Assembly (NCBI GenBank): GCA_947481575.1
Contig: CANKGV010000024.1
Span: forward strand, 1 to 36,110
From: Alphaproteobacteria bacterium
GTDB taxonomy: Bacteria; Pseudomonadota; Alphaproteobacteria; UBA2966; CAIVPW01
Direction: 5' to 3'
DNA length: 36,110 nt
The position numbers and the translations under genes are program-made. Positions 1 to 36,110 of the stretch are shown here, piece by piece. The notes beneath the pieces were generated by a model. The model was not told the origin of the DNA. It saw nothing but the letters and a program-made list of their open reading frames with translations, and did no database searches. The stretch's first letter is position 1; each line of letters begins with the position of its first letter.

Positions 1-149
<149 letters not shown>

Positions 150-193
150 CTGCTGTCTGTCGCCGTCTTATTGCTGTTACTCGTTCACAGGTC

Positions 194-268
<75 letters not shown>

Positions 269-323
269 CCGATCTCCGTCTTCCGTTTGGCCGCCACCCC
301 AACTCGCCCAACTCACTTTCGTC

Positions 324-408
324 TGGTGGAGGGGGCTGGATTCGAACCAGCGTAGGCGTAGCCAACGGTTTTACAGACCGTCCCCTTTAGCCACTCGGGC
401 ACCCCTCC
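324..408 (-). tRNA. tRNA-Tyr (anticodon GUA)
   Basis: Minus-strand class II tRNA of 85 bases: acceptor GGAGGGG pairs with CCCCTCC, the anticodon loop CTGTAAA gives GUA, and a long variable arm (about 13 bases) is present as expected for bacterial tRNA-Tyr. The T loop is GGTTCGAATCC and the 3' CCA is encoded. It is the first gene of the tRNA-Tyr / tRNA-Gly / tuf unit. Confidence 0.97.
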
Positions 409-550
409 GCCTCCCGGCCGCCGTTGCCGGCGCCGGGACTGTGTACTCAGATCGAAGTTCGCCGCCCGATGCTCGTTGATACGCAACACAGTGGCACAGC
501 GCAAAACGCCGCGCCGTGTGCCCGAGGAGTCCCGGGCGCCCGGAGCGGTG

Positions 551-600
551 TTGCATAGCCACCACGCCCAGAGTATAGGGCGCGTCGTGGGCTCCCGCAA
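551..600. promoter_or_regulatory. Back-to-back divergent promoters sharing one -10 core
   Basis: On the plus strand TTGCAT (551-556) and TATAGG (574-579) are 17 bases apart and point to rlmB, with a predicted start within a base or two of the rlmB GTG at 587. On the minus strand TTGCGG (600-595) and TATACT (577-572) are also 17 bases apart and point to tRNA-Tyr/tRNA-Gly/tuf, with a start near 565. The two -10 boxes overlap in the same AGTATAGG core. A second minus-strand candidate, TTGCGC-17-TATCAA, lies nearer the tRNA around 480-510. These are sequence matches to sigma70-type boxes only. Confidence 0.5.
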
Positions 601-1333
601 GAACACTACACGGCCGCCGCGCGCTGCCGGGGACCGCAGCGGGCTGTGGCTCTACGGCGCCCACGCGGTGCTGGCAGCCCTGGCCAATCCCAACCGCGAA
701 ATCACACGCTTAGTCGTCACCTCCGAAGCGGCGAAACGCCACGTCGGCGAGTTGCGCCGGGCCGCGGAAACCATCGAGGGTGTCCGCCTCGCCAGCATGC
801 TGCCGAGCGGGGCGGTTCACCAAGGAATCGCGGCGCTGGCCAAGCCGCTGGCGGACCTGCACATCGAGGACTGCAAGCCGGATACCGCGCGGTGCGTCGT
901 GCTGGTGCTGGACCAAGTCACCGATCCCCGCAACGTCGGCGCGATCCTTAGGTCTGCGGCCGCGTTCGGGGCGAAGGCGGTGGTGGTCCCGGCGCACCAC
1001 TCCCCGCCAGAAAGCGGGGCCTTGGCTAAGGCGGCATCGGGGGCGTTGGAGAAGGTGCCGTTCATCCGGGTGCCTAACCTTGCGCGCGGGCTGGAACAGC
1101 TTGCGGACCAAGGCTATTGGCGGGTTGCGCTGACGGCGGACGGGCCCACGACCCTCAATGCCAGCAAGCACACGGGGCACGTGGCGCTGGTGCTGGGTGG
1201 TGAGGGTGCGGGCTTGCGGCGGCTCACGGCGGAACGGTGCGATACCAACGAACGGTTACCGACCAAAAATGGCGCTAGCCTTAACGTTTCGGTGGCGGCG
1301 TCGATCGCGCTGTACGAGTTCGCTAGACAATAG
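587..1333 (+). CDS. rlmB: 23S rRNA 2'-O-methyltransferase of the TrmH/SpoU family (RlmB-like)
   Basis: SAM-dependent methyltransferase that by family would methylate a guanosine ribose in 23S rRNA. From the GTG at 587 the protein has 248 residues, close to the usual RlmB length. An N-terminal substrate-binding part contains LYGAHAVLAAL, and the C-terminal SPOUT fold shows all three motifs: LDQVTDPRNVGAILRSA, LVLGGEGAGL and LNVSVAASIALYEF near the end. The open frame continues upstream to a TTG at 476, but that extension is basic and unlike the family and would run through the predicted promoter, so I prefer GTG 587. No ribosome binding site is visible there, and the predicted transcript start is almost at the GTG, so the message may be leaderless. 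RlmB versus a tRNA-modifying paralogue is not certain. Confidence 0.88.
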   Translation: MGSRKNTTRPPRAAGDRSGLWLYGAHAVLAALANPNREITRLVVTSEAAKRHVGELRRAAETIEGVRLASMLPSGAVHQGIAALAKPLADLHIEDCKPDTARCVVLVLDQVTDPRNVGAILRSAAAFGAKAVVVPAHHSPPESGALAKAASGALEKVPFIRVPNLARGLEQLADQGYWRVALTADGPTTLNASKHTGHVALVLGGEGAGLRRLTAERCDTNERLPTKNGASLNVSVAASIALYEFARQ

Positions 1334-1430
1334 CTTACGGGAGGGGCCGCCCGACCCGAGGTGTAGCGCATCGATCATTGTCGATGGCTTTTCGCCCTAG
1401 AATCGCCATCTGCGGGGGGTACAAAGCGTA

Positions 1431-2873
1431 ATGGCTCTGACCGACCTGACCGGAATCGCCCTCATCGCCGGAATCGCCGCCCTGTGCGGGGTTCTTTTTC
1501 ACTCCCTAAGACAGCCGCCCCTGGTGGGCTACATCCTGGCCGGAGTCGTGGTCGGGCCCAGCGCCTTGGGCCTGGTGCACGACCGCGCCGCCATCGAACT
1601 GCTCGCCGAGCTAGGCGTGCTGATGCTTCTGTTTTTGATCGGTTTGGAGCTCTCCCTGCGCGGTTTCAAACGCGTGTGGCAGGTTTCGATCGCGGCTGCG
1701 GCGCTCCAGGTGGCCGGCAGCCTGTTCGTCGCGTGGGCGGCGGGACACCTGTTCGGCTGGTCGCCGGGCTTGGCCCTCCTCCTCGGCTTCTCCCTCGCGC
1801 TGTCGTCGACGGCGGTCGCGATCAAGATCCTGGAAGACATCGGCGAGCTGCGCACCGACGTAGGCCGCATCGCGGTCGGCGTGCTGATCGCGCAAGACCT
1901 GTCGGTGGTGCCGATGCTCCTGATCGCGACCATGTTGGGCAGCCCGGATCATTCTTCCCTGCTGACGGCCGGGATCAAAGTGGGCGGCGCCGTGGCGGTG
2001 CTGGCCGCAGTGATCCTGGTGCTCAGCGGACGTCGCAAGTTCCACCTGCCGTTCGCCGCCAAGATCGCCGAAAGCACCGAACTTTCCGCCATCACCGCGA
2101 TCGCCATCTGCTTCGTTGCGGCCACCGCCAGCGGCGTGATCGGGCTGTCGCCGGCTTATGGCGCATTCCTCGCAGGCCTGGTGGTGGGCAACACCGCCGA
2201 CCGGCCCAAGATGATTGCGGCGACTCAACCGATCCAATCGGCGCTGCTGATGGTGTTCTTCTTGTCGATCGGCCTGCTGCTCGATCTGAACTACCTGTGG
2301 CACCATCTGGCGGTTGTGGTGGGGGTCGTCCTGCTGGTGACGGTCGGCAAGACGGTGTTCAACATCGCAATTTTGCGATTGGTGGGGGAACCCTGGCCGC
2401 GCGCGTTTCTCGCCGGAACCGTGATGGGCCAGGTGGGCGAGTTTTCGTTCGTGCTGGCGGCGGCCGGCATGAGTTCCGGGCTGATGGGCGAGAGCGAATA
2501 CCGCATGCTGGTTTCGGTGATCGCGCTGAGCCTGGCGATCAGCCCGTTCTGGCTGTTTACCGCGCGGCGGCTGGAGACGATCGGCTGGCGCAGCGGCGTG
2601 GGCGTGAACTTCGTGCTGAACCGCCTGTATGGCAGCGAGTGGCGCGCAACGGCGAGTGCGCTCCGCAAGAGCGCAGCCGCGGCGCGCAACGGTGCCGTCA
2701 CCACGGCGAAGGCAACGCGCGCCGCCAGCGTGCTGGCCCTGGCGGCGCTGCGCGTGGCATCCGAACGCCTGCGGCCGGCGCCGATGGCGGCGGCCCATCC
2801 CGGTGCGGACGATGCGGCGGCGCCACCGCGCGATCCCGCGCCAGCAAACCCGGACACAGAAGTGAACCGGTAG
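1431..2873 (+). CDS. CPA2-family monovalent cation:proton antiporter (Kef/YbaL type, no RCK domain)
   Basis: Inner-membrane exchanger of K+ or Na+ for H+. The 480-residue protein is hydrophobic to about residue 385 with the family signatures: GYILAGVVVGPSALGLV near residue 35, MLLFLIGLELS near 70, LALSSTAVAIKILE near 125, the IAQDLSVVP segment near 155 and GQVGEFSFVLAAAG near 330. The last 95 residues are an Ala/Arg/Pro-rich cytoplasmic tail; the TrkA-N/RCK domain found in KefB/KefC is absent. It starts at ATG 1431, 97 bases after rlmB. Its TAG stop at 2871-2873 is followed at once, in the same frame, by the TTG that opens the next antiporter gene. Ion specificity cannot be read from the sequence. 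Confidence 0.9.
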   Translation: MALTDLTGIALIAGIAALCGVLFHSLRQPPLVGYILAGVVVGPSALGLVHDRAAIELLAELGVLMLLFLIGLELSLRGFKRVWQVSIAAAALQVAGSLFVAWAAGHLFGWSPGLALLLGFSLALSSTAVAIKILEDIGELRTDVGRIAVGVLIAQDLSVVPMLLIATMLGSPDHSSLLTAGIKVGGAVAVLAAVILVLSGRRKFHLPFAAKIAESTELSAITAIAICFVAATASGVIGLSPAYGAFLAGLVVGNTADRPKMIAATQPIQSALLMVFFLSIGLLLDLNYLWHHLAVVVGVVLLVTVGKTVFNIAILRLVGEPWPRAFLAGTVMGQVGEFSFVLAAAGMSSGLMGESEYRMLVSVIALSLAISPFWLFTARRLETIGWRSGVGVNFVLNRLYGSEWRATASALRKSAAAARNGAVTTAKATRAASVLALAALRVASERLRPAPMAAAHPGADDAAAPPRDPAPANPDTEVNR

Positions 2874-4832
2874 TTGGAACATTCCCTCGCCAACGAGATC
2901 GCCCTCATCATCGGTCTCGGCCTGGCGGCGCAGTGGATTGCCTGGCAACTGCAGCTTCCCGCCATCGTCACGCTGGCGGTGGCCGGCTTGGTGGCGGGCC
3001 CCCTTGCCGGACTGATCAACCCCCAGGCGGATTTCGGACCGTTGTACCAGCCGATGATCGGGCTGGCGGTCGGCGTGATCCTGTTCGAGGGCGGCCTGAA
3101 TCTCAATTTCAGTGAGCTGCGGTCGACGCGCCGCGCGGTGCTCGGCCTCGTTTTCGTGGGCGGACCGGCGACGTGGATTCTGGGCGCGGCGGCAGGGCAC
3201 TACCTAGCGGGATTGTCGTGGCCGGTGGCGCTGGTGCTGGGCGCGATCCTGGTGGTGAGCGGACCGACGGCGATCGTGCCCCTGCTGCGCCACGCCAAGC
3301 TCGCGCCGGAACCGGCGGCGGTCTTGAAGTGGGAGGGCATCGTCAACGATCCCGTCGGCGCCGTTCTGGCGGTGGTGGCACTGCGGTTTGCCATCGACGG
3401 CGTGCCGCAAAATATGACTTCGCTGGCGGTGCCGGCGCTGGCGGTGGTGGCCGCGGGCATCTTGGGTTTTGCGGTGGGCCGTGTGATCGGCGTCGTGTAC
3501 CGGCACGGCAACTTGGCGGAGTACCTGAAGGGCCCGGTCGTGCTCGGGCTCGCGCTGACCTCGTACACCGTGGGCAACCTGCTGCAACCGGAAGCCGGAC
3601 TGGTGACGGTGACGGTCCTGGGTGTGACGCTGGCGAACACCGACCTGATCGGCATCGAACATCTGCGGCGCCTGAACGAGTACCTAGTGGTGCTGCTGAT
3701 CTCCGGCATGTTCGTGGTGCTGACGGCGGCGGTGGACCCGGCGATGTTCAGCGCACTGAACTGGGGCATGGTGGCGTTCCTGGCGGCGGCGCTGTTTCTG
3801 GTGCGGCCGATTTCGGTGGCGCTGGCGACCATCGGCAGCGGACTGGGGTGGCGGCACCGGCTGCTGGTGGGCTGGATCGCGCCGCGCGGGATCGTTGTGG
3901 TGGTGATTTCCGGCCTGTTCGCGCCGGTGTTGATCGACGGCGGCTACCCCGACGCGGAACGCATGGTGCCGTTGGCCATCGCCGTGGTGTTCACCAGCGT
4001 GGTGCTGCACGGGTTTTCGCTGCGCTGGCTGGCGCGCCGCCTGGGCCTCGCCGCGGGACCGGGCCACGGCGTGCTGATCATCGGCGCGGCGCCGTGGTCG
4101 ACGCGGCTGGCGCGGGCGCTGAACGATGCCGGCGCCCGCGTGCTGGTGGCCGACGCCAACCGCAACGCGCTGGCGGCGGCGCGGCGCGCCGGCATCGCCA
4201 CCTACCCCGGCGAAATTCTGTCCGAGTCCGCCGCCAACAACTTTGACCTGACACCCTATGACCACGTGGTGGCCGCCACCGACAACGACGCCTACAACAC
4301 CCTCGTGTGCCGCCAATTCGGCCACACGATGGGCCGCACCCACGTGTACCAAGTGGCAGGCTCGGCCGCGGTATCCGATGGGGTGCGCGGACTGGATGCG
4401 AAAGTGCGGGGGCTGACGCTGGTGGACCCGAAGATCGACGGCGAGGAATTGGAGCACCGCGTGCTGGAAGGCTGGCGCTTCGCCCGCTGGACGATTCCCA
4501 AGGAAATCCCAAAGGCAGACCTGCCGAAGGAGCCGGTCGCCACGATGGAACCGGCGGAGACCGCGCCGCCCGCCGCCCCAGAACCGGTTGCGCCTGCCGC
4601 ATCCGCCGAGCCGGTAGCGGGGGCGGTGACGGTAGCGGCACCACTACCGCCTGTGGCGCCGGAGGTGCCGGTGAGCCCGATCGCCGCGGATGCCCTGCTG
4701 GTTGCCGTCGTGCGGCCATCGGGAGAGATCGTCTTCAATGTCGGGGAAGCGGCGTTTGCCCCGGCGGCCGGCGACACTGTGCTGTATTTTGCGCCGCCGA
4801 AGCACCGGACCGAACCAGGAGTGCAACGATGA
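2874..4832 (+). CDS. CPA1-family Na+(K+)/H+ antiporter (NhaP type) with C-terminal RCK domain
   Basis: Membrane antiporter of 652 residues. The membrane domain (about 1-390) contains GVILFEGGLNL, SGPTAIVPLLRHAKL and GIVNDPVGAVL, where N158-D159 is the ion-binding ND pair of CPA1 exchangers. A Rossmann-like TrkA-N domain follows (about 397-510), with VLIIGAAPWSTRLARAL in place of a classical GxGxxG and AATDNDAYNTLVC further on. Then come a Pro/Ala/Glu-rich linker (about 545-605) and a short C-terminal TrkA-C-like segment. The start is TTG directly after the previous stop and has no good ribosome binding site, so translation probably depends on reinitiation. The stop overlaps the ATG of the MscS gene (ATGA). 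The neighbours point to pH or osmotic ion homeostasis. Confidence 0.9.
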   Translation: MEHSLANEIALIIGLGLAAQWIAWQLQLPAIVTLAVAGLVAGPLAGLINPQADFGPLYQPMIGLAVGVILFEGGLNLNFSELRSTRRAVLGLVFVGGPATWILGAAAGHYLAGLSWPVALVLGAILVVSGPTAIVPLLRHAKLAPEPAAVLKWEGIVNDPVGAVLAVVALRFAIDGVPQNMTSLAVPALAVVAAGILGFAVGRVIGVVYRHGNLAEYLKGPVVLGLALTSYTVGNLLQPEAGLVTVTVLGVTLANTDLIGIEHLRRLNEYLVVLLISGMFVVLTAAVDPAMFSALNWGMVAFLAAALFLVRPISVALATIGSGLGWRHRLLVGWIAPRGIVVVVISGLFAPVLIDGGYPDAERMVPLAIAVVFTSVVLHGFSLRWLARRLGLAAGPGHGVLIIGAAPWSTRLARALNDAGARVLVADANRNALAAARRAGIATYPGEILSESAANNFDLTPYDHVVAATDNDAYNTLVCRQFGHTMGRTHVYQVAGSAAVSDGVRGLDAKVRGLTLVDPKIDGEELEHRVLEGWRFARWTIPKEIPKADLPKEPVATMEPAETAPPAAPEPVAPAASAEPVAGAVTVAAPLPPVAPEVPVSPIAADALLVAVVRPSGEIVFNVGEAAFAPAAGDTVLYFAPPKHRTEPGVQR

Positions 4833-7051
4833 CCGTGCGGGCAACGATGTGGGCCGCGCTGGCGCTTGCCGCGAGCGTGCTGCTTGGGCTGACCGGGACC
4901 GCCGCGGCACAAGTGCGGTTGGGCCCCTCGCCTGCTCCCGCGACGGCGGCGGCGCCGCCGGCGGATGCAACCACCGAAGCGCTGATCATTCTGCTGGAGG
5001 ACGACGCGGCGCGGGCGCGGCTGATCGAGGCGCTGCGGCGCGGCGCCAATGCGCCGGCGGAAGCGGCGCCGGACCCGGCGGCCAACCTGCTGCCGGGCGG
5101 CGTGCTGCTGGCGTTTTCGAACGCGCTGGAATCGTTCGGCGGGCAGATCGGCAAACTGGCGGGCGCGATCGGCGATCCGCGAGGGCTAGGCGCGTGGTTT
5201 GTGGCGCAGGTGGAGGACCCGGCGTACCGCACCGCGTGGGCGTGGATCTTGGGCCAGCTTGCCGCCGCCCTGGGGGCAGGCATCGTGGTGGCGTGGATCG
5301 CGCGCTTCGCCCTGCGGCGGCCGAGCGAATTGCTGGCGGCGCGCGCCTATCCGCAGTGGTGGTGGCGGGTGCCGCTGGCGTTGCTGCACGCGGTGCTGGC
5401 GGCGGTGCCGGTGGCGGGCTTTGGGCTGGCCGCGTACCTGGTGGTGGCGGCGCTGGCGCCGACGGAAAACGTGGCGCTGATCGTGCTGTCGGTGGTGGCG
5501 GCGGTGGCGGCCTCGCGCGCGGGCAATCTGCTGGCGCGCATTCTGTTTTCGCCGCAGCCGAATGTGCGCGCGCTGCCGCTGACCGACGATGTAGCGGTGT
5601 ACCTGTACACGTGGGCCCGGCGCTTCATCGACCTGACGGTGATCGCCTATGCCGCCGCCCACGTGCTGGCGCTGCTCGGCATGCCCGCGGGCGGCCTTGT
5701 GCTGGTGGTCAACCTGTTCGGCATGGTGATCGCGCTGCTGGCGGTGGTGTTCATCCTGCAAAACCGGCGGCCGGTGGCGCGGTGGATCGCGGGGGCCGCC
5801 ACCGTCAACGCGGAGCCCGGCGCCGGCGATGCGCGCATGATGGCGGGCATGGCGGGCGTGAGCATGATGCGCAACCGGGTGGGCGAAACCTGGCACGTGC
5901 TGGCGATCGTTTATGTGGCCGCGGCATGGGCGGTGTGGACGCTGAACATCCCCGGCGGATTTTCGCGCATGACGATCAACACCACCGCCACCGTGCTGGT
6001 GGTGGGCGCGGCGTGGGTGGCGGTGCGGCTGAGCCGGGCGGGACTGGACCGCTTGCTCAGCGTGACCACGGAAGTGCGCGACCGTTACCCATTCGTGGCG
6101 CAACGGGCCGATCTGTATTTGCCGATGCTGTACCGCATCGTGGCGTTTGTCATTCAGCTCGGCGCGCTGGTGATGGTGCTGCAACTGTGGGGGCTGGACG
6201 TGGTGGGGAGTTTGTCTTCGCCCACGGCGCGCAGCATTTTCAGCCGCGGGCTGCACATCGCGATGATCCTGGCGATCACGGTGATGATCTGGGAGGGATC
6301 GAGCGACGCGGTGCGCATGTATCTGGAGGGCAGCGACGGCCAGGGACGGCCACGCGTGCCATCGCAGCGCGCGCGCACGCTGCTGCCGCTGTTGCGCAAC
6401 GTGCTGCGCGTGATCGTGGTGACCTTTGCCGGCATGGCGGTGCTATCGGAGCTCGGCATGAGCGTGGGGCCGCTGCTGGCCGGCGCCGGTGTGGCGGGCG
6501 TCGCGGTGGGCTTCGGCGCGCAGACACTGGTGAAGGATGTCATCACCGGCATGTTCATCCTGCTGGAAGATTCGATCCAGGTAGGCGACGTGGTGAAGGT
6601 GGCGGGCGAATCCGGCGTGGTGGAGGCGATGACGGTGCGCTCGCTGCGCCTGCGCGACGAGGAAGGCAACGTGTTCACGGTCCCCTTCTCGTCCGTGACC
6701 ACCATCGAGAACCGGGCCAAGAACTTCGCCTTCGCGCTCATCGACGTGCCCCTCGCCTACGGCGACGACTACGACCGCGCGGTGACGGTGCTGCAAACCA
6801 TCGGCGCCGAGATGCGCAACGAGCACGACCTGGGCCACGCGATTCTGCAGCCCATGGAAGTGGTGGGCATCGAGGAGATGGCCGAGAAGGCGCTGATCGT
6901 GCGCGTGCGCTTCAAGACCCGGCCGCTACAGCAATTGCATGTGCGGCGCGAGTTCTACCGGCGGCTGGCGGCGAAGTTCCCGGAGGCAGGGCTGGGGCTG
7001 CACAAACGGATCGAGAGTGTGCGGCCGTTGGTGGGAGCGGCCGACTCTTAG
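4829..7051 (+). CDS. Large mechanosensitive ion channel (MscS family) with N-terminal extension
   Basis: Channel that releases solutes on membrane stretch. The 740-residue protein starts at ATG 4829, overlapping the stop of the antiporter gene by four bases; an open frame continues further upstream but lies over that gene and is not coding. Residues 1-33 look like a signal peptide ending AAAQ. A periplasmic segment and several membrane spans follow (about 140-500), and then the MscS core from about residue 515. The core holds the pore helix AGAGVAGVAVGFGAQTLVKD, the next segment GMFILLEDSIQVGDVVKV and the beta domain with VPFSSVTTIENRAKN. The length resembles YbiO/YnaI-type paralogues rather than the 286-residue MscS. 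It is the third gene of the antiporter operon. Confidence 0.92.
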   Translation: MTVRATMWAALALAASVLLGLTGTAAAQVRLGPSPAPATAAAPPADATTEALIILLEDDAARARLIEALRRGANAPAEAAPDPAANLLPGGVLLAFSNALESFGGQIGKLAGAIGDPRGLGAWFVAQVEDPAYRTAWAWILGQLAAALGAGIVVAWIARFALRRPSELLAARAYPQWWWRVPLALLHAVLAAVPVAGFGLAAYLVVAALAPTENVALIVLSVVAAVAASRAGNLLARILFSPQPNVRALPLTDDVAVYLYTWARRFIDLTVIAYAAAHVLALLGMPAGGLVLVVNLFGMVIALLAVVFILQNRRPVARWIAGAATVNAEPGAGDARMMAGMAGVSMMRNRVGETWHVLAIVYVAAAWAVWTLNIPGGFSRMTINTTATVLVVGAAWVAVRLSRAGLDRLLSVTTEVRDRYPFVAQRADLYLPMLYRIVAFVIQLGALVMVLQLWGLDVVGSLSSPTARSIFSRGLHIAMILAITVMIWEGSSDAVRMYLEGSDGQGRPRVPSQRARTLLPLLRNVLRVIVVTFAGMAVLSELGMSVGPLLAGAGVAGVAVGFGAQTLVKDVITGMFILLEDSIQVGDVVKVAGESGVVEAMTVRSLRLRDEEGNVFTVPFSSVTTIENRAKNFAFALIDVPLAYGDDYDRAVTVLQTIGAEMRNEHDLGHAILQPMEVVGIEEMAEKALIVRVRFKTRPLQQLHVRREFYRRLAAKFPEAGLGLHKRIESVRPLVGAADS

Positions 7052-7148
7052 TCAGCGGGTCCGTGGTTCGGATCCTGGTGCGGGCACCCGTCTCAGATGG
7101 ACCTATGCGTCTCGGTAATCCCCACGCCGCTCTCATGCCCGCGAATTG

Positions 7149-8321
7149 TCATCGAGCCGCGGCCGCCAGGAGCGATCTTGCGATCGCCTGCCACATCGGC
7201 TTGCGCTTCAAGTCATCATCAAGAACCGTCGGCCTGTGGGTCGCACCGTCGCTTCGTAGCGGCTGTGGAGGGAGGTTCAACCAGCTAATCTTGTCGGCGA
7301 TCCCCCAGGTTAGGACGGCCGTACACGCCTTTTGGGCCAGCGTGACGTCGAGAAACGCGCGAACCAGATCCGCGCACTGCGCGTCGCGCGCGGAGACGTC
7401 CATTGGCGCGCCGCGATCGTCAACATCCAGTTCCGTGACGAAGATCTTCAGCCCCAACTGAGCAATGTCGTTGAGGAACCGTGCGTAATCACGTTCAACG
7501 AACATTTCTCCGGTGTGCAGGTGGGCCTGAACGCCAAGCGCCTGGACCGGTACGTTCCTCTTCCGCAACCCCTCCAGCAATCGCAACACGTTATTGCGCT
7601 TCGTCGCGTTGTAGGGAGCGCCGTGTTCCAGATTGTAGTCGTTGTAGGTGAGGACAGCGTCCGGGTCGGCCTGGTGAGCGGCGTCAAATGCGATGTCGAA
7701 ATAGGTGGGTCCGAGGGCGTTCAAGAATGGGGTGGTCCGAAGTCCGTCGGCGCGCGCCACTGGCGCATCCCCCACCCCTTCGTTCACTACGTCCCACGAA
7801 TGAACCCGACCTTTGTAGCGGCCAACTACCTCGGCGATGTGCTTTCGAATAACCGCCTCAGCTCCGCCGCTGCCGAGCGCCGGCTCCACCCAACCGGGAA
7901 CGTTTTGATGCCAAAGCAGCGTGTGGCCTCGCAGTTTCGCGCCAGAGCGTTCTGCAAAGGTGGCGACGGCATCGGCACCACCGAAGGTCAACGCACCGCG
8001 CGTCGCCTCAAGCGATCCCCACTTCATCGCGTTTTCGGCGACGAAGACGTTGCATTCAGTGACTAGAGCCGACCCATACGCCGGATCGCTGAGAGAGAGG
8101 TTGTTCTTGGTTGGCGCAATCGCCGTTCCGAACAAGATACCTTTCGCCGACGCGTGGTCCTTGAGGCCCGGCATGGTTGCGAGCGCTGCTGGCGCGTCGT
8201 AGATGCCGGCGCCGGCCGCACTGCCGATGGGGGACATCGCCGCGGCAAATCCTGTTGCGCCAAGAAGGAATGCCCTGCGGCTACAGCCCACTCGCTCCGA
8301 CTGTACCCACGGATACTTCAT
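7149..8321 (-). CDS. Endo-1,4-beta-xylanase, glycoside hydrolase family 10, Tat-exported
   Basis: Secreted enzyme that would cut the xylan backbone. The 390-residue protein starts at ATG 8321, chosen because GGAG lies seven bases upstream and because it gives a proper signal; the longer open frame to 8423 lacks this. The N-terminus carries a twin-arginine signal (CSRRAFLLGATGFAAA, residues 13-28). The GH10 barrel shows GTAIA, NAMKWGSLE, LRGHTLLWHQNVPGW, the acid/base glutamate E181 in HSWDVVNE and the nucleophile E297 in FVTELDV, followed by LTWGIADKISW. There is no carbohydrate-binding module. It is isolated between unrelated genes in opposite orientation, and no other xylan genes are in view, so lateral acquisition is possible. 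Confidence 0.93.
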   Translation of the reverse strand: MKYPWVQSERVGCSRRAFLLGATGFAAAMSPIGSAAGAGIYDAPAALATMPGLKDHASAKGILFGTAIAPTKNNLSLSDPAYGSALVTECNVFVAENAMKWGSLEATRGALTFGGADAVATFAERSGAKLRGHTLLWHQNVPGWVEPALGSGGAEAVIRKHIAEVVGRYKGRVHSWDVVNEGVGDAPVARADGLRTTPFLNALGPTYFDIAFDAAHQADPDAVLTYNDYNLEHGAPYNATKRNNVLRLLEGLRKRNVPVQALGVQAHLHTGEMFVERDYARFLNDIAQLGLKIFVTELDVDDRGAPMDVSARDAQCADLVRAFLDVTLAQKACTAVLTWGIADKISWLNLPPQPLRSDGATHRPTVLDDDLKRKPMWQAIARSLLAAAAR

Positions 8322-9013
8322 CAAAGAACTCCAGCACTCTAGCCACCAGCAACTAAACACAATCAGAAGTAGGAAGCTGCCACAAGCGCTCTGGAAATCG
8401 CCCCCAGGTCCGGCTTTTTTCAACTCGCCTCGAAGACTCTGCGCCTTGCCGGATTGCCGCGCCGCGATAGGAACGCATCGTCCGCGCAGGGATCAGCCCG
8501 CTGAAATCCAGGGGAGGGTAAGCACTGGGCGAATCGATTGCGCGCGCTGCACCGTCGATCGACAGACACGAGACTGACAGCGTCGGGGGGCAATGGCGCC
8601 CCAACCGCACCTCCGGCACCATCCCCGCCGGTGCTGGCGCGCCCGACGCGGCGGCCGATCACTTCGTTCGCGCGCGACATCGCGGCGACGCTGCCGCCGG
8701 TGCACCGCGCGGCGGCCGAACGGCTTCAGGAGGCGCTCAGGAACGTTTCGCTGGCCATCGCCGAACGCAACCGACCGGTTCATGCCGTACACGTATATGG
8801 ACCCTGCCCACATGGCGTTCCGCATCAGCATCTGACTTCGGCAGGTGGCAGCTGCGGCGGCCCGCCGACCGGCACGCCAGCCGAGCCCGCGGCTGTGAAA
8901 CGATTGAGCAACGAGCGCGCGGTATTCGGCCCCGCAATCGGCACCGATATGATACAGGTGTTACTCGCGGATGAGACCAGTAAGAGCCTCCCTCGCGGGG
9001 GACGGCCGCGATC
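8322..9013. other. Region without a convincing gene
   Basis: About 690 bases with only biased-composition open frames. One stretch on the plus strand (about 8628-8765) could encode a plausible helical segment containing RDIAATLPPVHRAAAERLQ. The continuation that looks protein-like (RFMPYTYMDPAHMAFRISI, ending at 8835) is in another frame, so at most this is a decayed gene. A -10-like TATGAT at 8948-8953 may serve the downstream cytochrome gene. No RNA gene or repeat was recognised. Confidence 0.4.
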
Positions 9014-9031
9014 GGAGGGGAACCCGCGCAC

Positions 9032-9052
9032 ATGTCCACGTTCCTATCGTGA
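9032..9052 (+). other. Possible six-codon leader ORF coupled to the cytochrome c gene
   Basis: ATG at 9032 follows a strong purine-rich site GGAGGGG (9014-9020) at 11 bases and encodes Met-Ser-Thr-Phe-Leu-Ser. Its TGA stop (9050-9052) overlaps the GTG at 9049 that best fits the start of the cytochrome gene (GTGA). The GTG itself has no ribosome binding site at normal distance, so the short ORF may load ribosomes for it. Confidence 0.35.
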
Positions 9053-9480
9053 AGGACGCAACGCGACGGCTTCTCGCGTGGTTGGTCTGGCCCGGCGCCG
9101 TTGCCGTGGGCGTTGCCGCGTTTGTGGACGGCATGGCGGCGCCCGGCCACGCCGACCCCATTCAAATCGCCCAAGCGGAGCCCGACGCGGCGGCGCTGTT
9201 CCGCGAGGGGGAGTATCTGTACGGGCTGATGTGCGCGAGTTGCCACGGCAGCGCAGGCGAAGGCGGCTACGGCGTGAAGCTGCGCGGCAACGAAATGCTG
9301 CGGGCAGCGGACCATATCGTCACGCAGATTTTCCTCGGCACCGACGACGACATCTCGCCCCCGCTCTACGACCAGCTAAGCGACCGCGATATCGCGGGGA
9401 TCGCAACGTATCTTCGCCATGCGTGGGGCAACAATTTTGGACCGCCGGTGCTGCCGGGCGACGTGGCGGCGCTGCGCTAG
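9049..9480 (+). CDS. Class I c-type cytochrome, exported
   Basis: Periplasmic single-heme electron carrier. Residues 1-40 form a basic, hydrophobic signal sequence (RRLLAWLVWPGAVAVGVAAF). The heme attachment motif is CASCHG around residues 62-67, preceded by FREGEYLYGLM and followed by SAGEGGYGVKLRGN. The C-terminal helix LSDRDIAGIATYLRHAWGN is typical. I take GTG 9049 as start (143 residues); an upstream in-frame ATG at 8971 would add 26 residues that hide the signal peptide. The usual distal heme ligand in a xMPP-type segment is missing: the sequence there reads DDDISPPLYDQ, so either another Met (NEML) serves or the heme is differently ligated. It lies 45 bases before the K+ channel gene. 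Confidence 0.85.
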   Translation: MKDATRRLLAWLVWPGAVAVGVAAFVDGMAAPGHADPIQIAQAEPDAAALFREGEYLYGLMCASCHGSAGEGGYGVKLRGNEMLRAADHIVTQIFLGTDDDISPPLYDQLSDRDIAGIATYLRHAWGNNFGPPVLPGDVAALR

Positions 9481-9525
9481 CGTTCTAACCACAACACAGA
9501 CACGGTTTCTGGGGGGAAACACGCA

Positions 9526-10626
9526 GTGAGCGACATGGACGCCGATAGCCGCGCGTGGCGCAGCGCGTGGGCGATCGCGGATCGGGTAGCCGTGGCGGGC
9601 GTGGTGGCGGCGGTCATCGCCGACACAGAGCACGAATGGGCCGGACAATGGCACTGGCTGATCGTGGCGGCGATCTGGGCCGGGACCGCATTCTTCGCCG
9701 CAGACGTAGTGCTGCGGTGCCGGCTCGCGATCGTCCACCGTCACGGGTGGCGGCGCGGGCTGAGCGTCTATTTGCGCTCGGCATCGGCATGGGTGGACGT
9801 GGTGGCGGCCGCCGCGGTACCGGCGGCACTGCTGGCCGGATTGGATCGCGACACCGCATACCTGTTCGGACTCTTGGGCGTGCTCAAGCTGGGGCGGTAT
9901 TCGAGCGGCATGGGGTTGCTGCGGCGGGTCGCCCGCAACGCGGCGGAACCGCTGTTGTCCGTATTGCTCGCCTTCGTGATCGTGTGGACGCTGGCCGCAA
10001 CGCTCGCCTACTTGCTCGAGCGCACCGCGCAGCCAGCGACCTTTGGCAGCATCCCGCTGGCGATGTGGTGGGCGATCGTGACGCTGACTACCACGGGATA
10101 CGGCGATGCGACGCCCGTGACCCTGCCTGGCCGCGTGTTGGCCGGCGTCGTGATGGTTTCGGGCATCGGCGTGTTCGCCCTGTGGGCCGGCATTCTGGCT
10201 TCGGGGTTCGCGGACGAATTGCGGCGGCGCGACTTCCTGCGCAACTGGGACCTGGTGGCGAAGGTGCCGTTCTTCAGTTCGATCGGCGCAGGGCTGATCG
10301 GCGAGGTCGCGCGCCTGTTGCGGCGGCACGAGGTCGCCGGCGGCCAAACGGTGTTTCAGGCGGGAGAGCCAGGCGAAGCGATGTATTTCATCGTTTCCGG
10401 CGCCGTCGAGGTACGGGTACCCGGCGGGCCGGTGCGGCTTGGCGAGAACGGGTTCTTTGGCGAGATGGCGCTGATCTCCGGCGCGCCCCGCACGGCCACC
10501 GTCGTAGCGCTCGATGCCTGCATCCTGCTGGAGCTAGGCGTAGCCGAGTTCCGCCACCTAGCCGGATCGCGGCCGGAACTCATGGACGTGATCCACCAGG
10601 AATCCAGCCGGCGCGCCGCCTCGTAG
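9526..10626 (+). CDS. Cyclic-nucleotide-gated potassium channel (MlotiK1-like)
   Basis: Six-transmembrane K+ channel with a cytoplasmic cyclic-nucleotide-binding domain, 366 residues, close to MlotiK1 length. Spans S1-S6 occupy about residues 15-230; the pore contains the selectivity filter TTTGYGD with G191-Y192-G193-D194. S4 has few arginines, as in ligand-gated rather than voltage-gated members. The binding domain (about 240-350) has VFQAGEPGEAMYFIVSGAVE and the phosphate-binding cassette FFGEMALISGAPRTATV, in which Glu and Arg contact cAMP in the family. The start is GTG 9526 with a GGGGGG stretch just upstream. It follows the cytochrome gene and converges with the bacterioferritin gene after six bases. 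Confidence 0.92.
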   Translation: MSDMDADSRAWRSAWAIADRVAVAGVVAAVIADTEHEWAGQWHWLIVAAIWAGTAFFAADVVLRCRLAIVHRHGWRRGLSVYLRSASAWVDVVAAAAVPAALLAGLDRDTAYLFGLLGVLKLGRYSSGMGLLRRVARNAAEPLLSVLLAFVIVWTLAATLAYLLERTAQPATFGSIPLAMWWAIVTLTTTGYGDATPVTLPGRVLAGVVMVSGIGVFALWAGILASGFADELRRRDFLRNWDLVAKVPFFSSIGAGLIGEVARLLRRHEVAGGQTVFQAGEPGEAMYFIVSGAVEVRVPGGPVRLGENGFFGEMALISGAPRTATVVALDACILLELGVAEFRHLAGSRPELMDVIHQESSRRAAS

Positions 10627-10632
10627 CGGCCG

Positions 10633-11169
10633 CTAGTGGGCGGCGACGCCTTCGAGCAGGCTGGCCATGTCGTTGGCGTGCTCTTCTTCCATCTTCAGGA
10701 TGTCTTCGATCATCTTGCGGGTGGTGGGATCGTCGTTGCCCAGCCAGCGCACGATGTCGGAATAGGACTCGATCGCGACGCGCTCGGCGAGCAGGTTGGC
10801 GCGGATCATCGATGGCAGATCGGTGGACTCGTCGTACTCGGCGTGGCTGCGCTGGGCGAGGCCTTCGGGGTTGAAGTTCGGCGCGCCGTCCAACTGGGTG
10901 ATGCGCTCGGCGATCCAGTCGGCGTGCTGCTGTTCTTCCGCCGCGTGCTGCAGGAATTCGGCCTTGACCGGTTCCGCGTGGATGCCGTGCGCCATGTAGT
11001 AGTGGCGCTTGTAGCGCAGAACGCAGACGAGTTCGGTGGCGAGGACGTCGTTCAACACGGCGATGACCTGCTTGCGGTCGGACTTATTGCCGTCGGTCAC
11101 CGCGCCGTCTTCCATGTGCTTGCGCGCACGTGCGCGGATGTCTTTTACGTCCAATACCAGATGGTTCAC
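10633..11169 (-). CDS. Bacterioferritin-like ferroxidase lacking the heme-ligating methionine
   Basis: Iron-oxidising and storing ferritin-fold protein of 178 residues. It starts at GTG 11169, with AAGGAG at a good distance; the much longer open frame upstream covers another gene. Four-helix-bundle ferroxidase ligands can be matched to E. coli Bfr by motif: LATELVCVLRY (E18 equivalent), EEQQHADWIAERI (E51, H54), LLAERVAIES (E94) and KMEEEHANDM (E127, H130). The heme-ligating Met52 of Bfr is replaced by Gln (EQQH against EMKH), so heme binding in the usual mode is unlikely. It is preceded by 35 bases and an 87-residue unknown gene on the same strand, probably one operon. Confidence 0.87.
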   Translation of the reverse strand: MNHLVLDVKDIRARARKHMEDGAVTDGNKSDRKQVIAVLNDVLATELVCVLRYKRHYYMAHGIHAEPVKAEFLQHAAEEQQHADWIAERITQLDGAPNFNPEGLAQRSHAEYDESTDLPSMIRANLLAERVAIESYSDIVRWLGNDDPTTRKMIEDILKMEEEHANDMASLLEGVAAH

Positions 11170-11204
11170 GGCGTCGGCTCCTTGATAGCGAGGGCGAGGT
11201 GCCG

Positions 11205-11468
11205 TCACGCTTGCAGTTCTGCCATGCCGGACGGCACGACAGTGAATTCGGTGGCGGACAGGCCGGTGACGACGGCGAGGCACCCGTGCTGGGAGGTGAG
11301 CAGGTCGTAGCGCCAGCGGCCGTCGATCGGCTTCCAGCGGCCAACGGTGAGGGCGCGGGCACCGGCGAAATGCACCACGACACTCAGTTCGAGGACGATT
11401 TCGGGGGTGCCGGCGAACTGGCTGGGGTTTGCGGGGCCGTAGACCAAATCTTCGGTGCACTGGGGCAT
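11205..11468 (-). CDS. Small protein of unknown function upstream of the bacterioferritin gene
   Basis: An 87-residue open frame beginning MPQCTEDLVYGPANPSQF from ATG 11468, with GGAAAGAG seven bases upstream. It has no signal peptide or membrane segment. The middle is a probable beta-rich section (IVLELSVVVHFAG, RWKPIDGRWRYDLLTS). I do not recognise the family. The good ribosome binding site, the codon usage and the 35-base spacing to the ferritin-like gene support a real gene in an operon with it. Function is unknown. Confidence 0.6.
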   Translation of the reverse strand: MPQCTEDLVYGPANPSQFAGTPEIVLELSVVVHFAGARALTVGRWKPIDGRWRYDLLTSQHGCLAVVTGLSATEFTVVPSGMAELQA

Positions 11469-11746
11469 GGCCAAACTCTTTCCGGTGGAGACAGGTGGCG
11501 CAGGCACAAGGTGACATGCACCCGGCCGCGCCAGAGTCCCAATGTGCACACTCCATTTGGGCCGCGATGTGACCGCCGCGCGGCGCGGCGATGGCAGCGC
11601 TAGATCCGGCGGCTGGACGGGCGTAGCCACCAGGACGCAGCCTGGACACCTACGAACACCGCCCGGCATAGCCGAGCGCGGTGGGCAATAGTTGCCGAGC
11701 TGGTGTGACGGGTGTCCGCTTGACCGGTGCCCGGTTAACCCTAAGC

Positions 11747-14623
11747 ATGCAAACGGATTCGGCGCTCGGGCGGGCGGCGGAGTACGAGGCGGGGGCCGTG
11801 GGCGTTCGGACTGTTACGAGCACGGCGTCGGTGGGGACCACCGGCACGTTTGTGAACCAAGACATCAACGGACTGTTGTCCGGGGTGGCGTGGAGCACGA
11901 CGACGATCACCTATAGCTTTCCCAGCGCCGCTTCGAACTACGGCGCCGGGTACTACGACGCTAGTGCACTCGCAGGGTTCCAGGCGCTCTCGTCGGCGCA
12001 GCAAACCGTGGTGCGCTATGCGCTCAACTTGGTCTCCAGCTACACCGGCCTGACATTTGTCGAGGGCACCGAGACCGACTCGGCGCACGCGACGCTGCGG
12101 TTCTCCGGGTCGTCGTACCCATCGACGTCGTATGCCTACTACCCCAGCTCGGCGGCGGTGGGTGGCGATGCGTGGTTCGGCAACATCCGCAACACCGACC
12201 CGGTGAAGGCCGGCTACGCCTTCGACACGTTCCTGCACGAGATCGGCCATGCGCTGGGGCTGAAGCACGGGCACGAGAGCGATGCGGCGCACGGGATGCT
12301 GCCGGCGGCGCACAATTCCACCGAGTGGTCGGTGATGAGCTACCGGCCATACATCGGCGGGCCGCTGAGCTACACGAACGTCGCCGGCAGCGGCAACCAG
12401 ACCTACATGGCGAGCGACATCGCGGCCCTGCAGTACATCTACGGCGCCAACTTTACCGCCAATGCCGGCAACACGACCTACAGCTGGAACGCATCCACCG
12501 GCGACATGGCGATCGATGGCGTGGGCCAGGGAGCTTCGGCCACCAACACGGTGTACGGCGCCGTGTGGGACGGCGGCGGCACCGACACCTACGACCTGTC
12601 GGGTTACACCACCGCCGTGACGGTCAGCCTGGTGCCGGGGGCGTGGTCGACGCTGGCCCAGGGGCAACTCGCGTACCTAAGCGGCGGCAACCTGACGATC
12701 CGCGCCCAGGGCAACGTGAGCAACGCGTTCCTGTACGGCAACGACCCGCGCTCGCTGATCGAGAACGCGACCGGCGGCAGCGGCAACGACAGCCTAACCG
12801 GCAATACCGCGGCCAACGTGCTGGACGGCGGCGCCGGGTCCGACACGATGGCGGGCGGCACCGGCAACGACACCTATGTGGTGGACAGCGGCACCGACCT
12901 GATCGTCGAAGCGGTCAACAGCGGCACCGATGTGGTGCGCGCGGCCGTGAGCTTTACCCTCGGCGCTAACGTCGAGAACCTGATTCTGCTCAGCGGCTCG
13001 ATCAACGGGACCGGCAACGCGCTGGCCAACACGATCACCGGCACCAGCGGCGACAACGTGCTGAACGGCGGCGCGGGCGCCGACCGGCTGGTGGGCGGCG
13101 ACGGCAACGATACGTACGTGGTCGACAGCGCCAGCGACACGGTGGTGGAAAACGCCAGCGAAGGCACCGACACGGTGATCAGCGCCATCACCTACACCCT
13201 GCTGGCCAACATCGAGAATCTGACGCTGAGCGGTACCTCTGCGATCAACGGCACCGGCAACACGCTCAACAACACGATCACCGGCAACAGCGCCGTCAAC
13301 GTGCTGGACGGCGGCGCGGGCAACGACACGTTGCTGGGCGGGGGCGGTAACGACACGTACCGGGTCGATAGCACCGGCGATGTGGTGACCGAGGCCTCGG
13401 GCGGCGGCACCGATCTGGTGCTGGCGGCGGTGAGCTACGTCCTCGGCACCAACGTCGAAAACCTGACACTGACCGGCACCGCCAGCATCGATGCGACCGG
13501 CAACGGCCTCACCAATGTGATCACCGGCAATGCCGGCGCCAACCTGATCGACGGCGGCGCAGGTGCGGACACGATGGTGGGCGGGGCCGGCAACGACACC
13601 TACTTGATCGACGCCACCGGCGATGTGGTGACCGAAGGCGCGGGCTTGGGCACCGACACGGTGATCGGCGGGCTTACCTACACGCTGACCGCCAATGTCG
13701 AGAACCTGGTGCTCACCGGAAGCGCGTCGTTGAACGGCACCGGCAACGTGCTGGCCAACACCATCACCGGCAACGGCGGCGCCAATGTGCTAAACGGCGG
13801 CGCCGGCGCCGACATGCTGATCGGCGACACCGGCAACGACACCTACATCGTCGACGCGGCGGGCGATTCGGTCGTGGAGGCCGGCGGCGCTGGGATCGAC
13901 TGGGTGCAAAGCTCGGTGTCTCACACGCTCGCGGCGAACGTCGAGAACCTAACGCTCACCGGCGTCTTGGCGATCAACGGCACCGGTAACTCACTGGACA
14001 ACACCATCAGCGGCAACGCCGGCAACAACGTGCTGGACGGCAGCGACGGCGCCGACACGATGGTGGGCGGCGCCGGCAACGACACCTATCGCGTCGATTC
14101 CGCCAGCGACGTGGTGACCGAGGCGGCCAACGCCGGGACCGACACGGTTCAATCGGCAATCAGCTATGCGCTCGGCGCGAATGTCGAGAATCTGACGCTG
14201 ACCGGAACGGGCGATATCAGCGCCACCGGCAATGCCGTGGCCAACACGCTGACCGGCAACGCCGGTGCCGACATCCTGAACGGCGGCGCCGGGCGCGATG
14301 TGCTGGTCGGCAGCGGCGGCGCGGACCGGTTCGACTTCACTTCGCTTTCGGATTCCGCCGCGGGCACGATGCGCGATCTGATTCAGGACTTCAGCCATGC
14401 CCAGGGCGACACGATCTACCTGACGGCGCTCGACGCCAATAGTTCGGTGGCGGGCGATCAGGACTTCAGCTTTATCGGCAACCAAGCGTTCGGCCACGTT
14501 GCGGCGCAACTGCGCTACGCGGCCGGCGTGGTGGCGGGCGACGTGAACGGCGACGGCACGGCAGATTTCGAAATCGGGATGACCGGTGCACCGGTGCTGG
14601 TGGCGGCCGACTTCCTGCTGTAG
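11747..14623 (+). CDS. Serralysin-like M10 zinc metalloprotease with RTX-type Ca2+-binding repeats
   Basis: Predicted extracellular protease of 958 residues. The catalytic domain (about 1-260) contains the zinc signature HEIGHALGLKHGHE (H164, H168 and H174 as ligands, E165 as base), the Met-turn SVMSYRPY and the following SDIAALQYIYGAN typical of M10B enzymes. From about residue 340 the protein is a long beta-roll region with GGAGNDTYxVDS and NVLDGGAGADTMVGG motifs arranged in 81-residue units. The C-terminus (DRFDFTSLSDS, DLIQDFSHAQGDTI, ADFLL) resembles the type I secretion signal region. There is no N-terminal signal peptide, as expected for type I secretion; no transporter genes are in the window. 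Start ATG 11747 is preferred over GTG 11681 because the first 22 residues of the longer form look non-coding. Confidence 0.9.
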   Translation: MQTDSALGRAAEYEAGAVGVRTVTSTASVGTTGTFVNQDINGLLSGVAWSTTTITYSFPSAASNYGAGYYDASALAGFQALSSAQQTVVRYALNLVSSYTGLTFVEGTETDSAHATLRFSGSSYPSTSYAYYPSSAAVGGDAWFGNIRNTDPVKAGYAFDTFLHEIGHALGLKHGHESDAAHGMLPAAHNSTEWSVMSYRPYIGGPLSYTNVAGSGNQTYMASDIAALQYIYGANFTANAGNTTYSWNASTGDMAIDGVGQGASATNTVYGAVWDGGGTDTYDLSGYTTAVTVSLVPGAWSTLAQGQLAYLSGGNLTIRAQGNVSNAFLYGNDPRSLIENATGGSGNDSLTGNTAANVLDGGAGSDTMAGGTGNDTYVVDSGTDLIVEAVNSGTDVVRAAVSFTLGANVENLILLSGSINGTGNALANTITGTSGDNVLNGGAGADRLVGGDGNDTYVVDSASDTVVENASEGTDTVISAITYTLLANIENLTLSGTSAINGTGNTLNNTITGNSAVNVLDGGAGNDTLLGGGGNDTYRVDSTGDVVTEASGGGTDLVLAAVSYVLGTNVENLTLTGTASIDATGNGLTNVITGNAGANLIDGGAGADTMVGGAGNDTYLIDATGDVVTEGAGLGTDTVIGGLTYTLTANVENLVLTGSASLNGTGNVLANTITGNGGANVLNGGAGADMLIGDTGNDTYIVDAAGDSVVEAGGAGIDWVQSSVSHTLAANVENLTLTGVLAINGTGNSLDNTISGNAGNNVLDGSDGADTMVGGAGNDTYRVDSASDVVTEAANAGTDTVQSAISYALGANVENLTLTGTGDISATGNAVANTLTGNAGADILNGGAGRDVLVGSGGADRFDFTSLSDSAAGTMRDLIQDFSHAQGDTIYLTALDANSSVAGDQDFSFIGNQAFGHVAAQLRYAAGVVAGDVNGDGTADFEIGMTGAPVLVAADFLL
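12827..14335 (+). repeat. 81-codon RTX-like repeats inside the protease gene
   Basis: The [VI]ENL motif recurs at 12971, 13211, 13454, 13697, 13940 and 14183, a spacing of 240 then 243 bases throughout. Each unit holds one ENLxLxG...INGTGN...NxITGN segment, one NVLDGGAGADTMVGGAGNDTYxVDS Ca2+-binding turn and a TEAxxxGTDTV strand. DNA identity between copies is moderate, so the repeats are old. Confidence 0.85.
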
Positions 14624-14747
14624 CTGCGCGCGATAGAACCAGGACGGCGCGGAAGCCGGATAGCATTCCCGAGTGGCGCGCGACAGCGGGCACGGGATAG
14701 CCTAGCGGTCCGGGCAAGCTTGTCGACACCCGCGCTAGAGGATTGAG

Positions 14748-15320
14748 ATGACCGAGACCACATCCATGCCGGAAGGCGGGCCGCTGCCGGGTAAATCGTG
14801 CGGCAGCTGCATGCTGTGCTGCAAACTGTTGGCGATCGCCGAACTGAACAAGCCGGAAGGCACGTGGTGCAAACACGCGAAGCCGGGCCAGGGCTGCAGC
14901 ATTTACGCGGACCGGCCGGGCGAGTGCCGCAAGTTCCACTGCGGCTATCTGTCCTCGGAGTTGTCCGAGGAATGGCACCCGGTGAAGTCGAAGATCGTGC
15001 TGTCGGCAAATAGTGCGGGCGGCATCACCGCGATTGTCGACCCGGGCCGCCCCGACGCGTGGCGCGAGGCGCCCTTCTACCTGCAACTCAAGGCATGGGC
15101 GGGTGAGTTGCTGCCGCAGCAGCGTTACGTTGTGGTGCGGATCGCCAAGCGCGCCATCGCGGTGCTGCCAGACCACGACTGGGACTTGGGCATCATGGAG
15201 CCCCACGAGCCGATTGTGATGGAAGTGGCGGTGGCGCCGGATGGCAGCAAGATGTATCGCGCCCGCCGCGCCGGAACCGGCCACGCGGCGCGAGCGTCGG
15301 CAAAACCAACGCCGGCGTGA
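14748..15320 (+). CDS. YkgJ-type cysteine-cluster protein
   Basis: A 190-residue soluble protein starting at ATG 14748 with a GAGG-type site upstream. The N-terminal third has a cysteine cluster, KSCGSCMLCCKLLAI, then KPGQGCSIYADRPGECRKFHCGY. This C-x2-C-x2-CC plus CxxY...RPxxCRxF pattern defines the YkgJ / zinc- or iron-chelating domain family, thought to bind a metal or Fe-S cluster. The remainder (about 75-165) has no recognised motif and the C-terminus is a basic Ala-rich tail. It stands alone between the protease and the SHOCT gene. The molecular role is not known for the family. Confidence 0.8.
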   Translation: MTETTSMPEGGPLPGKSCGSCMLCCKLLAIAELNKPEGTWCKHAKPGQGCSIYADRPGECRKFHCGYLSSELSEEWHPVKSKIVLSANSAGGITAIVDPGRPDAWREAPFYLQLKAWAGELLPQQRYVVVRIAKRAIAVLPDHDWDLGIMEPHEPIVMEVAVAPDGSKMYRARRAGTGHAARASAKPTPA

Positions 15321-15438
15321 CCGGAAGCTGCTGCAATCTTCCGTAACCAATAATCCGCCGCGGCAGTCTGGTAAGGGGCCGCGCCACGCACCACGTCTTG
15401 GGTTAGGACGTTGAACCTGAACCAAGAGAGATACAGCC

Positions 15439-15774
15439 ATGCGTGGTGTTGGAACGGCGATTGCGTTGGCGGGCGTGGGAATACTGGCGGCAACGCCCGT
15501 GTGGGCCCAGGCAGCGTACGGCTACGGGTATGCCCACCCGCATATGATGGGTGGCGCGATGTTCGGCGGGGGCCACTTCTTTGGCGGCTTCCTGATCATG
15601 CTGGCGATCGTTGCGCTGATCGTGCTGGTGGCGCGCGGCGTGCGGCGCTGGCCGCACCACGGTGACGCCAAGGCATCGGTGAACGGCGCCTTGACGATTC
15701 TCCAGGAACGCTTCGCCAAAGGTGAAGTGAGTTCCGAGGAGTACCAGGAGCGCCGCAAGGTTCTGCTCGGCTAG
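15439..15774 (+). CDS. Small membrane protein with C-terminal SHOCT domain
   Basis: A 111-residue protein with a signal peptide (residues 1-23, ending PVWAQ), a Gly/His/Met-rich segment, one membrane span (about 50-67, FLIMLAIVALIVLVARGV) and a short C-terminal SHOCT domain (LTILQERFAKGEVSSEEYQ). SHOCT motifs are found at the ends of many small membrane proteins and are thought to mediate oligomerisation. The start ATG follows CAAGAGAG. Its TAG stop lies inside the palindrome CTAG that also forms the stop of the convergent LpxR-like gene. Confidence 0.82.
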   Translation: MRGVGTAIALAGVGILAATPVWAQAAYGYGYAHPHMMGGAMFGGGHFFGGFLIMLAIVALIVLVARGVRRWPHHGDAKASVNGALTILQERFAKGEVSSEEYQERRKVLLG

Positions 15775-16796
15775 AACTGAACCGATAGACTAAGGCCGGC
15801 GAAGCGATCGGGCGCCGTTTGGCCACGGAATTCACGCGAGCGCCGCGTCTGCGTGTACGCAACGCGCAAGGATGGAAGGTTCGTGCCGGTGAAGCGCCCC
15901 ACCGGCACGAACAGCACCGCGCCACCGATAAGGTCTAGTACCACTGGGAGCTTTTCGACCCGGTGACTGTTGGCGAAGGTATTGCCGTCGAGGAACATAT
16001 TGCGCGCGACGCCGGTGAGGCCGCCGCCAAGGAACACGTATCCGCCTAGTGCCTCTGGGAACGGGTCGTAGCCGGCGAGGCTCGGCTCGATGCGCGGCGG
16101 GCCGAAGTCGTGTGCAGTGTCGACGTTCCAGCCGAGGCGGGCCGTAATGCCAGCGTTGGCGAAGACATAGGCCGTGCCAGCCGCAAACCCCCAGTTGCCG
16201 ATCAACTCCCCGCGCACGCCAGGCCCGGGTGCCGCCGGTGCCAGTTTCACCTTGCGGTCGAACAAGAGCTGGGGAACCAGTTCGTTGTGGAGCTGATTGT
16301 CCCATCCCTGGGGCAGGTCAAAGGCACGCATGCGGTGGACCGCGGTCTGCGCTTGGCCCGCAAGGGAGGCGGGGCCGACCACACCAAGTGTGGCCTCAAA
16401 CGTGTCGAGGCGGTCATCTGTACGCACCGTGGCGGACACGCCCAGATATAGCCACCCGGCGTACGGGCGGTCGTTTTCCACCACTTCGGTACGGGCTGTA
16501 TCGGTAGGGGTGAAAATGCTCTGGCCCAGCACAAAGCCCACACGGGCTCCTCCGGCGCCGGCACCCACCACGGGTACCTTGCGAAATAGGCGTCGAATTG
16601 CTCCTGCGCTTCGCGGCGCCTCGGGTGGCAGCACCGCAAACCGGGTCCCCTGTGTGTAGTGGCGGTCGGCCAAAAGAAACAGGTCGTTGTCGAACTGACC
16701 GGTGACAACCCAGCGGGAATCTGGGTCCACCGGCTGGGCCAGGGCTACCGCAGGCAAGGCCAAAAACCCCAAGACCACGATTGCGATCCAACGCAC
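15771..16796 (-). CDS. Outer-membrane lipid A 3'-O-deacylase family protein (LpxR-like, DUF2219)
   Basis: Predicted 12-stranded outer-membrane beta-barrel of 341 residues; characterised members remove the 3'-acyloxyacyl group of lipid A. Residues 1-20 form a signal peptide (IAIVVLGFLALPAVALA). The mature N-terminus has GQFDNDLFLLADRHYTQGTRF, matching the NDxxxxxDRxYTNG segment that holds the catalytic Asn/Asp. Further on are NDRPYAGWLYLG, GWDNQLHNELVPQL, which may contain the catalytic His, and a C-terminal strand ending in Phe (LSLSVQF), as usual for barrel proteins. The start is GTG 16796 (16802 also possible); the open frame runs further upstream over the divergent cyclophilin gene. It converges with the SHOCT gene with a four-base overlap. 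Confidence 0.82.
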   Translation of the reverse strand: MRWIAIVVLGFLALPAVALAQPVDPDSRWVVTGQFDNDLFLLADRHYTQGTRFAVLPPEAPRSAGAIRRLFRKVPVVGAGAGGARVGFVLGQSIFTPTDTARTEVVENDRPYAGWLYLGVSATVRTDDRLDTFEATLGVVGPASLAGQAQTAVHRMRAFDLPQGWDNQLHNELVPQLLFDRKVKLAPAAPGPGVRGELIGNWGFAAGTAYVFANAGITARLGWNVDTAHDFGPPRIEPSLAGYDPFPEALGGYVFLGGGLTGVARNMFLDGNTFANSHRVEKLPVVLDLIGGAVLFVPVGRFTGTNLPSLRVAYTQTRRSREFRGQTAPDRFAGLSLSVQF

Positions 16797-16886
16797 GCAC
16801 ACGCCCCCGGCCCGGTAGCTCTTGCCTCGCCCGGGATCGTATCCTATGCGTGTGGGGAACGGCGTCGTTTCGCGGCGGGAGCACCT

Positions 16887-17552
16887 ATGGACCGGATCCT
16901 CAATTACCTGATCGTGGCTGGCCTGATCCTGCTCGCCGTGGTCGTCGGGGCACGGATGACGTTCCAGAGCGTGCCCCACCGCGCGGTGGAAACTGCACGC
17001 GTAGAACCCAAGGCGACGCCGGCGCCGACTCCCACGCCTGCGCCGACACCCCAACCCACCAAACAAGTGGACCCGGAAAACGTGCTGGTACTCACTCTGA
17101 AGGACGGCCCTGTCGAAATCGAGATGCTGCCGCTTGTGGCACCCAACCACGTGACCCGCATCAAGGAACTGGTACGGCAGAAATTCTACGACGGGCTGAA
17201 GTTCCACCGCGTGATCGAGGGCTTCATGGTGCAAACCGGCGATCCGCTGGGCAACGGTACCGGCGGCTCCGGCAAGAAGCTCGCGGCTGAGTTCAGCAGC
17301 GAAAAGCACACCAGGGGCGCGGTTTCCATGGCACGGTCGAATGACCCCAACAGCGCCGACAGCCAGTTCTTCATCGTTACCGCCGATTCGCTGTTCCTTG
17401 ACCGCAACTACACGGTATGGGGCCGGGTTATCAGCGGCATGGAATTCGTCGACAAGATCAAGAAGGGCGACGCCAACCGCAACGGTCTGGTGATTGACCC
17501 GGACACGATCGTGTCGATGCAGATGAAGGCGGACCTGACCGCAGGGAAGTAG
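16887..17552 (+). CDS. Membrane-anchored cyclophilin-type peptidyl-prolyl isomerase
   Basis: Catalyses cis-trans isomerisation of X-Pro bonds, here probably in the periplasm. From ATG 16887 (GGGAG just upstream) the protein has 221 residues. An N-terminal anchor (LIVAGLILLAVVVGARM, about 8-24) is followed by a Pro/Thr linker (TPAPTPTPAPTPQPT, about 46-60) and a compact bacterial cyclophilin domain with FYDGLKFHRVIEGFMVQTGD, where the Arg of FHR is catalytic, plus SMARSNDPNSADSQFFIV and VWGRVISGMEFVDKI. The frame is open upstream, but that part overlaps the divergent gene. It ends one base before the dihydrouridine synthase gene, which is convergent. Confidence 0.92.
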   Translation: MDRILNYLIVAGLILLAVVVGARMTFQSVPHRAVETARVEPKATPAPTPTPAPTPQPTKQVDPENVLVLTLKDGPVEIEMLPLVAPNHVTRIKELVRQKFYDGLKFHRVIEGFMVQTGDPLGNGTGGSGKKLAAEFSSEKHTRGAVSMARSNDPNSADSQFFIVTADSLFLDRNYTVWGRVISGMEFVDKIKKGDANRNGLVIDPDTIVSMQMKADLTAGK

Positions 17553-17553
17553 G

Positions 17554-18546
17554 TCAGGCCGGCGACCATAGGGCGGTCAGACCGTCCTCGACGGCGGACG
17601 GCTCATCCACCTGACACAGGCGGGACTTTGCCGCCTTGCGATCTTCGGGTGCTAGCGGCCACGGCGCGTTCTGGATGTACCAGCCGAGGTGCTTGCGGAA
17701 ATGGCGCAGGCCGAGGGTGTCGCCGTAGAAGCACAGAGTCTCGCGGAAGTGGTCGAGTGCAATCGCCAGCCGCTCCGGTAAAGCGGGCTCGACAAGTTCT
17801 TCGCCGGAGGCCAGTGCGCGATCCAGGGCCGCGGCCAACCATGGTCGGCCGTAGCCACCGCGGCCGATCATCACCGCAGCGGCCCCGGACTGCGCCAGGG
17901 CCGCACGGGCGGACGCCGCGCCGGTAACGTCGCCGTTAACAATCACTGGGAGCCGCGTTGCTGCTGCGACCGCAGCAACGGCGCGCCAGTCGGCCGCGCC
18001 GCTGTAGAACTGCTGGCGCGTGCGGCCGTGCACGGTGATTGCCCTGGCCCCTGCCCGCTCGGCGCGCGCGGCTAGTTCCGGGGCGTTGCGGGCCGAGTCG
18101 TCCCACCCGAGGCGCATTTTTACGGTCACCGGACACGGCGTCGCACTTACGGCCGCGGCGATCAGGCGTTCGGCCTGGTCGAGGTCGCGCATCAGCGCGG
18201 AACCGCACAGGCTCCCGGTAACTTCCTTGGCCGGGCAACCGAAGTTAAGATCAATGATGTCGGCCCCCGCCGCGGTCGCGATGGTCGCGCCGTGGGCGAT
18301 CCACCGTGCTTCGCGGCCTACCAACTGCACCACCATCAACGGCAATCCTTCGCCCACTGCCGCACGGCGCACGACGTCGGGGCGGCCACGGGCCAGCAGG
18401 TCGCACGCCACCATCTCGGTGGCGACATACGCCGCCCCTAGGCGCGAGACGGCGCGGCGGTTGGGCAGATCGGAAATGCCCGTCATGGGCGCCGACAACA
18501 CCCGGCCGCCGATCTTGACCCCGCCGATCGTGAATCCGTTGACCAT
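17554..18546 (-). CDS. dus: tRNA-dihydrouridine synthase (DusB-like)
   Basis: FMN-dependent enzyme reducing uridines to dihydrouridine in the tRNA D loop. It has 330 residues, the usual Dus length, starting at ATG 18546. Visible motifs are APMTGISDLPNR at the N-terminus, DLNFGCPAKEVTGSLCGSAL with the catalytic-cysteine segment, VKMRLGWD, ITVHGRTRQQFYSGAADW and IVNGDVTGAASARAAL, together with MIGRGGYGRPWL for phosphate binding. The signature is closest to the DusB group. It is divergent from the methyltransferase gene across 57 bases. Confidence 0.92.
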   Translation of the reverse strand: MVNGFTIGGVKIGGRVLSAPMTGISDLPNRRAVSRLGAAYVATEMVACDLLARGRPDVVRRAAVGEGLPLMVVQLVGREARWIAHGATIATAAGADIIDLNFGCPAKEVTGSLCGSALMRDLDQAERLIAAAVSATPCPVTVKMRLGWDDSARNAPELAARAERAGARAITVHGRTRQQFYSGAADWRAVAAVAAATRLPVIVNGDVTGAASARAALAQSGAAAVMIGRGGYGRPWLAAALDRALASGEELVEPALPERLAIALDHFRETLCFYGDTLGLRHFRKHLGWYIQNAPWPLAPEDRKAAKSRLCQVDEPSAVEDGLTALWSPA

Positions 18547-18603
18547 GTCGAAGTGCGATACGGTGTGGCTAGTGCCGCGTCAACTCCGGCGCGCGGCGAT
18601 GCT

Positions 18604-19836
18604 ATGTTTGCGGACATGACGGCGCAAAAAGACCCGATCCAGTCGTTTTACGAGAAGTACCCGCATCCCGACCCGATGAAGGAGCTTCCCGCGCAGGTGC
18701 TGAGCGGCGAGGCCCGGCTGGAGGGGTGCCCGAGCTGGTGCTTTCACGTGTACTGGCCGTTGCGCAAGTTTGCCGACGAGCTGGACGTGCTGATCGCGGG
18801 GTGCGGAACATCGCAAGCCGGGATCTATGGCGCTTCGCTGCCCCAGGCGCGCATTACCGCCATCGACGTCAGCGCCGACAGCCTCGCCCATTCCACGGCG
18901 CTGTGCCTCCGCCACGGACTGCAGAACGTGACCCACAAGCAGATGGGTCTTGAGGACGTGGGCGGCCTGGGCAAGTTCGACCTAGTGATCTGCACCGGCG
19001 TGCTGCACCACTTGGACGATCCGGACGCGGGCCTGCGGGCGCTGCGCACCGTGGTGCGGCCGGAAGGTTCGCTGAACCTGATGCTGTACGCCAAGTACGG
19101 CCGCGCCGGCATCTACAACATGCAAGAAATGGTGCGGCGCATCGGCGTGACCGCGGCCACCAGCACCGACGCCGACTTGGAGGCGATCCGCGCCGTGGTG
19201 CGGTCGCTGCCGGCGGAGCACCCGTTGGCAGGCAAGGTCGCGATGCTGCCGGAGATCAACACTCGCGGCGGCGCCAGCGACCTGTTCCTCAACCCGCGCG
19301 ACCGCGCCTACACGGTGCCCGACGTGTACGCCCTGCTCGCGCGCACCGGGCTGGTGCTGCAGGAGTGGTACGGGCGAGCGCATTACGAGCCGAGCTGCCA
19401 GGGGATGAAGGGCCCGCTGGCCGCCCGCGCCGAGCAGTTGCCGGTGGCGGAGCGCTACGCCGTTGGGGAGCTGTTCAGCACCCGCATCCTACGCCACCGG
19501 TTTGTGGCGTGCCGGGACGACCGGCCGCCGGAAACGTACGGGCTCACTCCAGACCGGCCGGATTGGCAGAGCCTGATTCCGATCCGCCACCGCAGCGCGC
19601 AATTCGATCGCACCAACCAGCCGCCGGGACGCTCGCCGTGGGTGGTGCTGCAGCATTTCCGTCAGGACGGCATTCGCATCAACTTCGAGCCGGCGGAAGG
19701 GACGCTGTTGGAGCGGATCGACGGCCAGCGCACGATTGCGGAGGTTCACGGCGGGACGGTGCCCGAAACGGCGCGCGCCTATTGGCAGAAGCTGTTCCGC
19801 TACGACTTGTGCTGGTTCCGCATGGCGACCGGCTAG
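18604..19836 (+). CDS. Class I SAM-dependent methyltransferase with C-terminal extension
   Basis: A 410-residue protein. The N-terminal half is a Rossmann methyltransferase: motif I LIAGCGTSQAGIYGA (about residue 64), the acidic end of strand 2 in ITAIDVSADSL, DLVICTGVLHHLDDPDAGLR (motifs IV/V) and RPEGSLNLMLYAKYGRAGIY. The second half (about 200-410) includes LNPRDRAYTVPDVY and WFRMATG at the end and has no named domain I can assign. This arrangement is common in uncharacterised proteobacterial methyltransferases; the substrate is unknown. Start ATG 18604 or 18616; an in-frame start at 18553 is also open. Confidence 0.8.
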   Translation: MFADMTAQKDPIQSFYEKYPHPDPMKELPAQVLSGEARLEGCPSWCFHVYWPLRKFADELDVLIAGCGTSQAGIYGASLPQARITAIDVSADSLAHSTALCLRHGLQNVTHKQMGLEDVGGLGKFDLVICTGVLHHLDDPDAGLRALRTVVRPEGSLNLMLYAKYGRAGIYNMQEMVRRIGVTAATSTDADLEAIRAVVRSLPAEHPLAGKVAMLPEINTRGGASDLFLNPRDRAYTVPDVYALLARTGLVLQEWYGRAHYEPSCQGMKGPLAARAEQLPVAERYAVGELFSTRILRHRFVACRDDRPPETYGLTPDRPDWQSLIPIRHRSAQFDRTNQPPGRSPWVVLQHFRQDGIRINFEPAEGTLLERIDGQRTIAEVHGGTVPETARAYWQKLFRYDLCWFRMATG

Positions 19837-19853
19837 GACCGGATCAGGCCCAC

Positions 19854-19884
19854 AGCGCCGTTCGCGGACGTAGCGAACGGTGCT
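19854..19884. terminator. Stem-loop between convergent genes, probable bidirectional terminator
   Basis: CCGTTCGC (19858-19865) pairs with GCGAACGG (19873-19880), extended by four outer pairs to a 12-bp stem with a seven-base loop. It lies between the convergent methyltransferase and SYLF genes. There is no T tract on either side. Confidence 0.5.
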
Positions 19885-19902
19885 GCGGCCTCAATCGGAT
19901 CG

Positions 19903-20469
19903 TTAGCGCTTAATCTGGGAAATCTTCGTTCCTTCGATGCTGACGCCGGCCATCAAGCCTTCCTGGCTGAAGATGAACGCGTAGGCGTCATCCTGTAGCG
20001 TCGTGGTCGAGAGATTCTTGGCCATACCGTCGTTGACGATGACGACGGTCGGGCCCACGCCCAGTTCCCAGCCGTCAGAGCGGTTCAGGTAGTCGACAGC
20101 TTTGGCGTTCATCAGGAATACGACGTAGCCGTAGGACTGCGCACCGGCCTGCAGGCCCCACGAGGCCGAGACGGAATTGAAGTAATCCACATTCCTGCCG
20201 CCCTGGCGCAACACGCCTTCACCGTAGCTGCCGCCAAAGACCAAGCCGGCCTTGACGATGTTCGGGAAGATCAGCACGGCGCGGGCGCTCTTGCCGATCT
20301 GTTCGGCAACGGGATTGGTGCGGTACAGGGTCTTCAGGGCCTGGTCGGCATCCTGGTTGATGTCGGCGGCCGTGGCGGCCTGGGCCGATTCAAACGTGGC
20401 GAACGAGACGGGGAGCGCGGCGGTCCCGGCGAGAAACAGCGCAACGGCAATACGCGAGAAATTGGTCAT
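19903..20469 (-). CDS. Exported SYLF/YSC84-domain lipid-binding protein
   Basis: A 188-residue protein from ATG 20469, chosen for the AAGGGA site upstream. It has a signal peptide (about 1-32, RIAVALFLAGTAALPVSFA, with ATFESAQA following). The mature protein is a SYLF domain: SARAVLIFPNIVKAGLVFGGSYGEGVL, YFNSVSASWGLQAGAQSYGYV, NRSDGWELGVGPTVVIVNDG and FSQEGLMAGVSIEGTKI near the end. Eukaryotic members bind phosphoinositides; the role of bacterial exported members is unknown, probably envelope-associated. A single gene, convergent with the methyltransferase. Confidence 0.9.
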   Translation of the reverse strand: MTNFSRIAVALFLAGTAALPVSFATFESAQAATAADINQDADQALKTLYRTNPVAEQIGKSARAVLIFPNIVKAGLVFGGSYGEGVLRQGGRNVDYFNSVSASWGLQAGAQSYGYVVFLMNAKAVDYLNRSDGWELGVGPTVVIVNDGMAKNLSTTTLQDDAYAFIFSQEGLMAGVSIEGTKISQIKR

Positions 20470-20617
20470 GGGTTGGTTCCCTTGGATGAGGCTACTGAAC
20501 CATGGGTAGCAGCAATCACCCCCTGCCCCTTGTGCCGGACGGAACACCCGAAACTCAGGGATCGGCTCGGGCCGGTCGGGGCCTTACCGTACGATTCACC
20601 CGCCGGGCTGAGGGACC

Positions 20618-20646
20618 TTGACCCAGGCACACAATTTGGTGCGAAT
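20618..20646 (+). promoter_or_regulatory. Possible promoter of tRNA-Thr
   Basis: TTGACC (20618-20623) and GCGAAT (20641-20646) are separated by 17 bases, placing a start a few bases before the tRNA at 20657. The -35 is a good match and the -10 weak. Confidence 0.35.
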
Positions 20647-20656
20647 GAGCCCATAC

Positions 20657-20732
20657 GCTGGCTTAGCTCAGCTGGTAGAGCACTTGATTTGTAATCAAGG
20701 GGTCGAGGGTTCGAGTCCCCCAGCCAGCACCA
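20657..20732 (+). tRNA. tRNA-Thr (anticodon UGU)
   Basis: A complete 76-base cloverleaf: acceptor GCTGGCT pairs with AGCCAGC, D arm TAGCTCAGCTGGTAGAGC, anticodon stem CTTGA/TCAAG with loop TTTGTAA giving UGU, T loop GGTTCGAGTCC and an encoded CCA end. It is a single gene. Confidence 0.97.
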
Positions 20733-20752
20733 CGATTCAGGCCACTTTCTTA

Positions 20753-20785
20753 GGTACTACCCCCGCTTAGTGTGGGGGTGGTACC
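20753..20785. terminator. Strong stem-loop after tRNA-Thr and after the cheB-like gene
   Basis: GGTACTACCCCCGC (20753-20766) pairs with its complement (20772-20785) in a 14-bp stem, two pairs being G-T, with the five-base loop TTAGT. It lies between the 3' ends of tRNA-Thr and the convergent methylesterase gene. No T tract follows on either strand, so it may act as a transcript-end stabiliser. Confidence 0.55.
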
Positions 20786-20798
20786 TGGGGCGCTTGGC

Positions 20799-21386
20799 TT
20801 AGGCCTCGGCGCGGGCAATTCGCACGATTGCCCCAGCGATTTCCTCGGGCGAAAGAACGAAGTCGACGCAACCGCTTGCGATAGCGCTTTCTGGCATATC
20901 GGGCTGCGCCGCTGTCTCCAGCTTCTGCGCGATCGTAACTCCGCCCACTTCCTTTATTCCGCACAGCGCCTTGGCCCCGTCGCCGTCATACCCGGAGACG
21001 ATGACCGCAATTAGTTTGCCGTCCCAATGCTCGGTCAGCGAACGCAGAAAGACCGTAATCACATCGGGCCATCCCCTGGGCTTGGATATCGGCTCCAGAC
21101 GGAAATCTCCATCAAGGACGTGCAAGTCACGCTGCTCGGGGATGATGAACACGTGGTTCGGCTGGATGAGTAATCCCTCGGTGATCAATTCAACCGGCAT
21201 CGAAGTGTACTTCGGAAGAATCTCGTGCAGCAGTGTGGCGACGGTTCGCAAGTGATTGACGATGACGATCGCGACGCCCATGTCGGCCGGCAAATGCCGT
21301 AGCAACCGGATATAGGCGTCAAGGCCGCCCGCCGACCCGCCCACGCAAACGACCGGAAAGTCCCGTGCCGCGCTATCCGGCTTCAT
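20799..21386 (-). CDS. Stand-alone CheB-type methylesterase domain protein
   Basis: A 195-residue single-domain relative of the chemotaxis methylesterase CheB, which hydrolyses glutamyl methyl esters on receptors. The catalytic triad can be placed: Ser in CVGGSAGGLDAY near residue 19, His in IVNHLRT near 45 and Asp in VSGYDGDGAKAL near 150. There is no N-terminal receiver domain, so it is not directly phosphorylation-controlled as classical CheB is. No chemotaxis receptor or CheR gene is in the window. Start ATG 21386 is preferred; 21422 in the same frame is possible. It follows the decarboxylase gene on the same strand. Confidence 0.85.
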   Translation of the reverse strand: MKPDSAARDFPVVCVGGSAGGLDAYIRLLRHLPADMGVAIVIVNHLRTVATLLHEILPKYTSMPVELITEGLLIQPNHVFIIPEQRDLHVLDGDFRLEPISKPRGWPDVITVFLRSLTEHWDGKLIAVIVSGYDGDGAKALCGIKEVGGVTIAQKLETAAQPDMPESAIASGCVDFVLSPEEIAGAIVRIARAEA

Positions 21387-21429
21387 CGAATGTCCATTTC
21401 CCTTGGTTCTCCGTGATCGCATCCAGCGC

Positions 21430-23073
21430 TTACGACATGTACAGCGTCTTCACCGCATCATGCAGCTTCGTCGCGAGCGGCGATGCGGCACACGGATCGG
21501 TGACAACTTCGATATAGACGCCGGTCTTGGCCTTTCCTGCGCGCTCCAACGCGGCATCGAATTCACCGCACGTCGTCACGCGCGCTGTCATCCAGTCATC
21601 GCAGCCGAAGGCGTGCGGCAGCTCCGTGTACCGCCACGGTGCGATGTCGTTGTACGCACTATCCGGCGCCGTGCCGAGCAGGCGTTCGATCAGGTAGCCG
21701 CCATTGTTGAGCACGAAGACGACGGGGCGAAGGCCGAGCCGCGCAAACTGGCCGATTTCCTGGACGGTGAGCTGATGCGCGCCCTCCCCGGTCACCAGCA
21801 CGACGCGCTGGTTGGGAGCCGCGACCGCAGCGCCGAACGCGGCCGGCGTCGCCCAGCCGATCGAGCCCCACAGCGTTTGGTTGTGAAACGTCGCGCCCCG
21901 CGGCATCAGCGCAAAGGCGAGGCCCATGGAAGCAGTGCCGGTCTCCGCGATGAGGATGTCGTCGGCCTTGAGGAAATTCTCCCAGCGCGGATAGAGCGCG
22001 GCGGCGCTGATCGGGTCGGTGCCCGCGCCGACAGAAGGACCTAGAGTGTTCGCCGCGATCTTCCTCCAATCGCGCTTGGGCAGCCGGCCGGCGAGCGTGA
22101 CGAGAAGGTCGCCCATTTCGACATTGGGATAGGTCTTGCCGTCCACCCGCGTTCGGTGATGCCCGATGGTAATCGTCGTTGCCGGATCGAGCTGTGCTGT
22201 GAAGGCGCCGGTGTTGAAATCGGTCATGGCCGCGCCGACGATCACAACCCGGTCGCAGCCCTCGACGAAGGCGCGCACGTCCTCGTTCATCAGCGTGCCA
22301 TCGTAAATGCCGGCGTAGCCGGACTGTTGCTCGTCGAGCACCGACTTACCCATGAACATGGTGGCGAAGGGCAGACCGGAAGCGTCGATCACGTCCTGCA
22401 AGGCGGTGCGCAACCCTGCGCGCGCCACGAGAATGCCAGGGACAACGCAGGCCGACACCGCACCTTCGAGTGCGGCGCCGATGGCACCGGCAGCGGCGGC
22501 GAGCGCGGCGGGATCGCTGCGCGGCGCGGCAACCGGCTGCGCCTGCCCGAGTACGGGCTGGTTGGCGAGATCGGCGGGGAAGGCCATGTAGACCGGCCGC
22601 CGGTGATAGAGCGCTTCGGCAATCAAGCGCTCGGTTTCATAGGCAACATTTTGCGGCGTCATCACCGCGGTGGCGCAGACCGCAGGTTCGGCCATGCGCC
22701 GGAACAGGCCGTATTCGCCGTTGCCCAAGGTGTGATGCGTCAGGGCGTGCGCCGCCTGCGTCGCCATATTGGGCGTTCCCACCAGATGGAACACCGGAAG
22801 GTGCTCGGCATAGGCACCGGCAACCCCGTTGAGCGCGCTCAACTCTCCTACTCCGTAAGTCGTGCAGAGCGCCGCCACGCCTTTGATGCGGGCGTAGCCA
22901 TCGGCGGCGTAGGCGGCATTGAGTTCGTTACAGCAGCCGATCCAACGGATGTCCGGATCGTTGCAAATCGCGTCATTGACGGGGAAAGAATAGTCTCCGG
23001 GCACTCCGAAGACATCGGTCACACCGATGGCCCGCAGACGCGCGAGGACGTGTTGGATGACGGTCTTGGTCAT
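21430..23073 (-). CDS. Thiamine-diphosphate-dependent 2-oxoacid decarboxylase (pyruvate/indolepyruvate type)
   Basis: Decarboxylates a 2-oxo acid to an aldehyde with ThDP and Mg2+. The 547-residue protein has the three-domain layout of pyruvate/indolepyruvate decarboxylases: a PYR domain with VFGVPGDYSFPVND, the cofactor-activating Glu in CNELNAAYAADGYAR (near residue 50) and the double His LTHHTLGNGEY near 113; a central domain; and a PP domain with the ThDP motif VTGEGAHQLTVQEIGQFARL ending VFVLNNGGYLIE. The double His separates it from acetolactate synthase and oxalyl-CoA decarboxylase. ATG 23073 has GGAG eight bases upstream. The substrate (pyruvate, indolepyruvate or phenylpyruvate) cannot be told from sequence. 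Confidence 0.88.
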   Translation of the reverse strand: MTKTVIQHVLARLRAIGVTDVFGVPGDYSFPVNDAICNDPDIRWIGCCNELNAAYAADGYARIKGVAALCTTYGVGELSALNGVAGAYAEHLPVFHLVGTPNMATQAAHALTHHTLGNGEYGLFRRMAEPAVCATAVMTPQNVAYETERLIAEALYHRRPVYMAFPADLANQPVLGQAQPVAAPRSDPAALAAAAGAIGAALEGAVSACVVPGILVARAGLRTALQDVIDASGLPFATMFMGKSVLDEQQSGYAGIYDGTLMNEDVRAFVEGCDRVVIVGAAMTDFNTGAFTAQLDPATTITIGHHRTRVDGKTYPNVEMGDLLVTLAGRLPKRDWRKIAANTLGPSVGAGTDPISAAALYPRWENFLKADDILIAETGTASMGLAFALMPRGATFHNQTLWGSIGWATPAAFGAAVAAPNQRVVLVTGEGAHQLTVQEIGQFARLGLRPVVFVLNNGGYLIERLLGTAPDSAYNDIAPWRYTELPHAFGCDDWMTARVTTCGEFDAALERAGKAKTGVYIEVVTDPCAASPLATKLHDAVKTLYMS

Positions 23074-23377
23074 TGCTAGCGCTCCGGACGCAGATTGAGC
23101 CCACCGGGCGCGAATACTTGGATCGCCGCGTGCGCTGCCGCAGCCAACGGACTCATGGGGCAGCAAGATCACGCCGAATGTGTGGCGGCGGTGCGGGCCG
23201 CAATCGATGCAGGTGCTGGCACAGCCAAGTAAGGTTCCTGGTGATGACCGTACGAGCGCTGTTTCTAGCCACCCTCGTCGTTTGCCTGACCGGCGCCGTG
23301 CCTGCCCGCGGTTCACACTTGCACGCCGCGCGCGAGCGAGGCATAGGTGATGGGATCGCAGTGCTTGGAGGAAACCC

Positions 23378-23500
23378 ATGGCCAAGAGTCAGCAGCGCAG
23401 CACCAAGGAAGCCAAGAAGCCGAAGCAGGAGAAGGCGAAGCCGCCCGCGAGCCTGAAGTACGGCGCCAACACTTCGGCGCCCAAGGGCAAAGGCAAGTAG
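23378..23500 (+). CDS. Very small basic Lys-rich protein of unknown function
   Basis: A 40-residue protein starting MAKSQQRSTKEAKKPKQEK and ending APKGKGK, too short for most gene callers. Support comes from a near-perfect ribosome binding site (GGAGG, seven bases before ATG 23378) and a classical terminator 15 bases after the stop. Eleven of the 40 residues are lysine; no membrane segment. Similar tiny Lys-rich proteins with an N-terminal QRSxxEAKKPK stretch occur in Proteobacteria as hypothetical proteins, to my recollection. Nucleic-acid association is plausible from the charge but not shown. Confidence 0.7.
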   Translation: MAKSQQRSTKEAKKPKQEKAKPPASLKYGANTSAPKGKGK

Positions 23501-23514
23501 CCGCGCAGACGAAT

Positions 23515-23557
23515 GGGGCCGGCCAGGGGATTGCCCCCCGGCCGGCCCCAATTTTTT
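23515..23557 (+). terminator. Rho-independent terminator
   Basis: GGGGCCGGCC (23515-23524) pairs perfectly with GGCCGGCCCC (23540-23549), with a second GGGG/CCCC pairing inside the loop, followed by AATTTTTT. It ends the transcript of the 40-residue gene. Confidence 0.9.
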
Positions 23558-23628
23558 CCGCCGGTGTCAGTTAGGCGGCGGCGCGCACGAATGAGTAGTT
23601 CGACCTCACCGGCCCGTCCGTGAGTCCG

Positions 23629-25449
23629 TCAGCTGCCGGTAGGGTGGACGGCATCCCACATCGCGGCAAACGCCGCCTCCACCTGTGCCGCCCAGCGCCG
23701 CGGATCGAATAGCGGAGCGGGTTCCTGCAGGCGGGCGCGCAAGCGTGCGAGCCGGCTTGGGTCATGGGCGAGTTCAGCCCCCACACCCATGGCATGGGCA
23801 AGATTCTCTGCCACGCATTCCGGGATGCCTGCCGCGACAACCAGCGCCGCCCCGAATGCCGGCCCGGGGTTGCGCGTCGTGAGGACCGGTACGCCCGCTG
23901 CCAGAAATTCCAGCACCGTGGCGCCGCTCTTTTGCACCCACGTATCAAGGGCGATGTCGGCGCAGACCAACCGTCGCCGGTGTTCGGCGTTGGCAATGCG
24001 CGGCGCCCACACTAGGCGGTCACCGCTGACGCCCGCGGCTGCCGCATAGCGCACGAGGTTGCGGCGCACGGTGTCGCCACCATCCAGCAGCCACAGCCGC
24101 GCGGAGGGGGCGGCCTTCAAAAGCCCCATCCAAGCGCGCCACGACTCCGGGTCGAACTTGTGCGGCTCGGCGAAGGCCGCGAACACCAACGATTCGGGTG
24201 GCAACCCCGCCTCGCTGCGGGTCATCGGTACGTCCGCGCTGCGCGGCGTAGCGGCCCACGGACCGTCCAGCCAGGCGATGCGCGCAGGGACAGCGCCCGC
24301 GACCGCAGGATCCGCGTACGAAGTCCGATCCGCGATCAACCAGGGGCACCAGTCGCCCCCGAGCGGCAGATTCAGCCCTAGGTAGTGGCACTGCACCGGC
24401 GCCGGACGCAGCGCGAGAATCTCAGGACGTGCACCGCGGGTGTATCCGGCCAGGTCGACCAGAACATTGATCCCGTCCGCATTGATGTGGGCGGCCGCAG
24501 TTGCGGCGGCGTCGTGGGAGATGTCGCGGAACCGGTCGAACACCCCGGCAAACCAAGCGGTAGTGTCGTCGCGGTTGGCATCGGGCACCAGCGAGTAACC
24601 GAACAGTTCAACCCGGCCACGATCGAGTGCGCTCACCAATGTGGCGGCCATTCGCCCGGCCGAGTGCCCACGAAAATCCGGCGACAGGAAGCCGATGCGG
24701 AGGCGCTTGCCGCGCCGCGCGTACCGGAAGGGCTCGGTGCGCTGCGCCGACGCGGCGCGCGCCACCCCTGCGGCAACGGCCCGGACGACGTCCATGCACA
24801 GCGCAAACGGGGCACCCGTGGCCAGGAAGCCCAGCATCGGCGCCGACACGGGATCGCCGGACGCCAGTTCGGCCCGGGTCGCCGCGATCACTTGGTGCGT
24901 GAGGGCGTCAAGCTCGCGCCAATCGCACAGGCGGCGTTTGGCGTTCACCAGATGGGCAGTGGCGGCAGCGTTGCCGGGGTCCAGTTCGAGCGCGCGGCGG
25001 AACGCCAGCACGGCCTCCTCGAACCGGCGCTGCCCGTGCAAAAGCACCGCGTAGCCGATGCGCGCGGCCGGGTCGTCCGGCGCTGCAGCGATCGCGCGCT
25101 CGAAGGCCAGGCGCGCCTCTTCGCCCCGATCCAGCAACTGGAGCGTGGCCGCCCTGCCCTGCAAGGCCTCGCGATTGCCTGGGTCGTCACTGAGCAGCGC
25201 ATCGAATGCCGCCAACGCGGTACCGTAGAGCGAAGACGCCTGCAGCAACCCGGCGGCGCGAATCAGGGCCGACCGCAGGCCAGCATCGCCCGGCTGCGCC
25301 ACGAGCGCTTTCGCGAGCCATTGCGCTGCGCTGGCCCAGTCGTTCTGTCCGACATAGGCGCGGCCCAGCGCGCGCAGGAGTGCGGGATCGCCGGGCGTCC
25401 GCTGTTGCTGGGCGAGCAACTCGGACAGGTGCTGAGAGGCGTCCGCCAT
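23629..25449 (-). CDS. SPINDLY-type O-linked glycosyltransferase (GT41) with TPR repeats
   Basis: Cytoplasmic glycosyltransferase predicted to attach a sugar (GlcNAc or fucose in known relatives) to Ser/Thr of proteins. Residues about 1-170 are TPR helices (ALLRALGRAYVGQNDW, AAARIGYAVLLHGQRRFEEA with the ALELDPGNAAA end). The GT41 part starts near 240: RLRIGFLSPDFRGHSAGRM with the conserved His, INVLVDLAGYTRGARPEILA, APVQCHYLG, FAAFAEPHKFDPESWRAWM and SARLWLLDGG. The nucleotide-sugar segment is divergent: where most SPINDLY proteins have DTxPYNGHTTxSDALWxGVPV, this one has LDTWVQKSGATVLEFLAAGVPV. It is last in the operon with the repeat polypeptide, 50 bases after the regulator gene, with a hairpin between. 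Its target could be the [IV][ST]P sites of that polypeptide (inference). Confidence 0.85.
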   Translation of the reverse strand: MADASQHLSELLAQQQRTPGDPALLRALGRAYVGQNDWASAAQWLAKALVAQPGDAGLRSALIRAAGLLQASSLYGTALAAFDALLSDDPGNREALQGRAATLQLLDRGEEARLAFERAIAAAPDDPAARIGYAVLLHGQRRFEEAVLAFRRALELDPGNAAATAHLVNAKRRLCDWRELDALTHQVIAATRAELASGDPVSAPMLGFLATGAPFALCMDVVRAVAAGVARAASAQRTEPFRYARRGKRLRIGFLSPDFRGHSAGRMAATLVSALDRGRVELFGYSLVPDANRDDTTAWFAGVFDRFRDISHDAAATAAAHINADGINVLVDLAGYTRGARPEILALRPAPVQCHYLGLNLPLGGDWCPWLIADRTSYADPAVAGAVPARIAWLDGPWAATPRSADVPMTRSEAGLPPESLVFAAFAEPHKFDPESWRAWMGLLKAAPSARLWLLDGGDTVRRNLVRYAAAAGVSGDRLVWAPRIANAEHRRRLVCADIALDTWVQKSGATVLEFLAAGVPVLTTRNPGPAFGAALVVAAGIPECVAENLAHAMGVGAELAHDPSRLARLRARLQEPAPLFDPRRWAAQVEAAFAAMWDAVHPTGS

Positions 25450-25469
25450 GACAACCGGCGGAAGTGTGC

Positions 25470-25490
25470 GCGCGCCGGTGGACGGCGCGC
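25470..25490. other. GC-rich hairpin between the regulator and glycosyltransferase genes
   Basis: GCGCGCCG (25470-25477) pairs with CGGCGCGC (25483-25490) around a five-base loop. It sits in the 50-base gap between crp-like and GT41 genes; without a T tract it is more likely a processing or attenuation element than a full terminator. Confidence 0.4.
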
Positions 25491-25499
25491 AAGCCGCGG

Positions 25500-26204
25500 C
25501 TAGAGGTCGTCTTCCTGGGACGCGCGCGAGAGACCACCGGCATCGCGAATCGTGACATAGCCCCGGCTGCGAGTGATGAGGCCGGCGCGCTGGAACCCCA
25601 TGAGTTCTTTGTTCACGCTCTCGCGGGTGGCGCCGAGCATGCGGGCGAGCATCTCCTGGGTCAGCTTGAGTTGGATGACTGTGCCGTCCTGGCGCGTGGC
25701 GCCGTGCTCTCCCGCCAGCCTGAGCAAGCGGCTGGCTAGGCGCGAGCGGATGGCGCGGTTAAGCGAGTCCTCGATCACGCCACTGGTCCAGCGCAGGCGC
25801 TCGCACACCAGTTCCAGCAGACGCACGCACAGGCGGTTGTTGCGGCCCAACAACTCGTGGACCACGCGCCGCTCGACGAACAATAGCTGTACCGCCTCCA
25901 TGGCCACGGCCCCGGCGGTGCGCTCACCCCCATCGATGGCGGCGATCTCGCCGAAGATGTCGCCCTTGTCCAAGACGTTCAGAAAGATCTCGTTGCCGTC
26001 CTGAAACAGCGTCTTGATGCCGATCTGCCCCGAGACGATGAGGTACAGCCCATCGCCGGGGTCGCCGCGATGGAAGATCTGCCGGTTCTTTTCGTAACTG
26101 CGGACCGTTGAGGCGGCGACCAAGTAGTCCACCTCGGCGGGCGCAAGGACCCGGAGGATGGCATTGCCGAGAACGAGGTTGCGAAGGGTCTCCGCCTGCG
26201 ACAT
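25500..26204 (-). CDS. CRP-like cAMP-type transcription regulator of the repeat-polypeptide operon
   Basis: A 234-residue CRP/FNR-family activator. The N-terminal cyclic-nucleotide domain has GDPGDGLYLIVSGQIGI and the phosphate-binding cassette GDIFGEIAAIDGGERTAGAV, where E86 and R95 match the cAMP-binding Glu/Arg and T96 takes the CRP Ser83 place. The dimer helix reads RLRWTSGVIEDSL, and aligned with E. coli CRP (RLQVTSEKVGNL) it keeps the Thr-Ser pair that contacts the adenine. The helix-turn-helix ends LGATRESVNKEL: R194, E195 and K199 stand where CRP has R180, E181 and R185. There are no FNR-type cysteines. ATG 26204 shares its A with the stop of tfuA (TGATG), so translation is coupled. 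The operon promoter carries a perfect CRP-type palindrome (29288-29303). Confidence 0.9.
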   Translation of the reverse strand: MSQAETLRNLVLGNAILRVLAPAEVDYLVAASTVRSYEKNRQIFHRGDPGDGLYLIVSGQIGIKTLFQDGNEIFLNVLDKGDIFGEIAAIDGGERTAGAVAMEAVQLLFVERRVVHELLGRNNRLCVRLLELVCERLRWTSGVIEDSLNRAIRSRLASRLLRLAGEHGATRQDGTVIQLKLTQEMLARMLGATRESVNKELMGFQRAGLITRSRGYVTIRDAGGLSRASQEDDL

Positions 26205-26953
26205 CAGCGGCGCATTGCGCCAACCCGGCCCGCATCGCTGAACGCGCGCGCCCAAAGGGTCGTGTGCTCGAAATGAAACCGCGGCTTGGCGCGGGCCAGG
26301 CCACCCGCGACATGGGTAGACACGGTACGTACCAGACTCACGGCGTCCTCCCGCTTGGCATCGCGCCTGCCAGATGGCAGCCACGCGCGGAAGCGGTCAA
26401 CTTCCGACGCAGCAACACCGCCCTCGCCGGCACGCCGGGCAATCAGGTCGTAGCTACGCGACTTGTAGGGCATTTCCTTGGCCACCCGCTCGAATACCTT
26501 CCGTGCTTGCTCGGAAAGTATACCTCCGGCGCGGGCATCGGACAGCGTGCAGCGAATGTTGACCATCGCCTCGGACAACGGCAGGTAGCCGAGTTCGGCC
26601 GGGCCGTGGACCACGGCCACCTCGTCGTCGTCTTCCAGCGCACCGTCGCGGAACGCCTCGAATACGGCGCCGACGCCGATCATGCCGAACGCATGCAATT
26701 CCGCCGCGCGCAACGCGCCCATGCTGGCCGCGCCGTACACCGGGATGCCATTGGACAGCGCGAACAGGATTTCCTTGTGCCACACCGACGGCACGTTTTC
26801 GAAGAAGCCGTCGATGATGCCGATTGCATCCGGCTTGCGGCCGACGACCCGAATGATGTCGCCTTGGGCAACCGGCGGAAGGATTTCCGCGTCGATCAAC
26901 TTGCGCGCGGCGCTTGGCGGAAGGCTCGGACCGGTAAAGATGACTGCACTCAT
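26204..26953 (-). CDS. tfuA: TfuA-like protein, partner of the YcaO enzyme
   Basis: A 249-residue member of the TfuA family, named from the trifolitoxin cluster of Rhizobium and found as YcaO partner in thioamide-forming systems (methyl-CoM reductase thioglycine, thioviridamide-type peptides). The protein begins VIFTGPSLPPSAARKL, then PPVAQGDIIRV, and has the family core IIDGFFENVPSVWHKEILFAL, GIPVYGAASMGALRAAEL and GVGAVFEAFRDGALEDDDEVA. The start ATG 26953 overlaps the ycaO stop by four bases (ATGA), and its stop overlaps the regulator start by one. The C-terminal third (about 180-249) is less conserved. Its role, possibly helping sulfur delivery or activating YcaO, is inferred from the family. 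Confidence 0.92.
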   Translation of the reverse strand: MSAVIFTGPSLPPSAARKLIDAEILPPVAQGDIIRVVGRKPDAIGIIDGFFENVPSVWHKEILFALSNGIPVYGAASMGALRAAELHAFGMIGVGAVFEAFRDGALEDDDEVAVVHGPAELGYLPLSEAMVNIRCTLSDARAGGILSEQARKVFERVAKEMPYKSRSYDLIARRAGEGGVAASEVDRFRAWLPSGRRDAKREDAVSLVRTVSTHVAGGLARAKPRFHFEHTTLWARAFSDAGRVGAMRR

Positions 26954-28239
26954 GACGCCAACCTTTGGTTTGCGCGGGCAGCAGCGCCCGCTTGGTAATG
27001 GGCGCGCGCGCCCGGGAGGTAACCGGCGTGATCCATGCCTTCGAGGCCGGGAATGACGACCCGCGCCACTGGAACGCCGAATTCCGGCTTGGTCAGATCC
27101 ACCATCACAACATCGGTGCCGCCGGCGGCAAGGATGCGCGCCACTTCGGTTTCGATGTCGCGGCCGATCGCATCGGTAGCGACGCTTGGAACCGCGCGAA
27201 AATCACGAGTACCCTTCACGCCGGTAACCTGCGCGCTCCAGCGCGCCTGCACGGCCGGATCGAGAAAGTGCTCGTACTCGCTGCGCGGCATGTCATCGCG
27301 CGCACCGGAGATGAACGTCAGCCGGCTTTGGGCAGCTTCGGTGAGGGACCGCAGAACGGCGATCACCTTGGACGGATGGCACCCCATTCCGACGGCCGGG
27401 CGCATTCCGTAGCGGGCACCGTCACGCTGTACCGCGCGGCACAAAAACGCCGGCAGGCCGATGTCGGACGTGATTTCCCAGATGCCGACATCGACACCAG
27501 CATTGAGGAAGCGCTGGATCAGCTCGTTCACCCAGCCATCGTCAATCGTGTCGAGATCGACCTTCGTAGCGGCCTGCGCCGCCGCATCGCGCAGGTGCCA
27601 TAGCGTGGCCGCATCGCGCTCGACAATTTCCGAGATGCCGTGACTTACGGCTTCCTCAAGAGTATTGCCCGACGCCAAGCCATTGGAACTGGCGAGGAAG
27701 CAGCCGTGGCCCGGAGGCAAGGGTGTCGTGTAATTCAGGTGAACGGTTTCATACGGCACCCAAACGTTATCACCGCTGACCAAGCTGCGGCCTTCGATCC
27801 ACAGCAACGGCGCGTGTTGGCTATAGCGGGTCGTGGCGAGCCGCGGCAGTTTCGCCACATCAACCACGTTGTGGGTGTACCGCAGTTCCTCATAGCTCGC
27901 GAGCTTGAGCGGCAGCGTGATGTGTTCGGCGTGGTACGACTCGATCGCCTCCATCACACCCGACGCTTTCGCGGCGGCAAGCGTCGCACCCTTCCCCTGG
28001 GCCACCGAGATCGACCGCGAATTGGGACGCGACACCATGACCACCGGGATGCCGACACTGTCGAGCCCCGTGACATTGGCAACGCGCGTGATTCCCATCG
28101 CCGGCAGGAGCGGCAGAACTGCGTTGAGCGTCTCTTCTGGCGAGACCGTGCGTTCGGTGCCAGCGCGATATTTCTTGACGCCCAGGCCAAGCTGGCCCGC
28201 GCGCAGGTGTTCGGCGATCGAGGTCGGGGCTGTGGTCAT
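26950..28239 (-). CDS. ycaO: YcaO-domain enzyme, ATP-dependent peptide-backbone modification
   Basis: YcaO enzymes use ATP to activate a backbone amide, giving azolines, thioamides or amidines in peptides. This 429-residue protein has the ATP/Mg2+ glutamates in ASGVMEAIESYHAEH (near 95) and SHGISEIVERDAATLWH (near 200), with SNGLASGNTLEEAV before it and VPVARVVIPGLEGMDHAG near the end. It lacks the C-terminal PxPxP typical of azoline-forming cyclodehydratases and ends in a plain ARANQRLAS; there is also no E1-like partner gene. With TfuA directly downstream (four-base overlap), thioamide-type chemistry is the best guess. ATG 28239 lies 59 bases after the repeat-polypeptide gene. A longer in-frame start at 28362 would overlap that gene and is rejected. 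Confidence 0.93.
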   Translation of the reverse strand: MTTAPTSIAEHLRAGQLGLGVKKYRAGTERTVSPEETLNAVLPLLPAMGITRVANVTGLDSVGIPVVMVSRPNSRSISVAQGKGATLAAAKASGVMEAIESYHAEHITLPLKLASYEELRYTHNVVDVAKLPRLATTRYSQHAPLLWIEGRSLVSGDNVWVPYETVHLNYTTPLPPGHGCFLASSNGLASGNTLEEAVSHGISEIVERDAATLWHLRDAAAQAATKVDLDTIDDGWVNELIQRFLNAGVDVGIWEITSDIGLPAFLCRAVQRDGARYGMRPAVGMGCHPSKVIAVLRSLTEAAQSRLTFISGARDDMPRSEYEHFLDPAVQARWSAQVTGVKGTRDFRAVPSVATDAIGRDIETEVARILAAGGTDVVMVDLTKPEFGVPVARVVIPGLEGMDHAGYLPGARAHYQAGAAARANQRLAS

Positions 28240-28258
28240 TGTGTCACCCGGAAGAAGA

Positions 28259-28289
28259 GCGGCCGCCAGCCACGCCGGCCGGCGGCCGC
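28259..28289. other. Strong hairpin between the repeat-polypeptide gene and ycaO
   Basis: GCGGCCGCC (28259-28267) pairs with GGCGGCCGC (28281-28289), with a further GCC/GGC pairing inside one mismatch and a five-base loop. There is no T tract. In the intergenic space after the abundant-product gene of such an operon, a stem-loop of this kind could protect the upstream message or reduce read-through into ycaO. Confidence 0.6.
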
Positions 28290-28298
28290 CATTGTCAG

Positions 28299-29225
28299 TT
28301 ACGACGCAACGTCGGGAGTAATGGCCCAGCGGCCAGCGTCGGCGTCCGGTGTAACCGCCCAACGGCCCGCATCCGCATCAGCCTTCACTTCCGGGGTGAC
28401 CGCCCAACGGCCGGCGTCCGCGTCGGGCGAAATCGCCCAGCGGCCCGCGTCGGCATCGGCCTTCACTTCCGGGGTGACCGCCCAGCGGCCAGCGTCGGCG
28501 TCCGGCGTAACCGCCCAACGGCCCGCGTCGGCATCGGCCTTCACTTCCGGGGTGACCGCCCAACGGCCGGCGTCCGCGTCGGGCGAAATCGCCCAGCGGC
28601 CCGCGTCGGCGTCGGCCTTCACTTCCGGGGTGATCGCCCAACGGCCGGCGTCCGCGTCGGGCGAAATCGCCCAACGGCCCGCGTCGGCATCGGCCTTCAC
28701 TTCCGGGGTGATCGCCCAACGGCCGGCGTCCGCGTCAGGCGAAATCGCCCAACGGCCCGCGTCGGCGTCGGCCTTCATTTCCGGGGTGACCGCCCAACGG
28801 CCGGCGTCCGCGTCGGGCGAAATCGCCCAGCGGCCTGCGTCGGCATCGGCCTTCACTTCCGGGGTGATCGCCCAACGGCCGGCGTCCGCGTCAGGCGAAA
28901 TCGCCCAGCGGCCTGCGTCGGCATCAGCCTTCACTTCCGGGGTGACCGCCCAACGGCCCGCGTCAGCGTCGGGCGAAATTGCCCAGCGGCCCGCGTCGGC
29001 ATCGGCCTTCACTTCCGGGGTGATCGCCCAACGGCCTGCGTCCGCGTCGGGCGTGACTGCCCAGCGGCCCGCTGCCTGATCCGCGGACGCAATCGGCGCC
29101 GGTGCTACGGCAACCACGTTCGCGTCGGACTGGACGGCTACGCACGTACCACCACCAACTTCGTACAAAACCCCGTCGGGACCACGCACTGCGATCTTGC
29201 CGACGTTCTTCGGATCCATGAGCAT
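28299..29225 (-). CDS. Repetitive polypeptide, candidate YcaO-TfuA substrate (RiPP-like precursor)
   Basis: A 308-residue acidic protein. I do not recognise a family. Residues 1-49 form a non-repetitive, leader-like part (MLMDPKNVGKIAVRGPDGVL, then YEVGGGTCVAV) with the only Cys. Residues 50-308 are twenty GRWA units: an 11-residue DADAGRWAISP alternates with a 15-residue DADAGRWAVTPEVKA, making a 26-residue repeat; eight full copies are framed by a variant first pair (QAAGRWAVTP) and a last pair ending ITPDVAS. Each unit has one Ser or Thr, always in [IV][ST]P, one Trp and one Arg. ATG 29225 is chosen for AAGGA seven bases upstream; 29252 and 29219 are alternatives. It is first in the operon with ycaO, tfuA, a CRP-like regulator and a GT41 gene, which makes it the likely substrate. 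Confidence 0.85.
   Translation of the reverse strand: MLMDPKNVGKIAVRGPDGVLYEVGGGTCVAVQSDANVVAVAPAPIASADQAAGRWAVTPDADAGRWAITPEVKADADAGRWAISPDADAGRWAVTPEVKADADAGRWAISPDADAGRWAITPEVKADADAGRWAISPDADAGRWAVTPEMKADADAGRWAISPDADAGRWAITPEVKADADAGRWAISPDADAGRWAITPEVKADADAGRWAISPDADAGRWAVTPEVKADADAGRWAVTPDADAGRWAVTPEVKADADAGRWAISPDADAGRWAVTPEVKADADAGRWAVTPDADAGRWAITPDVAS
28302..29078 (-). repeat. 78-bp tandem repeats encoding the GRWA units
   Basis: Coding repeat of 26 codons, eight complete copies plus variant ends. Differences between copies are mostly at third codon positions (for example CAG/CAA and GCG/GCA alternatives on the complement) or are V/I and S/T exchanges, so the peptide is more conserved than the DNA. 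All copies are in frame with no stop. Confidence 0.95.
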
Positions 29226-29261
29226 TGAGTGTTCCTTGCCCGTTATGTTCAACCGCTGGCT

Positions 29262-29267
29262 ACTATG
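29262..29267 (-). promoter_or_regulatory. Predicted -10 box of the repeat-polypeptide operon
   Basis: Minus-strand CATAGT matches TATAAT at four of six positions. It would start transcription near 29255, about 30 bases before the ATG. The centre of the CRP-type palindrome would then lie close to -41, the class II activator position, which also explains the absence of a good -35. Confidence 0.5.
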
Positions 29268-29287
29268 GCGACGTACAGCGCATTCTC

Positions 29288-29303
29288 TGTGAAGGAATTC
29301 ACA
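29288..29303. promoter_or_regulatory. Perfect CRP-type operator
   Basis: TGTGAAGGAATTCACA is an exact TGTGA-N6-TCACA palindrome, the consensus half-sites of CRP. It stands between the repeat-polypeptide gene (start 63 bases away, minus strand) and the divergent 72-residue ORF (60 bases away, plus strand). The CRP-like regulator in the same operon has the matching recognition-helix residues. Confidence 0.8.
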
Positions 29304-29362
29304 GCAATGCCGGGGCCGACAGCGCCCAATGCCGGGACTTCACCGGGTACGGAGTTGTGTAA

Positions 29363-29581
29363 ATGAAGCAGACAACCGACACGCGGGTTCGCGCCACGCG
29401 GAAGCCCCCGCGCTACGAAGCCCTGAATGGCATCAAAGCGTGCTTGGATCAGCTCAGCGCTGAAGCGCAAAACCAGCAGGCGCCGCTTGCGGCGCTGCTG
29501 ATAGCGGCGGCGTCAGAGGCGTGCCGGGATGCGGCGTTTCCGAAGAAGGCTCGTCGAGTGACGAGCAAAGAGGCAGCTTAG
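29363..29581 (+). CDS. Small basic protein of unknown function, divergent from the repeat-polypeptide gene
   Basis: A 72-residue open frame starting MKQTTDTRVRATRKPPRYEA, from ATG 29363 with GGAG eight bases upstream. A basic N-terminus is followed by a predicted amphipathic helix (LNGIKACLDQLSAEAQNQQ), an Ala-rich hydrophobic stretch (PLAALLIAAASEA) and a basic tail (FPKKARRVTSKEAA). No family is recognised. It shares the regulatory region and the CRP-type site with the repeat polypeptide, so it may belong to that system. Its TAG overlaps the TAA stop of the convergent cyclase gene by three bases. Confidence 0.6.
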   Translation: MKQTTDTRVRATRKPPRYEALNGIKACLDQLSAEAQNQQAPLAALLIAAASEACRDAAFPKKARRVTSKEAA

Positions 29582-32500
29582 TTCAGCTGCTCTCCGCGCC
29601 GGGGTCCGGCGGGCATGCACAGAATGCCTTTGGCCTGAACGCGCCAGTAGTCCATCGCCATGCGCGAGAAATCGCGGCCGGCAGAACGGACGAAGTCGTT
29701 ACCCTGCGCCGGGTGACTGCCGGCGAGGTGCGCACCGAGTTCCAAAGTGCACTGGGCCACGAGCGGACGCATGCCCTGGCGCCCTGCGATCCACAACGAC
29801 TGCCACAGCGAACGGGAGGCGGCCGCAGGGTCGGCATCGCTCTGGGCCTTGCCAAGCGCGTACCAAGCCCACGCCTCGTAACCCTTTTCGCCGTGCGCTT
29901 GGGCCGCGGCCACGGCACGCCGACCGGCCGCGATGGCGAACTGGACACGCCCGGCAGCCGAGAGGGCCAGCGACAGCCACCCGAGCTGCTGGGATAGCTG
30001 GCACAAGACCGGGTCGTTGGTGGCGCCCGCGATCGCCTCTTCGAGCCGGCTGACACCGGCCTCGAGGTTCCCGTCAAGAGTCAGCGCATATCCCAAGGCG
30101 CTAACGATGCGGCGGTACAACAGATTGGAGCCAATCGCCTGGCAAGTCTGGAGTGCTTGGTCGAGCAAACCAATGCCGCGCTTGGAATCGCCTTTGCGAA
30201 GGTAGACGCCGCCTGCATAGAGCAGGGCATAGACGCGGCTGAATGCGTGCCCGGACTGCTCGGCGGCCGACAATGCCTCGTCCGCCAGCCGGATTGCTTC
30301 GTCGAAGCGGCCACATTCCGCCAGGGCCAACGCCAACGGCGCATGGAACATCACCGGATGAACAACCAAGAACCCGGGCACCATCACGCCTGATTCGGCA
30401 CGCGACGCTGCCGTCGCTTCGGTCAGATATTTCACCGCTAGGCGGAAGTGGCCACGATCCACCGCGAGGGCGCCGAGGCGCCCCGTGGCCAGCAATTCGA
30501 GATCGGCAAACCCTGAGGCCCGCGCACTGCGCAACGCCCGCAGGCCCACGCGGTGCGCCTCATCCAGGTTGCCGGTCACCCAACTGTGCAGCAGAACACT
30601 GCACAACGTGCTGGTGAGCACGCGCGGGTCACGCGAACGCCGCGCGGCGACGCGCGCTGCATCAAGGTGCCCGCGCGCCTGCTCGGATTGGCCGAGCGGC
30701 AGCAACGCGTCGGCGAGCCCGAGAAGGACATCTGCCGTGCGCACGTCGTTGCGAGGAGAGCGGCGCGCATGCGCCAAGGCGCGCGCGGCCTCACCGAACA
30801 GAACCGATGCTTCCTTGTGACGGGAATGCGCTGCCGCGATTCGTCCGGCCTCGTGCCCGTACAGGTACGCGCGGCCCCACACTTGGGCACGGTATGCGTG
30901 GTACGCCATCAGAGCCACCCGATTGAGCGGGTGACGTTGCGACGGCCGCCGCAGAATCTGCAGAACGCTCCGATGCAGATCGATGCGCAACGCTTTTGGC
31001 AGCGACGCGTATGCGACTTCGTGCATCAACGCGTGGGTGAAACTGAATTCCAAATTCGGAATTACGCGTGTGCGGTGAACGAACCCAGCTTCGCCGAGAC
31101 GATTGAGGGTGCCCAACAGTTGCTGCCCCTCGCCGCACAGCTTGGCCAATAGCCGGTAGTCGAAGGTTTGTCCGATCACGGCGGCCCGGTAGAGCACCTC
31201 TTGCTCGACGGCCGACAATTGATCGATGCGCGCCGCGATTGCGCTGTGCACGCTCGACGGCACCCGGAAATCCTGTTCCCAGTCGCGACCGCGCGCGGCC
31301 GCACCCCGGGCCGCCGCCCCGGCGGCCTCGCGCATTGCCATCGCACAAGCGAGCAAGAAGAACGGATTGCCTTCGGTCTTGGCGATCAGCAGATCGTGCA
31401 ACGGACGCGGCGCCGCCTCGCCGAACACACGGTCAATCAGGACGCTGCTGTCGGCCGCGGTCAGCGGCCCAAGCGGCAACAGACGGGTATTGGGCCACGG
31501 CAAGTCCCGCGCCTCGCTGCTGGTCCGCGCGGTCAGGACCACCAGGATCGATGCCTGGTGGATGCGGGCCGTCAGTAGTTCCAGCAACTGGCCGCAATCC
31601 GAGTCCGCCCAGTGCATGTCCTCGACGACGAGCAGAAGGGGCTCGTCGACAGCCACTGCGATGAGAATATGCACCGCAGCGGCAAGCATGAGATTGCGTT
31701 TGCCAGCAGCGTCGAGCGAGCGCCATGCGTTCACTGGGGCCGTGTCGCCCAGCAAGGCATGCCCCGCGGCAGCGTGAAGCGTATCCAGACCTTCTAGCGA
31801 ACGTACGGCGGCGTCGCGCGCACCCAAATACCCGAGCGCGCCTGCGACGATTTCCTGAATCGGCTCACTGGCGCGCGGCAAGTGCGGGGGCAAGCATGCG
31901 CTCACTACGGTGCGGACGCCGGCCAAGCGCGCATCGCGAGCGAACTCCGCAACCAAGCGGCTCTTGCCGATCCCCGGATCGCCGGCGATCAACAGGGTTC
32001 TTCCGTGACCGCACCGCGCGCTTTCCAACGCCTCCTGCAGGAGACCCGACTCGCGGGCGCGGCCGACCATTGGCGCGGCCCCGGCACCGTCCAAGTTGGT
32101 GCCGCGGACGAGTTTCACTTCGGCAAACACGAGAGAAGCCACACTCGGCATCCCAGGGCTGAGCAAAACCGCCGGGCCGGGTTTCGCAAATACCGCGTCT
32201 GGCGCGAGGCTCACTGTCTCGGGCGTCACCAGCGTAGTGCCGGGCTTGGCCGCCGCGGCCAAGCGCGCAGCGATGTACACAGCCTCGCCTGCCATGCGGT
32301 ACTCGGGCCAGCGGTCCGGCCGAATCTCTTGGGCGAGGACCGGGCCCGAATTGATGCCGATCCGGACCCGCGCCGCAGCATCGCCGCCGACCGCCGCAAG
32401 CTTCGCGACCGCTGCCTGCATCCGCTGAGCCGCCAAACACGCGCGAAGCGCGTGGTCTTCTTGGGACGCAGGAGCGCCGAACACCGCCATGATGCCGTCG

Positions 32501-32721
32501 CCCAGCACCTGCGTGACGGAGCCGCCCAGACTCTGAACGGCCTCGATCATCGTTTGCAGAGTGGCCAACAGGGATTCGTTGGCGCTCTCCGGATCGCGTC
32601 CGATCACGACCTGGGACGACGCGACGATGTCGGCGAACAGAATCGTCACGACCTTGCGCCGAGCTTCCGCAACGCGGACTACGCCGCGAGCCTCCAGGGT
32701 GTCGGTGACTGTGCCGTTCAA
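29578..32721 (-). CDS. Class III nucleotide cyclase / AAA ATPase / TPR multidomain protein
   Basis: A 1047-residue signalling protein. An N-terminal class III cyclase domain (about 20-190) has the two metal Asp residues, D31 in ILFADIVASS and D75 in LGDGIMAVFGAP, and the transition-state Arg R153 in AARL. The Lys that usually selects adenine is Gln71, the Asp is Glu146 and the Asn is Tyr149, so the product cannot be predicted. An ATPase of the AAA_16/STAND type follows (Walker A GDPGIGKSRLVAEFA near 247, Walker B LLLVVEDMHWADSD), then a TPR region to the end. There is no LuxR DNA-binding domain. The start is TTG 32721, supported by GAGG five bases upstream, which itself contains the stop of the dppC-like gene; the two are therefore coupled. 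Confidence 0.87.
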   Translation of the reverse strand: MNGTVTDTLEARGVVRVAEARRKVVTILFADIVASSQVVIGRDPESANESLLATLQTMIEAVQSLGGSVTQVLGDGIMAVFGAPASQEDHALRACLAAQRMQAAVAKLAAVGGDAAARVRIGINSGPVLAQEIRPDRWPEYRMAGEAVYIAARLAAAAKPGTTLVTPETVSLAPDAVFAKPGPAVLLSPGMPSVASLVFAEVKLVRGTNLDGAGAAPMVGRARESGLLQEALESARCGHGRTLLIAGDPGIGKSRLVAEFARDARLAGVRTVVSACLPPHLPRASEPIQEIVAGALGYLGARDAAVRSLEGLDTLHAAAGHALLGDTAPVNAWRSLDAAGKRNLMLAAAVHILIAVAVDEPLLLVVEDMHWADSDCGQLLELLTARIHQASILVVLTARTSSEARDLPWPNTRLLPLGPLTAADSSVLIDRVFGEAAPRPLHDLLIAKTEGNPFFLLACAMAMREAAGAAARGAAARGRDWEQDFRVPSSVHSAIAARIDQLSAVEQEVLYRAAVIGQTFDYRLLAKLCGEGQQLLGTLNRLGEAGFVHRTRVIPNLEFSFTHALMHEVAYASLPKALRIDLHRSVLQILRRPSQRHPLNRVALMAYHAYRAQVWGRAYLYGHEAGRIAAAHSRHKEASVLFGEAARALAHARRSPRNDVRTADVLLGLADALLPLGQSEQARGHLDAARVAARRSRDPRVLTSTLCSVLLHSWVTGNLDEAHRVGLRALRSARASGFADLELLATGRLGALAVDRGHFRLAVKYLTEATAASRAESGVMVPGFLVVHPVMFHAPLALALAECGRFDEAIRLADEALSAAEQSGHAFSRVYALLYAGGVYLRKGDSKRGIGLLDQALQTCQAIGSNLLYRRIVSALGYALTLDGNLEAGVSRLEEAIAGATNDPVLCQLSQQLGWLSLALSAAGRVQFAIAAGRRAVAAAQAHGEKGYEAWAWYALGKAQSDADPAAASRSLWQSLWIAGRQGMRPLVAQCTLELGAHLAGSHPAQGNDFVRSAGRDFSRMAMDYWRVQAKGILCMPAGPRRGEQLN

Positions 32722-32723
32722 GA

Positions 32724-33575
32724 CTACCTCAACCTCGGATCCAGGCGATCGCGCAACGCGTCCCCCAGAAGGTTAAACCCCAAAACCGTAGCGACAATCG
32801 CGGCACCGGGAAACACAACAGTCCACCAGCCCTGCATCGCGTAAGACTGAGCTTCTGCAACCATCGTGCCCCACTCCGGCGCAGGCGCCGCGACTCCCAA
32901 CCCGACGAACCCAAGCGCGGCGAACCCAAGCACTGCTTCCGACACGGCCAACGTTCCCCGCACCACCAACAACCCGGCGATGCCGGGTAAGATTGACCGC
33001 GCCGCCAGCCGCCACACGCTTACTCCGAGCGCCCTCGCCGCGAGTACGTGTTCCCTGGCCATCTCGGTCTGCACCCCGGACTTCGTTGTGCGAACGAACC
33101 CCGGAACCAAGACCAGCGCCACTCCGACAATCGCACCCGCCGTGCCTGCGCTCAGCGTGATGGCGACCACCATCGCGAGCAAAACCGGAGGCACCGACAG
33201 CACCACATCGGCGGTCCGCATGATAGCACCGGCGGCGAAACCCCGCGCCAGTCCCGCAACGAACCCGCAAGTGACGCCGACTACCATCGCGAGCACCACG
33301 ACGGCCACCGACGCGGCCACGGAAACCCGCGCGCCGTATAGGATTCTGGCCAACAGATCGCGCCCGGCCGCATCGGTCCCAAGGGGGAACGCACTGCTCC
33401 CCCCCGGCAGCCAAGCTGGTGGAATTAGCAGGGTCTCGCGGTACTGCTGGATTGGGTCGTGCGGGGCCAACCAGCCCGCCAAGGCCGCCGCCCCGACCGC
33501 CCCCGTAACCAGGACAATCCCGAACACCTCCCAGGCACTCCGGCCAGTCAGGCGCGGCACAGCCCCGGGCTTCAC
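32724..33575 (-). CDS. Peptide/nickel ABC transporter permease, DppC type
   Basis: Inner-membrane permease of 283 residues, the second permease of a Dpp/Opp-like importer. Start GTG 33575 overlaps the stop of the dppB-like gene (GTGA); the longer open frame lies over that gene. The sequence has AWLAPHDPIQQYRETLLIPPAW, the family segment FPLGTDAAGRDLLARILYGARVS, about five membrane spans and the EAA loop in AREHVLAARALGVSVWRLAARSILPG, the contact site for the ATPase. FVGLGVAAPAPEWGTMVAEA and the C-terminal GDALRDRLDPRLR are standard. No ATPase (DppD/DppF) gene lies downstream; the next gene is the cyclase. Confidence 0.92.
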   Translation of the reverse strand: MKPGAVPRLTGRSAWEVFGIVLVTGAVGAAALAGWLAPHDPIQQYRETLLIPPAWLPGGSSAFPLGTDAAGRDLLARILYGARVSVAASVAVVVLAMVVGVTCGFVAGLARGFAAGAIMRTADVVLSVPPVLLAMVVAITLSAGTAGAIVGVALVLVPGFVRTTKSGVQTEMAREHVLAARALGVSVWRLAARSILPGIAGLLVVRGTLAVSEAVLGFAALGFVGLGVAAPAPEWGTMVAEAQSYAMQGWWTVVFPGAAIVATVLGFNLLGDALRDRLDPRLR

Positions 33576-34591
33576 GTACGCCTCTCGCGAAGCCGCGGGT
33601 CGATCATCCGGGCGGCCGCGTCGGTGGCCAAACTCGCCGCTACCACGAGGATCGCGACGACCATCAGGCCCCCCTGCAAGACCGGATAATCGCGGTGCTG
33701 CACGGCGAGCAGGAGCCACCGCCCGAGCCCGGGCCAAGCGAAGACCGACTCGGTGATCACTGCCCCGCCGAGGAGTTGCGCTGCGATTAGTCCGCCTGCC
33801 TGAAGCACGGGGACCATCGCGTTGTTCAATGCGTGCACCGAGGCCCGGGTCGCCGTCGCACCTTTGGCGCGAGCGGTCCGCACATAAGCGGCGTCAACCT
33901 CTTCCAGCATTGCGTAGCGCGTGGTGCGCGCGATCTGCGCCAATGGCAGCGGCACCAGCGCCGCCACCGGCAACACTAGGTGCGCGGCCGCGGACGCGGC
34001 GGCGTCCCACGCGCCCGCCAATACTGCATCGAGCAGCAGGAAGCCGGTGACCGGAACGACCGCGAACGCGGGGGAGATGCGCCCGGCGACCGGCGCCCAC
34101 GGCAAGGCGAGCGCGAACACCAGCACCAAGACAAGGCCGAGCCAGTAGACCGGCACCGACTGAAATAGCGCCGCCGCCAGCGTGAATGCCCGATCCAATG
34201 CCGCGTTGCGCCGCCGCGCGGCCATCCAGCCGGCAGAAACGCCGACTACGGCCGCGATCAGCAGGGCAAGCACGGCGAGTTCCAACGTTGCCGGCAGCGC
34301 TGCCGCCAGCTCTGCGGCCACCGGCTGGCGTGAATAGATCGACGTGCCGAGGTTGCCCGACGCAGCGCCGGCGACAAACGCGAGGTATTGGGCCGCCAAC
34401 GGCCGGTCCAGCCCGAGCTCGTGGCGCATCCGGTCGTGTGCGGCGGAACTGAGCCGATGTTCCCCCGACAGCGTCTCAACGGGATCGCCGGGCGCCAGCC
34501 GCGGTAGTGCGAACGCGACGACGGAGATCGCAACCAGCACCACCAACAGGCCGAGGAGCCGGCGAATGAGCCCCGCGAGCGCGACCACCAA
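33572..34591 (-). CDS. Peptide/nickel ABC transporter permease, DppB type
   Basis: Inner-membrane permease of 339 residues. It shows the DppB N-terminus (RRLLGLLVVLVAISVVAFAL, then LAPGDPVETLSG), LGLDRPLAAQYLAFV, GNLGTSIYSRQPV, and the EAA loop in AYVRTARAKGATATRASVHAL followed by NAMVPVL, then ESVFAWPGLGRWLLLAVQHRDYPVLQG. It starts at TTG 34591, one base after the stop of the substrate-binding protein gene, with GGTAGC upstream; GTG 34588 is possible. Its stop overlaps the next permease start by four bases. Confidence 0.92.
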   Translation of the reverse strand: MVVALAGLIRRLLGLLVVLVAISVVAFALPRLAPGDPVETLSGEHRLSSAAHDRMRHELGLDRPLAAQYLAFVAGAASGNLGTSIYSRQPVAAELAAALPATLELAVLALLIAAVVGVSAGWMAARRRNAALDRAFTLAAALFQSVPVYWLGLVLVLVFALALPWAPVAGRISPAFAVVPVTGFLLLDAVLAGAWDAAASAAAHLVLPVAALVPLPLAQIARTTRYAMLEEVDAAYVRTARAKGATATRASVHALNNAMVPVLQAGGLIAAQLLGGAVITESVFAWPGLGRWLLLAVQHRDYPVLQGGLMVVAILVVAASLATDAAARMIDPRLRERRT

Positions 34592-34592
34592 G

Positions 34593-36008
34593 CTACCGAA
34601 CGTCGGCGCCGTAGAACGCGTGCAGGCCGAACCGGTTGGTCTGGTACCCCGTCACCTCGCCACGCAGAACGAGGTAGCTATGCGGGTACGCGATCGGTGC
34701 CCACGGCAGGGCGTCGGCAAACACCGCCTGGGCGCGCCGGTACAGATCGGCGCGCCGGTCCGCGTCGACCGTGCGGACCGCTTCCGTCGTCAGCTGGTCG
34801 AACTCGGGCGAGCACCAGCGCGCGCGATTAAACCCACCGCCAATCGCCTGGCAGCTCAGCAGTGGGGTGAGGAAATTGTCAGGGTCGCCGTTGTCGCTGA
34901 TCCAGCCGAACAGCATCAGGTCGTGCTCGCCGTTCGCGGTGCGGCGCAGGTATTCGGACCAGTCGTAGGTGACGATCTCTGCGGCGATACCCACAACGCG
35001 CAAGTCCTGCTGAATCAATTGCGCCATCAGTTTGGCGTCGGGATTGTACGGCCGTTGGACGGTCATCGCCCACAGCGTAACGCGCGTGCCAGGCGCCACG
35101 CCGGCCTGGGCGAGCAGCTCGCGCGCACGTGCGGGGTCGTACCCGAACTGCCGCGTCGAGGGGTCGACACCCCACATTTCAGGCGGTAGCGGGTTGGCCG
35201 CGGGCTGCGCCCCGCCGGCGAACACGGCGCGGATGATCGCGGCGCGGTCGATCGCCAAGTTCACGGCCTCGCGGACCAGCTTGTTGTTGAACGGTGCTTT
35301 CTCGGTGTTGAAGGCCAAGTAGCTCGTTCCCAACACCGGCTGTTCGACCACCACCAGCGAGCGGTCCCGGCGGATCGTGTCCAGATCGCCCGGGTTCGGA
35401 TACGGCATCGCTTGGCACTCGTTGTTACGCAACCGTGCGTAGCGGATCAGCGGGTCCGGCGTAACGACAAACACCAACGTGTCGATCGGTGACCGGCCCC
35501 GCCAGTAGTCAGGGTGGGCCCCGTAGCGGATCTGCGCGCCGCGGTCGTAGCGGACCAGTTGGAACGGACCCGTACCAATCGGTGCGCGGTCGAACTCCTC
35601 GGGGGTGCCAGCCCGCAACATGCGGTCGGCGTACTCGGCCGACTGGATAGACGCAAAGTCCATCGCCAAGTCAGCCAGGAACGCCATGTCGGGCGACGCG
35701 AGGCGGAACCGGATCGTGTAGTCGTCAACCCGGTCAATGCCGAGGATCAGGTCACCGAACCCCATGCCCTCGAAGTAGGGATAGCTGCCGCCGGAGACCT
35801 TGTGAAAGGGGTGGGACTCGGTGCGCTGCCGTTCGAAGCTAAACACAACATCGTCGGCGTTGAAGTCACGGCTCGGCACAAATCGGTCGGAGCGCTGCCA
35901 ATGAACGCCGCGGCGCAAGTCCATCGTGTAGGTCAGACCGTTGTCGGCCATCTGCCACGACGCTGGGGATGTCCCGCCCATTGTTGAAAATCGTGTGGCA
36001 GGCGTCAT
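34593..36008 (-). pseudogene. ABC transporter substrate-binding protein (DppA/SBP_bac_5), N-terminally truncated
   Basis: Family 5 solute-binding protein for peptides, here 471 residues from ATG 36008. It begins inside the fold at WQMADNGLTYTMDLRRGVHW, the region that normally follows PALAxSW about 90 residues into a full protein, so the signal peptide and first strands of lobe I are missing. The rest is intact: DDVVFSFER, APIGTGPFQLVRYDRGAQI, YLAFNTEKAPFNNKLVREAV and GYDPARARELLAQAG, ending in FGLHAFYGADVR. An in-frame TAG stands five codons upstream (36021-36023). Without a signal it could not act with the permeases, so I call it a probable pseudogene; a sequencing or assembly error or a recent deletion would look the same. 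Confidence 0.7.
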
Positions 36009-36020
36009 TGGTTGAGCAGG

Positions 36021-36110
36021 CTACGCAGCGTTGGCCTGCGGTTCAAGAGTAGCGTCGACCTCGTTCCTGGGGTGGCGGGCAGCCATGGCGGCGCGCAGGA
36101 TGTCGAGTTG
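36021..36110 (-). CDS. C-terminal tail of an unidentified gene (runs off the window)
   Basis: An open frame from the window edge ends at TAG 36021-36023 and reads QLDILRAAMAARHPRNEVD, then ten more residues. It is in the same frame as the truncated substrate-binding protein, which begins 12 bases later. It could be the end of an upstream operon gene or the remnant of a fused, rearranged start of the binding-protein gene. Too short to identify. Confidence 0.4.
   Translation of the reverse strand, partial: QLDILRAAMAARHPRNEVDATLEPQANAA

Follow-up and report, generated by a model that had tools for sequence, protein, structure and literature searches.

The window analyzed here, a stretch of 36,110 nucleotides from an alphaproteobacterial contig, contains a CRP-type palindrome upstream of a gene for a repeat protein, and a CRP-type regulator is encoded a few genes further on. 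Does this regulator act through the palindrome on its own synthesis, as the original prediction held? We conclude, with a probability of about 0.85, that the palindrome serves as operator for the CgrA-type regulator encoded in the operon and that the resulting loop is one of positive feedback. There are no binding, transcript or ligand data for this organism. The relevant features are listed below.

29288 to 29303, no strand: predicted operator for the operon's own CRP/CgrA-type regulator, TGTGAAGGAATTCACA; conserved in relatives, no binding data
29262 to 29267, minus: putative -10 element CATAGT, a 4/6 match to TATAAT; weak, from sequence
28299 to 29225, minus: multi-core precursor peptide gene; leader with VRGPDGVLY, then 20 GRWA(V/I)(T/S)P cores
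26950 to 28239, minus: YcaO protein (Pfam YcaO 1.4e-83); orthologue of R. centenum GcyB, 57% identity
26204 to 26953, minus: TfuA-like protein (Pfam TfuA 7.8e-48); orthologue of R. centenum GcyC, 60% identity
25500 to 26204, minus: CRP/CgrA-type regulator, 234 aa; recognition helix TRESVNK; 42% identity to R. centenum CgrA
29578 to 32721, minus: GcyA-like class III cyclase/AAA/TPR protein (Pfam Guanylate_cyc 2.6e-16); 32% identity to the R. centenum protein
29363 to 29581, plus: divergent small ORF, 72 aa; kept in two genomes of the same family (L044, L045)
23629 to 25449, minus: TPR/GT41 glycosyltransferase-like (OGT-like) gene, 50 bp after the regulator

The palindrome and its operon

The palindrome is present where it had been claimed, as a perfect TGTGA-N6-TCACA site, and a pattern search found no other in the window. 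It is located between two divergent genes, in a 352-bp intergenic region, with the precursor ATG (29225) 62 bases downstream and preceded by AAGGAAC, which resembles a ribosome binding site. Perfect sites are expected from base composition at 0.0096 per window and about 1e-4 per intergenic region of this size. The 2.45 Mb genome contains three (a reversed-pattern control gave none), and the extended form TGTGAA-N4-TTCACA occurs only once, as the window palindrome (0.018 expected from base composition). One of the other two perfect sites is 88 bp before a pentapeptide-repeat gene and one is within a predicted reading frame; their sequence context was uninformative about function.

The adjacent YcaO and TfuA genes, together with the precursor gene, form the gene set expected for a YcaO-TfuA RiPP. 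The YcaO and TfuA genes overlap by 4 bases and the regulator gene overlaps the TfuA stop codon. Thus, translational coupling is suggested, although this is an inference. Both enzymes score under the NCBIfam cut-offs for McrA thioamidation. Matches of the repeat protein to Pfam DUF3145 and similar families were dismissed as artefacts of repeats or composition.

The GT41-like gene is possibly part of the operon. It could glycosylate the product or be unrelated, and in L044 and L045, the closest relatives, the surroundings of the regulator gave no match to it. The divergent 72-aa ORF is unannotated and has no Pfam match; it occupies the place of an RHH gene in R. centenum (RC1_3784) and Azospirillum.

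The regulator belongs to the CRP/FNR superfamily and has a cNMP-binding domain and a Crp-type HTH (Pfam 1e-22 and 7.8e-18). It is the best match to CgrA in this genome (173 bits; the next match scores 84). The placement of R194, E195 and K199 in the recognition helix is correct for the 234-aa protein starting at 26204. At the equivalent positions (180, 181 and 185 in CRP numbering), all 53 operonic regulators compared have R and E, followed by K in 52 and R in one. The same three residues occur in R. centenum CgrA, and also in GlxR of Corynebacterium glutamicum and CRP of M. tuberculosis, the nearest relatives with solved structures (1e-28). GlxR binds TGTGANNTANNTCACA and mostly activates (PMC4254451). 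Unlike the window regulator, however, GlxR and M. tuberculosis CRP are global cAMP regulators and are not encoded at the end of a peptide operon. E. coli CRP is more distant (1e-18) and has R185 in place of K, and the window regulator differs from it in being operon-encoded.

Conservation in relatives and the CgrA circuit of R. centenum

We collected YcaO relatives from GTDB genomes and plasmids and read the surroundings of each. Conservation of the palindrome before homologous repeat genes had been proposed as a check. Of the distinct YcaO-TfuA loci in which a CRP gene directly follows TfuA, all 50 have a recognizable palindrome before the precursor (42 perfect, six with one mismatch and two with a paired change). 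A perfect palindrome is found in none of the 18 distinct YcaO-TfuA loci without the CRP gene, and no perfect site was found elsewhere in the 1.1 Mb of sequence flanking the loci. Within one family (82 genomes), TGTGAA-N4-TTCACA is present in 54 of 58 genomes with the operon and CRP gene vs. 2 of 24 others (Fisher 7e-14). The 12-base site is also absent from genomes of the window organism's genus that lack the operon. Most of the 50 loci come from a single family, the Azospirillaceae, many of them from Azospirillum, and do not count as independent cases, but the family of the window organism and two other families (L048 and L050) show the pattern too.

Two loci (L131 and L153) were considered as exceptions and rejected as such; they carry AGTGAAGAACTTCACT and AGTGAAGTTCTTCACT, with a symmetric change on both arms (AGTGA...TCACT). 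In L153 the palindrome, some 400 bp ahead of YcaO, forms part of a far longer inverted repeat that is also perfect (GCATACCCGGTTACGCAGTGAAGTTCTTCACTGCGTAACCGGGTATGC). In L048, from an AT-rich alphaproteobacterium of 1.6 Mb, the likely precursor (leader VLGQDGKSYFIV) is on the opposite strand about 180 bp upstream of the site at 2553, thus divergent from the site rather than between it and YcaO. Tandem operators 32 bp apart (about three helical turns) occur in two genomes of the window's family (L044, 8396 and 8428; L045, 6368 and 6400), where the window has one. Many Azospirillum genomes (L155 to L169) have a second TGTGAA-N4-TTCACA, in several cases near a gene for a Hint-domain or DUF1311-like protein. 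It is possibly a second regulon target, but no consistent shared intergenic target was found for the second sites in the Azospirillum genomes read.

A circuit of this type has been studied by experiment in R. centenum, where its control of cyst formation has been published. The evidence includes a CgrA footprint, ChIP-seq and RNA-seq of a cgrA mutant (PMC4681086). With cGMP, CgrA footprints TGTGA-N6-TCACA before RC1_3785-gcyB-gcyC-cgrA, at a site listed as TGTGAAGCAGTTCACA (PMC4681086). Deletion of cgrA reduces RC1_3785 18-fold, gcyB and gcyC 60- to 80-fold, and the divergent RC1_3784 12-fold (60-fold elsewhere in the text) (PMC4681086). Binding, activation and the role of cGMP were thus shown by others in R. 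centenum, whereas our own observations are of the site, the operon, orthology and co-conservation.

From the exact listed site and the gene order, one of our loci (L115) is identified as this operon. It contains precisely TGTGAAGCAGTTCACA, an RHH_4 gene in the divergent position and a first ORF, MSMLIRGADGRLYAIEADSAVTVEEPVTSAEPVVLVGQSGGEGDYFGGAIVCEA. The divergent M starts at 7453 and 7682 are 229 bp apart, in agreement with the 231 bp (43+188) implied for this distance by the table of PMC4681086, and thus the small first ORF is very likely RC1_3785.

The window shares with R. centenum the gene order, TGTGAA-N4-TTCACA before a small first gene, a CRP-type regulator as fourth gene behind YcaO and TfuA, a linked cyclase/AAA protein and a divergent small gene. 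The four proteins have the identities to R. centenum given above. The window differs in a precursor with 20 cores (R. centenum has a single 54-aa peptide), in a divergent gene without an RHH match, in the GT41-like gene that follows, and in coming from an organism outside the Azospirillaceae. The claim that the regulator activates its own operon is supported by the co-occurrence of the palindrome with the operonic CRP gene, by the experiments in which the orthologous R. centenum CgrA footprints the operator and activates the operon, and by the R/E/K residues. Because experiments in one relative have already proven this mode of regulation, the prediction for this genome is strong. R. centenum CgrA controls many genes through degenerate sites, however, and feedback on its own operon may therefore not be the whole of the regulator's role.

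Promoter, ligand and competing explanations

The proposed -10-like CATAGT is found at the expected place on the minus strand, at an offset of 21 after the site. The palindrome center (29295.5) is computed to be at -40.5 if transcription starts at 29255 and at -41.5 if it starts at 29254, which reproduces the earlier estimate of about 41 bases; both starts are predicted and unmapped. R. centenum and the loci closest to it share a TTACGGT-like block, with little-conserved flanks, 22 bases after the site, and L044 and L045 have TAAGTA at this same offset, counted from their second site. We also looked for a -10 motif common to all loci, testing each offset downstream of the site, and found clade-specific elements only, without strong enrichment of TATAAT. 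The operator sequence and a predicted spacing near -41.5 resemble class II promoters of E. coli CRP. The spacing (within one base) and the conserved elements in relatives fit the proposed class II position, which remains a prediction because the -10 element matches the consensus at only 4/6 positions and no start has been mapped.

For this organism, binding, activation, ligand, start site and peptide chemistry are all inferred. We suggest that the GcyA-like cyclase encoded upstream would make a cyclic nucleotide, more likely cGMP than cAMP, and that the liganded regulator, as a CgrA orthologue, would bind the palindrome. From there, some 41 bases before the start, it would recruit RNA polymerase in the class II manner, driving expression of the precursor, YcaO, TfuA and the regulator itself, and so closing the positive feedback. 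The product would probably be a modified peptide, likely thioamidated, that is cut from the 20 repeated cores.

We consider cGMP the likelier ligand, with moderate confidence, because the nearest studied relative, CgrA, is a cGMP receptor. R. centenum is said to make cGMP with its linked cyclase, reportedly a finding of Marden in 2011 that PMC4681086 cites. At the two substrate-specifying positions the linked cyclase of the window has Q and R, and its R. centenum counterpart Q and P. All CRP-locus cyclases that were read and have their catalytic motif intact share the Q at the first position. The regulator's pocket residues match those of CgrA, but cAMP and cGMP receptors cannot be told apart by the classic ligand-contact residues. 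The same operator and regulator could respond to cAMP instead, as in GlxR and M. tuberculosis CRP, and we regard this as possible but doubtful. These two proteins are the closest solved relatives, and G71, E72, R82, T127 and S128 of the regulator agree with E. coli CRP. Furthermore, the genome has nine class III cyclase matches, and the seven of the eight non-linked ones that are readable at the first substrate position all have K. The linked cyclase, however, lacks this adenylyl-type K, and cGMP alone is reported to activate CgrA, the regulator's orthologue (PMC10127613).

Other explanations concern the role of the site itself. Control mainly of the divergent small gene, or of both genes, is unlikely as a rival, although the palindrome center is 67.5 bp from the ATG of that gene, the ORF is conserved in L044 and L045, and the divergent genes of R. 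centenum are both activated by CgrA (12- and 18-fold). A site serving only the divergent gene would be at odds with the activation published for the whole operon; a site serving both is compatible with the main reading. We give slightly less weight still to a global regulon in which another CRP-family protein is the binder, for example the paralogue L007. That protein has a cNMP-binding motif and, with RETVAR in its recognition helix, might also recognize the palindrome; the genome has two further perfect 10-base sites. Against it, the site tracks the presence of the operonic CRP gene across genomes, and genomes of the same genus without the operon also lack the 12-base site. CRP-family proteins can repress if their site overlaps a promoter, and the palindrome could therefore be an operator for negative autoregulation. 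This is about as improbable, or marginally more so, since the orthologous CgrA activates, operon expression falls in the mutant, and the conserved element is at an activation spacing rather than within the site. Chance is the least credible explanation: three perfect sites do exist in 2.45 Mb, but hardly any would be expected in this intergenic region, and retention in every distinct CRP-bearing relative already refutes it.

A proposed RiPP reading of GcyB and GcyC

GcyB and GcyC have been described as putative or non-catalytic guanylyl cyclase subunits (PMC4681086). Judged from their sequences, they are members of the YcaO and TfuA families: in L115 the second gene (7944-9188) matches YcaO at 2e-89 and the third (9235-9978) matches TfuA at 5.7e-47. 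Proteins of these families jointly thioamidate peptides (PMC6511847). RC1_3785 and the window repeat precursor share a conserved leader, and (I/V)RGADGRLY or a close variant is present in nearly every first-gene peptide read, with a variable tail. The RC1_3785 leader appears RiPP-like, and the cGMP encystment loop appears to be a RiPP operon. We found no literature joining gcyB with TfuA or YcaO, in a search that excluded the primary papers Marden 2011 and Roychowdhury 2015.

Taken as a whole, the following proposal could as easily fail as hold. The cGMP encystment loop of the Azospirillum clade, the best-studied bacterial cGMP loop, would be built around a RiPP operon. Rather than being cyclase subunits, GcyB and GcyC would form a YcaO-TfuA pair modifying the RC1_3785 peptide. 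Once modified, this peptide would have its role in the cGMP/dormancy loop, either within the cell or outside it, and a peptide of this type would have expanded to 20 cores in the window lineage.

This kind of circuit was already known; what is new is the multi-core precursor, the lineage and the reassignment of GcyB and GcyC. The comparison alters the view of a known system, in that two proteins published as putative, non-catalytic cyclase subunits fall in peptide-thioamidating families and an unstudied first gene shares the precursor leader. A role for a modified peptide in bacterial cGMP signaling or dormancy becomes testable in culturable R. centenum and Azospirillum.

Like thiovarsolin-type RiPP loci, the window has adjacent YcaO and TfuA genes behind a precursor with repeating cores (PMC6511847). 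It differs in having a GRWAxxP rather than an APR core, in lacking varO/L/P/S genes, and in the added loop of cyclase and CRP. The tail of the Azospirillum first-gene peptide (e.g., DHEAARHAITPGL) resembles one of the window repeats (DADAGRWAITP). This resemblance suggests that the cores multiplied from a single copy to about seven in L044 and L045 and to twenty in the window.
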